Shown: positions 1-64,000 of the stretch, piece by piece
Layout: each line of letters opens with the position of its first letter
Numbering within the stretch: position 1 is the stretch's first letter
NCBI GenBank assembly: GCA_002238425.1
Contig: MPMJ01000001.1
Span: forward strand, 1 to 64,000
DNA length: 64,000 nt
DNA from: SAR202 cluster bacterium bin16
Lineage (GTDB): Bacteria > Chloroflexota > Dehalococcoidia > Lucifugimonadales > Australimonadaceae
Direction: 5' to 3'
Made by a program: the position numbers and the translations under genes
Notes under the pieces: generated by a model
What the model saw: only the letters and a program-made list of their open reading frames with translations
Told to the model about the DNA's origin: nothing
Databases searched by the model: none

Positions 1-237
1 ATTGCGCCATTACCGGCGCGCCAGGCATGGAGGTGCGCCGCCGGCTGCCGGTCCGTGTTTCTCTGTACGATTGCCAAGTTGGCGCCTCCCATTTTCCGGG
101 CATACTGTCTAGTGATTTTACCATCATGCGTATTTCCGTTCGTCCACCATTTCAGTGATTTTCGGTAACTTATTGTTACCAGCCGCCGAAGATGGCATAA
201 TCGACCCGCCAAAGCCGAGTCCCATCGAGGTGACGAG

Positions 238-2634
238 TTGGACCGACCGGATGAGCTACACCGACGGATTCAGGAACTGGAAGAGCGCCTCTCGCGCCTG
301 AGCGGGGCCAGCCTCCGCATCAACGAGAGCCTCGACTTCGACACGGTGCTCCAGGAGGTGGTGGACGGCGCACGGGCCCTGACCGCTTCCCGATACGGGG
401 CTATCACCGTCCTTGGCGAAGCCGGACAGACGCCCGACTTCATCGTCTCCGGTCTGACCGGCGAGGAGCGCCAGGGTCTGTGGGACATGCCGGAGGGACT
501 GGGATTCTTCGAGTATCTCAGCGGGCTCGAGGAGCCCCTGCGGGTCTCGGACGTGGACAGCCACCTGGGAGGGCTGGACATGCCCAGGTTCCTGCCCTCG
601 GTGCCGGTGAAGTCCCTGCTGGTGGCGCCTATCCGCCACCAGGGGGCCGGGGTCGGCACGATCTATCTGGCCCATGACACGGGCGACCGCGAGTTCACCC
701 GGGAGGACGAGGAGACGCTGGTGCTCTTCGCGTCCCAGGCGGCGATGGCCATCGCCAACGCCCGCAGACACCGGGAGGAACGGCGGGCTAGGGCCGACCT
801 GGAGACGCTGATAGACACCTCCCCCGTGGGTGTTGCGGTCTTCGACGCCGTGACGGGAGCGCCCGTTTCCTTCAACCGGGAGGTCCGGAGGATCTTCGAC
901 AGCCTGCGTGATCCCGGCCAGTCGCCGGAGGATCTGCTGGAAATAATGATCTGCAAGCGCGCAGACGGGAGGGAGGTCTCCCTGCGGGAGTTCCCGATGG
1001 CCGAGCTCATGAGCAAGGGGGAAACGGTGCGGGCAGAGGAGATCGTCATGCGGGTCCCCGATGGACGTTCCGTCACCGTCCTGCTCAACGCGACTCCCAC
1101 CCACTCCGACGAGGGCGAGGTCGAGTCGGTGGTCGTCACCCTGCAGGACATGGCCGACGTGCAGGAGCTGGAGCGGCTGAGAGCGGAGTTCCTGGCGATG
1201 GTGAGCCACGAGCTGAGGACTCCCCTGACCTCCATCAAGGGCTCGGCCTCCACCATCATGGACGCGGGGACGGACCTCGACCCCGCGGTGGTCCGGCAGT
1301 TCGTCCGCATCATCGGCGACCAGGCCGAGCACATGAACGCCCTCGTCGCCGACCTGCTGGACGTGGCGCGCATCGAGACGGGCACGCTGCCGGTCAACCC
1401 CGAACCCGCGGAGGTGGCCGTGCTGGTTGACAGGGCGAGGAACGGCTTCACCAACTCAGGGGGCAAGCGCAACCTCGCCATCGACGTCGAGCCTGGCCTG
1501 CCCCTGGTGATGGCGGACAGGCGGCGCATCGTGCAGGTCCTCGGCAACCTGCTGTCCAACGCGGCCCGGCACTCCCCGGAATCGTCCGTCATCAGGGTGA
1601 GAGCGGTGCGGGACGGCGTTCATGTCGCGTTCTCGGTGGCCGACGAGGGCCGGGGTATCCCCGCCGAGAGCCTGCCCGATCTGTTCCGCAAGTTCTCCGG
1701 GGCGCAGTCCGAGGAGCAGGGAGGGGACACGGGGCTTGGCCTCGCCATCTGCAAGGGCATAGTGGAGGCGCACGGGGGCCGCATCTGGGCCGAGAGCGAC
1801 GGGCCGGGAACGGGGGCGTGCTTCACCTTCACGCTGCCATCGGTCGAGGAAACAGCGGCGACCACCATTTCGTCCATATCGACGCGGCGCGAGCAGAATG
1901 CGGAGGAGGAGCGGCTGCGCATCCTGGCGGTGGACGACGACCCCAACGATCTCCGCTACGTCCGCGACACCCTCGCCAGGTCGGGCTACGACCCGATGGT
2001 GACCGGGGACCCGCAGGAGGCGCTCCGCCTCGTGGCGGACGAGAGGCCGGAGCTCGTGCTGCTGGACCTGATGCTTCCGGGCACGGACGGCATCGAGTTG
2101 ATGAAGGACATCCTCGACGTGGCGGACGTGCCGGTCATCTTCCTGTCTGTCTATGGGCGGGAGGAGCTCGTCGCCAGGGCCTTCGACACGGGGGCCGCCG
2201 ATTACGTGGTCAAACCCTTCTCGCCGACGGAGCTTGCGGCAAGGATCAGGGCGGCCCTGCGCAGGCGTGTGACCGCCGAGCCGTCGGGACCCTACGTGTT
2301 GGGCGGCCTGACCATCGACTACGTCCAGCGCAGGGTGACCCTGGCCGGCCGCCGGGTGCAGCTGACCCCGACGGAGTACGGCATGCTGGCGGAGCTATCG
2401 GCCCACGCGGGACGGGTGTTGACCTACGAGCGCCTGCTGGAACGGGTCTGGAGGGAGCGGGGCAACGCCAATGTGCGGCCCATGCACACCATGGTCAGCA
2501 AGCTCCGCCGCAAGCTGGGCGACGACCCACGTGACCCCACCTACGTCTTCACCGAGCCCCGCGTCGGCTTCCGTATGCCGGAGGGGGAGGGGCCGAGTGG
2601 AGATCAAAGCCGACCTCCCATTCCCAGGGAGTAA
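238..2634 (+). CDS. Hybrid sensor: GAF-PAS-histidine kinase (HisKA/HATPase) fused to REC receiver and OmpR-type winged-helix DNA-binding domain
   Basis: H-box FLAMVSHELRTPLTSIKG, HATPase GNLLSNAARHSP/GRGIP/GLGLAIC, REC ILAVDDDPND..VLLDLMLPGTDG, C-terminal LTPTEYGMLAEL..VWRERGN..MVSKLRRKLGDD; TTG start. Confidence 0.9.
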   Translation: MDRPDELHRRIQELEERLSRLSGASLRINESLDFDTVLQEVVDGARALTASRYGAITVLGEAGQTPDFIVSGLTGEERQGLWDMPEGLGFFEYLSGLEEPLRVSDVDSHLGGLDMPRFLPSVPVKSLLVAPIRHQGAGVGTIYLAHDTGDREFTREDEETLVLFASQAAMAIANARRHREERRARADLETLIDTSPVGVAVFDAVTGAPVSFNREVRRIFDSLRDPGQSPEDLLEIMICKRADGREVSLREFPMAELMSKGETVRAEEIVMRVPDGRSVTVLLNATPTHSDEGEVESVVVTLQDMADVQELERLRAEFLAMVSHELRTPLTSIKGSASTIMDAGTDLDPAVVRQFVRIIGDQAEHMNALVADLLDVARIETGTLPVNPEPAEVAVLVDRARNGFTNSGGKRNLAIDVEPGLPLVMADRRRIVQVLGNLLSNAARHSPESSVIRVRAVRDGVHVAFSVADEGRGIPAESLPDLFRKFSGAQSEEQGGDTGLGLAICKGIVEAHGGRIWAESDGPGTGACFTFTLPSVEETAATTISSISTRREQNAEEERLRILAVDDDPNDLRYVRDTLARSGYDPMVTGDPQEALRLVADERPELVLLDLMLPGTDGIELMKDILDVADVPVIFLSVYGREELVARAFDTGAADYVVKPFSPTELAARIRAALRRRVTAEPSGPYVLGGLTIDYVQRRVTLAGRRVQLTPTEYGMLAELSAHAGRVLTYERLLERVWRERGNANVRPMHTMVSKLRRKLGDDPRDPTYVFTEPRVGFRMPEGEGPSGDQSRPPIPRE

Positions 2635-3057
2635 GCCGTTCATGTCTCAGGAGCAATTCAGTGGTGCGCTCCCCCCACCGGCGGTTCCGGTGAAGTTGCT
2701 TCATCCGAGCAAGCGATCACCGGCTGTTCGCCTCAATGTGTCACCGGGGCCGTTGTGTCCGCGCCGGCACCATTGCTACACTCACGAAACAGAACGTATG
2801 TTCTCATCAGGAGGGACGCTCCCTTCGCCAGCGCGCCATCGGCGCGCGAGACCCAGACCGTACCAAATGGAGCGGAGACATGCGGCAGAAGAAGCGGAGA
2901 CTGACCAGTGAGCAGGACGAACCGCGGTTGAACGGGCTGCGGATACCGGCCCGCATCATCTCGTGCGCCCACCTGGGTTTGCCTGCGGAGGAACAAGCGT
3001 CAGGGAACCGCGCGCCCGGCGCCCACGCGCACTCGCGCCGCAGGCCGATCGGGAAGG

Positions 3058-3309
3058 ATGGCGGGCATGTCGGGTAGGCGCCGTCTGCTCACCGCGAGAC
3101 TCGAGCCCCGCGCGGTCTGGGAGCGACTCAACCGGCTGAACATGACCCAGAACGAGCTGGCGCGCCTGGCGGGTATCTCGTCGGGCTATCTCTCCCAACT
3201 GATTACCGGGAAGCGCAGACCCGGCCCGGAGACGCGGCGACGCCTGCAGCAGGCGCTGGCCGCCGCATTCGACGACCTCTTCGTCCTGGAGGCGGCGCGT
3301 GAACCGTAG
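3058..3309 (+). CDS. XRE/Cro-type helix-turn-helix regulator
   Basis: MTQNELARLAGISSGYLSQLITGKRRPGPETRRRLQQAL HTH motif. Confidence 0.75.
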   Translation: MAGMSGRRRLLTARLEPRAVWERLNRLNMTQNELARLAGISSGYLSQLITGKRRPGPETRRRLQQALAAAFDDLFVLEAAREP

Positions 3310-3652
3310 GTCGCCGCCCTCGCACCTCTTCCTCGGCTCCGGCTTTCTGCCGGACGACTTCCCCGACCGCTTGAAGCGCTTCAAGGAGGAGGCGGGGCTC
3401 ACGTGGGAGGGGGTCGCGATGTGCGTGGACGCCGATCCCCGGCAGGTGCAGCGCTGGCGCGACGGCACGGCGCCCTGCGGGGATGCGCTATTCTCCCTCT
3501 TCAAGCTGGCGGCTCGCGTGCCGGGCGGCGTGCAACTCCTGCTGGGCGAGGATGTCTGCCCTCCCGCAACGGCAGTGCCGACCTTGAAGGACCAACTCGA
3601 CGCTGCCACAGCGCGGCGCGGCGGCAGGCCCCAGAAGGACCATGCCGCGTGA
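3299..3652 (+). CDS. Small HTH-like regulatory protein
   Basis: Overlaps the XRE gene by 11 nt; LKRFKEEAGLTWEGVAMCVDADPRQVQRWRDG resembles a helix-turn-helix. Confidence 0.5.
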   Translation: MNRRSPPSHLFLGSGFLPDDFPDRLKRFKEEAGLTWEGVAMCVDADPRQVQRWRDGTAPCGDALFSLFKLAARVPGGVQLLLGEDVCPPATAVPTLKDQLDAATARRGGRPQKDHAA

Positions 3653-3747
3653 CGAGTCAGACTGGTCTCCGCCAAGGGGTCAGCTTCTTTGAGGGGCACT
3701 GCAAAACGAGTAAGATGGGGTGCAGTTGCGATTGGAGGGCCCGCTGC

Positions 3748-4066
3748 ATGGGGACTTTCAAGTGGCCGGTGCGGATATCCAGCATGGACGGTCAACAGGT
3801 TCAGGATATTGAAGCTACGGTTGACACCGGAGCCGCTTACACCACATTGCCTGCCGGTTTGCTTCGGGACCTCGGAGTTGAGCCCATGGGGAAACGCCGG
3901 TTCCTGCTGGCTGACGGCCGGCGGGTTGATATGCGAAGTGACGATCGTGGTCTTCGGAGAGGACGAAGCGCCTCCCCTGCTCGGGGCCTACACCCTCGAG
4001 GGCCTAGCCTTGGCGGTAGACCCAACCTCTCAGCGCCTAGTTCCCACCCACATGATCCTGTACTAG
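3748..4066 (+). pseudogene. Frameshifted retropepsin-like (clan AA) aspartyl protease
   Basis: DTGAAYTTLPAGLLRDLGVEP..LADGRRVDM in frame 1 continues as EVTIVVFGEDEAPPLLGAYTLEGLALAVDPTSQRLVP in frame 2, disrupted near 3930-3945. Confidence 0.65.
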
Positions 4067-4115
4067 GACGGCACGACCCTCATTGGCTGAGGAGTAGAGA
4101 TGCCGGCTACTATGC

Positions 4116-4295
4116 TCAGGCCGCCTTCTCCGCCAGTTCCTCCTGCCATGCCTCGATATCAGCCCGCCTCCAGGCGATCGCCTTGGGGGTGATGCGAAGT
4201 GGGGGAGGAAACGCACCCGCTTTGACCAGCCGCCATATCGTCGTTCGGCTTATCCCCAACTCCCGTTCTACGTCTTTCACTCTTAGCAATTGCAT
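4116..4295 (-). CDS. AlpA-family / MerR-like excisionase-type HTH protein
   Basis: MQLLRVKDVERELGISRTTIWRLVKAGAFPPPLRITPKAIAWRRADIEAWQEE (AlpA signature); internal Met start within the longer ORF. Confidence 0.75.
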   Translation of the reverse strand: MQLLRVKDVERELGISRTTIWRLVKAGAFPPPLRITPKAIAWRRADIEAWQEELAEKAA

Positions 4296-4518
4296 TGCGC
4301 GCACCTCCTCCGTGGATAGTCCTGAAGGGCAGTCTGGCCCCAACCCCACCATCGTACAACGCGCACCGGCGTTAGTCTGACAGACTCCATGAATTGCTTG
4401 CTGGCATGTAGCATTCTGGGCATCACCGAGGATCAGAGTCTTAGGCAACAAGTGACAACGCAAGTGACAACAAGCATGCTTACGCCTTTGATTTACTCGT
4501 AAAACAGGAGAGTTCTGG

Positions 4519-4592
4519 TGCCCCCAGCGGGATTCGAACCCGCGATCTCCACCTTGAAAGGGTGGCGTCCTAGGCCGCTAGACTATAGGGGC
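4519..4592 (-). tRNA. tRNA-Glu (anticodon TTC)
   Basis: Revcomp GCCCCTATAGTCTAGCGGCCTAGGACGCCACCCTTTCAAGGTGGAGATCGCGGGTTCGAATCCCGCTGGGGGCA; 7-bp acceptor, loop CTTTCAA; CCA encoded at 4516-4518. Confidence 0.95.
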
Positions 4593-4621
4593 ACGCGTGC
4601 GGCGCGCCTGTGGCAGACGCT

Positions 4622-5656
4622 CTACGGGTAGATGGCCAGTTGTTCCAGTCCCGTCGCCTCCGGCAGCCCGAACATGAGGTTCATGTTCTGCACCGCCTGT
4701 CCCGCCGCGCCCTTGACGAGATTGTCCAGCGCGGAGAAGACGACGAGCTTTCCCGTATGCCTGTCCACCGTAGGATAAACCAGGCAGTCGTTGTTGCCCC
4801 AGGTCTGCTTCGTCTGGGGCGCCTTGTCGGTCACTTTCACGAACGGCTCGTCGCGGTAGTACTCGCGATAGAGCTCCGTCACCGAGGCAGATGCTTCCTC
4901 CACCGAGCCGAACACGCCGTCCACGAAGTCGGCGTAGATGGTGTCGAGGATGCCGCGCGTCATCGGGATGAGGTGCGGCTGGAAGAGCACCTTCGGTGCG
5001 TAGCCGTCCTTGATACGGCGCAACTCCTGCGTGATCTCCGGCAGGTGCCTGTGCCCGCCCACCGAATACGCGAACACGTTCTCGTTGACCTCAGAGAAGT
5101 GCGTCGTCATGCTCAAGCCGCGGCCCGCGCCAGACACGCCGGATTTGCAATCGACCACAATCTGCTCGCCGATGAGGCCTTTCTCGACCACCGGCGCGAG
5201 CGCCAGCAACGCGGCAGTGGGGTAGCAGCCTGGATTCGCGACGAGTTGCGCCGAGGAGATGCCGTCCCTGTCCAGCTCCGTGAGGCCGTAGACGGACGTC
5301 TCCAGCAGGTCGGGTGCGGGGTGCTCTGCGCCGTACCAGCGCGCGTACTCGTCGGGGTCGTGCAGACGGAAGTCGGCAGAGATGTCGACGACCTTCACGC
5401 CGTCCCGCGCGAACGGGACGCACGCCTCAGCAGAGGCAACCTGCGGCAGCGCCGAGAACACGACGTCCACGCTGCGCGTGATCTCCGGCTCGATGGTGAT
5501 GTCCATGCGCGACAGGTGCGGCAGCGCGTCGCCCAGCTCCTCGCCGGCCTGGCTGCGCCCCGTGACGCTGACGACCTCCGCCTCAGGATGGCGGTACAGG
5601 ATGCGCGCAAGCTCGATGCCCGCATACCCCGTCACATTGATGATGCCTATCTTCAT
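4622..5656 (-). CDS. argC: N-acetyl-gamma-glutamyl-phosphate reductase
   Basis: MKIGIINVTGYAGIELARIL; NPGCYPTAALLAL active-site Cys; CKSGVSGAGRG. Confidence 0.93.
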   Translation of the reverse strand: MKIGIINVTGYAGIELARILYRHPEAEVVSVTGRSQAGEELGDALPHLSRMDITIEPEITRSVDVVFSALPQVASAEACVPFARDGVKVVDISADFRLHDPDEYARWYGAEHPAPDLLETSVYGLTELDRDGISSAQLVANPGCYPTAALLALAPVVEKGLIGEQIVVDCKSGVSGAGRGLSMTTHFSEVNENVFAYSVGGHRHLPEITQELRRIKDGYAPKVLFQPHLIPMTRGILDTIYADFVDGVFGSVEEASASVTELYREYYRDEPFVKVTDKAPQTKQTWGNNDCLVYPTVDRHTGKLVVFSALDNLVKGAAGQAVQNMNLMFGLPEATGLEQLAIYP

Positions 5657-5759
5657 ATACCTTCACCCTGTCTCGTCATTCCCTCCCTGTAGGGGCGCCC
5701 CTTGTGGGTGCCCTTCCAAGGCAAGCAACTATTCTCGCAGTCCATTATAGAGGAGAAGC

Positions 5760-6701
5760 CTACGCCCCCAGCGGAACGAGCTTCTTGTGGAACGGCTGCA
5801 CGATGGCCTCAGCCTGCAGCCGCATCTGCTCCAGCATCTCGTCAGCACCGCAGGCGGGGTTGAACACGAACTTGGACGCGCCCGCGTCGATGTACTCGCG
5901 CAGCCGTGCCATGATCTGGTCCGGCGTGCCGAGCAGGTTCAGTTGCTCCGGCGACACGTCGGAACGGCGCCGCAGCAGATAGCGCTCCTTGATGTGCTCC
6001 GGCACGGTGCCGCTCTCCACGAGGTAGCTGTTGATCTGCAGGCCGAAATGGTCGTGCTCTACCTCGCGTCCCACCTCCGCAGCGTACTCCTGGATGCGCG
6101 CGATGCCTGCCGCGACCTCCTCAGGCGTGATCTGCGTTGGCAGCCAGCCGTCGCCCAGCCTGCCCGTGCGGCGAAGCCCGGCCTCAGAGCGGCTGCCCAT
6201 CCAAATCGGCAGGTTCGCCTGCTTCGGCCGCACGCCTATCGTTGCGTCCGTCAGTTTGATGAATTCGCTCTCGTAGGTGACGCGCTCCTCCGTCCACAAA
6301 CGGCGCATGATGTGGATGGCCTCGTCGAGCCGCTTGCCGCGGTCGCGCTTGCGGACGCCCATCGCCTCGTACTCCGCGGGCGACTCCTGTCCGACACCGA
6401 CGCCTAGCACGAGGCGTCCGTTGGAGAGCAGGTCTATCGTGGCGAGCTCGCGCGCCGCGGTGACCGGGCTGCGCATAGACATCAGCAGCACGCCGGTGCC
6501 GAACTTCAGCTTCTCCGAACGTCCGGTGACGATGGCCATGCCCGCGATGGGGTCCATCCTCCACGCCGGGCCGACGATGCGGTCCGAGAACCAGATGGAG
6601 TCCCAGTCCAGCTCCTCGGCGGCGTCGATGTAGCGCAGGAACGTCTCGCGCCCCTCACGCGCCATCACTGAGGCCCCGGAAAGACCTATCTTCACCGACA
6701 T
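5760..6701 (-). CDS. LLM-class (luciferase-like) F420/flavin-dependent oxidoreductase
   Basis: DWDSIWFSDRI, RLVLGVGVGQ, IWMGSRSEAGLRRTGRLGDGWLPT; start at MSVKIGLSG. Confidence 0.85.
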   Translation of the reverse strand: MSVKIGLSGASVMAREGRETFLRYIDAAEELDWDSIWFSDRIVGPAWRMDPIAGMAIVTGRSEKLKFGTGVLLMSMRSPVTAARELATIDLLSNGRLVLGVGVGQESPAEYEAMGVRKRDRGKRLDEAIHIMRRLWTEERVTYESEFIKLTDATIGVRPKQANLPIWMGSRSEAGLRRTGRLGDGWLPTQITPEEVAAGIARIQEYAAEVGREVEHDHFGLQINSYLVESGTVPEHIKERYLLRRRSDVSPEQLNLLGTPDQIMARLREYIDAGASKFVFNPACGADEMLEQMRLQAEAIVQPFHKKLVPLGA

Positions 6702-6813
6702 GCCATCCTCCGCCCGTTCATGGTTGGAAACAGCCCGCCCGTCTACAAGGGCTGATTCTACCAGCAGTGCGTTCGTGGGACCGTATCCGCATGTCATACT
6801 CGCCTTAAACGAA

Positions 6814-6844
6814 GCGCCCCGGCTCCATGAAGGAGCCGAGGCGC
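6814..6844 (-). terminator. Hairpin terminator-like element on minus strand
   Basis: GCGCCcCGGCTCC/GGAGCCgaGGCGC stem; minus strand continues TTCGTTTAAGG. Confidence 0.45.
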
Positions 6845-6861
6845 CCGTCCTTTCCCCATGT

Positions 6862-7010
6862 CAGCACCGCCGGAGCGGAGCCTCCACGAGGTGCACCCTG
6901 CCGCGCCTCCCGCAAGGACCCACCACTGAGGTCCCACGGGACACCGCGGGCCGACCGACATCGACCGGTTCGGTCCCTAGCGGCGAGCAGCGGGTGACGC
7001 AGCAGTGCTA
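6862..7010 (-). ncRNA. Candidate structured RNA or structured leader
   Basis: Protein-poor GC-rich gap; minus-strand TAGCACTGCTG (7010-7000) pairs with CGGCGGTGCTG (6872-6862) over 11 bp allowing G-U; terminator-like hairpin follows. Confidence 0.3.
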
Positions 7011-7157
7011 GGTAATGATGTATGCACTACGGATCACCCCCTTTCTGCGGCCTATCGCCGCACGCGCCATATTAGGGGTCGAATCCCCGCTTGCCAAGCC
7101 CATCGCGCGCAAGTTTCGGGGAATATGCGCACTAACGTGTAGTACGAACATGCATGG

Positions 7158-7637
7158 GTGGTAATAGGCTCACGCATGATGCAAACCCCTGCCCTGCTCA
7201 TCATCCTGCTCACACTGCTTATCTCGGCCTGCGCGCCTGCTACCGAACCTCTCACTGCGGCCCCCGGCCTGCAACAGGTGCGTGTCTTCACTGCGTTCGA
7301 TGGAGACTCGGGCATCGCCGCGGATGCGGACGGGGAGTTCGAGTTCAGGTTGTACGGCATCGACGCACCAGAACGCGACGACGTGTCACGCGCGGCTCTG
7401 ATAGACCTTATTGCCATGTTCGGCAGCAACCTGTACGTAGAAGGAAGGGACGTGGACAAGTACGGGCGAAGAGTCGTCGTGCTCCAGACGAAAGATGCCT
7501 CACGTTTGATTAACGTCGAGATGGTGCGGCAAGGCTACGCCTATGCACTTCTCCAGTTCGGTGAGCTGGAGGGCATCGTCGCAGCCCAGGCCGAGGCTCA
7601 GGAGAATGGGCGCGGGATATGGCGTACGCCCCGGTAA
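7158..7637 (+). CDS. Secreted/lipoprotein staphylococcal nuclease-like (SNase) protein
   Basis: Signal with LISAC lipobox; FDGDSG..LYGIDAPE..VEGRDVDKYGRRV..ENGRGIW. Confidence 0.85.
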   Translation: MVIGSRMMQTPALLIILLTLLISACAPATEPLTAAPGLQQVRVFTAFDGDSGIAADADGEFEFRLYGIDAPERDDVSRAALIDLIAMFGSNLYVEGRDVDKYGRRVVVLQTKDASRLINVEMVRQGYAYALLQFGELEGIVAAQAEAQENGRGIWRTPR

Positions 7638-7668
7638 CTCCACTGAGGCGCCTTCGATCAGCCTCCCC

Positions 7669-8187
7669 TCACCCATCCCCCTTCGCCCACGCGGCGACCT
7701 CTGCATACGGTCCGCGCGTCGCCCGCGAAAGCATCCCACGCCTCGGGCCACACGCCCGGCAGTAGAGGCCCCGTAGCACGCGGAAACGGACGATGCGCAA
7801 GCCGCAGCCGGGGCACTCCAAACCGGAGCAGCGACGCTCCGCCGCAGGCTCCGGCGCGAGCGCGGGGCCACGATGCGCTGTTGCGCGCGGGTCCGCGCCC
7901 AGTTTCACCGCCCACGCCTTCCAGCGCTCGCCGTGCGGACGCCGTCCCCTTCCCACCGCAACGTGCGCCAGCTCGTGCCGCAGCGTCGCCTGCGCCTGCT
8001 CGTGGTCGAGCCACGCGGAGAGCCGGATGAGTCGCCGTTCGTGGTACGCCTTGCCGAGCACGCGCCGTAATCGGCGGGACCACTCCAGCGCCGGTTGCGG
8101 CGATATGTCGTGCTCCTCACACAACGCCGTCAGCAGGCGCTCCACCGAAGCGCGTTCGAGCGGCGAGATGGGGCGGGGCTCGCTCAC
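7669..8187 (-). CDS. SprT-like zinc metalloprotease-domain protein
   Basis: AQATLRHELAHVAVGRGRRPHGERWKAWAVKLGADP (HExxH-type) and C-terminal CxxC pairs. Confidence 0.8.
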   Translation of the reverse strand: MSEPRPISPLERASVERLLTALCEEHDISPQPALEWSRRLRRVLGKAYHERRLIRLSAWLDHEQAQATLRHELAHVAVGRGRRPHGERWKAWAVKLGADPRATAHRGPALAPEPAAERRCSGLECPGCGLRIVRFRVLRGLYCRACGPRRGMLSRATRGPYAEVAAWAKGDG

Positions 8188-8954
8188 AGCGGCTTGTGGC
8201 TGAGCGTGGCGGTCGGGACGCGCGGATCATCCTCGCGGAGATGGCGCGGACGCTCAGGGCACTGCTCGCTCAACGGGCAGGCGTGGCAGAGCGGACGCTG
8301 CGCCTTGCAGACCCGGCGCCCGTGCGTGATGAGATAGACGTGCATGTTCAGCACTCGCTCAGGCGCGATGGCCTGCTCCAGCACATCGTGCGCCTCGTCC
8401 GCCGTCACCTTCGGCCCGATGAGCGCGAGCCGCTTCGAGACGCGGTAGATGTGGGTATCCACCGCCATCGCGGGCTGCCCCATCGAGAACGACAGCACGA
8501 CGCCTGCCGTCTTCGGTCCAACGCCCGGCATGGCGCGCAGCCATGCCTTCGCCTCCTCCAGCGGCATGCGCTCGAGGAACGAGATGTCGAACCCGCCCGT
8601 GCGCTCGCGAACGGAGCTGAGCACCTGCTGGATGCGCGGCGCCTTCTGGTTGGCGAGCCCGCCGCTGCGGATCGTGTCCGCCAGGTCTGCCTCCGGCGCG
8701 TTCAGCACGTCCTCCCACGACTCGTAGCGGTCGGAGAGCGCGGCGAACGCGCGCTCCGCGTTCAGGTCGGACGTGTGCTGCGACAGGATCGTCCACACGA
8801 GTTCGGACATGCCGTCGAGCCGCTGGCGTCGACTCGGTACGCCGTAGTAGTCCTCCAGCAGGTCGTAGACCTCGTCCGGTGTGTACGGTTTGACGCCGCG
8901 CACGCTGCGCGGACGCAGCACCTTGCGGCGGGCCCTGCGCGGTGCGGTCGTCAT
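8184..8954 (-). CDS. nth: Endonuclease III (HhH-GPD)
   Basis: LVWTILSQHTSDLNAERAF, LRAMPGVGPKTAGVVLSFSMGQPAMAVDTHIYRVSKRL, C-terminal Cys cluster CKAQRPLCHACPLSEQC. Confidence 0.9.
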   Translation of the reverse strand: MTTAPRRARRKVLRPRSVRGVKPYTPDEVYDLLEDYYGVPSRRQRLDGMSELVWTILSQHTSDLNAERAFAALSDRYESWEDVLNAPEADLADTIRSGGLANQKAPRIQQVLSSVRERTGGFDISFLERMPLEEAKAWLRAMPGVGPKTAGVVLSFSMGQPAMAVDTHIYRVSKRLALIGPKVTADEAHDVLEQAIAPERVLNMHVYLITHGRRVCKAQRPLCHACPLSEQCPERPRHLREDDPRVPTATLSHKPL

Positions 8955-9565
8955 TCGATGCTCGCCAGGTGCGCCACGTCGTTGTGGGACGCCAGCCGCA
9001 CGGCCCCGTCCCCCACCTCCAGCGCCGTCAGCGAGGCGTACGTCGTCTTGATCCATTCATCGCGGTGGGACGAGTCCGGCAGGCCGTGCGCGATGGCGAC
9101 CGCCATCCGGACCGGCGAGTCGTGCGTCGCGGCGACGACCGTCCCCTCCGGGTGCGCCGCCGCCATGTCCCGGATGAAACGCTCGATGCGCCCCCGCAGC
9201 GCGGCGAGGTTCTCCCCGCCGTCGAACGTGACGTTCTGCGGCTCGGTGCGCCATCGGTGCAGCAGGTCAGGATCGTCCCGCATCACGTCGGCGACGAACG
9301 CGCCCGCGTACCGTCCGTAGTCGAGGTCGCGCAGCAGTTGGCGTCGGCGTACGGGCAGACCGAGCGTATCGGCAAGCGGTTGGGCGGTCTGGCGGGCGCG
9401 CCACGCGGGCGAGGCGTAGACGGCGGTGATGGGCTCGGCGGCGAGGCGTTCGGTCAGCGCGGCGACCTGAGCCCTGCCCACCTCGTCCAGTCCGCCGCCG
9501 CCCTGCACGCGGCCTTGCACGTTCCACGAGGTGCGGCCATGGCGAACGAAGATCAAGCGAAGCAT
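8951..9565 (-). CDS. Histidine phosphatase family protein
   Basis: IFVRHGRTSWNVQGRVQG, VYASPAWRARQTAQPLA, VVAATHDSPVRM; ATGA overlap with nth. Confidence 0.88.
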   Translation of the reverse strand: MLRLIFVRHGRTSWNVQGRVQGGGGLDEVGRAQVAALTERLAAEPITAVYASPAWRARQTAQPLADTLGLPVRRRQLLRDLDYGRYAGAFVADVMRDDPDLLHRWRTEPQNVTFDGGENLAALRGRIERFIRDMAAAHPEGTVVAATHDSPVRMAVAIAHGLPDSSHRDEWIKTTYASLTALEVGDGAVRLASHNDVAHLASIE

Positions 9566-9614
9566 GGGTCAGGATTGTAGCGCGGTCGAACCGTTCGTGG
9601 TGAGCCTGAAGCCC

Positions 9615-10334
9615 TCACTGGATGTACTCGCGGACGGCTTCGCCGTAACGCTCGTCGAAGGCATGGCGGAGGCGGTCGAAGAGGGCGCGGTACTCCGGGG
9701 AGTCGAGAGCGTCCGTGGTCATGATGACGGCGTCCTCGTGGTTGTCGGCGTAGTAGCGGCGCCGGATACCCGCCTCGTGGAAGCCGTACTTGGCATAGAG
9801 CGCTATCGCGGGCTCGTTGGAGACGCGCGCCTCCAGCGTCACGACCTGCGCGCCGCGCGCCATCCCCATCTCGATCGCGCCGATGACCAGCAACTCGCCG
9901 AGTCCCCGCCGACGATAATCCTCCCTCACCGCTATCGAGACGATGTGCGCCTCGCCCGCCATGTGCCACACGCCGAGGAACCCGGCGAGGAACCGCCGCC
10001 GCTCCGGCGGCTCCGGCTTGTTGCGCCGGCAGAGGACCACCCGCCCCCCCGGCGGCTCGGGCTTGTTGCGGCGGAAGAGGCGGCGGAGCGCGCCCTGGTT
10101 GCGCTTGACGGTGAGGTACTCCCCGTCCCGCACGCAGACGAGGTACTCCGCGGTGCGGTTCCGCATCTCGCGGCGGTAGTTGGTGGGAGGCCAGAGCGTG
10201 GGAAACGCTTCGCGCTCCATCGCCCCGACCTGGTCGAGGTCGTCCCAGTCCATAGGGCGCAATGAGTAGGGGAGCACTGCTTCTCGGCGCACGTCGTCAG
10301 AACCACCTGCAGGGAACGCCTCCGATTCTAGCAC
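9615..10334 (-). CDS. GNAT acetyltransferase, RimI-like
   Basis: LGVWHMAGEAHIVSIAVREDYRRRGLGELLVIGAIEMGMARGAQVVTLEARVSNEPAIALYAKYGFHEAGIRRRYY. Confidence 0.8.
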   Translation of the reverse strand: MLESEAFPAGGSDDVRREAVLPYSLRPMDWDDLDQVGAMEREAFPTLWPPTNYRREMRNRTAEYLVCVRDGEYLTVKRNQGALRRLFRRNKPEPPGGRVVLCRRNKPEPPERRRFLAGFLGVWHMAGEAHIVSIAVREDYRRRGLGELLVIGAIEMGMARGAQVVTLEARVSNEPAIALYAKYGFHEAGIRRRYYADNHEDAVIMTTDALDSPEYRALFDRLRHAFDERYGEAVREYIQ

Positions 10335-10482
10335 CAGCTCATGGAACGGGGGATCCAGGACGCCCCGTCTCTGTAGCCATCACTCCTACTGCAAAGCAGC
10401 AGTCTCACCGCCTTAACGAGTCCTTAAAGGTGGCGTATACTAGGCAGGATTCGTACCCTCGCTACCCGCCCCTGAACCCTCG

Positions 10483-12273
10483 ATGCGAAGAATCCTCTGG
10501 CGCATAACGAAACTCGCCGCCCTCGAGAAGGGGCGGCTCATCATAGCCTGGGTTTCGCTCATCACCGCATCCGTGCTCTTCCTCTCGGTGCCCCGGCTGG
10601 TGGGCACAGCGGTCGACGCCGCGGTCGGCGCCGACGGGCAGGGAGACAGCAGCGACCTCGTACGGTTGGGCCTGTTGGTGATCGGCGTCATCGCCGCACG
10701 GAGCGTCTTCAACTACGGAAACCTCTATATGGCGGAGGCCGTTTCCCAACGTGTCGCCTACCGCATCCGCAACATGCTGTACGACAAGCTGCAGCATCTG
10801 AGTTTCGCGTTCCACGACCGCGAGCACACCGGCAACCTCATGTCCAAGTCCACGGTGGACGTGGAGATGACGCGGATGTTCGTGAGCATGGGGCTCATCC
10901 GCGCTGGGCAGATCGTCCTGTTCACCGCAGGCTCCGCGACGATGATGATGCTGACGGACGTGCCGCTCGCGCTCATCAGCCTCTCCTTCGCTCCCATCAT
11001 CGCCGCGCGCGCCATCTGGGCGAGCAGGCGGATGCGCCACATGTGGCTCCAGACACAGATAGAGATGGGCAAGCTCACCACCGTGCTGCAGGAGAACCTC
11101 TCCGGCCAGCGCGTCGTCAAGGCATTCGGCGCGGAGGACCACGAAAAGCGCAAGTTCCGGGCACAGAACGACGAGGTGTTCAACCGCACGTTCGAAGTGC
11201 AGAAGGCCCAGTCCTTCAACACCTCGCTCATGCAGATCGTCTTCTGGAGTGCTTCCGGCGTCATCCTCTGGTTCGGCGGGAGGGCCGTCATCGAAGGGCG
11301 CATGACGCCGGGCGAACTGACGGAGTTCTTCCTCTACATCAGCCTGCTCGTGCAGCCCATCCGCATGCTCGGCTTCCTCGTCAACACGTTCGCCCGGGCG
11401 GCGTCCGCCGGCGAGCGCGTGTTCGCGGTGCTCGACGCCGACTCGCCGGTGCGGGACCTGCCGGAGGCAGCCCCCATCGGGAACGTGCGCGGCCACGTGC
11501 GGTTCGAGAACGTCTCCTTCAGCTACACCAACCGGGAAGCCGTGCGGAACGTCTCGTTCGAGGCGGAGCCGGGGCAGGTAACTGCGCTCATGGGCGCACC
11601 GGGTTCCGGCAAGACGACACTGATGAGCCTGCTCGCGCGCTTCTACGACCCGGACAGCGGGCGCGTCACCATAGACGGCAAGGACATCCGCGAGTGCCAA
11701 CTCGCCTCGCTCCGGTCGGCCATCGGCATCGTGCAGCAGGACGTCTTCCTCTTCAGCGCGACGGTGGCGGAGAACATCGCCTACGGCCGCGAGGACGCGA
11801 CGATGGACGACATCATCACCGCCGCCAGGACCGCCCAGATCCACGATGAGATCATGGCGCTGCCGGAAGGCTACGAGACGGTCATCGGCGAGCGGGGCGT
11901 CTCGCTCTCCGGCGGCCAGCGGCAGCGGCTCTCCATCGCGCGGACGCTGGCGCTCGACCCGCCGATACTCGTACTCGACGACTCGACGTCGAGCGTCGAC
12001 GCCGGCACGGAGTCGGGTATCCAGGACGCGATGGCGGAGGTGGTGAAGGACCGGACGACGTTCATCATCGCGCACCGGCTCTCGTCCATCCAGCACGCCG
12101 GACTCGTCATCGTGATGCAGAACGGTGAGATCGGCGAGATGGGGTCGCCTGACGAGTTGATCGAGTCGGGCGGGCTGTTCACGCACGTAACGGAGTTGCA
12201 GTACGCCACCAGCCTGAACGGCGTCGCCGCTGTGCGCATGGGTTCGCCCGCGCAGAGGAGAGCCACGCCATGA
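10483..12273 (+). CDS. ABC exporter, fused permease/ATPase (half 1)
   Basis: Walker A GAPGSGKTTL; signature LSGGQRQRLSIART; Walker B ILVLDDS. Confidence 0.93.
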   Translation: MRRILWRITKLAALEKGRLIIAWVSLITASVLFLSVPRLVGTAVDAAVGADGQGDSSDLVRLGLLVIGVIAARSVFNYGNLYMAEAVSQRVAYRIRNMLYDKLQHLSFAFHDREHTGNLMSKSTVDVEMTRMFVSMGLIRAGQIVLFTAGSATMMMLTDVPLALISLSFAPIIAARAIWASRRMRHMWLQTQIEMGKLTTVLQENLSGQRVVKAFGAEDHEKRKFRAQNDEVFNRTFEVQKAQSFNTSLMQIVFWSASGVILWFGGRAVIEGRMTPGELTEFFLYISLLVQPIRMLGFLVNTFARAASAGERVFAVLDADSPVRDLPEAAPIGNVRGHVRFENVSFSYTNREAVRNVSFEAEPGQVTALMGAPGSGKTTLMSLLARFYDPDSGRVTIDGKDIRECQLASLRSAIGIVQQDVFLFSATVAENIAYGREDATMDDIITAARTAQIHDEIMALPEGYETVIGERGVSLSGGQRQRLSIARTLALDPPILVLDDSTSSVDAGTESGIQDAMAEVVKDRTTFIIAHRLSSIQHAGLVIVMQNGEIGEMGSPDELIESGGLFTHVTELQYATSLNGVAAVRMGSPAQRRATP

Positions 12274-14147
12274 TGATGAACACGGGCGGCGGCAACTGGA
12301 TGACCCGCGGCCAGCAGGGCGACATCGACGAAGACGGCACGAAACTGTACGACCAGCGTGTCATCCTGCGCATGCTCAAGTACGTACGCCCGTACAAGTT
12401 TCCGGTATTCCTCGCCATGCTGGCCGTGGTCGTCTACACCGGCGCGACGGTCGCGATACCGCTCATCATCGCCATAGGGATAGACCGCTACATCGAGAAC
12501 GGCGACGTCTCGGGGCTCAACACGCTCGCCATCTGGTTCGGTGTCGTGCTGGTGGTGCACTACGCCGCGAACTACACGCACCAGGTGCTGTTGGCGCGCG
12601 TAAGCCAGCGCGTCATCTACGACCTGCGAAACGACCTCTTCAAACACCTGCAGGACCTGCCGATGTCGTTCCACAACCGGCACAAGGTCGGCTCCGTGAT
12701 GTCGCGCGCCCAGAACGACGTCTACCAGTTGCAGGAGTTCCTGGACATCGTCGTGTTGAGCATCGGCGACCTGCTGAGCCTCAGCGGCATCATCGCATTC
12801 ATGCTCGTCCGGGACTGGCAACTGTCCCTCCTTTCGTTCGCCAGCCTGCCCGTGCTGATGGTCATCATCTGGGTGTGGCAGAGGCACGCACGCCCGGCGT
12901 TCCTGCGCGTCCGCGTCGCCATCTCGCAGGTGAACGCATCGCTCGCCGAGAACCTGGACGGCGTGCGCGTCGTGCAGAGTATGAACCGCCAGAAGACGAA
13001 CATGACGGCGTTCGACGGGCTCAACGACCGCCACCTCCAGACGAACCTGCGCGCCCAGCGGCTCGCCTCTTCGCTCATGCCGGTGGTCGAGATGTTCATG
13101 TCGTTCAGCCTCGCCGCGACCATCATCTTCGGCGGGAGGCTCGTGCTCGGCGGAACGCTGGGCGCCGGTCAGCTCGTGCAGTTCACCCTCTACATTCAAC
13201 GCTTCTACGACCCGATCCGAAGCCTGACGATGCAGTTCACGCAACTGCAGCGCGCGATGGCTTCCGGAGCGCGCATCTTCGACCTGCTGGACACCGAGCC
13301 GGACCTGGTCGACGCACCCGATGCCAGGCCGATGCCGCAGATCCAGGGCGCGATCCGCTACGAGAACGTGTCGTTCGCGTACGAGCCAGGCAAGTTCGTG
13401 TTGAACGACGTGGACCTGGACGTGCAGCCCGGCGAGACCATCGCGTTCGTGGGACGCACGGGCGCAGGCAAGACGACGATGGCCGCGCTCGTCTCCCGCT
13501 TCTTCGACGTGGTCGGCGGGCGCATCACGATCGACGGCCACGACGTGCGCGACGTGACGCGCGAGTCGCTCGCGAAGCAGATGGGCATCGTGCTGCAGGA
13601 GCCGTTCCAGTTCTCCGGCACCATCATGGACAACATCCGCTACAACCACCCCGAGGCGAGCGACGAGACGGTGTACGAGGCCGCGAAAGCCGTGGGCCTG
13701 CACGACCACATCGCGAGCCTGCGGGACGGATACGAGACGATGATGGAGGAGCGCGGCGGCAACATGAGCCTCGGCCAGCGACAGCTCGTCAGCTTCGCCC
13801 GCGCGCTCGTCGCGGACCCGCGTATCATCGTGCTCGACGAAGCGACGGCGAGCGTCGACACGCAAACGGAGCAGCTGATCCAGCAGGCGATAGGCAGGAT
13901 GCTGCACGGGCGGACGGCCATCGTCATCGCGCACCGGCTCTCCACCATCCGCAACGCGGACAAGATCGTGGTGATGGAAAAGGGGCGCATCGTTGAGCTG
14001 GGCAACCACGACGAACTGGTCGCGCTCGGCGGGCTGTACGCACAGCAGCACGAGCTGCACGCGCGCCTCGCGGCGTCGGGCGCGAAGCGGGACTACGCCC
14101 CCACCAACGAGTTCGACGACGAAGTCCCCGGCCTCGCCCCTGCGTAA
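12270..14147 (+). CDS. ABC exporter, fused permease/ATPase (half 2)
   Basis: Walker A GRTGAGKTTM; signature MSLGQRQLVSFARAL; Walker B IIVLDEA; ATGA overlap with half 1. Confidence 0.93.
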   Translation: MMMNTGGGNWMTRGQQGDIDEDGTKLYDQRVILRMLKYVRPYKFPVFLAMLAVVVYTGATVAIPLIIAIGIDRYIENGDVSGLNTLAIWFGVVLVVHYAANYTHQVLLARVSQRVIYDLRNDLFKHLQDLPMSFHNRHKVGSVMSRAQNDVYQLQEFLDIVVLSIGDLLSLSGIIAFMLVRDWQLSLLSFASLPVLMVIIWVWQRHARPAFLRVRVAISQVNASLAENLDGVRVVQSMNRQKTNMTAFDGLNDRHLQTNLRAQRLASSLMPVVEMFMSFSLAATIIFGGRLVLGGTLGAGQLVQFTLYIQRFYDPIRSLTMQFTQLQRAMASGARIFDLLDTEPDLVDAPDARPMPQIQGAIRYENVSFAYEPGKFVLNDVDLDVQPGETIAFVGRTGAGKTTMAALVSRFFDVVGGRITIDGHDVRDVTRESLAKQMGIVLQEPFQFSGTIMDNIRYNHPEASDETVYEAAKAVGLHDHIASLRDGYETMMEERGGNMSLGQRQLVSFARALVADPRIIVLDEATASVDTQTEQLIQQAIGRMLHGRTAIVIAHRLSTIRNADKIVVMEKGRIVELGNHDELVALGGLYAQQHELHARLAASGAKRDYAPTNEFDDEVPGLAPA

Positions 14148-14163
14148 GAGAGTGGGGCAGGCC

Positions 14164-14373
14164 ATGAAACCGGTAGTGAGATACTTCGAGGATACGGACA
14201 CACTGTCGGTTGACCTTGCGAGCCGCCCTGCCACCGAAGCAGAAGAAGTTGCCGAAGACGTCATCATCGATTTCGACAGCGATGGAAACGTGGTGGGGTT
14301 CACCATTGAACACGCCAGCCGCCTGCTCGGCCCGGCACTGAACGCCAAGCGCACTGCACACGCCCGGCGCTAG
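14164..14373 (+). CDS. DUF2283-family small protein
   Basis: MKPVVRYFEDTDTLSVDLAS..EVAEDVIIDFDSDGNVVGFTIEHASRLL. Confidence 0.75.
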   Translation: MKPVVRYFEDTDTLSVDLASRPATEAEEVAEDVIIDFDSDGNVVGFTIEHASRLLGPALNAKRTAHARR

Positions 14374-14518
14374 CGCCGGATCAGCCACGCCCTACCCACA
14401 GGCGAGGATCTCCCTCCCTGACGCTGCTTCACCGACGCCCGGCCATTGCGCCGGTAACGCCGCCTCTCCTACCCTGTACGCTCGCGCCAAGCGCAATCCC
14501 AGAACACAGAGGCACGCC

Positions 14519-15865
14519 GTGGCTGAACCCTACGAACTGACCCTCACGCAGGCCGCCGCCGAGATCGCGGCAGGGCGGCTCTCATCCGTCGAACTGACTG
14601 AGTCGCTGCTCGCCCGCATCGAAGCGCTGGAGCCCCGACTGCAGGCGTGGGCGACGCTCCTGCCGGAGCAGGCGCTCGCTGCCGCCCGCGCCGCCGACGC
14701 CGCATCTGACGGCTCGCGCGGCCCGCTCGCGGGCGTCCCCTACGGCGCGAAGGACATCTTCGACACGGCAGGCATCCGCACGGCGGCAGGCTCGAAGATA
14801 TGGGCCGAGCGCGTTCCCGACGCAGACGCCGCGCCCATCGCGCTCGCGCGCAACGCGGGCGCGGTGCTGCTGGGCAAGCTGCACACGACCGAATTCGCCG
14901 ATGGCGATCCTGCGCCCTGCTTCAACCCCTGGAACGCCGAGCACACACCCGGCGGCTCCAGCACCGGCTCCGGCGTCGCGGTCGCGGCGCGCATGGTGCC
15001 GTGGGCGTTTGGCTCGCAGACCGTCGGCTCCGTGCTGCGCCCCGCCGCATACAACGGCGTCGTGGGCTTCAAGCCGACGTTCGGACGCATCCCGCGCCTC
15101 GGCGTCGTGCCGATGGCCACCTCGTTCGACCACGTCGGCGTGCTCGTGCGAAGCGTCGAGGACGTCGCGCTGCTGCTGAGCGTCCTCGCGCAGCACGACC
15201 CGGACGACCCGTACTGCGCAGACGTTCCGGCCGACGATTACCTCGCAGCCGTAAGCGGCGACCTGCCCGCGCCGCGCCTCGGCCTCGTGCGGGGCTGGTT
15301 CGCGAACGAGTCCGACGCCGAGACGCGCCTCCTGATGGAGGAGACGGCACAGGAACTCGCGAAAGCGGGCGCCATCGTGGAGGAGGTCGACCCCGGCGTC
15401 GACTTCGCGCGTGCCTACGCCTCGCACCGCATCATGCAGGAATCGGAGATGGCCGTCTGGCACACCCCGCTCTACACCGGCAACGAGGAGCTCTACGGCC
15501 CGAAGATTACCGTCTACATCGAGAACGGTTTCTCGCACACCGCGCGGGACTACGTCGCGGCGTCGGACTACCGTCGTGAGGTGCAATGCATGGCGGCGAG
15601 CGCGATGGAACAGGTGGACGCCCTCATCATGCCGACCGCCTCCGGCCCTCCTCCCCGCGACCGCACGCAGACCGGCGACACGCGCTTCCAGAGTCCATGG
15701 AGCTACACGGGGTTCCCCAGCATCTCGGTGCCCATCGGGCTGGCCAGCGACGGCCTTCCGCTCGGCGCGCAACTGGCGTGCGGCCCGTTCCGCGAAGCCC
15801 AACTGCTGCGCGCCGCGGCATGGGTCGAGCAGGCGCTGGGCGTCGAACTCAACCCTCCGCTCTAA
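14519..15865 (+). CDS. Amidase (amidase signature family, GatA-like)
   Basis: GPLAGVPYGAKDIFDTAGIRTAAGS, PGGSSTGSGVAVAARMVPWAFGSQTVGSVLRPAAYNGVVGFKPT. Confidence 0.92.
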   Translation: MAEPYELTLTQAAAEIAAGRLSSVELTESLLARIEALEPRLQAWATLLPEQALAAARAADAASDGSRGPLAGVPYGAKDIFDTAGIRTAAGSKIWAERVPDADAAPIALARNAGAVLLGKLHTTEFADGDPAPCFNPWNAEHTPGGSSTGSGVAVAARMVPWAFGSQTVGSVLRPAAYNGVVGFKPTFGRIPRLGVVPMATSFDHVGVLVRSVEDVALLLSVLAQHDPDDPYCADVPADDYLAAVSGDLPAPRLGLVRGWFANESDAETRLLMEETAQELAKAGAIVEEVDPGVDFARAYASHRIMQESEMAVWHTPLYTGNEELYGPKITVYIENGFSHTARDYVAASDYRREVQCMAASAMEQVDALIMPTASGPPPRDRTQTGDTRFQSPWSYTGFPSISVPIGLASDGLPLGAQLACGPFREAQLLRAAAWVEQALGVELNPPL

Positions 15866-15902
15866 GGAGCGGGGGCGAGAGAGTCACGGTCGGTGATGGA
15901 GA

Positions 15903-16037
15903 TCAGCGGACGCGCTTGGTGAACCCGAAGCGGACGCGCTTGCCGTTGCGCGTCTCGTCCTTCTTGCTGACCCGCGCGACGAACTGCTCGGTCGTCTCGG
16001 CGGGTTTCTCTTTCTTCGCTTTCTTGATGCGGGGCAT
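15903..16037 (-). CDS. Very small basic protein
   Basis: MPRIKKAKKEKPAETTEQFVARVSKKDETRNGKRVRFGFTKRVR; Lys/Arg-rich 44 aa. Confidence 0.35.
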   Translation of the reverse strand: MPRIKKAKKEKPAETTEQFVARVSKKDETRNGKRVRFGFTKRVR

Positions 16038-16165
16038 GGTTTGCTCGCTACTGAGTGAGGTGTGCGGGAGAGAGTATACCAGCACGGGGGTTGCGCCATC
16101 AGTCCGTTCCGCAGACAGGCAGCGCGGGATATGATGTGTAGGCGAACCAGCTGGAGGATCGTACA

Positions 16166-16525
16166 TTGCCCGCGAACCGCACAAGTGTTATAGCCCGGCG
16201 TGACCTCGCTCTCCCGGCCGATGCGGCTCAACTGCTGGGTGCAGGCTGCGTCCGCGCGCTTGATACGGTTATCAAGGCCGTCGACGCGGAGGCGCGACGC
16301 AAAGAGTGGCCGGTCGCCGGAACGCGGATACGCGTGGAGACGGACCCGGAAGACCACGGTGCACGGACTGTCGAACTCGTTTTCATCCTTGACGCAGACC
16401 CCGAGGAGTCCGAGCGGGTGCTCGAAGGGTGCTACAGCGTGCTCGAAGCGTGCATCGGCCGCATGAACGGAGCCGTCCGTGAGCGGCTGATGAACACCTT
16501 GTTCTTCGACGTCGAACCCGCATGA
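16166..16525 (+). CDS. Hypothetical protein, partner of HEPN-like gene
   Basis: 119 aa, TTG start, ATGA overlap with the downstream ORF. Confidence 0.6.
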   Translation: MPANRTSVIARRDLALPADAAQLLGAGCVRALDTVIKAVDAEARRKEWPVAGTRIRVETDPEDHGARTVELVFILDADPEESERVLEGCYSVLEACIGRMNGAVRERLMNTLFFDVEPA

Positions 16526-16893
16526 CGACTCCTGCAACCGCGCCGCGCGACATACTGACGTTCGCGGAGTCGCTGGTGAGCGGAGCATCGCCGGAAGCGG
16601 TACGCGCCGGGTGTGACCGTGCCTATTACGCGGCTTTCCTGTTCTGCCGCGAGCGCCTGCGACACCGGGGACTGTTCGACCCTTCCTCCGGGGCTGGCGA
16701 CCATCAAGCCCTGGCAGTGGCCCTTCGAAGATGGGAATTCGCCGCCGGCAACGACCTGCACCGCCTCCGTCGAAGCCGGAACCAGTATACGTACAGCCTT
16801 GATGAGGTCCGCCACGGTGGGCGCGGAGCGATCCCGCCACAGGGGATGCTCCGGCTGGCCCGGCGCGTCATGGCTGCGGTCGAAAGACTGTAG
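16522..16893 (+). CDS. HEPN-like domain protein
   Basis: Helical; CDRAYYAAFLFCRERL and late RRSRNQYTYSLDEV resemble HEPN ends. Confidence 0.5.
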   Translation: MTTPATAPRDILTFAESLVSGASPEAVRAGCDRAYYAAFLFCRERLRHRGLFDPSSGAGDHQALAVALRRWEFAAGNDLHRLRRSRNQYTYSLDEVRHGGRGAIPPQGMLRLARRVMAAVERL

Positions 16894-16906
16894 ACGAACG
16901 CTCGGC

Positions 16907-17545
16907 TCAGCGAGCGCTTACCGCGGGGAGGAGGCTCTCCAGGTGGCCGGCGTCGCTCCACGCGAACAACGCGGTGCGGCCGTCGTCCCGCCTGCGGACG
17001 CGCGAGATGCTCGCGGAGCGCAGTCCGCTGAGCGACCAGAACGTCTCGTCCGGGAGGTCGAGCATCCGTACGGCGAGCGCACGGAAGGCCGCGCCGTGGC
17101 CGACAACGAGCACGTCCTCGTTGGGGTGGCGCTCCTTCAGCATCTCCGCGAATTCGCCCAGCCGGTCCAGCATTTCGCGGTAGGACTCGCCGCCCGGCGG
17201 CGCGAAATCGAGGTTCCGCTCGTTCTGCACCGCCCTTATCCCCTCGTCCATCTCCGTCCACGTCTTGCCTTCCAGCTCCCCGAAGGACACCTCGCGGAGG
17301 CGCTCGTCGAAGACGATCTCGTACGGCCCGGTGTTGCTGGCGGCGACGATGATCTCCGCCGTCTCGCGGGCACGGATGAGGTCGCTCGAATAGACGGCGC
17401 CGAACCGGATGTCTGCGAGACGCTGGCCAGTACGCAGGGCCTGCTCACGACCGCCGTCGTGCAGAGGAACGTCCGTGTGTCCCTGCACGCGCCGCTCCGC
17501 GTTCCACGTGGTCTCGCCGTGGCGGATCAGGTACCAGTCGTTCAT
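16907..17545 (-). CDS. Histidine phosphatase family protein
   Basis: WYLIRHGETTWNAERRVQGHTDVPL, VYSSDLIRARETAEII, VLVVGHGAAFRAL. Confidence 0.9.
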   Translation of the reverse strand: MNDWYLIRHGETTWNAERRVQGHTDVPLHDGGREQALRTGQRLADIRFGAVYSSDLIRARETAEIIVAASNTGPYEIVFDERLREVSFGELEGKTWTEMDEGIRAVQNERNLDFAPPGGESYREMLDRLGEFAEMLKERHPNEDVLVVGHGAAFRALAVRMLDLPDETFWSLSGLRSASISRVRRRDDGRTALFAWSDAGHLESLLPAVSAR

Positions 17546-18537
17546 CGCGAAACGTCCGGACGCGGGGGCGGAGTGGCGCTGTCGATGATGGCGTTGCGCC
17601 CCTCCCACCAGGACGTGAGGGCGTCGAGCTCGTCCATGTCCTCGGCAGTGAGCTTCCAGTCTGCGCCCTTTACGTTCGCCTCGACGTGCTCCGGGCGGTC
17701 GAAGCCGGTGAGGGCCAGCACGACCTCCGGGTGGGCGATGACCCAAGCGAGCGCAAGCTCGGTCACGGTGTGCCCGCGCTCTCCGGCGAACGATTCGAGC
17801 ATCGGAACGAGGCGGTCGACGCGCTCGGAGCGGAGGCGCGTCACGATGCCCGTTGGCACCTTCGCGGCGCGGCTCCCCTCCGGCGGTGGTTCGCCCGGGC
17901 GATACGTGCCGGTGAGCCAGCCGCCGCCGAGCGGGAAGTACGCGAGGAGCGACCTGCCGTACGCACGGCAGAACGGGATGAGCTCAACCTCGGCGTGACG
18001 GTAGAGGAGACTGTAGTGGTTCTGCGTGGACTGGAACTCGGCCATGCCGTTGGCGCGGGAGGTCTCTATCTCCTCCAGCCAGCGCCACGACGCGGTGTTG
18101 CAGTTGCCGATGTAACGCACCTTGCCCTGCCGGACGAGGTCGTCCAGCGGGCCGAGCAGCTCCTCGTGCGGCACCTCGGGCGTCGAGTAGTGCACCTGGA
18201 ACAGGTCGATGTGGTCCGTGTGCAGCTTGCGCAACGCCTCCTCGCAGCGGGCGAAGATGCGGTCGCGCGGCGTCTGGTCGCCGAGGTCGCGCAGGTTGAA
18301 CTTGGTCGAGAGGTAGATGGCGTCGCGCTTGCCAACGAGGGCGTTGCCGAGGAAGTCCTCGCTCTGCCCCCCGCCGTAGACGTCCGACGTGTCGAAGAAG
18401 TTGATGCCGCACTCGATGGCGCGATGGACGACGGCGGTCGTCTCGTCCTGGCCGAGCAGCGGCGGGCCGAACGGATAGCCGCCCGCGCCGATGACCGATA
18501 CGTCCATGTCCGTGCCGCCCAGCCGCCGGTACTCCAT
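17542..18537 (-). CDS. Aldo/keto reductase
   Basis: MEYRRLGGTDMDVSVIGAGGYPFG, INFFDTSDVYGGGQSEDFLGNAL, DHIDLFQVHY. Confidence 0.92.
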   Translation of the reverse strand: MEYRRLGGTDMDVSVIGAGGYPFGPPLLGQDETTAVVHRAIECGINFFDTSDVYGGGQSEDFLGNALVGKRDAIYLSTKFNLRDLGDQTPRDRIFARCEEALRKLHTDHIDLFQVHYSTPEVPHEELLGPLDDLVRQGKVRYIGNCNTASWRWLEEIETSRANGMAEFQSTQNHYSLLYRHAEVELIPFCRAYGRSLLAYFPLGGGWLTGTYRPGEPPPEGSRAAKVPTGIVTRLRSERVDRLVPMLESFAGERGHTVTELALAWVIAHPEVVLALTGFDRPEHVEANVKGADWKLTAEDMDELDALTSWWEGRNAIIDSATPPPRPDVSR

Positions 18538-18550
18538 GGGTCCTCCTCTG

Positions 18551-20037
18551 TTAAACGCCGTCCTGCTGTCCCGGGAAGACGAGCGACTTGATGACGACCG
18601 GCGCAGCGCCGGACGACGGAATGAGCGCGCCGATGTCGATGTAGTCGAACTCGCGCAGTTCTATGCCGTCGATGGAGATCAGAGGGTTGGACAGGCCAAC
18701 CTCCTCGCGGAGGTGCAGCCCAAGCAGCCCGCCGATGTCGCCGTCGCTCACGAGGACGAGGGGGTTGCCCTTGTCCAGCAGCGCGCTCATGGCGGATGCC
18801 GCGCCGCGCGTGAATGAGTCCAGCCGCTGGAACGTGGCCGACCCGCCCCACCGGAAGCCGCGGGGGACCGCCGGATCGGGGCCGCCCCCCCCGTGGGGAA
18901 GCGGATGGCGCCCGCCGTATCGGCGTCATGCAGGTCGAGCCGCGTGAGTCCGGCGCGCACCGCGTTGGCAACGGCGTCTGAGTCGATATCGTCTCCGGTG
19001 AGGTCGAACTCGGGCGTCATCACGGGGATGTTGCGGATCGGCACGGACTCGATGGGCGAGATGAAGATGGTGCTGCCGCTCACCTGAACGGTGTATTGCG
19101 ACGCGCCGACAACCGTCGCGCGGATGCCCGCCGTGGGCGCCATGAGCATCGCGCCCAGTTCGCCGACGCGCTGCCGCATCGTGCGGGCGAGGAGCGGGCC
19201 AAGGTCGCCGTAGCTCTTCTTGTCGTAGCCGTAGACGAACTCGGAGACCCCGCCGGAGAAGATGACAGTGCCGACCGCGCCCTCGTACGACAACTCCGGC
19301 AGGCGCAGCAGGCCCTTCGTCTCGTCGGAGACGCCATTGCGCAGGACGACCTCCATGAGGCGGTCCACCATCTTCCCTGCGATGGCCTGCTTCTCGTCCT
19401 CGGAGAGCGTCGCGCCGAGCTCGACGCTGACGCCGGCCTCGCTGGCATAGAAGCGCCCCGCCTCTTCGATGCGGACGATACGGTCTTCCTCGTCGAATGC
19501 GAGCAGGCGTGCGCCCGCGTCGAGAGCAGTCACCTCGAGCGTCTTGCCGCCCTGGCAGACGGCGACCTTGCTGGTGCCCCCGCCGATGTCGATGTTCATC
19601 ACGACGCCGTGCGTCTTCTCGGACTCAGCGACCGCGCCGGAGCCGTGAGCGGCCATCGCCGCCTCGAGACCGTCGCCCGCGCTGACCGCGACGAACTTCC
19701 CGGCCTCCTGCGCGAAGAGCTCCGCGATGGCGCGGGCGTTGTGCCGCCGGACCGCCACGCCGGTCAGGATCAGCGCCCCGGTGTCGATCTGCTCGCGGCG
19801 GAGTCCCGTGGCGCGGTACTGCGCGTCGATGAACGCGCCGAGCGCGGCAGCGTCTATCGTCGCGCCGTCGTCCACGTAAGGCGTCAGGAGGATGTCCGAC
19901 TCGCGGATGATGGTCCGCTTGACGATGACGTAGCGGGTGTTGCGGCGCTCCAGTTCGAGCGCGGAGAAGACGAGATGCGACGTGGACGAGCCGATGTCCA
20001 CGCCGACGCTGGTGAGATGCAGCTCCTCCTCGCCCAT
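18551..20037 (-). pseudogene. eutA: Ethanolamine ammonia-lyase reactivating factor EutA-like, frameshifted at a C8 tract (or sequencing error)
   Basis: VGVDIGSSTSHLVFS..MNIDIGGGTSKVAVCQGG in one frame; C-terminal SNPLISIDGIELREFDYIDIGALIPSSGAAPVVIKSLVFPG in another; one extra C at 18885-18892 restores GGGGPDPAVPRGFRWGGSATFQRLDSFTRGAASAMSALLDKGNPLVLV. Confidence 0.8.
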
Positions 20038-20232
20038 GAACGAGCGGTCAGAGCCGGTGAAGCCTTCGCGTTGCGGTTGTGTCAAGGAAACTCCGAGGCG
20101 CGCGCGTCCGCTCTGAGGCGGTGCGGCGGCGCGAGTAAGTGTAGGAGCGTGCTCTGAGAGCGTCAAGGAATACGCACCATTAGCGGTAAGAGATAGGGAG
20201 TAGACTCCGGTGCGAGGTCGGAGCATAGGCGT

Positions 20233-21537
20233 ATGAGACGGAGCATGCAGGCTGGGCCCGGTTCCAGCATGTTCAGCAGGCAGGGTCTGCCGCTGTTCGC
20301 GACGTACCTCATCTGGGGAACGGGAAGTGGGGCGCAGACTCTGGGCCGGCCGCTGTTCGCGTACGAACTCGCTGACTCGATATTCCTCGTCACGCTGCTC
20401 ATCGCTGCGCTTGGCGCGTCGCGCATCATCTCCGCGCCGCTCACCGCGCCTGCGCTGGCCCCGCCGCCCCCCCCCCCCGCCCCCCCCCCCGCCTTCCGGG
20501 CGGCCCGCAGGGGGCGAAAGCCGCTGGCAGTAGTGGGGGCCGCCCTGCGGGGAGCCGCGTCGTTCGCCGTGCTCTACATCGACAACTACGCGGCGTTCTT
20601 CGTTATCGAGCTCATCGGCAACACCGGCGTGTCCATGTGGCAGACCACCTCGCAGGTCGTCATCGCGGACATGAGCACGCCGGAGAACCGGGGACGCGCC
20701 GTCGCGATGCGGAACTCGTCGCTCCGCCTCGGCCAGATCATCGGGCCGGTGCTCGGCGGCGTCATCGCCGCGACCTGGGGCCTGCAGGAAGTGTTCGTGG
20801 TGAACGGCGTCTCCAAGATCCTGGTGATGTTCATCACGCTCTACCTTATCGGCGAGACCCGCCCTACCCGCGAGCGCCGTCCTGCAGCGGAGCGCACCGG
20901 CCTGCGCGCCGACCTGCTCCCCATCGTCCTGAGCCGGGCCTTCATCGCACTGGGCCTCACGACCATCGCCGCGGCGCTCATCGGTCAGGGCATCGTGCAG
21001 GTGATGTTCCCCGTGGCCGGAAAGGAAGTTGCGGGGTTGGACGAGAGCCAGATCGGCCTGCTCATCGGCGTCGCGAGTCTGATCACCCTGCTCTGCTCCT
21101 TCCCGAACGGCATGCTGGTGGACCGTTTCGGACGTAAGACGTCACTCGTGCCGGGACTGCTGTTCGCCGCGGGAGCGTCCGTCCTGCTCTCGTTCGCCGG
21201 AGACTTCAACGGCGCGCTGGCGGCGATAGTCGTGTTCGGCCTGGCGCAGGCGATGACGATGGGTTCGACCCAGGCCTTCGCCATGGACCTCGCTCCGGAG
21301 GACAAGCGCGGCGCCTTCCTCGGGGTCTGGTCGGCATTCCAGAGCTTCGGCTCCGCCGTAGGTCCGCTGACCGCAGGCGCGATCGCCGAACTCTGGGGGT
21401 TCGGGACGGCGTTCATCGCGGTCGCAGGCTTCCTCGTGATAGCAGGGCTCGCGATGGCAGCGTTCGGGCCCGAGACACGCGTACGGCGTCGGCGCGAGGT
21501 GGAAGGGACGCCGTCAGGCCCACCGGGGAGCGAGTAG
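20233..21537 (+). CDS. MFS transporter
   Basis: TPENRGRAVAMRNSSLRLGQIIGPVLGGVIAATWG; GMLVDRFGRKTSLVPGL; multiple TM segments. Confidence 0.88.
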   Translation: MRRSMQAGPGSSMFSRQGLPLFATYLIWGTGSGAQTLGRPLFAYELADSIFLVTLLIAALGASRIISAPLTAPALAPPPPPPAPPPAFRAARRGRKPLAVVGAALRGAASFAVLYIDNYAAFFVIELIGNTGVSMWQTTSQVVIADMSTPENRGRAVAMRNSSLRLGQIIGPVLGGVIAATWGLQEVFVVNGVSKILVMFITLYLIGETRPTRERRPAAERTGLRADLLPIVLSRAFIALGLTTIAAALIGQGIVQVMFPVAGKEVAGLDESQIGLLIGVASLITLLCSFPNGMLVDRFGRKTSLVPGLLFAAGASVLLSFAGDFNGALAAIVVFGLAQAMTMGSTQAFAMDLAPEDKRGAFLGVWSAFQSFGSAVGPLTAGAIAELWGFGTAFIAVAGFLVIAGLAMAAFGPETRVRRRREVEGTPSGPPGSE

Positions 21538-21561
21538 CCCACACCCCTGCCACACTTCGTC

Positions 21562-21581
21562 ATTCCCGCACCGGCGGGAAT
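21562..21581. repeat. REP-like palindrome ATTCCCGC-ACCG-GCGGGAAT
   Basis: Same 8-bp arms and flanks (cgtc...ccagg) as at 43622-43641. Confidence 0.6.
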
Positions 21582-21708
21582 CCAGGGTGACCGGGCAGGT
21601 CACGCGTTGGGGGGAGGGGTGGAGTGGGGCCCGGTCGTTCCTGCGCAGGCGGAGTCCGTGCTTCAGCGCGCAACATCCTCTCGGGAAACGCTCGCCTGCC
21701 CAGACCCC

Positions 21709-22743
21709 CTACAGCCCCAGCGTGATAGGCGCGAACAACTCCTCGATATTGGCCCGATTCTTCGTCAGCCCCTGCTCGTGCGAGTAGTCGATGAGCGTAT
21801 TGAGCATCGCCTCGTTCGCCTTCACCCCATAGGGGTACGGGTCGTTCCCGAAAACCGCCCGCGTCTGCCGCATGTAGTCGTTGCCGAAGACGAGGTCCGT
21901 CGGCATCCGCGCGGACAGCGTCCGCACCGACAGGTCCTTCGCCTGGACGAACGCGTTGTACAGGTTCAGCGCCACCCAGGGGTACTCGCGGTAGACGTCG
22001 CCCCGGATCACGTAGGTGTGGTTGGCGGGGATGAACCCGTGCTCCGTGAAGAATCGCGACCCCTCCGCGATGCGGTCCGGGAACATCGGCTTGATCTTGC
22101 TCAGGTCACCCTGGCCCTGGATGCGCCACGAGCGGTCGACGAGGTTCGGCCCCTGCCCTCCCGGCTCGTTGAGAGCAGCCGGGTTGACCGACGCGATGTC
22201 CAACTCGTTGGCCAGCAGCATCGACGCAAGGCTCTTGTCCGGTGGGACGCGCTGGAAAGAGATGCCCTCCGGAGGCTCGAAACCGGTCGCGCCGCCGTGG
22301 CTCATCTCTTCCGTCCGCTCCATGTACCAGTGCACCTTGTACTGCGACACGCCGTGGTCGTGGTCCATGATGCCGCGCATCCACAGCGCCGCCGTCTGCT
22401 GGTACTCCCCGACCCCGATGCGCTTGCCGACCACGTCGGACGGCTTCTCGATGCCGGAGTCCGTGTTGTAGTGCAGCCCCATGTGCATGAAGCTGCGGTG
22501 CGGGAAGACAGGTATCGCGATCCAGTCGGCTCCCTGCTCCTTCGAGATGAGGTACGACGAGATGGACAGCTCGTGGAACTCGAACTCGTGGAAGTTCAGG
22601 TGCCGCCACGCGCCCTCGGACATCCCCCCGAACGTATGGATGAGCTCGATCCCCTCGGGCTGGATGCGCCCGTCGATCAACGGGGCGACGCGGTCGCTGC
22701 TCGACGACATGAAACTGAGCCGGAGCTTCGGTTTGCTGACCAT
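21709..22743 (-). CDS. 4,5-dihydroxyphthalate decarboxylase-like / periplasmic-binding-fold protein
   Basis: LIDGRIQPEGIELI, PVFPHRSFMHMGLHYNTDSGIEKPSDVVGKRIGVGEYQQTAALWMRGIM. Confidence 0.7.
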   Translation of the reverse strand: MVSKPKLRLSFMSSSSDRVAPLIDGRIQPEGIELIHTFGGMSEGAWRHLNFHEFEFHELSISSYLISKEQGADWIAIPVFPHRSFMHMGLHYNTDSGIEKPSDVVGKRIGVGEYQQTAALWMRGIMDHDHGVSQYKVHWYMERTEEMSHGGATGFEPPEGISFQRVPPDKSLASMLLANELDIASVNPAALNEPGGQGPNLVDRSWRIQGQGDLSKIKPMFPDRIAEGSRFFTEHGFIPANHTYVIRGDVYREYPWVALNLYNAFVQAKDLSVRTLSARMPTDLVFGNDYMRQTRAVFGNDPYPYGVKANEAMLNTLIDYSHEQGLTKNRANIEELFAPITLGL

Positions 22744-22773
22744 GTTCTCTCCTCCTGTTGTGCGGTGCTGTCT

Positions 22774-23874
22774 CTAGAAGCCGTAGAAGCGGCGGGTGTT
22801 CTCGAAGAGCACCGCGTGCTTCTGTTCGTCGGTGAGCGTCTCGTCCTCCAGCGTCTCCTCGATCTCGTGCATCGCCGCGGTGAGGTCGACCTCGTGCGGG
22901 TAGTCGGACGAGTACGCGAACGGCTCGATGCCGATGCGCGACGCCACGTACGGCAGGCTCACGTCGTTCCCCTCGCACCCGATGAGCACGTTCCCGCTCG
23001 TGATGTACTCGTCGAAGGGACGCTTCGCCACCTTGCCGAAGAACTCGTCGTCGCGTATCGCGCGGTCGAGCACCGGCACGAGCCAGCCCGGCCCGCCTTC
23101 CAGGAACGCGAGCTTGAGGCCGGGGTAGCGGTCGAACACGCCGTGGTAGACCAGCGCCACGAGCGAGTACATGAGCGGCACCGGGTGATGCAGGACGTGC
23201 GAGCCCACGAAGTCGGTGAACGTGTCGAGCCCGATCCCGCGGTTCGACCCCCCGTGCAGCGCGAGAACGCAGCCGAGGTTGGCCGCTTCCTCGTAGACAG
23301 GCCAGTAGTACTCGTGAGCCAGGTGCAGCGGCAGGCCGGTCGTCGGCAGCATCGCGCCCGGCATGCCGAGGTCGCGCACGATGCGGCGCAGCTCCGCAAC
23401 CGCGAGGCTGGGGCTCTGCATCGGTATCAGCCCGACAGGATGTATGCGAGCGTCCACCTTGTGATAGCGGTCGTACACGTAGTCGTTGTAGGCGCGGCAG
23501 AGACGGTCCGCGTACTCCGGCGTCTGGATGAAGCCGACGGCGAGGCCGCGCGTGGGAAAGATGACGGTCTGCTCGATACCGGTCTTGTCGAGGAAGTGCG
23601 TCCAGTCCTCGCCAGAGCCGGTGCGTTCCTCGCTGGCCATCGTCCGCTGCCCGCCGAACCGCCCCCCTTGTCCCTTAAAGAAGTTGTGGATGCCGTCCAG
23701 CGTCGGGAACGGGCCGTCCTGCGCGGGCACCTGCCCCGTAGCGACCGCCTTGATGGAGTCGTCCACGTACGCCCCAAGTTCGCTGTTCGACTCGATCAGG
23801 TGACCGTCCGAGTCCAATAGCCTGACCTGTGTGCTGGTCATGGTTCCCTCCTCCCCTGTTCCTCTTGGCGGCAT
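22774..23874 (-). CDS. TIM-barrel amidohydrolase (amidohydrolase-2/ACMSD-like)
   Basis: YNDYVYDRYHKVDARIHPVGLIPMQSPSLAVAELRR; HGGSNRGIG; SSDYPHEVDL. Confidence 0.87.
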   Translation of the reverse strand: MPPRGTGEEGTMTSTQVRLLDSDGHLIESNSELGAYVDDSIKAVATGQVPAQDGPFPTLDGIHNFFKGQGGRFGGQRTMASEERTGSGEDWTHFLDKTGIEQTVIFPTRGLAVGFIQTPEYADRLCRAYNDYVYDRYHKVDARIHPVGLIPMQSPSLAVAELRRIVRDLGMPGAMLPTTGLPLHLAHEYYWPVYEEAANLGCVLALHGGSNRGIGLDTFTDFVGSHVLHHPVPLMYSLVALVYHGVFDRYPGLKLAFLEGGPGWLVPVLDRAIRDDEFFGKVAKRPFDEYITSGNVLIGCEGNDVSLPYVASRIGIEPFAYSSDYPHEVDLTAAMHEIEETLEDETLTDEQKHAVLFENTRRFYGF

Positions 23875-23875
23875 G

Positions 23876-25459
23876 CTACCACCAACGCGCGGGGGCGACG
23901 TTCACGTTCCGTTCTTCCTGACGTTCTTGATGAGGTCCCCACTCGTAAGCAGAGGGGGTAGATGACGCCTTGTCATCTATATCGAGCAGGCCACGGCCTT
24001 GTTCCGGGGGTAAGGCGTCAAGATGCGCGCTGAATCGCGTGTTGTGTTGCGGAAGGGACCAGAGCCAGTAGCCAGAACCTCTAGAGTCGTTCCTGGGGTA
24101 GACGCGGGTTGTGGCGACATTGCACAGGGCGCGGGCCCGGCGGAGACGACGCTCGGAGATGCCGAGTTGGGCGGCGCGGCGTGTGACTTCGGCGGCGGGT
24201 CGGGGTCCTTCCGAGAGGATTTCGGCGAGGAAACGGCAGACGTGGGCGGTCACGTCCGGGAGTTGGGGTCCGGGGGTCTTCGCGGCGTCGATGGCGAGGA
24301 GGCGTTCATGGGAGATGGGCTCACGCCATGCGATAGGCGGGGCGTCGTGGAAATTGAAGGGGATGGGCGGGAGGGTGTCGTGCATGGGCGGGCTGAGGGG
24401 AACGAGGAAGCGAGAGCGATCCTCGCCGACGAGGGCGATGGTGTAGACGGTGCCAGCCATGCCGAGGCGGGACTGCATGTGCCGGGCAGCGGCGGCGAGG
24501 GAGTGGGCGGGGTTGTGCATGAGGGCGAGGACGGCTGCGCCGGTGCGCGCCGCGAGGGCGTTCAGCAGCCCCGCGACGTGGGGAACCCTGGCGTTGTGAA
24601 CGAGGGCGAGGTGCTCGATCTGGTCGACGACGAGGAGGGCGGCGCTCCCACGGGTGATGAGGTTGGCAAGGCGGTTCATGACGACGGGGAGCGAGGGGCC
24701 TCGCACGGGTACCTGGGGTCTGGGCGGCGGGGGCGGAGGCGCGTAGGGGTCGATCATGGTGGGAGGCTCGCTGTAGCGGGCGTGCTCGCGGACTTCCTGA
24801 GTGTGGTCTTCGAGGCTGTCGACGTGGTCGTCCTCCGAGAAGTCGGCGAGGTGGACCGGAGAGAGGACGTCTGCGTGGAAGACGAGGCTGAGGTCCGCGC
24901 CGAGGGTCTTGAGGCGGGGGAGGAGCGACGCGCGGGGGTTCTTGAGGGGCGCGGCAATGACGACGGGGGCGCGGACGAAGGGGACGCCGGGCTGGTCGGG
25001 CGTGTCCGCGCCGAGGGAGACGCGGGTGGCGACGTCGAGCGCGACGGCGGTCTTGCCGGAGGCAGGGTAGCCGGCGACGAGGGTGAGTTCGCCCATGGGG
25101 ATGCGGTTGGGCCAGAGCCAGTCGGCAGGCTGAGGGATGAGGAACTCATATGAGGTGAGCCCGCCTTCGACGGCGCCGGCGGCGGCGTGGAGCGCGGTCT
25201 CCGTCGGCAGCCCGCGCCGGGCAAGGGCTTCTTCGATATCAGCCGAGGGACAGCCGGAGGTGCAGGAGAAGGAGAGGAAACCGACGTCCGGGTCGTGGGT
25301 GACGCGGAGCGTCGGGACGTAGGGGCTGGGGTGGACGGGGCAGTGGAAGCGGTCGGTTGGGACGGGCGTGCACCCGCAATCCGGGTCACCGCATCGGAGG
25401 GCTCGTCCGATGGCGTCGAGGTAGGTGCGCTGTTGGGGGGTGAGATGGATGTTTGTCAT
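23876..25459 (-). CDS. RepA-like (AAA_25) ATPase with N-terminal Cys/His zinc-finger-like region
   Basis: GELTLVAGYPASGKTAVALDVATRVSLG (Walker A), SAALLVVDQIEHLA (Walker B), N-terminal CGDPDCGC..FHCPVH..FSCTSGC. Confidence 0.65.
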   Translation of the reverse strand: MTNIHLTPQQRTYLDAIGRALRCGDPDCGCTPVPTDRFHCPVHPSPYVPTLRVTHDPDVGFLSFSCTSGCPSADIEEALARRGLPTETALHAAAGAVEGGLTSYEFLIPQPADWLWPNRIPMGELTLVAGYPASGKTAVALDVATRVSLGADTPDQPGVPFVRAPVVIAAPLKNPRASLLPRLKTLGADLSLVFHADVLSPVHLADFSEDDHVDSLEDHTQEVREHARYSEPPTMIDPYAPPPPPPRPQVPVRGPSLPVVMNRLANLITRGSAALLVVDQIEHLALVHNARVPHVAGLLNALAARTGAAVLALMHNPAHSLAAAARHMQSRLGMAGTVYTIALVGEDRSRFLVPLSPPMHDTLPPIPFNFHDAPPIAWREPISHERLLAIDAAKTPGPQLPDVTAHVCRFLAEILSEGPRPAAEVTRRAAQLGISERRLRRARALCNVATTRVYPRNDSRGSGYWLWSLPQHNTRFSAHLDALPPEQGRGLLDIDDKASSTPSAYEWGPHQERQEERNVNVAPARWW

Positions 25460-25660
25460 TCGTTAAGGTTAACTGGTGACACAGTGGCGACAGAAGGGGC
25501 GGATGTCACACGGCGAGTGTTCCGAGCGGAGCGGCGTTCTCCGGGAACGTTACCCGAGAGGATGCTGGGTGCTAGAGCATTGCCCTCTCCTTAGAGAGAC
25601 CTTTGCGCAACTGCCTTTAGCCCAGCGCGGTTCTTCCCACCCACCCGCCCCAACGCCCCT

Positions 25661-25752
25661 CGGCAGGCCCCGGACAGGCCTTTGGGGACACCCCCACCCC
25701 CCGCCCGACCGCCCTTCGGCAGGCTCAGGACAGGCTTGGGGACACCCCCACG
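25661..25752. repeat. Two imperfect direct repeats, cggcaggc(cc/tca)ggacaggc..ttggggacacccccac
   Basis: Copies start at 25661 and 25717 (56-nt period). Confidence 0.6.
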
Positions 25753-26025
25753 CCGCGGGCTGAAGCCCGTGGCAGAGGGGATGCCCCCTCTGCACTCCCC
25801 TCATCCCACAGGCCGTCCCGTGGTTCGACAAGCTCACCATGAGCGGATCGTCTCCGAGAGATGTTTCGACTCCGCTGCGCTTCGCTCAACATGACAATAC
25901 TCACCCTTCCCGCCGAGATTCCCCATCAATCCGGCGTTTTCCTTGACACAACCTCGGCGTTTCCAAGTATGATTCGCCCGCTTGTACCCAGGTTTCACGA
26001 ACGGCGCACGCGTTGGAGGAAAGTG

Positions 26026-27132
26026 ATGGCAAACCTCGAGATCGTGATCGACGGCGACGGCCACATCTTCGAAGACGGAGAAGGGCTGAGGAAGCACCTG
26101 AGGAAGCCGCTGGCGGATGCCAACATCGCCAAACTGTTCAGCATCTTCCCCCAGCTGGACCACCTCCACCACAGCGTCGTGCGCAACCCGGAGGACTCGT
26201 TCGGCATCAGCAACGGCGTCTTCAAGGACCCGGGTGTCGAGGGCTGGGGCGAGTTCATGGACAGGGCCGGCGTCGAGTCCGCCGTGCTCTACCCGACCTC
26301 CGGCCTCTCCTACGGCAAGATCATCGACCTGGACTTCGCCATTCAGGCATGCCAGGCGTACAACGACTGGGTCACCGACACGTATTCCTATAAGGACAGC
26401 CGCCTGCACCCGGTGGCGCTCATCCCCATGCAGGAGCCGGACGCCGCGGTCGAGGAGTTGCGCCGGGCCGTGGTTGACCTCGGCATGTGCGGAGCGATGC
26501 TCCCCTCCACCGGGCTGATGACGCACCTTGGAGCCAAGACCTACTGGCCGGTATACGCGGAGGCAGAGCGCCTCGGTGTTCCGCTGGCGGTGCACGGCGG
26601 CGCGCACCATGATCTGGGCATGAACACGATGAACGTGTTCGCGGCCACGCACGCCATCGGCCACCCCGTCGGCATCATGATCGGTCTCGCGGGCATGCTC
26701 TTCAACGGCGTGTTCGAGCGCTTCCCCAGCCTCAAGGTCGGTTTCCTGGAGGGCGGGGTTGGCTGGTTCCTGATGGCGCTGGAGCGGTTCAACGGCTCCT
26801 ACGAAGCGTTCACCCCGTTCGACCCGCGCAGCGAACTCCTGCAACTGCCGGAGGGCATGAACGTGCGCGAATACCTCGTCAGCCTCTGCCGCCAGGGGCG
26901 GATACGCGTCGGCGTCGAGGGCGACGAGCCCGCGCTCGCCTACGCCGTGCACGTCGCCGGGCCGGAAGCATTCATCTTCTCGTCCGACTTCCCGCACGAG
27001 GTCAACCTCGGCAGCATCCGGCACGAGATAGAGGAGTTGATCGAGATCGAAGAGCTCTCTCCGGAGGAGAAGGAAGCAATCCTCTGGAAGAACTCGCTGG
27101 ACTTCTACGGACTCAGCTCCGCGGCGGCGTAA
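26026..27132 (+). CDS. TIM-barrel amidohydrolase (amidohydrolase-2)
   Basis: IDGDGHIFED, YNDWVTDTYSYKDSRLHPVALIPMQEPDAAVEELRR, SSDFPHEVNLGSIRHEIEEL. Confidence 0.88.
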   Translation: MANLEIVIDGDGHIFEDGEGLRKHLRKPLADANIAKLFSIFPQLDHLHHSVVRNPEDSFGISNGVFKDPGVEGWGEFMDRAGVESAVLYPTSGLSYGKIIDLDFAIQACQAYNDWVTDTYSYKDSRLHPVALIPMQEPDAAVEELRRAVVDLGMCGAMLPSTGLMTHLGAKTYWPVYAEAERLGVPLAVHGGAHHDLGMNTMNVFAATHAIGHPVGIMIGLAGMLFNGVFERFPSLKVGFLEGGVGWFLMALERFNGSYEAFTPFDPRSELLQLPEGMNVREYLVSLCRQGRIRVGVEGDEPALAYAVHVAGPEAFIFSSDFPHEVNLGSIRHEIEELIEIEELSPEEKEAILWKNSLDFYGLSSAAA

Positions 27133-27188
27133 GCCGGCCGGGGGCACACCAGAACAAAACGTCCCTTTATCAGGGTTAGGGAGGAACC

Positions 27189-29258
27189 ATGAGAGTCAGC
27201 AGGTACCTATTTGCAATAGCACTGATCGCCGCTCTCGGCATCTTTGCGAGCGCATGCGGCGACGACGAACCGGAACCGACGGCTACACCGGTCCCGGCAG
27301 CCGCCGAGCCGACGCCGACAGCGGCGATGATGGAAGAGGAGGACGAGCCGGTCACGATCGACCTGATCGACGCGTTCCCCGAAGTGCTCGACGTTGCCCG
27401 GGCCACGGCCTTCTTCATCGAACAGGTCACCGAGATCTCCGGGGGCTCCGTCACCATCAACCGCGTTGGTGGCCCCGAGGTCACCCACTCGCTGGAGCAG
27501 TTCGCTCCGACGCGCGACGGCGTGTATGACGCCATCGCGACCGTGGGCGCCTACCACACCGACCACACCAAGCTCGGCCTCGGTGAGAACGTCGCGGCCA
27601 ACTACACCCGCATCGGGGACAACTACACCCCGCGCGTGGACTGTGGCCTCTACACCGCGCTGGAAGACATCTACGCGCCGCTCGGCATCCAGTACGTCGG
27701 CTCCATCGCCGGTGGCTGGGGCGCCCGGCTGTGGACGATAGACCCGGTCCGTGACGTGTCCGACCTTGACGGCGTGCACCTGCGGGCGGCAACCATCTAC
27801 CAGCCGTTCCTGCACGACTACGGTGCAACGACGGCCCCGCTGCAGTTCTCCGAGATCTACCCCGCGCTCGAGAAGGGCGTCATTCAGGGTCTCTACTGGG
27901 GCGGCGCTGGCGCGCTGGCCGGCAAGTGGAACGAGGTCGTCAAGTACCAGTACCCCGACTCGCTTGCGGGCGGCGGTGGCGTCGGCATCATGTTCAACCA
28001 GGAATCATGGGACGCGATGTCCGAGAACCAGCAGCAGGCAGTCAGGGACGCGATCGCGAAGGCCTCCGAGTTCTACACCGAGTTCATCGATGGTGTTGAG
28101 CGGGAGGAAGTCGCGGTACTCGCGGAACAAGGCATCGAGAGCATCCCGTGGCCTGACGACCTCAAGAATCGCTGGACCAACGACCACTACGACAAGATCA
28201 TCGAAGACTTCATCATCGCGCCGGACCCGGTGCTCGGTCAGCCCTTGGCCGACGCCATCCGCTGCGTGAACGACATCGTGCTGCCTGACCGCGAAGTCGT
28301 GGACGACCCCGTCACGATCGACCTGATCGACGCGTTCCCGACCGTGCTGGACGTTGCCAGGTCCACGGCCTTCTTCATCGAAGAGGTCAACCGGATCTCC
28401 AACGGCTCGGTCACGATCAACCGCGTTGGCGGCCCCGAGGTCACCCACTCCCTGGAGCAGTTCGCTCCGACACGCGACGGCGTGTACGACGCTATCGCGA
28501 CCGTGGGCGCCTACCACACCGACCACACCAAGCTCGGCCTCGGCGAGAACGTCGCGGCCAACTACACCCGCGTCGCGGACAACCACACGCCGCGCGTGGA
28601 GTGCGGCATGTACGATGCTCTGGAAGCCATCTATGAGCCGCTCGGCATCCAGTACGTCGGCTCTATCGCCGGTGGCTGGGGCGCCCGGCTGTGGACGGTA
28701 GACCCGATCCGTGAGATCAGCGACCTGGATGGTGTGCACCTGCGAGCGGCAACCATCTACCAGCCGTTCCTGCACGCGTACGGCGCAACGACCGCCCCGC
28801 TGCAGTTCTCCGAGATCTACCCCGCGCTCGAGAAGGGCGTCATCCAGGGTCTCTACTGGGGCGGCGCTGGCGCGCTGGCCGGTAAGTGGAACGAGGTCGT
28901 CAAGTACCAGTACCCCGACTCGCTCGCGGGCGGCGGCGGCATCGGCATCATGTTCAACCAGGAATCATGGGACGCGATGTCTCCTCGCCAGCAGGAGGCC
29001 GTGCGCGCCGCGACCAAGACTGCCTCGAAGTTCTACACCGAGTTCATCGACGAGGTTGAGCGGGAGGAAGTCGCGGTACTCGAGGAACAAGGCATCGAGA
29101 AGATCGAGTGGTCGGACGAGATGACGGCAACCTTCACCAACGACCACTACAACAAGATCATCGAAGACTTCATCATCGCGCCGGACCCGGTGCTCGGTCA
29201 GCCCCTGGCCGACGCCATCCGCTGCGTGAACGACATCGTGCTGCCTGACCGGCAGTAG
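27189..29258 (+). CDS. TRAP transporter substrate-binding protein, tandem fused double DctP domain
   Basis: Lipobox ASAC and TP-rich linker; VTIDLIDAFP..TAFFIE..GSVTINRVGGPEVTHSLEQFAPTRDGVYDAI occurs twice in frame, 960 nt apart. Confidence 0.9.
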   Translation: MRVSRYLFAIALIAALGIFASACGDDEPEPTATPVPAAAEPTPTAAMMEEEDEPVTIDLIDAFPEVLDVARATAFFIEQVTEISGGSVTINRVGGPEVTHSLEQFAPTRDGVYDAIATVGAYHTDHTKLGLGENVAANYTRIGDNYTPRVDCGLYTALEDIYAPLGIQYVGSIAGGWGARLWTIDPVRDVSDLDGVHLRAATIYQPFLHDYGATTAPLQFSEIYPALEKGVIQGLYWGGAGALAGKWNEVVKYQYPDSLAGGGGVGIMFNQESWDAMSENQQQAVRDAIAKASEFYTEFIDGVEREEVAVLAEQGIESIPWPDDLKNRWTNDHYDKIIEDFIIAPDPVLGQPLADAIRCVNDIVLPDREVVDDPVTIDLIDAFPTVLDVARSTAFFIEEVNRISNGSVTINRVGGPEVTHSLEQFAPTRDGVYDAIATVGAYHTDHTKLGLGENVAANYTRVADNHTPRVECGMYDALEAIYEPLGIQYVGSIAGGWGARLWTVDPIREISDLDGVHLRAATIYQPFLHAYGATTAPLQFSEIYPALEKGVIQGLYWGGAGALAGKWNEVVKYQYPDSLAGGGGIGIMFNQESWDAMSPRQQEAVRAATKTASKFYTEFIDEVEREEVAVLEEQGIEKIEWSDEMTATFTNDHYNKIIEDFIIAPDPVLGQPLADAIRCVNDIVLPDRQ

Positions 29259-29396
29259 AACGGATCGTGTATGCGGGCCGGGCGTCCGGGAGGAGACCGG
29301 ATGGGGAGGGCGGCCGGGCCTCCGGGGGGGGGCCCCGGCCCGCAGCGGTTCACCCTATCCCACTCCGGCGGGTGGGAGGTAACAGGCGAACGGACG

Positions 29397-30029
29397 ATGG
29401 CAGAAGCGACTGACACCCAGCAAGACAAACCGGAAGGGTCGAAGCATCCCCTTGCGCGCCTGGTGGAGACGTTCCTGGACATCACAGAGCAGCAGCGGGC
29501 GGCCCGCTCCAGGAACCCACTGGTCACCCAGATATTCGACTGGGTCATCGACATCTCCGCATTTGCGGGTGCGCTCATCGTGCTCTATGTGGCGCTGACC
29601 ATCGGCGCAAACGTGCTGGGACGCTACGTCTTCGAATCGCCGCTGAAGTGGGCGCTGCCCACGACGGAATACAGCCTGCTGTATCTCACCTTCCTTGCCG
29701 CGCCCATCGTTCTCCGGCGTGAAGGCCACGTGCGCATGACCGCCATCACCGAACGGCTGGGCAACACGGCGAAGCTCTGGTTCTACATCGTCGGTTCGTT
29801 CATCTCCTCGGGCGTCTGCGGCATCATGGCCTGGAAGTCGTTCGAGAAGACGTTGGAGGAGTTCCAGTCCGGCTCCATCCTCCTCTCCGGCATCGAGGTC
29901 CACCGCGCATTGGTCACGTGGGTCATCCCCTACGGGTTCATCCTGCTCGGCCTGCAGTTCCTCCGCATGGGCATCAATGCCGTGCGCCTGCGCCGCTTCA
30001 GAGAAACGGTCGAGGAGGCAGGCATCTAG
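29397..30029 (+). CDS. TRAP transporter small permease (DctQ)
   Basis: GRYVFESPLKWALPTTEYSLLYLTFLAAPIVLRREGHVRMTAI. Confidence 0.9.
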   Translation: MAEATDTQQDKPEGSKHPLARLVETFLDITEQQRAARSRNPLVTQIFDWVIDISAFAGALIVLYVALTIGANVLGRYVFESPLKWALPTTEYSLLYLTFLAAPIVLRREGHVRMTAITERLGNTAKLWFYIVGSFISSGVCGIMAWKSFEKTLEEFQSGSILLSGIEVHRALVTWVIPYGFILLGLQFLRMGINAVRLRRFRETVEEAGI

Positions 30030-30038
30030 CGCCGGCTC

Positions 30039-31367
30039 ATGGAATTCTTCGGCTACGAATTCTCCTGGTGGCTGACCCTCATCATCTTCTTCGCGCTCCT
30101 GCTTGCGCTCATGTCGACGGGGATGCCGGTGGCCATGGCCTTCGCCGTGCTGAACATCGCCGGACTTCTCCTCGTCGTGGACGGACTCAAGGGCCTCGAG
30201 CTGCTGGCCGGAAGCGTCTATAGATCGGTGGCGACGTTCAATCTGCTCGCTATACCGATGTTCTTCCTGCTCGGCGAGGTGCTGTTCCAGTCCCGCGTCA
30301 TCGGATTAACGATCGACGTGATGGATAGATGGATAGGCAAGGTGCGCGCGCGCCTGCTGTTCACCTCGCTCGGCGCGGGAACGCTCCTCGCGACCCTCAG
30401 CGGCGCGGGCATGGCGGACACCGCCCTCCTCGGCACGACCCTCCACCCTGAGATGGAGAAGCGTGGGTACGACCGCCGCCTCGCGCTCGGCACCATCATG
30501 TCGTCGGGACTGCTCGCCGCCATCATCCCGCCCAGCGCGCTCGCGGTGCTGGTCGGCAGCCTGGCGGAGGTCTCCATCGCGCGGCTGCTCATCGCCGGTT
30601 TCATGCCCGGCCTGCTGATGGTTGCCGTCTACGCCGTCTACATCTGGCTCCGCGTACGGATGAACCCGAGCCTCGCGCCGCCCTACACCGGCGAGGTCAT
30701 CACCTGGCGTTACCGCTTCCTGGGCCTCGCGCAGATGAGCCCGCTCGGCATCATCGTGATTATGGTCATGGGCTTCATCCTCTTCGGCGTCACGACGCCG
30801 AGCGAGGCTGCAGCTACGGGCGCGATAGGCGCCTTCATCGTCGCGGCGCTCTACCGGCGGCTCACCTTCAAGGTGGTCAAGGACTCGCTCTACGGCACGC
30901 TCTACATCGGCGGCATGATCTTCCTCATCATCACCGGCGCGGTGGCGCTCGGCCAGCTGCTGGCATTCACCGGCGCGACGCGCGAGTTCCTCGCGTTCAT
31001 CGTCGACCTCGGCCTCTCCGCCGTCATGCTCGTCATCATCGTGCAGTTGGCGGTGCTCATCCTCGGCTTCTTCATCGACCAGCTCTCCATCATGCTGGTG
31101 GCCATCCCGGTGCTGGTGCCCATCCTGGAGCCGCTGGGCATAGACCCGGTCTGGTTCTGGGTGCTGTTCCTCATGAACATCTCCATCGGCGCGATCACTC
31201 CGCCGTTCGGCATGATGCTGTTCGCACTCAAGGGCGTCGTTCCGCAGGCGTCCATGTCCGACCTGTACCGCGCGAGCATCCCGTTCGTGATCCTGGACGC
31301 CATCGCGGTAGGCCTGGTCATAGCCTTCCCCCAGATCGCCACCTGGCTACCGAACCTGGTTACTTAG
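30039..31367 (+). CDS. TRAP transporter large permease (DctM)
   Basis: STGMPVAMAFAVLNIAGL; MFFLLGEVLFQSRV; IPPSALAVLVGSLAEVSIARLLIAGFMPGLLM. Confidence 0.93.
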   Translation: MEFFGYEFSWWLTLIIFFALLLALMSTGMPVAMAFAVLNIAGLLLVVDGLKGLELLAGSVYRSVATFNLLAIPMFFLLGEVLFQSRVIGLTIDVMDRWIGKVRARLLFTSLGAGTLLATLSGAGMADTALLGTTLHPEMEKRGYDRRLALGTIMSSGLLAAIIPPSALAVLVGSLAEVSIARLLIAGFMPGLLMVAVYAVYIWLRVRMNPSLAPPYTGEVITWRYRFLGLAQMSPLGIIVIMVMGFILFGVTTPSEAAATGAIGAFIVAALYRRLTFKVVKDSLYGTLYIGGMIFLIITGAVALGQLLAFTGATREFLAFIVDLGLSAVMLVIIVQLAVLILGFFIDQLSIMLVAIPVLVPILEPLGIDPVWFWVLFLMNISIGAITPPFGMMLFALKGVVPQASMSDLYRASIPFVILDAIAVGLVIAFPQIATWLPNLVT

Positions 31368-31373
31368 CGACGC

Positions 31374-32333
31374 ATGTCGCCTGAGCTCACCGGCGGGCTG
31401 ATAGCGCTCCTCGTACCCCTCTGCTTCGGCACCGGCACCGTGCTGGCGCGCGCCGGCCTCGTGCATGTCCCCGCGGGCGCAGGCAACTTCCTGTCACTCG
31501 TGACAGGCTGGGTGCTCATCGCAAGCATCACCGCGGTGCTCTACCCGGACGCCCTCTTCGGCATCACCCTGGGAACGTTCGGCTGGCTCGCGATGATCGG
31601 CGTCGTCAACTTCCCCGGCGGACGGTTCCTGAACTTCGTCAGCATCAAGCACCTCGGCATCCTCAGGGCCAACCCCATCCTTGCGATGGCGCCAATCGTC
31701 TCAGCATTCGAGGGGGTCTTCTTCCTCGACGAACAACTCAACTGGGCCATAGCCACGGGGACGCTGCTGGCGGTCATGGGCCTCATCATCGTCGTTTACG
31801 GAGAAGTATCCGCCCGCGGCGGGCGCGTCCCTCAGCCGGCGGCGCCCGCACCGGCCCCCGGGGCGAAACGTCCCGGGCTCATCGAACGCCACCCGCGCGT
31901 GTTCGGGTACATTGCGGCGGCGGGGGCTGCATGTGCCTACGGGACGGTCCCTGCATTGGGCCGCGTCGCAGTGACCGACTTCGCCATCCCACTCGTCTCC
32001 GCGACCTACACGATGCTCGTCGGCTTCATCGTCATGGGGCTGTTCTCCGCGGGGTCGATACCGGGGATGTTGCGGAACGCTCCCCGCCGCTCGCTGGTCC
32101 TGGTCGCGCTTGGGGGCGCAGCGATGTCCACGGGCGTCTCGTTCCTCTACCTGGCGTTGAGCAAGGCCCCGGTGATAGTGGTCTCGCCGGTGTTCTCGCT
32201 CACAGCGGTCGTCTCGCTCGTGCTGGCGCACATATTCCTGCAGCGGCTGGAGCGCATCACGTTTCCGCTCGTCCTCGGGACCTCCTTCGCCGTCGGGGGA
32301 GTCATCGTCGTTATCATCGGGACGCAGGTATGA
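31374..32333 (+). CDS. DMT/EamA family transporter
   Basis: Ten-TM EamA-like pattern; tandem paralog of the next gene. Confidence 0.85.
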   Translation: MSPELTGGLIALLVPLCFGTGTVLARAGLVHVPAGAGNFLSLVTGWVLIASITAVLYPDALFGITLGTFGWLAMIGVVNFPGGRFLNFVSIKHLGILRANPILAMAPIVSAFEGVFFLDEQLNWAIATGTLLAVMGLIIVVYGEVSARGGRVPQPAAPAPAPGAKRPGLIERHPRVFGYIAAAGAACAYGTVPALGRVAVTDFAIPLVSATYTMLVGFIVMGLFSAGSIPGMLRNAPRRSLVLVALGGAAMSTGVSFLYLALSKAPVIVVSPVFSLTAVVSLVLAHIFLQRLERITFPLVLGTSFAVGGVIVVIIGTQV

Positions 32334-32372
32334 GCACCCTCACCGACACCCAACCCGGTGGTCCAGTGGCGC

Positions 32373-33332
32373 ATGTCGCCTGAACTCACCGGCGCACTGA
32401 TAGCGCTCCTGGTGCCGCTCTGTTTCGGCACCGGCATGCTGCTCGCGCGCGTCGGGCTCGTACACATCCCCGCAGGCGCGGGCAACTTCGTATCGCTCAT
32501 CGTCGGCTGGGTGCTCATCGCAAGCCTGACGACAGTGCTCTATCCGGACGCGCTCTTCGGCGTCACGCTCGGTACGTTCGCCTGGCTCGCGATGATCGGC
32601 ATCATCAACTTCCCCGCCGGCCGCTTCCTGAACTTCGTCAGCATCAAGAACCTCGGGATCCTCAGGGCGAACCCTGTCCTCGCGATGGCTCCCATCATCT
32701 CCGCATTCGAGGGCGTCGTCTTCCTCGGTGAGCGCCTCAACTGGGCGATAGCAGGAGGAACGCTGCTGACCGTCACGGGCGTCATCGTCGCGGTCTACGG
32801 CGAGGTGAAGGCGCGTGGCGGCGGCGCTACGCGCCCGGCAGCTCCCGCGCCGTCCCCGGATGGCAAACGGCTGGGGCTCCTCAAACGTCGGCCACGCCTC
32901 TTCGGTTACCTCGCGGCGTTCGGAGCAGCCTGTTCATACGGCACTATCACGGTACTCGGGCGTATCGCCGTCACCGACTTCACCGTCCCGCTCGTCACCG
33001 CGACGTACACGATGCTCGTCGGCTTCATCGTCATGGGACTGTTCTCCTCGAAATCGATACCCGTCATGCTGCGGGACGCGCCGCGGCGGGCGCTCCTGTC
33101 CGTGGCGCTGGGCGGCCTGTTCATGTCCTCCGGCGTGGCGTTCCTTTACCTGGCGCTGAGCAAAGCGCCGGTGGTAGTGGTCTCACCGGTGTTCGCGCTC
33201 AACCCGGTCGTAGCACTGGTGCTGGCCCACTTCTTCCTGCAACGGCTGGAGCGCATCACGCTGCCGCTCGTCCTGGGCACCTTCTTCGCCGTCGGCGGTG
33301 TCGTCACCGTCATCATCGGGACGCAGCTGTAG
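32373..33332 (+). CDS. DMT/EamA family transporter (tandem paralog)
   Basis: MSPELTGALIALLVPLCFGTGMLLARVGLVHIPAGAGNF nearly matches 31374 ORF. Confidence 0.85.
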   Translation: MSPELTGALIALLVPLCFGTGMLLARVGLVHIPAGAGNFVSLIVGWVLIASLTTVLYPDALFGVTLGTFAWLAMIGIINFPAGRFLNFVSIKNLGILRANPVLAMAPIISAFEGVVFLGERLNWAIAGGTLLTVTGVIVAVYGEVKARGGGATRPAAPAPSPDGKRLGLLKRRPRLFGYLAAFGAACSYGTITVLGRIAVTDFTVPLVTATYTMLVGFIVMGLFSSKSIPVMLRDAPRRALLSVALGGLFMSSGVAFLYLALSKAPVVVVSPVFALNPVVALVLAHFFLQRLERITLPLVLGTFFAVGGVVTVIIGTQL

Positions 33333-33628
33333 ACTGGAGATGCGTCAAGCATGAACAGGATCATTACCTTATGGGAACCGAGATAGAACCGTCCGACGAT
33401 GACAAGGGCGTACGGGACGCCTTACGAAACCTTGCGGAACTCCTGGCCGGTGTAACGTCGGACAAACCCGTACGCTGAACAGGATTGGGGCCCTCCTCAG
33501 GGTAAGGAGGTATGGTAAGCCCCACTGTCCCCTTCGCCGCCTTCTCCCGACGCCTCCCGCGTGATACGCTCCGCCCGCCACGGACGGCACGGGCGCTCGA
33601 TGCGTCCGGTAGGCGAAGGAGACGCGGC

Positions 33629-35800
33629 ATGACGATGCGCGTAGTCGGCAAACGCACCCCCCGCATCGAGGGCCCCGACAAGACGAGCGGGCGCCTCCGC
33701 TACGCCGCCGACCTTGCTCCCGAAGGCTGCCTGTGGGGCAAGGTGCTCCGCAGTCCGCACCCACACGCACGCATCATCCGCATCGACACCGCGGCAGCCG
33801 AGCGCGTACCAGGCGTACACGCCGTCCTCACCGGCGCGCAGCACCCCCACTGGATAGGACGCATCATGCGCGACCTTCCCGTCCTCGCCGTCGACAAGGT
33901 GCGTTTCATCGGCGAGCGCGTCGCCGCAGTCGCGGCGGACTCGGCTGATGCCGCGAACGAGGCGCTCACGCTCATCGAGGTCGAGTACGAGGAACTGCCC
34001 GCCGTGTTCGACGTTCCCGAAGCGCTCGCGCCGGACGCGCCGACCGTCCACGACGACCCCACGCAGTACGCGGGCGCGTTCGTGCACCCGGAGCGCCCCG
34101 ACCTGCCCAACCTCTGCTCCTACGGACACTGGACGCACGGCGACATCGAGGCCGAGCTTGCGGGCTCGCACCGTGTGTTCGAGAACACGTTCGTCACGCA
34201 GAAGGAGCACCACGTCTACATGGAGACGCACGCCTGCGCCGTCTCCGTCCACCCGGACGGCACGGCGGACGTGTGGGCGTCCAACAAGAGCCCGCATATG
34301 CTGCGGGGCCAGTTGGCCGCCGCGATGGGCGTGGACGTCCCAACCATCCGGGTGCATCCGATGCCCGTGGGCGGCGACTTCGGCGGCAAGGGTTCGCCCA
34401 TGGACACGCCCGTCGCCTACCTCCTCTCCCAGGCGACGGGCCACCCCGTGAAGATCGTGATGTCGTACCAGGAGGAGTTGCTCGCGGCGAACACCCGTCA
34501 CCCCGGCACCATCACGGTACGCACAGGCGTCACGAATGATGGTCATGTCACCGGCATGCAGGTGGAAGCGTACTTCGACAGCGGCGCCTACGGTGCGTTC
34601 AAGCCCGCCCCCAACGTCAACCTGCACGGACTGGAGCAGGCCGGCAGTTGCTACAGGTTCACAGCGCTCGACGTGACGAGCCACATCGTCTACACGAACA
34701 CGCTCCCCTCCGGTCACATGCGCTCACCCGGCGGGCCGCAGGTCAACTTCGCGGTCGAATCGCAGTTGAACATCGTCGCGGGAGAGCTGGGGATGGACGC
34801 CGCCGAGTTCCGGAGGCGGAACCTGCTTCGCCCCGGCGACACGTCCCCGAACGGCGAGCAGTGGGGCGCGATCAAGGCGGTCGAGGCGCTCGACGCCGCC
34901 GTCGAGGCGATAGGCTGGAACGCGCCCAGGGCTCCCTTCGTCGGACGCGGCGTCTCCCTGTACGAGCGCGGCCCCATCGGCGGCGACTCCAGCTGCCGCC
35001 TCGTGCTGCACCCGGACGCTTCGCTGACGCTCTACGTGCCCATCGCCGACCCCGGCCAGGGCGCGTATACGGCGATGCAGCAGGTCATCGCGGAAGAGTT
35101 GGGCATCGAACCGGAGACCATCAATGTGCTCCCCGCCCCTACCGACGAGTTGACGTTCGACTTCGGCGTCTCCGGCAGCCGCACGACGTTTGCGCTCGGA
35201 GTAACGGTGCAGGAGTCAATCAACACCCTGCGCGCACAGTTGCGCGAGGCCGCGGGCCACGCCCCGTTCGCAGAGGCCGCCGCCGAACTCTGCCGCGCCA
35301 GCGGCGGCGACGTATCGGTGAACACCTACAAGAAGGTGCCGCTCTTCCCGGACCCGCCCACCACCGAGTTCACAGCACAGGCCGCCGAAGTCGCGGTAGA
35401 CCCCGAGACCGGCAACGTCACCGTGCGCAGGCTCGTGAGCGCGCACGATGTGGGCACCATCATCAACCCGGAGGGACACCGCGGCCAGATACTCGGTGGT
35501 GCGATACAGGGTTTGGGTATGGCCACAGTGGAGGAGCACATCATCGAGGACGGACGCCCTGTGGCGCTCAACCTCGCCGATTACAAGATACCGAACATCG
35601 CCGACATACCCGCGTTCGAGACCGTGCTCATCCCGAGCGGCGAGGGGCCGGGGCCGTTCAACGCAGGCGCGATAGCCGAGTCCGCCAACGTGCCGACCGC
35701 CTCCGCCATCGCGAACGCGGTGCACGACGCTATCGGCATACCGGTGCATTCGCTCCCGCTCACAGCGGAGCGGGTGTACAACATGCTCCACGGGGCATGA
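33629..35800 (+). CDS. Xanthine dehydrogenase/CoxL-family molybdopterin-binding subunit
   Basis: RIEGPDKTSGRLRYAADL, HPMPVGGDFGGKGSPMDTPVAYLLSQATGHPVKIV, GHRGQILGGAIQGLGMATVEEHI. Confidence 0.9.
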   Translation: MTMRVVGKRTPRIEGPDKTSGRLRYAADLAPEGCLWGKVLRSPHPHARIIRIDTAAAERVPGVHAVLTGAQHPHWIGRIMRDLPVLAVDKVRFIGERVAAVAADSADAANEALTLIEVEYEELPAVFDVPEALAPDAPTVHDDPTQYAGAFVHPERPDLPNLCSYGHWTHGDIEAELAGSHRVFENTFVTQKEHHVYMETHACAVSVHPDGTADVWASNKSPHMLRGQLAAAMGVDVPTIRVHPMPVGGDFGGKGSPMDTPVAYLLSQATGHPVKIVMSYQEELLAANTRHPGTITVRTGVTNDGHVTGMQVEAYFDSGAYGAFKPAPNVNLHGLEQAGSCYRFTALDVTSHIVYTNTLPSGHMRSPGGPQVNFAVESQLNIVAGELGMDAAEFRRRNLLRPGDTSPNGEQWGAIKAVEALDAAVEAIGWNAPRAPFVGRGVSLYERGPIGGDSSCRLVLHPDASLTLYVPIADPGQGAYTAMQQVIAEELGIEPETINVLPAPTDELTFDFGVSGSRTTFALGVTVQESINTLRAQLREAAGHAPFAEAAAELCRASGGDVSVNTYKKVPLFPDPPTTEFTAQAAEVAVDPETGNVTVRRLVSAHDVGTIINPEGHRGQILGGAIQGLGMATVEEHIIEDGRPVALNLADYKIPNIADIPAFETVLIPSGEGPGPFNAGAIAESANVPTASAIANAVHDAIGIPVHSLPLTAERVYNMLHGA

Positions 35801-35863
35801 CCCTCACGCACCACCTCCTTCTGGGGAGGGTGAATCCAAGGACGACAGAACAAGGAGAACGAC

Positions 35864-36709
35864 ATGGCAGACGGAGTGCTGAACGGCAAGACGATCATCG
35901 TAACGGGCGCGGGTTCGCCCATAGGCATGGGTCGCGAGATGTCCATCTCACTCGCATCCGCAGGTGCGAACGTCGTGATGATGGACATCGACGGCGCAAC
36001 GCTTGAGGCAAGTGCAAGCGATGCCCGCGAAGCCAGCAGCGACGAGCAGATCCTGAGCGTAGTGGCAGACGTGACCAGCTACGCCGACGCGCAGCGCGTC
36101 GTGCAGTCGGCGCTGGACCACTTCGGCGGGCTGCACGTGCTGGTCAACAACGCCGGCACGAACCAGCGCAACGTCGGCATGAGCAACACGCTCATGGAGC
36201 CGTGGTGGGATGTGACGCCGGAGGCGTGGGCCCGCGTCATCGCGGTCAACTTCAGCGGCCCGTTCCATATGGCGCGCGCAGCGGTCGGCCACATGCTGGA
36301 GCAGGGCTGGGGCCGCATCATCGGCGTCACCACCAGCCTGGACACCATGATCCGCATCAACATGTCGCCCTACGGCCCGTCCAAGGCCGGACACGAGGCG
36401 CTCGTCGCAACGATGGCGACCGAACTCGAGGGTACCGGCGTCACCGCGAACGTCCTCGTTCCCGGCGGGCCGGTGAACACGAACCTCCTCCCGCCTGACT
36501 CGCCCTTCGACCGGGCGAAGCTCATCCAGCCGGACGTCATGCGCGTGCCGGTGGTCTGGCTCGCCTCCGACGCCGCTGACGGCGTCAACGGCCGCCGGTT
36601 CATCGCCTACGACTGGGACGAGTCGCTCCCCATCGAGGAGCGTCTCGAAAAGGCCGGCGCTCCCGCCGCCTGGCCGCAGATACCGAGCAAGGCGGTCTAT
36701 CCGGCGTAG
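35864..36709 (+). CDS. SDR family oxidoreductase
   Basis: TGAGSPIGMGREMSISLA, LVNNAGTNQRN, SPYGPSKAGHEALVATMATEL. Confidence 0.9.
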   Translation: MADGVLNGKTIIVTGAGSPIGMGREMSISLASAGANVVMMDIDGATLEASASDAREASSDEQILSVVADVTSYADAQRVVQSALDHFGGLHVLVNNAGTNQRNVGMSNTLMEPWWDVTPEAWARVIAVNFSGPFHMARAAVGHMLEQGWGRIIGVTTSLDTMIRINMSPYGPSKAGHEALVATMATELEGTGVTANVLVPGGPVNTNLLPPDSPFDRAKLIQPDVMRVPVVWLASDAADGVNGRRFIAYDWDESLPIEERLEKAGAPAAWPQIPSKAVYPA

Positions 36710-36793
36710 GTGATAACTATAACGCCAGGGTGATACCACGGACAGCTGGTACTTGCTATCATTGGCACATCCTTCCAAGGGATAGGCGAACTC

Positions 36794-37954
36794 ATGGCTG
36801 ACAAGAAGAACACGCTTCACCTGCCTGACCTCACGATAGACGGCTTTCGTGGGATTGAGTCGCTCGCTATTCCCCGCTTGGGGCGTGTTACGCTAATCGC
36901 TGGCAGGAACAGCGTAGGCAAGACGACGATTCTGGAGGCTGTTCGGATATACGCTGGTCAAGGTAGCACATCTCCTCTCTTTGACCTGTTAAGGAAACGG
37001 GAAGAGTTTTCACTAGCCATTGATGAAGACGGGGACAATGCAACCAATCTTGATTGGCCCACACTGTTCTATGGGCGCAATATTTCTCAGGAGTCCCACA
37101 GCTCAATTGGGCCTGCAAATCCTGCAGACCGGGTACTCATTGAATCGACTGTCTTGCGAGAAGATGAGATTGACGAATTGCCCAATGACTTCTCGGCTGA
37201 AGCTCCTTTCCAAGTCATTCGGCTTAAGTTTCGGCGAAACGAAAGAATAGCTCCATGGATCATCTCACTAAGTGGTTCTAGGAGTTCCAATAGCTATTAT
37301 ATCCCACGGGCAATACGCCGACTATCCCAAAGCACCGAGGCCGTTCCTGAGATTAAGTGCGTCTCCCTAGGCCCAGATATCATAACAAACCGAATGATAG
37401 CAGAGCTATGGGATGACGCCGCAGATCTTAAGGAAGAAGGCCTCGCGGTAGAGTCACTCAAGATAATATTCGGTAGGGATATAGAGGACGTAGTCATGAT
37501 TGGAGAAGACAGGTCGAATAGGCCATCTCCGTGGAGAGTTGGTGGGGCTATAGGTGGTCGTAGGGCGAAGGCAAGCCTCCAGTACTTCAACCACCGTGTC
37601 CCCCTGAAGAGTCTGGGGGATGGGGCAATACGGCTATACGGAATTGCTTTGGGTTTAATCAATAGTAGGGGCGGTTTTCTGTTGATCGATGAGGCAGAGA
37701 ATGGCCTGCACTATTCAGTTCAGCATGACTTCTGGAGTATGGTGCTTCAGGAAGCAGAAGCAAACAACGTGCAGGTTCTGGCGACTACGCATAGTGCAGA
37801 CTGTATAGATGGGTTTGCACTCGCAGCTTCTGAACATCCAGATATTAGTAGTGTTTACCTCCGGCTGGATAAGGACGCCAGCGGTCATTTCATCGTTGAC
37901 TATCCTAAGGAAGATTTGGTTGTTGCATCTGAACATGGGACGGAAATGCGCTAG
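36794..37954 (+). CDS. OLD/AAA15-type ATPase, putative defense ATPase
   Basis: LTIDGFRGIESLAIPRLGRVTLIAGRNSVGKTTILEAVRIY (Walker A), GGFLLIDEAENGLHYSVQ (Walker B), VLATTHSADCIDGF (H-loop); AT-richer than flanks. Confidence 0.85.
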   Translation: MADKKNTLHLPDLTIDGFRGIESLAIPRLGRVTLIAGRNSVGKTTILEAVRIYAGQGSTSPLFDLLRKREEFSLAIDEDGDNATNLDWPTLFYGRNISQESHSSIGPANPADRVLIESTVLREDEIDELPNDFSAEAPFQVIRLKFRRNERIAPWIISLSGSRSSNSYYIPRAIRRLSQSTEAVPEIKCVSLGPDIITNRMIAELWDDAADLKEEGLAVESLKIIFGRDIEDVVMIGEDRSNRPSPWRVGGAIGGRRAKASLQYFNHRVPLKSLGDGAIRLYGIALGLINSRGGFLLIDEAENGLHYSVQHDFWSMVLQEAEANNVQVLATTHSADCIDGFALAASEHPDISSVYLRLDKDASGHFIVDYPKEDLVVASEHGTEMR

Positions 37955-37956
37955 CA

Positions 37957-38640
37957 ATGGTAACCAGTCAGCAGACAGAAGAATCTGAAAATATACTCCT
38001 AGTTGAAGGGGAAGATGATTTGCATGTCGTGCTTAACCTCTACCAACGCATCGAAAACCAAGAACCGAACTTCTGGATCTTAGACAAGAAAGGGTTCAAT
38101 AACTTGCTCGCTGATATCAACAATCAAATCAGGAAGTCTCAGCGACAGAAAATCGGCATTGTATTTGATGCTGACTGCAAGCGCAATAGTGACGGACAAA
38201 TGAATCGCTGGGTAGACATTAGAGACAAGATTAGGGAACTTAATGGCATAGTCATACGGAAAAATATAGCGCGCAAGGGGACAATAATCAAAGGTAGGCC
38301 CGACGGCATAGGCCATTTTCCTCGTATCGGTATTTGGATGATGCCTGACAATCAATCCCCAGGTGAATTAGAGGAATTCATCGATTCGATGATTCCAACC
38401 GACAACCCAGCGCGCCGACTTGCGAAGTCCTATATCAGCTGCATTCTAAAGGAAGTCTCAGAGGCCAATGACAAGGGTCGCTTAGCGGAAAGGAAAACTC
38501 TAAGGGCGGAGATTCATGCTTGGCTTGCCACGAGAAAGAGGCCGCGCCACTTGGGTGCAGCTATCGCAGCAGAATATCTGAATACTAACGTCAAGACTAG
38601 CACGGAATTCATAGGATGGGTTAAGAGATTGTTCTCTTAG
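37957..38640 (+). CDS. TOPRIM-like (DUF3226-like) protein, putative defense partner
   Basis: NILLVEGEDDLHVVLNLY (acidic motif 1), KIGIVFDADCKRN (DxD motif), IWMMPDNQSPGELEEFI; starts 2 nt after ATPase stop. Confidence 0.7.
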   Translation: MVTSQQTEESENILLVEGEDDLHVVLNLYQRIENQEPNFWILDKKGFNNLLADINNQIRKSQRQKIGIVFDADCKRNSDGQMNRWVDIRDKIRELNGIVIRKNIARKGTIIKGRPDGIGHFPRIGIWMMPDNQSPGELEEFIDSMIPTDNPARRLAKSYISCILKEVSEANDKGRLAERKTLRAEIHAWLATRKRPRHLGAAIAAEYLNTNVKTSTEFIGWVKRLFS

Positions 38641-38802
38641 GTTATTCCCTCAGAAAATCCCTACACTCCTATGAAGCGCTTCCCAGGGGCGTGCATGTAT
38701 TCTCAACAGGCATGAGGGCGCTGTGGCTCCGTGCTATGTAGGTCCTGCGAACGGTGGTCATGCGTACAGTGTAGCGAGCGTCCCGAAAGCGGAGCAACCT
38801 CG

Positions 38803-40113
38803 CTAACGGCCCGCAGCCCGCGCGAAGATCTCCTCTGCCGTGCGCGCGATGGGCCCGTACTTGCCGGTGGGGCTGCGAACGAGCTTGCCCGTGTCCGGGT
38901 CCTTCTCGCCGGACATGGGCAGGGCCTGGAACGCTCCGCCTATCTGACGGCGTCCCTTCAGCCTGCGCTCGCCGGGCGCGCGGTGCTCATCGAAGGTGAA
39001 GATGATCTCGTTCTCCGCGGGGTCGCGGAACGTATTCATCGGGTCGATGCCGTCCTCAACCAGCCGCATCTGCTCTTCCAGCAGCTTGCGGTACATGATG
39101 ATGCCGATGTCCGACTGCCCCAGCTTCTCCAGGTGGCGCTTCGCGATGGGCCCCTGCGTCCACCACGCCATCGTGTCCTGCCCGATGACGAAGTTCACGG
39201 CAGCGCGGCCTTCCTCGTCGACATAAGGCACGTCGTAGCCCGGAATCTCTTCCTGTGGCTCCAGCTCGACGCCCTCCGGCGGCACGTAGACGTTGTAGAG
39301 GATGTGCCACGTGGTCGTATCGTCTATCGGCACGCGCATCTGGAATCCGGTGGTGCCGCCGAGCCAGTTCGGGAAGATGATGGGATGGCCGATCGTCCAC
39401 TCCGGGTCGTCCTCAGTCGTCCCCTCGACCACGCGCTTCTTCACGAGACCGTTCGCGTAGCGGTCGAACCCGATCTTCTGATGCGTGCGCCGGGCGATCT
39501 CGCTGCGGTCCGCTATCGTGCCCTCGCGCTCGAGCACGGCACTCGTCTGGTAGACGTGCAGCCATTCCGTGTGGACGGGGTCCATCGAGTTCTCCATGCA
39601 CTGCAGCCAGTTGCAGGGCAGAACGGTGGTCCCAATGTCGCGCAACACGTTGTCCCATGCGAGCAGGTCCCATCGCGGCAACAGCGGCGCGGGCGCAGGG
39701 CCCATGTACGCCCAGAGCAGTCCGCCTAGTACCTCCACGGGGTAGGCGGTGACGCGCACCTTCTCCTTGAACCTGCCGTCAGGGTGTACGGTCTCCTCGA
39801 ACGGCTGCTCGATGCACTGGCCGGTCTCGTCCATCATCCAGCCGTGATACATGCAGCGCAGGCCGTGCTCCTCCGGTATGCCGTAGGAGAGGTCGACACG
39901 TCGGTGGGGGCAGAAGCGGTCGAGCAGTCCATACTCGCCGGAGCGGTCGCGGTAGAGGACGAGGTCCTCCCCCAGGATACGAACAGGCGTAGTGGGTCTC
40001 TTGTTCAGTTCCGACGTGACCGCGACGGGCTGCCAGTAGCGCCGCATCAACTCGCCCATCGGCGTGCCCGGTCCTACGCGCGTGAGCCGTTCGTTCTCAG
40101 CCGTTGACAGCAT
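38803..40113 (-). CDS. Rieske [2Fe-2S] aromatic ring-hydroxylating oxygenase alpha-type subunit
   Basis: [33 protein letters not shown] (CxH..CxxH), DPVHTEWLH. Confidence 0.93.
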   Translation of the reverse strand: MLSTAENERLTRVGPGTPMGELMRRYWQPVAVTSELNKRPTTPVRILGEDLVLYRDRSGEYGLLDRFCPHRRVDLSYGIPEEHGLRCMYHGWMMDETGQCIEQPFEETVHPDGRFKEKVRVTAYPVEVLGGLLWAYMGPAPAPLLPRWDLLAWDNVLRDIGTTVLPCNWLQCMENSMDPVHTEWLHVYQTSAVLEREGTIADRSEIARRTHQKIGFDRYANGLVKKRVVEGTTEDDPEWTIGHPIIFPNWLGGTTGFQMRVPIDDTTTWHILYNVYVPPEGVELEPQEEIPGYDVPYVDEEGRAAVNFVIGQDTMAWWTQGPIAKRHLEKLGQSDIGIIMYRKLLEEQMRLVEDGIDPMNTFRDPAENEIIFTFDEHRAPGERRLKGRRQIGGAFQALPMSGEKDPDTGKLVRSPTGKYGPIARTAEEIFARAAGR

Positions 40114-40170
40114 GATGGCGCCCCCTGTTCCGTACGTCGGGCGCATGATACGCCGGGGTACATGGAGCGT

Positions 40171-41496
40171 CTACGCGGACGGAATAGCCCGGCGCTTCGC
40201 CTCTGCGAAGGTCTCCTCCGCCGTGAAGGCGATGGGGCTGTACCTGCCCGTGAGGCTGGGTACGTGCCTGCCCGTTTCCGGCTGGCGCTCGCCGGACATG
40301 GGTACAGCCATGAACGCGCCCCCGAGTTGCAGCAGACCCTTCTCGGGGCGCGCTCCCGGCGCCCGGTACTCATCGAACGAGTAAAGAGTCTCGTTCTCCG
40401 CAGGGTCGCGGAACGTGTTCATCGGGTCGACGCCGTCCTCCACGAGCCGTATCTGCTCCTCCAGGAGCTTGCGGTACATGATGACGCCGACGTCCGACTG
40501 CCCAAGCTTCTCTCTCGTCCGGTCCGCTATCGGCCCCTGCGTAACCCAGGCCGACGAATCCTGCGCGACCACGAAGTTCTGCAGGTAACGCCCGTCCTCG
40601 CCCACATAAGGAACGTCGTAGCCGGGTATCTCCTCCTGCGGCTCCAGTTCGACGCCCTCCGGCGGCACGTAGACGTGGTAGAAGAAGTTCAACGTGTGGG
40701 TGTCGTCCACTGGCACGCGCATCTGGAAGCCGTTGATGATGCTCACCCACGTTGGAAAGATGATGGGGTGGCCGACCGTCCACTCGCGGTCCTGCTCGGT
40801 CGTGCCCTCGACGACACGTCTCTTGATGACGCCGTTCTCGTATCGGTCCAACCCGATCTTCCGGTGCGGGCGCCGCGGCATCTCGTTGCGGTCGGCTATC
40901 GAACCCTCGCGCTCCAGGACCGCGCTCGTCAGGTTGACGTGCAGCCATTCGGTATGGACGGGGTCGACCGCGTTCTCCACGCACTGGAGCCAGTTGCACG
41001 GCAGCACCACGACGCCGATGTCACGCAGCACGTTGTCCCACACCAGCAGATCCCAACGCGGCAGCAACGGCACGGGAGCGGGCCCCATGTACGCCCACAG
41101 CAACCCGCCCAGCTCCTGCACCGGATAGGCTGCGACGCGCACCTTCTCCTTGAACCTGCCGTCCGGGTGGACGGTCTCCTCGAACGGCTGCTCGATGCAC
41201 TGCCCGTCCGCGTCGAACATCCAGCCGTGGTACATGCACCGCAGGCCATGCTGCTCCGGTATGCCGTAGGAGAGGTCGACGCGGCGATGGGCGCAGTACC
41301 GGTCGATCAGCCCGTACTCGCCGGAGCGGTCGCGGTAGAGGACGAGGTCCTCGCCGAGGATGCGCACGGGCTTCGTGGGCCTGGCGTTCAACTCGGAGGT
41401 GACGGCGATGGGCTGCCAGTAACGGCGCATCAGTGCGCCCATCGGCGTGCCCGGCCCTACCCGCGTGAGCCGTTCGTTCTCAGCCGCTGACAACAT
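40171..41496 (-). CDS. Rieske [2Fe-2S] oxygenase (tandem paralog)
   Basis: CAHRRVDLSYGIPEQHGLRCMYHGWMFDADGQC; DPVHTEWLH. Confidence 0.93.
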   Translation of the reverse strand: MLSAAENERLTRVGPGTPMGALMRRYWQPIAVTSELNARPTKPVRILGEDLVLYRDRSGEYGLIDRYCAHRRVDLSYGIPEQHGLRCMYHGWMFDADGQCIEQPFEETVHPDGRFKEKVRVAAYPVQELGGLLWAYMGPAPVPLLPRWDLLVWDNVLRDIGVVVLPCNWLQCVENAVDPVHTEWLHVNLTSAVLEREGSIADRNEMPRRPHRKIGLDRYENGVIKRRVVEGTTEQDREWTVGHPIIFPTWVSIINGFQMRVPVDDTHTLNFFYHVYVPPEGVELEPQEEIPGYDVPYVGEDGRYLQNFVVAQDSSAWVTQGPIADRTREKLGQSDVGVIMYRKLLEEQIRLVEDGVDPMNTFRDPAENETLYSFDEYRAPGARPEKGLLQLGGAFMAVPMSGERQPETGRHVPSLTGRYSPIAFTAEETFAEAKRRAIPSA

Positions 41497-41644
41497 AGGC
41501 CGCATGATACGCAGGGGGGTGGTTCATCGCCACTGACTCCCCGGTGTCGTGACACCTGCCCCTTACCCGGATGCCGCTGAGTCTCTACGATGGTTCTGCA
41601 AGGAACGGGCGCCTGCGGCAAGCCCCAGGCTGGCCGCTCAAGGG

Positions 41645-41771
41645 GTGGCTCCAAATGGCCCCAAACCTCGCTCATCCGGCCCCGAATCGGCCCCGTTTCA
41701 GCCTCAAACCGGCCCCGCGCAGCCCTCGGTCTCACGAGTGAATGGGGCCAAATGGGGCCGGATGGAGCCAC
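41645..41771. repeat. Imperfect inverted repeat in divergent intergenic region
   Basis: Arms gtggctccaaatggcccc (41645-41662) and ggggccggatggagccac (41754-41771), 14 of 18 positions complementary. Confidence 0.5.
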
Positions 41772-41877
41772 TTGCTGAGAACGCAAGGCAGGGAGTGACT
41801 GCTGGCGCTTGCCCTGCCCTTGCCCTGCGACTCGTATCGGGGTAGCCTCGCAGGAAACGAACGGCTGGGAGCGCGCC

Positions 41878-43572
41878 ATGTACGACCTGCTGATCAAGAA
41901 CGGAAGAGTCGCTGACGGATCGGGCATGCCCTCGTTCATCGCCGACGTCGGCATCGTGGACGGACGCGTCGCCGACGTGGGCCGCCTCTCCGGTCCGGCG
42001 CAGCGCACCATCGACGCCGAAGGACGCGTCGTCGCGCCCGGGTTCATCGACAACCACTGCCACTTCGACGCGCAGGCCACGTGGGACCCGCTCTGCACCT
42101 TCTCTCCGCAGCACGGCGTCACGAGCGTCATCTTCGGCAACTGCTCACTGACGCTCGCACCGGTGAAGCCGGAGGACCACGACGCCCTCGCGATGATGCT
42201 CTCACGCGTCGAGGCGATCCCCATGGAGAGCCTCCAGGAAGGCATCCCGTGGGAGTGGACAACGTTCGGCGGCTACCTCGACTTCCTCGACCAGCGCCTT
42301 GGCGTCAACGCGGGCTCGCTCGTAGGCCACTCCGCGATTCGCCGCTGGGTCATGGGCGACGAGTCGTTCCAGCGCGCCGAGGCCACACCCGCCGAGATGG
42401 AAGAGATGAAGCAACTCATCCGCGATTCCATCCGGCAGGGCGCACTCGGTCTCTCGTTCAACCGCAACAGCGGCCACATGGACCTGCTCGGACGCCCCAT
42501 CCCCGGCATCGTGCCTCCCGTCGAGGAGTTGTACGAGCTCGCCACTGCGCTCCGCGATGTGGGCGCTGGCGTCGTGCAGTGCGGCGCGGCGTACCCGCTG
42601 GAGATACGCGACGGCTTCGCCACGAAACTCGGCGAGTACGCGCAGCGCCCCGTCGTCTACAACCAGATCGTCCACCACCCCAGCGAGCCTGACCGGTGGA
42701 AGCGCCACCTCGACATCGTCGAGCGCGGCATCGCCGAAGGGAAGCAGGTGTACCCCGTCATCAACCCGCGCCCCCAGGCGCAGCGCTTCACCATGCGCAA
42801 CGCCCAGATATTCGACCGGATGCCCACCTGGCGCGACGTGATGCTCGGTTCTGTCGAGGAGAAGGCCGCCGCCTTCCGCGACCCTGCGGTGCGCGACAAA
42901 CTCCGCGCTGAGGCCGTGGACGGCAAGGGCCTGCCATCCGGCGCGCTGCCCGTCACGTGGGAGCGAATATTCATCACCCGCACGCTCAAGGAGCGCAACA
43001 GCGCATACAAGGGCATGAGCATCGCGGAGATGGCCGAAGCCCAGGGCAAGGATGTCATCGACGGTTTCCTCGACCTCGTGCTGGACGAGGACCTCGGGAC
43101 CGGCATGCAGAACAGCCAGGCCGGCGCGGACGGCGGCGTGATGGGTCAGCTCATCGCCAGCCCCTACACCGTCATCGGCCTCTCGGACGCAGGCGCGCAC
43201 GTCGTTTTCGAGGCAGGTTACGGCTACAGCACGGTCGTCCTCGGCAAGTGGGTACGCGAGGAGGGCGCGCTCTCGCTGGAGGAAGCGGTGCGGAAGCTCA
43301 GCTTCATGCAGGCTTCGCTCTTCGGACTGCACGACCGCGGCCTGCTGCGCCCCGGATTCGCCGCCGACGTAGTGGTGTTCGACCCGGACACCGTCGGCGC
43401 GGAAGAGCCGGACGAGGTGAACGACCTCCCCGGTGGGCTGATGCGCCTGCGCCAGAAGGCGAACGGCGTGGACTACACTATAGTTAACGGAGAGGTGCTG
43501 CTGGAGGATGGCGAGCACACCGGAGCATACCCGGGCCGCACGCTCCGCAGCCGCGCGCCGGTGCCCGCGTAG
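41878..43572 (+). CDS. N-acyl-D-amino-acid deacylase / amidohydrolase family 3
   Basis: YDLLIKNGRVADGSGMPSFIADVGIVDGRV, APGFIDNHCHFDAQATWDPLCTFSPQHGVTSVIFGNCSLTLAP. Confidence 0.9.
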   Translation: MYDLLIKNGRVADGSGMPSFIADVGIVDGRVADVGRLSGPAQRTIDAEGRVVAPGFIDNHCHFDAQATWDPLCTFSPQHGVTSVIFGNCSLTLAPVKPEDHDALAMMLSRVEAIPMESLQEGIPWEWTTFGGYLDFLDQRLGVNAGSLVGHSAIRRWVMGDESFQRAEATPAEMEEMKQLIRDSIRQGALGLSFNRNSGHMDLLGRPIPGIVPPVEELYELATALRDVGAGVVQCGAAYPLEIRDGFATKLGEYAQRPVVYNQIVHHPSEPDRWKRHLDIVERGIAEGKQVYPVINPRPQAQRFTMRNAQIFDRMPTWRDVMLGSVEEKAAAFRDPAVRDKLRAEAVDGKGLPSGALPVTWERIFITRTLKERNSAYKGMSIAEMAEAQGKDVIDGFLDLVLDEDLGTGMQNSQAGADGGVMGQLIASPYTVIGLSDAGAHVVFEAGYGYSTVVLGKWVREEGALSLEEAVRKLSFMQASLFGLHDRGLLRPGFAADVVVFDPDTVGAEEPDEVNDLPGGLMRLRQKANGVDYTIVNGEVLLEDGEHTGAYPGRTLRSRAPVPA

Positions 43573-43621
43573 CAGTCCCGTCGTTCACAGCAGCCCTCGA
43601 CATTCCCGCACCTCACCCGTC

Positions 43622-43641
43622 ATTCCCGCGAAAGCGGGAAT
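43622..43641. repeat. REP-like palindrome ATTCCCGC-GAAA-GCGGGAAT
   Basis: Perfect 8-bp arms; same family as 21562-21581; half copy near 43601. Confidence 0.65.
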
Positions 43642-43655
43642 CCAGGAGCAAACAG

Positions 43656-43880
43656 GTGGACTACCGCGCCCTGACGAAACAGGACAACCCCCCGAAGGGT
43701 CAGGGCGGTGCGGTAGGCGACGAGTACGTCACCTACGAGATAGAGCGCGACAAGGCGCCGAAGCTCGCCGAGTGGCTGAACCAGATGGACGCGAACGGCT
43801 ACGAGCTGGCGGCGCTGGAAGGCTACGGTGGCGGAGGCTCTGTGTACCTGATGGCAGTAATGCGCCAGAAGCAACGGTAA
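43656..43880 (+). CDS. DUF4177-like small protein
   Basis: YVTYEIERDKAPKLAEWLNQMDANGYELAALEGYGGGGSVYLMAVMRQ; GTG start with AGGAG 43644-43648. Confidence 0.6.
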   Translation: MDYRALTKQDNPPKGQGGAVGDEYVTYEIERDKAPKLAEWLNQMDANGYELAALEGYGGGGSVYLMAVMRQKQR

Positions 43881-43896
43881 GTAGGAGGTTCCCGGT

Positions 43897-44433
43897 ATGA
43901 CGACCGAGATGGCCACGCTGGCCGGAGGCTGCTTCTGGTGCCTGGAGGCCGTGTACGAACAGGTGCGCGGCGTCGAGAAGGTCGTCAACGGCTACACCGG
44001 CGGCACGACCGTTGACCCTACCTACTACGCGGTCTGCTCCGGCAACACCGGCCACGCCGAGGCCGTACAGCTCACCTACGACCCGGACATCGTCTCGTAC
44101 CGCCAGCTGGTCGAACTCTTCTTCACGATGCACGACCCGACGACGCTCAACCGCCAGGGGCCGGACACCGGCACGCAGTACCGCTCCGCCATCTACTACC
44201 ACGATGACGAGCAGCGCCGGATCGCAGAAGAGATCATCGCCGACTTCACGGAGCGCCGCGTCTGGCGCGACCCCATCGTCACCGAGTTGCAGCCGCTCGA
44301 CGTCTTCTACGACGCCGAGGACTACCACCAGCAGTACTTCCGCAACAATCCGTGGGCGGGCTACTGCCAGGTCATCATCGCGCCGAAGGTCGCCAAGCTC
44401 CGCAAGGAGCACCTGGAAGCGCTCAAGGCCTGA
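43897..44433 (+). CDS. msrA: Peptide-methionine (S)-S-oxide reductase MsrA
   Basis: TLAGGCFWCLEAVYEQVRGVEKVVNGYTGG; FFTMHDPTTLNRQGPDTGTQYRSAIYY; EDYHQQYF. Confidence 0.95.
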   Translation: MTTEMATLAGGCFWCLEAVYEQVRGVEKVVNGYTGGTTVDPTYYAVCSGNTGHAEAVQLTYDPDIVSYRQLVELFFTMHDPTTLNRQGPDTGTQYRSAIYYHDDEQRRIAEEIIADFTERRVWRDPIVTELQPLDVFYDAEDYHQQYFRNNPWAGYCQVIIAPKVAKLRKEHLEALKA

Positions 44434-44553
44434 CTCCAAGGGCCTCGTTCCCTCTCCGTAGAAGTAGTGGGCAACGCGCTTCAGCCCTCGGTGAGGGTGA
44501 ATCGGACAGCAGCGCGTTGACCCATCGGTATCCTCCCGCCGATAATTGATGTG

Positions 44554-44572
44554 GGCCGCTCGACGAGCGGCC
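44554..44572 (+). terminator. Hairpin followed by T-containing tail, possible msrA terminator
   Basis: GGCCGCTCG-A-CGAGCGGCC then TTATCTTC. Confidence 0.4.
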
Positions 44573-44602
44573 TTATCTTCGGAATACCCCCAAGGAGGAG
44601 TT

Positions 44603-45046
44603 ATGGCAATCACCCGATCTGCGCACGCCGTTTGGAGCGGCGACCTGTTCTCCGGCACCGGCACGGTCACCGCGTCGTCGTCCGGCGCGTACAACGAGCT
44701 TCCCGTCTCATGGAAGGCGCGCAGCGACGAGGCCGCAGGCCCCAGCACCAGCCCCGAGGAGCTGGTCGCCGCAGCCCACGCGAGTTGCTTCTGCATGGCG
44801 CTCTCCGCCCGCCTCGGAGCCGACCGCAAGGTCGCGACCCGGCTGGAAGCGGACGCCACGGTCACGTTCGAGCTGTTCGAGGGCGGCGCGAAGGTCGCGT
44901 CCAGCGCGCTCAAAGTCGTAGGCGAAGTGCCTGACATGAGCGAGGCCGACTTCCAACAGGCCGCAGAGGACGCCAAGAACGGCTGTCCCATCTCAACCGC
45001 GATGGCTGGCAACGTCGAGCTCAGCGTCGAGGCGTCGCTGGCGTAG
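44603..45046 (+). CDS. OsmC/Ohr family peroxiredoxin
   Basis: GPSTSPEELVAAAHASCFCMALSARL; PISTAMAGNVELSVEASL; GGAGGAG SD-like. Confidence 0.9.
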   Translation: MAITRSAHAVWSGDLFSGTGTVTASSSGAYNELPVSWKARSDEAAGPSTSPEELVAAAHASCFCMALSARLGADRKVATRLEADATVTFELFEGGAKVASSALKVVGEVPDMSEADFQQAAEDAKNGCPISTAMAGNVELSVEASLA

Positions 45047-45073
45047 CCCCCCGCTAACGCAGGCCTATAGCGA

Positions 45074-45101
45074 GGAGCCCTCCCGAAATCGGGAGGGCTC
45101 C
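45074..45101. terminator. Bidirectional-capable terminator hairpin
   Basis: Perfect 13-bp stem GGAGCCCTCCCGA-aa-TCGGGAGGGCTCC between convergent genes. Confidence 0.75.
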
Positions 45102-45131
45102 TTCGTGTCAGCCGTGACTTCCGCCGTCGGG

Positions 45132-46415
45132 CTAGTCCACACCGCCTGCGAGTGTGATGAAGCCCTCACGGAGCACCGGGTCCTCCAGCGCGATCAGGCC
45201 CTCCTGCAGCACCTGCACGATCTCGTCAGGTCCTGCATAACCAACCTCACGGTTGAGGAGGGACATCGCTTCCAGGAACTCGGGGTCATGCGCCGTAGCG
45301 CGGAATGCGTCCACCCAGACCTGGTAGATGTGGTCCGGCGTGTCCGGGTGCATGATGAACAGCCGTGACATCTTGTCGTTGATCGTCTCGGTGACGCTGA
45401 ACAGCGTCTTCTGCTCCTCCGTCAGGTCGATGATGTCGAACACGTGCGGCGGTAGCTCGGCCCCGAGATCGTTCACAACGTAGTTCGTAAACGCCTGGTC
45501 GGTAGACGGGTCAGCGCCCCAGTAGAAGAGCGGCACGATCTGCTGCTGCTCTACCCACTCGGGGAAGAGGCTCTTCGCCGTGGCCTCAGATCCTCTGGTG
45601 GTGATGTCGATCTCACGCCGGTCGAACGCCGCGGCGATGTCGGAGGAGCCGGGGTAGCCGTAGATGTTCTTGATGGGGCCGCCGACCAGCTCGATGAACG
45701 TCGTGGCAAGTCCTCCGCTGTCGCCCGGCTCGGTTGCGCCAACCTTGAGTTCGCCGCCGGCATTCGCCACGGCCTCATCCCACGTCGTGCCCAAGTCTCG
45801 GAAGGCGAACTGCGCGCTCACCGTCGATACTGCTGAGGCCGTGCCGATGATTCTGATTTCATTCATGTCAAAGTCGGGCACGTCTATGCCAACCAGTTCG
45901 CGCTTGAAGAAGCGCGGGTGCACGACGGCAGCGGCATAACCCTCAGGCTCGATGTCGACCAGCGTCGGCCGGAATATCCGCTCTCCCCCGCCGCCGGTCA
46001 GATTCCTGACGAGGATGCGCGGGTTACCGGGCAGGTGCCTGGGCAGGAACTTCGCCACCACTCGTCCGAACGTGTCGTAGCCGCCGCCCGGCGAGAAGCC
46101 GACGTTGATGGAGATGCGCTTATTCTTGAAATGCTCCTCCGGGTCGAAGCCGGGGATGGGCGTCGCCGTCGGGGGTGGGGGTGACGTCGGGGTTGGAGTG
46201 GGTGGCGGCGGGGTGACACCCGGTGGGAGCGGCGTCGGTGTGGCCGCTGGTTCCTCCGGTTCCATGGCGTCCATGGCCGTCGGCGTAGGCGTAACCGCAG
46301 GCACAGGTGTAGGTGTAGCTGTGGGATCAGGCTCTTCGTCGCCTCCACAGGCGACAGCCAGGAGCGCCGCCATGAGCAGCGCCAGTGTAAGGGCGAAGAG
46401 TCGCGTCAAACGCAT
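45132..46415 (-). CDS. Tripartite tricarboxylate transporter (Bug/TctC-like) substrate-binding lipoprotein
   Basis: Signal plus lipobox VACGG; PT-rich linker; ISINVGFSPGGGYDTFGRVVAKFLPRHLPGNPRILVRNLTGGGG. Confidence 0.85.
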   Translation of the reverse strand: MRLTRLFALTLALLMAALLAVACGGDEEPDPTATPTPVPAVTPTPTAMDAMEPEEPAATPTPLPPGVTPPPPTPTPTSPPPPTATPIPGFDPEEHFKNKRISINVGFSPGGGYDTFGRVVAKFLPRHLPGNPRILVRNLTGGGGERIFRPTLVDIEPEGYAAAVVHPRFFKRELVGIDVPDFDMNEIRIIGTASAVSTVSAQFAFRDLGTTWDEAVANAGGELKVGATEPGDSGGLATTFIELVGGPIKNIYGYPGSSDIAAAFDRREIDITTRGSEATAKSLFPEWVEQQQIVPLFYWGADPSTDQAFTNYVVNDLGAELPPHVFDIIDLTEEQKTLFSVTETINDKMSRLFIMHPDTPDHIYQVWVDAFRATAHDPEFLEAMSLLNREVGYAGPDEIVQVLQEGLIALEDPVLREGFITLAGGVD

Positions 46416-46583
46416 GTCTTTCCTCCCGCGCTGCGAGTGGGCTCGCAGACACGGAGCGAACGATAACAGGCGGGTACTGTCAATGCCAAGCGTTGGGAGC
46501 GATTTCGCTGTTGAAGTTAGGCAGTTTTGATTGGCCGTCTAATAAGTGATAATCTTCCTGCGAATCTTCGCAAGAGCTATTCG

Positions 46584-47111
46584 ATGCAAAACCCGAACGA
46601 TACCGCCCAATCGCTACGTGCCACAGGGCACCGCGTCACCATCCAGCGTGTCGCCGTGCTGGACGCCATCCGCGAGATGGGTGGGCACGTCGCCGTCGAC
46701 CAGGTCGCGGCGAGGGTGCGCGAGAAGCATCCCCAGATGGACCTCGCGACCGTCTACCGCACCGCAGGACTGCTCAGCCGCCTGCACCTGTTGAACGAAG
46801 TCTCCATCGGCGGTGTGAACCATTACGAGTACTCTGCTCCGGGCAAGCGGCACGGCCATATGGTGTGCGAACACTGCGACAGGGCCATACATGCCTCAAC
46901 GACACACCTCGACGAACTGCGTGAGGCTCTTCTGCGCGACACCGGTTTCGAACTGCACCTGGAGCACCTCACGATGAGCGGGCTCTGCCAGGATTGCCGG
47001 CAGGATGAGGAGCACTCGCACAGCGGCCACACGCACGCCCAGACCCAACACCACGAACACTCTATGTCACCTGCGCTTGACCGCGGCGCCGGAATGGGAA
47101 GCCAGCAGTGA
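46584..47111 (+). CDS. Fur-family metalloregulator with His-rich C-terminus
   Basis: GHRVTIQRVAVLDAI, DLATVYRTAGLLSRLHLL, HGHMVCEHCDRAIH, CQDCRQDEEHSHSGHTH. Confidence 0.9.
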   Translation: MQNPNDTAQSLRATGHRVTIQRVAVLDAIREMGGHVAVDQVAARVREKHPQMDLATVYRTAGLLSRLHLLNEVSIGGVNHYEYSAPGKRHGHMVCEHCDRAIHASTTHLDELREALLRDTGFELHLEHLTMSGLCQDCRQDEEHSHSGHTHAQTQHHEHSMSPALDRGAGMGSQQ

Positions 47112-47854
47112 TAGAAGCCACTTCCGGCATATGGGCCATCCTGGCCATCGGGATGCTGCTGGGACTGAAGCACGCCACCGACGCCGACCACGTCGTGGCC
47201 GTCGCGACCTTCGCGACGGAGCATGGCAACGTATGGCGCGGGCTATGGGTCGGCGCATCGTGGGGGCTCGGACACACGACTCCGCTGCTCATCCTCGGCA
47301 TCGTCATCCTGCTGGTGAAGGAGGCCCTGCTCGACCGCTACGAGGACGTCGCGCCCGTGCTGGAGTTCGGCGTAGGAATCATGCTGGTCTTCCTCGGAGC
47401 CCAGGTCTTTTACAACCTCCGCCGGGGCACGTTGCACGCGCATTCGCACCAGCACGAAGGCCATGCTCACGTGCACGTTCATGCGACGCACCACGAGGGC
47501 AGCGAACCCGGCAACGGGAACGGACTCCACGAGATCCTCCGTCCACAGTTCCGCCTCAAGTCGTTTGGGGTCGGCATCGTGCACGGTCTCGCCGGGAGCG
47601 CGGCAGTGATGCTGGTGCTCCTGCCGCAGATAGAAGTGTTCTGGGTGGGACTGGGCTACTTGGTGGTGTTCGGCGTCGGGACCATCGCTTCCATGGCTCT
47701 CATCACCATCGCCCTGGGTGTGCCGTTCGCACTCACGACGCGCGCAAGGCAGTGGCAGCAGGCGATCGCTGGCGTAGCAGGCGCCGCGAGCCTCTTGTTC
47801 GGCGTGGCGCTGATGGCCGAGATAGCGACCGGCGCGGCTATCATCCCGTTCTGA
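47108..47854 (+). CDS. UreH/NiCoT-like metal transporter
   Basis: GLKHATDADHVVAVATFA motif; His-rich loop HAHSHQHEGHAHVHVHATHH; ATGA-type overlap with fur-like gene. Confidence 0.85.
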   Translation: MIEATSGIWAILAIGMLLGLKHATDADHVVAVATFATEHGNVWRGLWVGASWGLGHTTPLLILGIVILLVKEALLDRYEDVAPVLEFGVGIMLVFLGAQVFYNLRRGTLHAHSHQHEGHAHVHVHATHHEGSEPGNGNGLHEILRPQFRLKSFGVGIVHGLAGSAAVMLVLLPQIEVFWVGLGYLVVFGVGTIASMALITIALGVPFALTTRARQWQQAIAGVAGAASLLFGVALMAEIATGAAIIPF

Positions 47855-47955
47855 GGCCCCTCATCGGTCGTGCGCCGACCGCGAAATACCTCTCATGCGG
47901 TTCTCGGCTATAGTTGCGCGCGTACGCAGCAAACCTGAACAAGTGAGCGGGGTGC

Positions 47956-49038
47956 GTGATGGCAACCGTGATTGACGCCGATACCCACGTGGTCGAGTCC
48001 GAGGCGGTCTGGGAGTTCTTCGACGAGGACCTGGCACACCTGAAACCGGTGCTCGTCGGCACCATGGAGCCGTCCTCGGGGGTCCCGCGCAACCGGTGGG
48101 TCATCGGGCGGCGGCTGATCCCACAGCCCGCCGGACCGGGAGGGCACAACGCCCAGGCGCCGCCTGCGGATGCCGAAGTCCTTGCCGGCAAGTTCTGGGG
48201 CGGCAAGTCGCTGCAGGACCTGTCCTACCGGCTGTATGCAGCTGATGAGATGGGCGTGGACGTGCAGGTCATCTACCCCACGCTCTTCATCGTCTATCTC
48301 ACCGGCGACCCGCAACTGGAGCTCGGGCTATGTCGCGCCTACAACCGCTTCATGGCCGACGTCTGGTCCAGGTCCAACGACCGCCTGCGCTGGATACTCG
48401 TTCCGCCTCTTCAGTCCATCGACCGGGCCATCGAGGAGATGCACTACGGCGTCGCGAACGGCGCGGTCGGCGTCCTCTTCCGCGGCATGGAAGGCAGCCG
48501 CTCGCTCTGCGACCCCTACTTCTTCCCGGTTTACGACGAGGCGCAGCGGCTCGGCCTGCCTATCTGCATCCACACCGGCGCGGGCAACCCCGCGATCACC
48601 GAAGCGTTCGACACGACGATCGTGCAGTCGTTCCCCCAGCAGCGCCTGCTGCCCCTCATCGGTTTCCATGACCTCGTCTCCCACCGCGTGCCGGAGCGGT
48701 TCCCGGATCTGCGCATCGGATTCGTCGAGACGAGCGCGTCCTGGGTGCCGTACCTGCTGCACTACCTGAAGCATCGCGTGCGCGACGGCAGCGACCGTTG
48801 GGAAGGCGGAGTGCTGAAGGACTACCGGCTGTTCGTGGCGTGCGAGGCGGACGAGGACATCTCCTACCTCGCGCAGTGCATCCCGGAGGACCAGCTCCTC
48901 ATCGGCTCTGACTGGGGCCACACCGACCCTTCGGCGAACTACTCCATCGTAGATGAACTCAATGCGCGCGAGGACGTAGAGCCGCAGCTCAAGGAGAAGA
49001 TCCTCTCGCATAACCCGCGGAGTTTCTACCGGTTCTAA
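47956..49038 (+). CDS. TIM-barrel amidohydrolase (amidohydrolase-2)
   Basis: VIDADTHVVESEAVWEFFDED, YNRFMADVWSRSNDRLRWILVPPLQSIDRAIEEM, IGSDWGHTDPS. Confidence 0.88.
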   Translation: MMATVIDADTHVVESEAVWEFFDEDLAHLKPVLVGTMEPSSGVPRNRWVIGRRLIPQPAGPGGHNAQAPPADAEVLAGKFWGGKSLQDLSYRLYAADEMGVDVQVIYPTLFIVYLTGDPQLELGLCRAYNRFMADVWSRSNDRLRWILVPPLQSIDRAIEEMHYGVANGAVGVLFRGMEGSRSLCDPYFFPVYDEAQRLGLPICIHTGAGNPAITEAFDTTIVQSFPQQRLLPLIGFHDLVSHRVPERFPDLRIGFVETSASWVPYLLHYLKHRVRDGSDRWEGGVLKDYRLFVACEADEDISYLAQCIPEDQLLIGSDWGHTDPSANYSIVDELNAREDVEPQLKEKILSHNPRSFYRF

Positions 49039-49044
49039 CGCGGG

Positions 49045-49992
49045 TCAGCCGCTCAAACCGACGACCCGCGCGCCTGTGCCGGTGGTGACGAGGTCGAACA
49101 GCGCCTCGACGAAGTCCGGCGAGTCGTTCGGCATTTCGATGCGTGCCAGCCGCACACCGACGCGATTTGCCGCCTGCGTCGCGGCGATGTCGATGTCGAA
49201 CAGTATCTCCAAGTGGTCACAGACGAAGCCGAACGGAACGACCAGCACGTTCTTCCCGCCCTCGCGCGCGACCTGCTCGATGCTCTCTAGGATGTCCGGC
49301 CCCAGCCACGGCGTGCCGGTCTTCGCGGCGCTCTGGTAGGCGAAGCGCCAGGATGTAAGTCCCGCAGCCGCTGCTACCGCCATGGCGCTATCCGTCAACT
49401 CCTGTGGGTATGGGTCACCCTCATCGATTATCCGCGCGGGCAGGCTGTGCGCAGAAAACAGCACTTCCACGTCCGAAGGGCCAGCGTCGAACCAGGCAAT
49501 CGCGTCCGTGATGCGCCGCGCGACGAGCGCCACGAACAGGGGATTCGCATGCCAGCTCTCGACGAACTGCATCGGCGGAGGCGACGACGCTTGCGCCATG
49601 CTGCACGCCACGGCCTCACGGTATCCAGCGATGCTCATCCTGGAGTAGTGCGGCGCCAGTGGCAGCGCAACGAGTTCGTCTACCTCGTCGGCCAGGATCC
49701 GCTCGACACTCTCCGCGATGTACGGGTGCCAGTGCTTCATGCCGACGTACACGCGCCATGAGGCGTCTCTGGCATCGCGGTTCAGGCGCCGCTCCAACAG
49801 GTCCGCGACACTCCGGGTAATCTCCAGCAACGGCGTCCTGCCGCCCACCGCGCGGTACCGCTCCACGAGCGTGGTCACCGCTTCCGGGCTGGGTTCCCGC
49901 CCACCGAGTATGTCGCGGTAGTATGGCTCAACGTCGCTCAGGTGCTCCGGCGTCCCATACGCCATCAGCAGAACGCCTTTCAACCCTGACAC
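49045..49992 (-). CDS. hemH: Ferrochelatase (protoporphyrin or coproporphyrin)
   Basis: GVLLMAYGTPEHLSDVEPYYRDILGGREPS; FSAHSLPARIIDEGDPYP; GFVCDHLEILFDIDIAA; GTG start inferred. Confidence 0.92.
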   Translation of the reverse strand: MSGLKGVLLMAYGTPEHLSDVEPYYRDILGGREPSPEAVTTLVERYRAVGGRTPLLEITRSVADLLERRLNRDARDASWRVYVGMKHWHPYIAESVERILADEVDELVALPLAPHYSRMSIAGYREAVACSMAQASSPPPMQFVESWHANPLFVALVARRITDAIAWFDAGPSDVEVLFSAHSLPARIIDEGDPYPQELTDSAMAVAAAAGLTSWRFAYQSAAKTGTPWLGPDILESIEQVAREGGKNVLVVPFGFVCDHLEILFDIDIAATQAANRVGVRLARIEMPNDSPDFVEALFDLVTTGTGARVVGLSG

Positions 49993-50012
49993 TCCTTCTC
50001 TCCGTCCTCGCG

Positions 50013-51470
50013 CTAGACGCTCGTGGTCTGCGCTGCGCCTCGACGCGCGAACGCATGGACGCGCTCCGCGGCACCGCGCCCTTGCCGGATGCAGTCGGGG
50101 ACGCCGACCCCACGGTAGGACGCACCGCACAGGAAGAGACCGGGATGCGCATCGAGCTCTCGGTCAACGATTTCCAGCCATTCGGTATGGTCAATCTTGT
50201 ACTGCGGCAGCCCGTCCGCCCATCGATGCACCCAGGTTCGTTCCGGCGGGCCGCCTATGCCGAGGAGCGGACGCAGTGCCTCGGTTGCAGCCTCGACCAG
50301 TTCGGCATCCCTCTCACCGGCGGAGGCATCATCCTCGGTCCGCATGAATGCGCGCAGCAGTACGTAGTCCTGCGGACTTCGGCCCGGCCACTTCGACGAC
50401 ATCCACGTGCAACCCGCAACCGGACCCGCCTCGGAGCGCGGCGACAGGAAGCCGGAGCCGTCCAGCGCGTGGGCCACATCCTCGCGACGGAACGCCAGGT
50501 ACACGCTGACCGCTGGCGCGCTCCGCATCCGCTCCAGCAGCCCGGTCAGCCTTGGTGCGAACGACCCGACGAGGCTCCCCGCCCCTTGAGCAGGCGTCGC
50601 GAGCACTACCGCGTCCGCCTCGAACGAACTCTCGTCGTCCAGCGTTACGCGGTACCGAGGGGCCGCATCTCCGATGCGGTCGACCGCGATCGCTGCACGT
50701 CCGCTGACGACCTCCGTTCTTCCGAGATTGTCCGCTATCGCCTGCACTAGCCGCTGGGTTCCGCCTTTGAGCGAGAAGAACGCGCTCGGGGGCTGTTCGG
50801 TACCGCGCGCCGCCCTTCTCGCCTCGCTCATTCCGCGGACAATGCTGCCGTAGCGCTGCTCCCACTCTTCCAGCATCGGGAAGAGCGCATCCAGGCTCAT
50901 TTCGTAGGAATCGCTCCCGTATATCCCGGCGGTGAGCGGCTCCAGCAGTGTGTCGGTGAACTCTGCGCCCAAGCGCCTCCGCAGAAACCCGCCCAGCGAC
51001 TCACGCCCTTTGGCCCTCCGCCTGCGCACCAGCGGCTCGATGCTGGCGCGCAGCTTGCCACGCCACGACAGGAACGACGCACTCCATACGTCCTTCCGGC
51101 TGGCAGGCGCAGGCCCCATCAGGCCCGGAGGGATGCGGTGCAACTTCCCGTTGCGGCGAAGCAACGCGCCGGTCGCCTGCATGTAGACGACGCCATCCCC
51201 GATGCCGAGTTCGTTCGCCAGTTCGAGCGCCCACGGCTTCCTCGTGAGGAATCCGTCCGGTCCGCCCTCCACGATGAAGCCGTCCTCGTTCAGCGTGCTG
51301 ATCTTGCCGCCGAGGACTCCCTCACGCTCAACCAGGACAGCAGAGAGATCGGTCCCGCTCTCCCGGCATGCCTTTTCGAGGTACCACGCGGTGGCGAGGC
51401 CGGTGATGCCGCCACCCACGATGACTACCGACAGGCGATTCTCGTCGGGGGTGTCATGGTCAGGCGGCAT
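50013..51470 (-). CDS. hemY: Protoporphyrinogen/coproporphyrinogen oxidase (HemY/CgoX type)
   Basis: VVIVGGGITGLATAWYLEKA; GGKISTLNEDGFIVEGGPDGFL; LFLCGASYRGVGVPDCIRQG. Confidence 0.92.
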   Translation of the reverse strand: MPPDHDTPDENRLSVVIVGGGITGLATAWYLEKACRESGTDLSAVLVEREGVLGGKISTLNEDGFIVEGGPDGFLTRKPWALELANELGIGDGVVYMQATGALLRRNGKLHRIPPGLMGPAPASRKDVWSASFLSWRGKLRASIEPLVRRRRAKGRESLGGFLRRRLGAEFTDTLLEPLTAGIYGSDSYEMSLDALFPMLEEWEQRYGSIVRGMSEARRAARGTEQPPSAFFSLKGGTQRLVQAIADNLGRTEVVSGRAAIAVDRIGDAAPRYRVTLDDESSFEADAVVLATPAQGAGSLVGSFAPRLTGLLERMRSAPAVSVYLAFRREDVAHALDGSGFLSPRSEAGPVAGCTWMSSKWPGRSPQDYVLLRAFMRTEDDASAGERDAELVEAATEALRPLLGIGGPPERTWVHRWADGLPQYKIDHTEWLEIVDRELDAHPGLFLCGASYRGVGVPDCIRQGRGAAERVHAFARRGAAQTTSV

Positions 51471-52521
51471 GCGAGGCGTCCCATTCCCGAACGCAATCGA
51501 TCATGTGCATGATGTTGTCGATCGGGGTCTGGGGCAGGAAGCCGTGGCCCAGGTTGAAGATGTGGCCGGAGCGTCCTCCGGCGCGTTTCAGTACGTCGAG
51601 GGTCTGCTCGCGCACCACGTCGGGCGGCCCGAGCAGGACGGCGGGATCGAGATTCCCCTGCACGGCAACATCCCCCAGCGAAGCCCACGCCTCGTCCAGC
51701 GGAACGCGCCAGTCCAGGCCGATCACATCGGCTCCACTGTCCCTGATGACTTCGTTGAGACCGCCGGAGCCAGTCGCAAAATGGATGGCAGGAACGCCGG
51801 TTGCCTTGACGGCGCTGATGATCTCACGGGTGTACGGGAAGACGTACCGGCGATAGTCCTGTGGGCTCAGCCAGCCAACCCAGCTGTCGAACAACTGCAG
51901 CATCTGCGCCCCTGCGCCCGCCTGGGCGCGCAGGTACGCGACGATCATGTCGCTCAGCCTGCTCATCAGGCCGTGCCACAGGTCCGGCTGGCCGTACATC
52001 ATCGCCTTGGTCGTGGCGTAGTTGCGGGACGGTCCGCCCTCGATGAGGTAGGTGGCGAGCGTAAACGGAGCGCCGGCGAAACCGATGAGCGCCTTCGCCT
52101 CCGGCAACTCGTTCCTCACGAGTCTGAGCGCCTCCAACATGTACGGCACGTCCTGTTCGGGGTCGAGTGGCCGCAGGCGTTCGAGGTCGCTCTCGGAGCG
52201 GATCGGCGGGTCGATGACTGGCCCGACCTTCTCGACCAGTTGCACGTCGATACCGATTCCCACCAGCGGTGTGACGATGTCGGCAAAGATGATGGCGGCG
52301 TCCACGTCGAAGCGCTCGACGGGTTGCATCGTTACGGCGGCAGCGAGTTCCGGGTTACGGCAGATGTCCAGCAGGCTGTGCTTCCCGCGCACCTTCCGGT
52401 ATTCGGGCAGTATCCTGCCTGCCTGCCGCATGAACCACTGAGGCGTGCCTCCCGCCTTCTCCATCCGGGCGGCCTTCAGCAGCGCAGGTTCGCGCTCGAT
52501 CTGTATCGCAGGGGTGTTCAT
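51460..52521 (-). CDS. hemE: Uroporphyrinogen decarboxylase
   Basis: TPQWFMRQAGRILPEYRKVR; IIFADIVTPL; GFAGAPFTLATYLIEGG; FNLGHGFLPQTP. Confidence 0.95.
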   Translation of the reverse strand: MNTPAIQIEREPALLKAARMEKAGGTPQWFMRQAGRILPEYRKVRGKHSLLDICRNPELAAAVTMQPVERFDVDAAIIFADIVTPLVGIGIDVQLVEKVGPVIDPPIRSESDLERLRPLDPEQDVPYMLEALRLVRNELPEAKALIGFAGAPFTLATYLIEGGPSRNYATTKAMMYGQPDLWHGLMSRLSDMIVAYLRAQAGAGAQMLQLFDSWVGWLSPQDYRRYVFPYTREIISAVKATGVPAIHFATGSGGLNEVIRDSGADVIGLDWRVPLDEAWASLGDVAVQGNLDPAVLLGPPDVVREQTLDVLKRAGGRSGHIFNLGHGFLPQTPIDNIMHMIDCVREWDASHAA

Positions 52522-52536
52522 CGAAGATTCGCCCGG

Positions 52537-53229
52537 CTATCCGAGCATGTTCAGGATACCTTCAGGGTCTCTCTTCACGCACGTGAAGATGGGAGTGTCG
52601 CGCAGGGTGTGACGCCTCGCCTCAGTGGAGCGGAGCTCGATGACGAGGTCCTGGAACTCGGCGAGCGAGTCGGTCTCGTAACCCACGATGAACTCCTGAT
52701 CGCCCAGCCCGGTCGAGTAGAGCAGTATCTGGCTGATGTCAGGGTGCGTGCGCCCCACCCGGATGTGCTCGTTCATCATCCCCTGCCTCGCCTCGCGGGA
52801 GATGAGGTACCAATCGATGGTCTTGGTGAAGGGGTAGAGCACGAAGTACTTGCCCTTCTCCTGCGACTGCTCCGCGTGGTCCTGGTCTGTGCGCGCCTGC
52901 CTGTAGGTTGACCGTCGAAGCAGACCGAAGTACGAATGGCTGACCTCCAGGAATCCGCCCAACTCAGTCGACAGCAGCGCTCCAAGCGTCTCTTCGAGGC
53001 ACTCGAGTCCTGTGGACGTCCGCCACAGCATGAAGTCGGTGTCAGCGCGCAGTCCAAGCGTGCTGTACGCATGGGCCGGTACTTCGGCTTGCGTCGCCCG
53101 AAGGGTCGTCACGAACTCTTCCTTGTGGCGAGTCCTGGCTTCGGCGGGCTGCCGCCGCCACGACCCATCCACCTTGAAGAACACGAACTGGACGCAGGTG
53201 TCGCCCGTTCCTGTTGGACCGTCTTTCAA
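52537..53229 (-). CDS. hemQ: HemQ / chlorite dismutase-like coproheme decarboxylase
   Basis: VQFVFFKVDGSWR, YSTLGLRADTDFMLW, YFVLYPFTKTIDWYLISREARQGMMNEHIRVGR. Confidence 0.9.
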   Translation of the reverse strand: MKDGPTGTGDTCVQFVFFKVDGSWRRQPAEARTRHKEEFVTTLRATQAEVPAHAYSTLGLRADTDFMLWRTSTGLECLEETLGALLSTELGGFLEVSHSYFGLLRRSTYRQARTDQDHAEQSQEKGKYFVLYPFTKTIDWYLISREARQGMMNEHIRVGRTHPDISQILLYSTGLGDQEFIVGYETDSLAEFQDLVIELRSTEARRHTLRDTPIFTCVKRDPEGILNMLG

Positions 53230-53266
53230 ATCATCCCTTCCTTGCTACCAGCAGGCTCCGGTCTGG

Positions 53267-53337
53267 CTGCCCCGCCTGGATTCGAACCAGGGTCAACAGA
53301 TCCAAAGTCTGCTGTGCTACCACTGCACCACGGGGCA
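53267..53337 (-). tRNA. tRNA-Gln (anticodon TTG)
   Basis: Revcomp TGCCCCGTGGTGCAGTGGTAGCACAGCAGACTTTGGATCTGTTGACCCTGGTTCGAATCCAGGCGGGGCAG; loop CTTTGGA; CCA encoded at 53264-53266. Confidence 0.95.
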
Positions 53338-53398
53338 CCGGGCCAGTGCAGTTCCATATTGTAACGCTCCGTGTCCTCGCACGAATCAGACGCTGGAA

Positions 53399-53722
53399 CT
53401 ATGGCTGCGGGGAGAACGACGTTGCCTCCCAGATCGAGTTCTCGATCCTTTCGACGATAAGGCCATCCTTCTCCGACTCCGCGAACGCACGGATGCGCTC
53501 CGGGTCCTCGCGGAACTCGGCCCACTTCGCGCGGCGCTCCGCGTCGTCCTCCCATGCCAGCATGTAGTGGAACTTCGTGTTGTCGCCCACCGACTCCGTC
53601 CAGTACCCCACTGGGCGGAACCCGTATTTCAGGAATAGTTCGTGGGTCACATCCGCGAACCGCTGCACGACCGCGCGCAGCTTGCCCGGCATCGAATAGT
53701 AGGTGCGCATCTCGTAAATCAT
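53399..53722 (-). CDS. NIPSNAP family protein
   Basis: MIYEMRTYYSMPGKLRAVVQRFADVTHELFLKYGFRPVGYWTESVGDNTKFHYMLAWEDDAER. Confidence 0.88.
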   Translation of the reverse strand: MIYEMRTYYSMPGKLRAVVQRFADVTHELFLKYGFRPVGYWTESVGDNTKFHYMLAWEDDAERRAKWAEFREDPERIRAFAESEKDGLIVERIENSIWEATSFSPQP

Positions 53723-53764
53723 GAGAACCTCCTCAGCCGGGCGAGGATACTTCATCGCGCCGAT

Positions 53765-54532
53765 TCATGGCTGCGGGACGAAGATGACGGCCGACCCTTC
53801 CCCGATGCCAAGCTCCTCGGCTAGCCCGGCGTTAATCTCCAGCACGTACCGGATAGGAACGCCGGAGGAGTAGCGCGGCAGCGACGAGTCCGGCGTCCCC
53901 GGCTCGGGGAACGGCAACCTCTCCGCCACGCCGGTCACGACAAGGTCGTCCGATATCCACACGATGTCTATCGGGAAGCGCATGCCCCGCATCCAGAACG
54001 TCGCATTCCCCGTGCCGCCCATGTCGAACCACATGCCGCGCTCCCGCGCCAGCCTATCGCGTCCGCCAAGCCCCAGCCCGCGCCGCTCATACGTGTCCGC
54101 CACGTCCACCCCGAAAGTGAACCCTTCGACCGTCACCTCCGCCTGCGGGTAGCCGGACGGCGTTGCGGTTGGCACGGGGGTAGGCGTCGACGTTGGTGTC
54201 GATGTAGGCGCCGGGGTAGGTGTCGGCGTGGATATAGGTGTCGGAGCAGAAGTTGGAATCGAAGTTGGGATGGGCGTTGGCGTCGGGGTTGGCGTCAGAG
54301 TAGGAGTCGCGGTAGGTGTCGCCGTAGGAACGGAAGTGGGCGTCTGCGTGGGGTCGGCCGCGCAGGAGAGATTCGCCAGCGCGAGCGCCATGCACAGCAG
54401 CACGGCGGGCAACGCGTTAGGGCGGTGGGGATTCACGGGGCTGTCGAGTCCACGGCGTCGGTCGTCAGGCCCCTTGCGCCTGCCGCGCTTGGAGCTCCTC
54501 TGTCTCCCGGTAGAGCTGCACGATGGTGTCAC
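53765..54532 (-). CDS. DUF192 lipoprotein with long TP-repeat linker
   Basis: [22 protein letters not shown].. linker then [45 protein letters not shown]. Confidence 0.85.
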
Positions 54533-55856
54533 GGTCCGGGCAGTACCGGTCTACGTCGTCGTCGATATAGAGCCAGCCGCCCTTGGATACCTTGTGGAAG
54601 TTGGCGCGGTAGTAGATCGTCCCTCGTGCCCCCCTGCTGGCAAGCACCTTGGCCGCCGTCTCGCTGTCCTGCTCAAGAACCCTCTCAGGGCGCTCGATCG
54701 TGGACGGGTCGCGGAAGACGTTCATCGGCTCGCCCCCGTCCTGTACAACCTTTATCTGCTCCTTCAGCAGGTTCCGGTACGCGATGACACACGCATCCGA
54801 GACGCCGAGGTGCTCCTGCGTCCTGTCCGCTATCTCGCCCTGCGACCACCACGCGATCATGTCCTGGGAGAGCACGTTGTCCAGTATCGGCTCACCGCTC
54901 TCGTAGTCCAGCGGCACCTCGGCGAAGGGCACGCCGTCCTGCTCCGGCACGTCCACGCCGGGTGGGAAGTCGTAGTAGAAGTACTGGAAGTGCCAGGTGC
55001 TCGTGTCGTCCAGCGGCACGCCGATCTGGTACGACTTGCGTATGGTCCCCGGTTGGTACGGCGCGAACGTGAGGGTGTAGGGGAAGAGGAAAGAGTTCGC
55101 GCCTATGTTCCATGACGGAGAGTCCTCGCTCTTGTCCGATTCCAGGTTGCCTTTCGAGAACCCGAACTGGTTCCAAACGGGCTGGTACTTCGTGTAGACG
55201 CCCCGGTCCAACCTGTCCTGCTGCTGGCGCATCGTTGCGTTGTAGCGCGCGCGGCTATCGTCGGTGAGCCTGCCCTGGCGTTCGAGCGCATACTGCGCGA
55301 GCCGTCCGTGCAGGTAGGTCGCGTGTCCGAGGTCGCCACGGTTCTCCATCACCTGCAGCCAGTTGCACGGCAGGTGGTGAGCGACGATCTGACGGAAGCC
55401 GCCCGGGCGCACGAAGAGGTCCCAGCGCGGAAGCAGCGGCGCGGGTGTAGGGCCGAGGTACGCCCAGACGAGCCCGCCCATCTCCTGCACAGGGTAATGC
55501 AGCGCTTCCACCTTCTCCCTGAACGTGCTGTCCGGGGGCTCCAGTGGCGTCTCGATGCATCGGCCTTCCTCGTCGAACATCCACCCGTGGTAGCCGCAAC
55601 GCAGCCCATGCTCCTCCGGGATCCCGTACTCCAGGCTCATCAGCCGGTGGGGACAGCGCAGCCCCAAGAGACCCAGCGTTCCGGAGCGGTCGCGGTAGAG
55701 CGCAAGCTCCTCGCCGAGAATCTTCACCTTGCGGACCGGATTCTCGTCCAACCGCTGGGTCGCCAGGATGGGATGCCAGTAGCGGCGCATCAGCTCACCG
55801 CCGGGTGTGCCGGGCCCTACGCGTGTCAGCAGTTCGTTATCCTGCGCGGTCAGCAT
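54465..55856 (-). CDS. Rieske [2Fe-2S] oxygenase
   Basis: [33 protein letters not shown]. Confidence 0.92.
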
Positions 55857-55878
55857 CGCGTCTCCCTCCTGCACATGT

Positions 55879-56925
55879 TCACTGCCCCGTACTGTCCCAC
55901 AACTGGGGCTGACCGACCGCTAAACGGGACGGGGGCGTGAGGCCCAGGTGCTCATAGGCCGCGCGCGTAAGCATCCGTCCGCGTGGCGTGCGATTCAGGA
56001 AGCCCAGCTGCATCAGGTACGGCTCGTACACGTCCATGATGGTGTCGGCTTCCTCGCCTGTTGATGCCGCGAGTGTGTCCAGCCCCACCGGGCCACCGCC
56101 GTACTTCTCCGCGATCATCCGCACGAGGCGATGGTCCACCTCGTCGAGGCCGATCGCGTCCACCTCCATCAGCCCGAGTGCCTGCGATGCAACGTCGCGC
56201 GTGACACGGCCGTCGGCGCGCACCTGCGCGAAGTCGCGCACCCGGCGCAGCAGCCGGTTCGCCACGCGGGGCGTCCCCCGCGCGCGCTTGGCGATCTCTT
56301 CCACGCCGCCCTCGTCTGTCTCCAAGTCAAATATGCGCGTGGAGCGCCGAACGATGGCCTGCATCGCGGCCTCGTCGTAGAAATCGAGGCGGTACACCGA
56401 GCCGAACCGGTCGCGCAGCGGCGCACTCAGCATCGAGTAACGCGTCGTTGCACCGACGAGCGTGAACGGCTCCACCTTCAGGTTGATGCTCTGCGCCTGC
56501 AGTCCCTTCCCCATCACCCATGAGAGCGAGTAGTCCTCCATCGCGGGGTAGAGGATCTCCTCCACGATCTTGCTCAGCCGGTGAATCTCGTCGATGAACA
56601 GCACATCGCCGGCCTTGAGCTGGGTGAGGAGCGATGCCATGTCGCCGGGGCGCTCGATTGCCGGTCCCGCCGTCGTGCGCAGGTTCGCGCCCATCTCAGC
56701 GGCGATGATGGAGGCGAGCGTCGTCTTGCCGAGGCCGGGCGGGCCGTAGAGCAGTACGTGGTCGAGCGGCTCACCGCGCTGCAGGGCGGCGTCCATGGAG
56801 ATGATGAGCGTCTCCTTCACGCGCTCCTGGCCGATGTACTCGGCGAGGCGGCGTGGGCGCAGTCCGCCCTCCGAACCCCGGTCTTCCTCGCGCGCTGCTC
56901 CAGAGACGATGCGTTCGTTGGCCAT
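55879..56925 (-). CDS. ruvB: Holliday junction branch migration helicase RuvB
   Basis: [83 protein letters not shown]. Confidence 0.97.
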
Positions 56926-56964
56926 CCCGCCGCGATTCTAGCGCATGGGGCGCATACGAGAGCA

Positions 56965-57972
56965 CTAAGGCAGGTTCAGATACACCTGCGATGGGTCTTT
57001 GCCAAGATGCTCCAGCAGACGTCGAACGCTCCGGACACTTAAGGTGGAGCTGATGTTACCCTCCACAATGATGCCTGTGTCACCTACCGGTATCGGAGTA
57101 TGGAACGCTCCACCATTCGGATGTATTCCGTCTGTGTTATAGAGATAACGTTTATGCCCGCTTCTGAACTGGCATTCCTCATGCGTGAGCACGCCTTCTT
57201 TGTGCAGCCATCTTACGGACTCGATTACGATACCACGCCAACTCCTGATATCTCGCTCTTCACCACTGGGAAGCCGTATCACAGCGGGCGCAGGTCTATT
57301 GGTGGTTTCAAAATCCCCAGTCAGAGGAGTCCACGCTCCCCCGCTCGGAGCAGAAGCCTGCGCAACACTCTGTACAGGCATTGGCCGAGGCTCCGGTGCC
57401 ACTTCAATGTAAGGAACTGGGTCAGGTGCAACGTGAGTCTCGGTTTCAATCAACGGCTCGGCTGCATACTCATAGCTGCCGTCCTCCAAGCTGCGTTGCC
57501 ACAGGCCAAGCATGGCTAACGCTACTTTTCCAGGTTCGGCGTCGGCAATGGTAACCCGGAGTATCTTCCTCTCCTCCAACGGGACTTGCTGGAATACATC
57601 GTAGACTTCCCAAATGTTCCCGTCGGTAAGGCAACCATAGCGAACTCCCCTTACCAAGGCGTAATTCAGCAGCTGTCCTACGTGGGGATCCAATGGCTCG
57701 TTGAGTTTTTTCGCCTCGATTAGAACGACTGGCGGGTTGTCCAGACCCCTCCTAAGCCCATAGTCGGCACGGCCTGGGGGCACCTCATACTCCACTGTTA
57801 CCAGCGATGGGTCAGTTGCGTCCCAGCCCAGCGCCTTCAACATCGGGTCTATTAGTACTACCCGAGTGCGGAACTCGTTCTTGCTTAGTTCGAGGTTGTA
57901 CCTGCCCATCCGTTCTCTAAGCGTTTCAATGGTCCGCACCAGTTCCCCAAGCAAATCCGCCACGCCTAACAC
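56965..57972 (-). CDS. Type I restriction HsdR-N-like (PD-D/ExK) domain protein without helicase
   Basis: [86 protein letters not shown]. Confidence 0.78.
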
Positions 57973-58036
57973 CTCTTCTACGATGTCGCGCTATCCTAAC
58001 ACCATCCCTCTTCCCTGCACCTTGTACACTAACCCC

Positions 58037-59686
<1,650 letters not shown>

Positions 59687-59736
59687 CCTCTTCCCTTGCT
59701 CTGCAGTGCAACCAGAGGGCTATTCTTGCATTGCGG

Positions 59737-59778
59737 ATATAGACTAGTCTGGTCTGGATGATATAGACTAGTCTATAT
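59737..59778. promoter_or_regulatory. Putative TA autoregulation operator
   Basis: Perfect 18-bp palindrome ATATAGACTAGTCTATAT (59761-59778) plus truncated copy ATATAGACTAGTCT (59737-59750). Confidence 0.7.
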
Positions 59779-59800
59779 TCAACGAGAGGCAGGCTGACCC

Positions 59801-60100
59801 ATGACCACACGCACCCCGCCGTCACAAGCCGATTCCACCCGCACGTGGACCATCGCCGACACCAAAGCGCGGCTGTCCGAGATCCTCCGTCTCGCAGAGG
59901 AGGAAGGCCCGCAGCGCATCGGCGTCAAGCACGCCTTCATCGTCGTGCCGGAACGCCTGTGGCAGGAGCGCGCACGCCCTCGCAAGCCCCTCGGCCAATG
60001 GCTCGTGGAGAACTTTCCCCGCGTCAATCTGGAGATTCCACCACCGCCACCTGAACGAGAACCTCCTTTCTCCGATGAGCGGGATGAATCAGAAGCATGA
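59801..60100 (+). CDS. Phd/YefM-like antitoxin
   Basis: TWTIADTKARLSEILRLAEEEGPQRIGVKHAFIVVPERLW; ATGA overlap with VapC-like gene. Confidence 0.8.
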   Translation: MTTRTPPSQADSTRTWTIADTKARLSEILRLAEEEGPQRIGVKHAFIVVPERLWQERARPRKPLGQWLVENFPRVNLEIPPPPPEREPPFSDERDESEA

Positions 60101-60516
60101 GCAGCTATCTGCTCGACACCAACGTCATCTCCGAGCTGACCAAGAGGCCACCCGATTCGAATGTCCTGACGTTTTTCTCATCGGAGCATGACTTCTGGCT
60201 CCCGGTGATAGCGCTGGAGGAGGTGCAGTATGGTCTGCAGCTCCTGCCAGCCGGCAGGCGGCGCTCTGAACTGGAATCCGCCATGAGCATCATCATTACG
60301 GCATACGAAGACCGCATCCTGCCCTTGTACCGCGAAGCGGCCGAGTATGCCGGCACTCTCCGTGCACAGGCCCAGCGCTCCGGTCGATTGCTGAGAGTGA
60401 ACGACGCGCTCATCGCCGGGATCGCCATAGCAAACGACCTCTCCCTTGCCACGCGCAACGTTGCCGACTTCGACTATCTCCCCATCGAAGTGACCAACCC
60501 CTGGCAAGAGTCGTAA
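60097..60516 (+). CDS. PIN-domain (VapC-like) toxin
   Basis: YLLDTNVISELTKRPPDSNVLTFF, LEEVQYGLQLLPAGRRR, RVNDALIAGIAIANDLSLATRNVADFDYL. Confidence 0.92.
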   Translation: MSSYLLDTNVISELTKRPPDSNVLTFFSSEHDFWLPVIALEEVQYGLQLLPAGRRRSELESAMSIIITAYEDRILPLYREAAEYAGTLRAQAQRSGRLLRVNDALIAGIAIANDLSLATRNVADFDYLPIEVTNPWQES

Positions 60517-60606
60517 CCGCTACCAGCACTCGCCAGAGGATACGAGTGCAACTCCCCCGCCCGTGCTACAATCCCGCCAATCTGCCTGCACCGGGAGGAT
60601 GAAGCG

Positions 60607-61908
60607 ATGCTCTCCGCACAGGACAACGAACGTCTAACGCAGGTCGGCGCCGGAACGCCCATGGGCGAGCTCATGCGCCGCTACTGGCACCCCTTCGCCG
60701 CCGCGACCGAACTCGACGAACGCCCCACGAAAGCAGTGCGGCTGCTCGGTGAGGACCTCGTCCTCTACAGGGACAAGTCCGGCACGCTCGGCCTCATCGA
60801 ACGCTTCTGCCCCCACCGACGCGTCGACCTCTCCTACGGCATACCGGAGGAGCACGGCCTGCGCTGCATGTACCACGGCTGGATGATGGACGAGACCGGC
60901 CAGTGCATCGAGCAGCCCTTCGAAGAGACCGTCCACCCGGACGGACGCTTCAAGGAGAAGGTGAAGGTCGCGGGCTACCCCGTGCAGGAGATGGCGGGGA
61001 TGCTCTGGGCGTACATGGGCCCTGCCCCCGTGCCGCTCATCCCCATGTGGGAACCGTACACCTACGAGAACGGCTACTCGGACATCGGCATCGCTGAACT
61101 GCCCTGCAACTGGCTCCAGTGCCAGGAGAACTCCCACGACCCCGTGCACCTCGAGTGGCTGCACGGCTACTGGGGTGTCGTGCAGCAGCGCGAGAAGGCC
61201 ATCGCCCTCGGCGGCGAGGCCGACCTCAGCCCCATCATCCCGCGCAACCACAAGGAGATCGGCTTCACCGAGTTCGAGCACGGCATCATCAAGCGCCGTG
61301 TCGTCGAGGGCACCTCGAAGGAAGACCACGACTGGAAGGTCGGCCACCCCGCGCTCTTCCCCAACATCCTTTTCGTGGGCGACGGCGTGAAGTGCAACTT
61401 CCAGTACCGCACGCCGGTCGACGACACCACGACGCTCCACATCACCTGGTTCTTCTACAAGGCCGCTCCGGGCACGACGCTGCCGAAACAGGAGAAGGTG
61501 CCGCACTTCATCGTGCCGCTCTACGACGAGTCCGGCAAGCTCATCCCTGACCTCGTGAACCACCAGGACTTCGTTGCATGGATCACGCAGGGCCCGAACG
61601 CCGACCGCGTCCAGGAGAAGCTCGGCGAGTCCGACCGCGGCATCATCCTGCTCCGCAAGCAGCTGACGGAGCAGATGAAGATCGTGGAAGACGGCGGCGA
61701 CCCCATCAACGTCATCCGCGACGCGGAGAAGAACCGCAACATCGAACTGCCGCTCGAGCGCTGGCCATCATTGCAGGAAGTCAGCCGGATCTCGACCTAC
61801 TTCACCGCGCAGGCCGGCGAGAGCGAGCAGGTGAAGAGCGACATCCAGGGCGTGCTCGACACCTGGGCGAACCACGCCGACGAGGTGGTCGCGAGCAACA
61901 GGAGCTAG
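60607..61908 (+). CDS. Rieske [2Fe-2S] oxygenase
   Basis: [45 protein letters not shown]. Confidence 0.93.
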   Translation: MLSAQDNERLTQVGAGTPMGELMRRYWHPFAAATELDERPTKAVRLLGEDLVLYRDKSGTLGLIERFCPHRRVDLSYGIPEEHGLRCMYHGWMMDETGQCIEQPFEETVHPDGRFKEKVKVAGYPVQEMAGMLWAYMGPAPVPLIPMWEPYTYENGYSDIGIAELPCNWLQCQENSHDPVHLEWLHGYWGVVQQREKAIALGGEADLSPIIPRNHKEIGFTEFEHGIIKRRVVEGTSKEDHDWKVGHPALFPNILFVGDGVKCNFQYRTPVDDTTTLHITWFFYKAAPGTTLPKQEKVPHFIVPLYDESGKLIPDLVNHQDFVAWITQGPNADRVQEKLGESDRGIILLRKQLTEQMKIVEDGGDPINVIRDAEKNRNIELPLERWPSLQEVSRISTYFTAQAGESEQVKSDIQGVLDTWANHADEVVASNRS

Positions 61909-61962
61909 GGAGAGGAACACGATACGATGCGGCACTGAACGAGCCGCAGAGGAGGAGCAGCG

Positions 61963-63105
61963 ATGGCTAAGAACGGCTTCCTCATCTTCGACAGCGACAT
62001 GCACATCATGGAGCCGCCGGACCTCTGGCAGCGCTACATAGACGAGCGCTACAAGAGCGCCGCGCCGGTCGGCATCACCTCGGAGAACGTGCGCGACCTC
62101 CGCATCAGTTGGCCCGACCTCGCGAAGATCGCCGATGGCACCGGCGCGGGCGGGACCACCATCAACCGCAGGGGCCACAACTACGAGAAGAACCAGGTGC
62201 TCTACAAGGAGCACTCCTCGCGCGGGTGGGACTCCTACTGCCAGTTGGAGGCGATGGAGGCGGAAGGCATCGACGTCGCCGTCATGTTCCCCAGCCGCGG
62301 CCTCAGCGTCCTCACCCGGCCCGACATCGACGCGGGCCTGGGCGCCGCGATCGCCCGCGCCTACAACGACTGGATGTACGACTTCTGCTCCGTCGACCCC
62401 AACCGCATGTTCGGCGCGGGCATGATCTCCGTCTACGACATCAACGACGCCGTAGCGGAGGCGCGGCGCGCGGTGCAGGAGCTCGGCTTCAAGGCTGTCT
62501 TCGTCCGCTCCAACGTCGTCAACGGCAGGAACTGGCACGACGCTTGGTACGACCCGCTGTGGGAAACGCTGCAAGAACTGGACGTGCCCATCGGCTTCCA
62601 CGAGGCCTCCGGCTCCATGTCCAAGCAGGCCGGCGAGCACTTCGACAACTTCATGCTCCGCCGCGTCTACGCCCAGCCGTTCGAGCAGATGATGGGCCTC
62701 GGCAGCTTCGTAGGTGGCGGCGTCCTGGAGCGCCACCCGGACCTTCGAGTCGCATTCCTGGAGGCCAACTGCGCGTGGATCCCCTGGTTGCTCTGGCGCA
62801 TCGAGGAGATGCACGAGCTTGAACTCGATGCCTACATGCCGGAACTCCAGGAGAGCCCCATCGAGCTCTTCAAGCGCCAGTGCTGGGTCTCCATCGAGCC
62901 TGACGAGGACCCCGCCAGGTACGCCATCGACTACATCGGCAACGACCAGCTGGTCTTCTCCACCGACTACCCCCACGGCGACTCGCGCTACCCGAACGCG
63001 GTCACAGCGTTCCTCGAGCTCGACATCACCGACGAGGACAAGCGCAAGATCCTCTGGGACAACTGCGCCCGCTTCTACAAGGTGGAGGCGCCGGTGCCGG
63101 TCTAG
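61963..63105 (+). CDS. TIM-barrel amidohydrolase (amidohydrolase-2)
   Basis: IFDSDMHIMEPPDLWQRYIDERYKSAAP; YNDWMYDFCSVDPNRMFGAGMI; FSTDYPHGDSRYP. Confidence 0.92.
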   Translation: MAKNGFLIFDSDMHIMEPPDLWQRYIDERYKSAAPVGITSENVRDLRISWPDLAKIADGTGAGGTTINRRGHNYEKNQVLYKEHSSRGWDSYCQLEAMEAEGIDVAVMFPSRGLSVLTRPDIDAGLGAAIARAYNDWMYDFCSVDPNRMFGAGMISVYDINDAVAEARRAVQELGFKAVFVRSNVVNGRNWHDAWYDPLWETLQELDVPIGFHEASGSMSKQAGEHFDNFMLRRVYAQPFEQMMGLGSFVGGGVLERHPDLRVAFLEANCAWIPWLLWRIEEMHELELDAYMPELQESPIELFKRQCWVSIEPDEDPARYAIDYIGNDQLVFSTDYPHGDSRYPNAVTAFLELDITDEDKRKILWDNCARFYKVEAPVPV

Positions 63106-63130
63106 ACCGCACGGCCAACGTTCGCACACA

Positions 63131-63159
63131 AGGGGGCAGGCACCAGTTGCCTGCCCCCT
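63131..63159 (+). terminator. Rho-independent-like terminator
   Basis: AGGGGGCAGGCA-ccagt-TGCCTGCCCCCT followed by CTTATGTCTCATTT. Confidence 0.75.
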
Positions 63160-63233
63160 CTTATGTCTCATTTGTGCGTAACGGGCTATTGAGATACGCT
63201 TGCCCCACATTCAACAGAGTGAGGTGACGCCTG

Positions 63234-64000
63234 ATGGTTATGCAAGGCACCGACATGAAGGTGGCGGAGACGCCAACCGGTCAACTCGAAGACTTCCGCA
63301 TCCCCGACGCCTACGAGAACTGGCTGGAGAGCGAGGGAGTGATGGTCCACAAGACCTTCTACGTCCCCAACTGGCACGAGGTCGAGGTTGGCCCATGGGA
63401 GCGCAAGGGCGGCGAGGGCGCAGTCGTCCACATCGACAACGCCCACATGCCGAACGACCTCCACGTCGTGGACATCGTGCCCGGCGGCAAGTCCGAGCCC
63501 GAGCACCACATGTACGAGATCAACTTCTACATCGTCTCCGGGCGCGGCGCGACGACCGTCTGGATGGACGAGGACAGCAAGCAGACGTTCGAGTGGAGGG
63601 CCGGCTCTCTCTTCACCATCCCTCTGAACGCCTGGTACCAGCACTTCAACGGCTCCGGCGACGAGAAGGTGCGCTACATGGCCACCACAAACGCCCCGCC
63701 CATGATGCGCCTCTTCCGCGACACTGACTTCATGTTCAACAACGACTTCATGTTCCGCTCCCGCTACACGGACGACGAGTCCTACTTCAGCGGCAACGGC
63801 ACGCTCTACAACAAGCGCATCTGGGAGACGAACTTCATCCCCAATGCTCCGGACATGGCCCTCTACGGCTGGAAGGAGCGCGGCGCGGGCGGCATCAACG
63901 CCATGCTGCAGATGGGCAAGAACGACATGGGCAACCACATCTCCGAGTTCCCCATCGGCACCTACAAGAAGGCCCACCGCCACGGCCCCGGCGCCCACCT
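63234..64000 (+). CDS. Cupin-domain protein, truncated by window end (absent from the ORF track because no stop is reached)
   Basis: Open frame from ATG 63234 to window end: MVMQGTDMKVAETPTGQLEDFRIPDAYENWL..GGKSEPEHHMYEINFYIVSGRGATTVW..FEWRAGSLFTIPLNAWYQHFN. Confidence 0.8.
   Translation, partial: MVMQGTDMKVAETPTGQLEDFRIPDAYENWLESEGVMVHKTFYVPNWHEVEVGPWERKGGEGAVVHIDNAHMPNDLHVVDIVPGGKSEPEHHMYEINFYIVSGRGATTVWMDEDSKQTFEWRAGSLFTIPLNAWYQHFNGSGDEKVRYMATTNAPPMMRLFRDTDFMFNNDFMFRSRYTDDESYFSGNGTLYNKRIWETNFIPNAPDMALYGWKERGAGGINAMLQMGKNDMGNHISEFPIGTYKKAHRHGPGAH

Follow-up and report, generated by a model that had tools for sequence, protein, structure and literature searches.

Toprim effectors are turning up in many defence systems, and few of them have known substrates. 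The 64,000-nucleotide stretch analysed here (the window) contains two adjacent genes whose base composition differs from their surroundings, which raises the question of what these genes are, how they arrived and what they may do. A sequence-only reading proposed a split pair of an OLD-like ATPase and a Toprim protein, horizontally acquired and a candidate for defence, a proposal with which protein families, PADLOC profiles, predicted folds, phylogeny and gene neighbours agree. The features of the locus are as follows.

36710..38802 (about), no strand: horizontally acquired cassette between two convergent genes (empty sites in G003/G004 and GC)
36710..36793, forward strand: operon 5' leader (GC 0.50)
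36794..37954, forward strand: ORF 1, ATPase gene, 386 aa, ATG start; OLD/AAA15 ABC ATPase of PDC-M38A type (Pfam, PADLOC, AlphaFold2)
37957..38640, forward strand: ORF 2, nuclease gene, 227 aa, ATG start; predicted DUF3226 Toprim nuclease of PDC-M38B type (Pfam, PADLOC, AlphaFold2, Foldseek)
38641..38802, no strand: 3' tail of the insert, with no recognised ORF or repeat

The positions of both ORFs and their spacing of 2 nt on the same strand were recovered exactly as the sequence-only reading had given them. The AT-richness that it had pointed out is evident as well: GC is 0.45-0.50 over both ORFs versus 0.63-0.69 on either side and 0.49 over the whole insert versus a window mean of 0.65, and all 2.1-kb stretches elsewhere in the window have a GC of at least 0.61. 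The motifs that it had listed (GRNSVGKTT, LLIDEAENG, ATTHSAD, LLVEGEDD and GIVFDADC) are all present, and since their key residues are kept in 69-72 homologues they are not due to chance.

An insert of ~2.1 kb with exact boundaries, which the sequence-only reading had missed, could be delimited because two same-genus genomes, G003 (L036) and G004 (L037), have nearly abutting flanks without the pair between them. There the flanking SDR and Rieske-oxygenase genes are ~90% identical to those of the window and only about 10-25 bp separate the SDR stop codon from the end of the Rieske gene. The insert fits exactly between the two convergent stop codons and neither gene is damaged. In G001, a third relative, no pair adjoins the SDR orthologue, and a pair of its own lies elsewhere in the genome. 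Comparison of these sites suggests insertion within the window's lineage as the simplest reading. The cassette is foreign and was horizontally acquired by a Chloroflexota bacterium; vertical inheritance, which had been held to count against the proposal, is contradicted by the empty sites and by the mixing of phyla in the tree described below. Since the insert contains no terminal repeats, integrase or transposase, transposon or integron cargo was rejected. A scan of the 5' leader (36710..36793) found no consensus sigma-70 promoter, and a terminator scan was uninformative as well.

The surroundings of the insert show some features of their own. Directly beside it, at 38803-41505 on the reverse strand, lie two tandem Rieske-type oxygenase genes, each of which also matches the other's orthologue in G003 and G004 with ~82-83% DNA identity; because of these cross-matches they are considered paralogues from a duplication that the window shares with G003 and G004. 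Positions 43608-43646 hold a palindromic intergenic element, CCCGTCATTCCCGCGAAAGCGGGAATCCAGG, which occurs once in the window, while the syntenic region of G001 (L038), a genome of the same genus, has several copies; it looks like a REP/MITE-type repeat. The flanking short-chain dehydrogenase has at least 44 SDR-family matches in its own genome (G000, 3.2 Mb), an expansion that is large for a genome of this size and alike in relatives.

Protein 1 was found by profile search to match AAA_15 (1e-16) and AAA_21 (2e-16), as well as PADLOC's PDC-M38A (2.2e-70, residues 11-386 to profile positions 3-383 of 383), a family matched by all 69 homologues. AlphaFold2 models of both proteins were built on the homologue alignments of the present analysis. 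That of protein 1 (pLDDT 89.5) displays the ABC-head fold, and Foldseek identified SMC, Rad50, PtuA and OLD ATPase heads with probability 1.0. The motifs are Walker A (GRNSVGKTT), Walker B/D-loop (LLIDEAENGLH) and H-loop (ATTHSAD). The 69-sequence alignment shows conservation of Walker A K43, D299-E300, D-loop H306 and H333; the D-loop His, typical of OLD, is found in 67/69 homologues and the H-loop His in 69/69. The C-terminus reads E-(V/I/M)-R in nearly all homologues, R386 being kept in 68/69, and one might speculate that this conserved Glu-(Val/Ile)-Arg tail could dock the nuclease. No coiled coil or extra DNA-binding domain is evident in the model of M38A.

Protein 2 is a DUF3226 protein (PF11536, E 2e-42) without a DUF4435 match, as had been suspected of the effector, and matches PDC-M38B (1.3e-36, residues 8-227 to profile positions 10-219 of 220), as do 72/72 homologues. 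A profile comparison between proteins 1 and 2 found nothing, as expected. The Toprim fold claimed for protein 2 is borne out by its AlphaFold2 model (pLDDT 92.9), the best credible Foldseek match in the PDB being the Toprim of Burkholderia OLD (6nk8, probability 0.95, TM 0.48/0.54). Together with Thermus OLD (6p74, probability 0.94) this is the only match above 0.9 among those listed, AriB coming next at 0.28. Toprim scores are modest (TM ~0.5, E 0.03) and no match to the PDB fell below E 0.001. The secondary structure of the model runs in the order of a Toprim: strand 1 is followed by E17, strand 3 ends with D71, and E139 opens the helix that comes after strand 4. Burkholderia OLD binds metal by E400, E404, D455, D457, T506 and E508, assisted by K562, and RNase M5 has the same active-site plan (PMC6755086); in Thermus OLD the residues are E377, D381, D431, D433, S478 and E480 (PMC7049728). 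The equivalents in protein 2 would be E17, D21, D71, D73, E139 and R183, as judged by alignment order, spacing and secondary structure rather than coordinates, and the OLD two-metal site thereby appears almost completely alignable. Among 72 sequences E17 and K/R183 are conserved in 72, D71 and E139 in 71 and D21 in 68, while D73, the second Asp of the DxD, is Asp in 51/72 and Asn in 20/72. No equivalent of T506 is conserved in the protein 2 alignment, and a search for covariation between Asn at position 73 and at position 131 found none.

Whether the two genes form a conserved neighbourhood had been raised as a check, and the pairing proved obligate. In 78 of 80 loci the gene directly upstream of the nuclease gene is that of the ATPase; a contig end cuts the remaining two, so that the genes are adjacent in 78/78 informative loci from more than a dozen phyla. 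The Chloroflexota survey gave 27 of 28 loci, with the exception at a contig edge. Inter-protein distances correlate (Mantel r 0.84, reached in 0 of 2000 permutations), which indicates that the proteins travel together, not that they touch, since the shared ancestry of neighbours contributes.

The distribution of the family is patchy. DUF3226 was found in 28/399 Chloroflexota genomes and in 6/59 relatives, and is absent from most of the window's own genus and family. Some 85,000 species were scanned and gave 287 relatives. More than a dozen phyla are represented among the best 80; many of these 80 apparently come from sponge-associated metagenomes, judging by isolate names. A DNA search of E. 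coli genomes gave no close copy. Phyla are mixed in the protein 2 tree (33 label changes versus a minimum of 13), and the pair moves between phyla. The window copy is split by a starred branch from the copy of same-genus genome G005, which falls in a different supported clade, and same-genus copies sit at different genome places. Exact donors cannot be named because branch support is otherwise weak. The nearest relatives of the window pair are ~42-44% identical, and the window pair is a diverged PDC-M38 member. Chloroflexota also contain a second, deeply separated clade of DUF3226/ATPase pairs (L042 and L043 in G020, L045 in G025), and genome G020 has three different pairs.

Plasmid carriers span 4-40 kb, and most copies found are chromosomal. 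The pair is nearly the sole cargo of a 4,071-bp Klebsiella ColRNAI plasmid (L049), and also occurs on a mobilizable Citrobacter plasmid of 6,449 bp and on Acinetobacter plasmids of 10-40 kb. The DUF3226 gene of L049 seems to cross the record start and is without an entry in the plasmid's gene table. Searches of phage records and a first search of viral contigs gave no match; a later profile scan identified one IMG/VR provirus with the pair beside an integrase and phage genes farther along. The next gene of this provirus (L160:5034-6218, reverse strand) reads by its motifs as an Mrr-type restriction endonuclease and, given this neighbour, this part of the phage is a possible site of defence cargo.

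Genes adjoining the pair were screened with PADLOC (1e-20). The neighbours include HmaB, HmaC, DUF499, a DUF1156 methylase, mad3, type I, IIG and III restriction genes, HEC-01A and PD-T4-6, among them a type III methylase and a type IIG/DrmMI-like gene; restriction-modification, Hma and MADS genes are frequent but not universal companions, and ordinary metabolic genes are mixed in. As a control from one genome, the 44 other genes of the window gave one weak oxidoreductase match and no convincing defence hit. The family hence frequents defence islands, often but not always, and the window copy is solitary among metabolic genes. A family never found in such islands would have spoken against a defence role; the Hma, restriction-modification and mad3 neighbours show that this one is found there.

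By its profile matches the pair is a member of PADLOC candidate PDC-M38 (M38A plus M38B), which is already catalogued, something of which the sequence-only reading was unaware. The PDC families stem from a guilt-by-embedding screen, and the majority of them are without validation (PMC12988326); another PDC pair, PDC-M63AB, showed no defence when tested (PMC12409345). A literature search, mostly outside subscription papers and bioRxiv preprints, found no paper on PDC-M38 or DUF3226.

We consider it probable, at about 0.68, that the pair is a mobile two-gene innate-immunity cassette in which an OLD-type ABC ATPase acts as sensor and inhibitor and a free two-metal Toprim nuclease of OLD/RNase M5 type as effector. 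In PARIS, an AriA hexamer sequesters AriB, and Ocr-like proteins release AriB, which cuts tRNA-Lys (PMC11455837, PMC12409363). By analogy with AriA and AriB, we propose that M38A would oligomerise via its ABC heads and hold M38B inactive. A phage-dependent signal, for example an anti-restriction protein, a DNA end or altered ATP, would shift the state of the ATPase; M38B would then be released or switched on and cut tRNA or DNA, and the infected cell would stop growing. The data establish the two families, the predicted folds, the conserved catalytic residues, the obligate pairing, the co-divergence, the mobility and the frequent though not universal defence neighbours, while sequestration, trigger, protective outcome and substrate, be it tRNA or DNA, are inferred. 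Counting against this reading are the solitary position of the window copy, the Asn that replaces the second Asp of the DxD in 20/72 sequences, the modest Toprim scores, the negative outcome for PDC-M63AB and the non-defensive OLD-family ATPase Cran1 described below.

The presence of the pair as almost the only cargo of the 4-kb ColRNAI plasmid and on other small plasmids, as well as its compact two-gene operon, would also suit a toxin-antitoxin style module that stabilises small plasmids or islands, with the ATPase as antitoxin, the Toprim nuclease as toxin and phage defence as incidental. This seems rather unlikely, since most copies are chromosomal and many have defence neighbours; moreover, PARIS shows that both roles can overlap (PMC11455837). 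Unlikely too is a direct nucleic-acid defence, by which the ATPase recognises foreign plasmid or phage DNA and guides the Toprim nuclease to nick it while the host survives. It is suggested by the resemblance of the ATPase model to SMC, Rad50, PtuA and OLD heads and by the DNA-cutting activity of the Toprims of OLD and Gabija (PMC6755086, PMC10568477), but M38A shows neither an evident coiled coil nor an additional DNA-binding domain, and the nuclease is a small separate protein, an arrangement as close to that of AriB and RNase M5 as to that of OLD.

An OLD-family ATPase can be non-defensive, as is shown by Cran1, a factor of the archaeal cell cycle (PMC12796447), which would allow for a housekeeping pair in DNA repair or the cell cycle. 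We regard such a role as highly improbable and have rejected it: a patchy distribution, scarce even in the own genus and family, largely refutes it, as do the empty sites, the different places of same-genus copies and the different clade of the G005 copy. Returning to the immunity cassette, a further and more tentative idea, which we find doubtful, is that PDC-M38 forms a distinct, very widespread split-OLD immunity class that has a trigger of its own, acts on a substrate other than those of PARIS and Gabija and is marked by the near-invariant ATPase tail.

The M38 family is compact, spans more than a dozen phyla and resides on small plasmids of enterobacteria that can be used in the laboratory; its predicted catalytic residues are ready mutation targets. 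Knowing how it works would reveal whether the split OLD systems have a common sequester-and-release design or evolved separate triggers and targets. In addition, the exact empty site is a clean record of the gain of a defence cassette in an uncultured Chloroflexota genus.

Among known systems, PARIS shares with the pair the split ABC ATPase and Toprim nuclease encoded by adjacent genes, and the sequence-only reading had called the pair PARIS-like. As a membership this does not stand and was rejected for want of the AriB/DUF4435 partner. Neither the AriB nor the AbiLii profile matches protein 2, and the effector has 227 aa here versus about 305 aa in PARIS. The AriA profile matches protein 1 at 4e-21, far below PDC-M38A (2e-70) and AbiLi (1e-41); the AriB profile was reached weakly by 3/72 protein 2 relatives, and the DUF3226 profile finds AriB in the PDB weakly (E 0.1). 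The AbiLi match covers the whole length of protein 1, with a profile that is unspecific (13/14 control genomes match), whereas the partner here is DUF3226 and 0/72 protein 2 members match AbiLii; membership of AbiL was therefore rejected. OLD nucleases (class 1 and 2, GajA) have in common the Toprim fold, the two-metal plan and an ABC head whose D-loop and H-loop each carry a His, but OLD proteins of classes 1-3 hold both domains in one polypeptide, while here two ORFs are separated by a stop. As for Gabija, no GajB helicase is adjacent, the flanks being the SDR and Rieske genes. HEC-01, a Hma-embedded candidate, likewise combines an ATPase with a small partner; protein 2 matches HEC-01B at 3e-6 over the first 80 or so residues, far weaker than the M38 profiles (1e-36 for M38B), and HEC-01 is a separate family. 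With PDC-M38, both proteins match over their full length and in the same gene order, and nothing separates the window pair from it.
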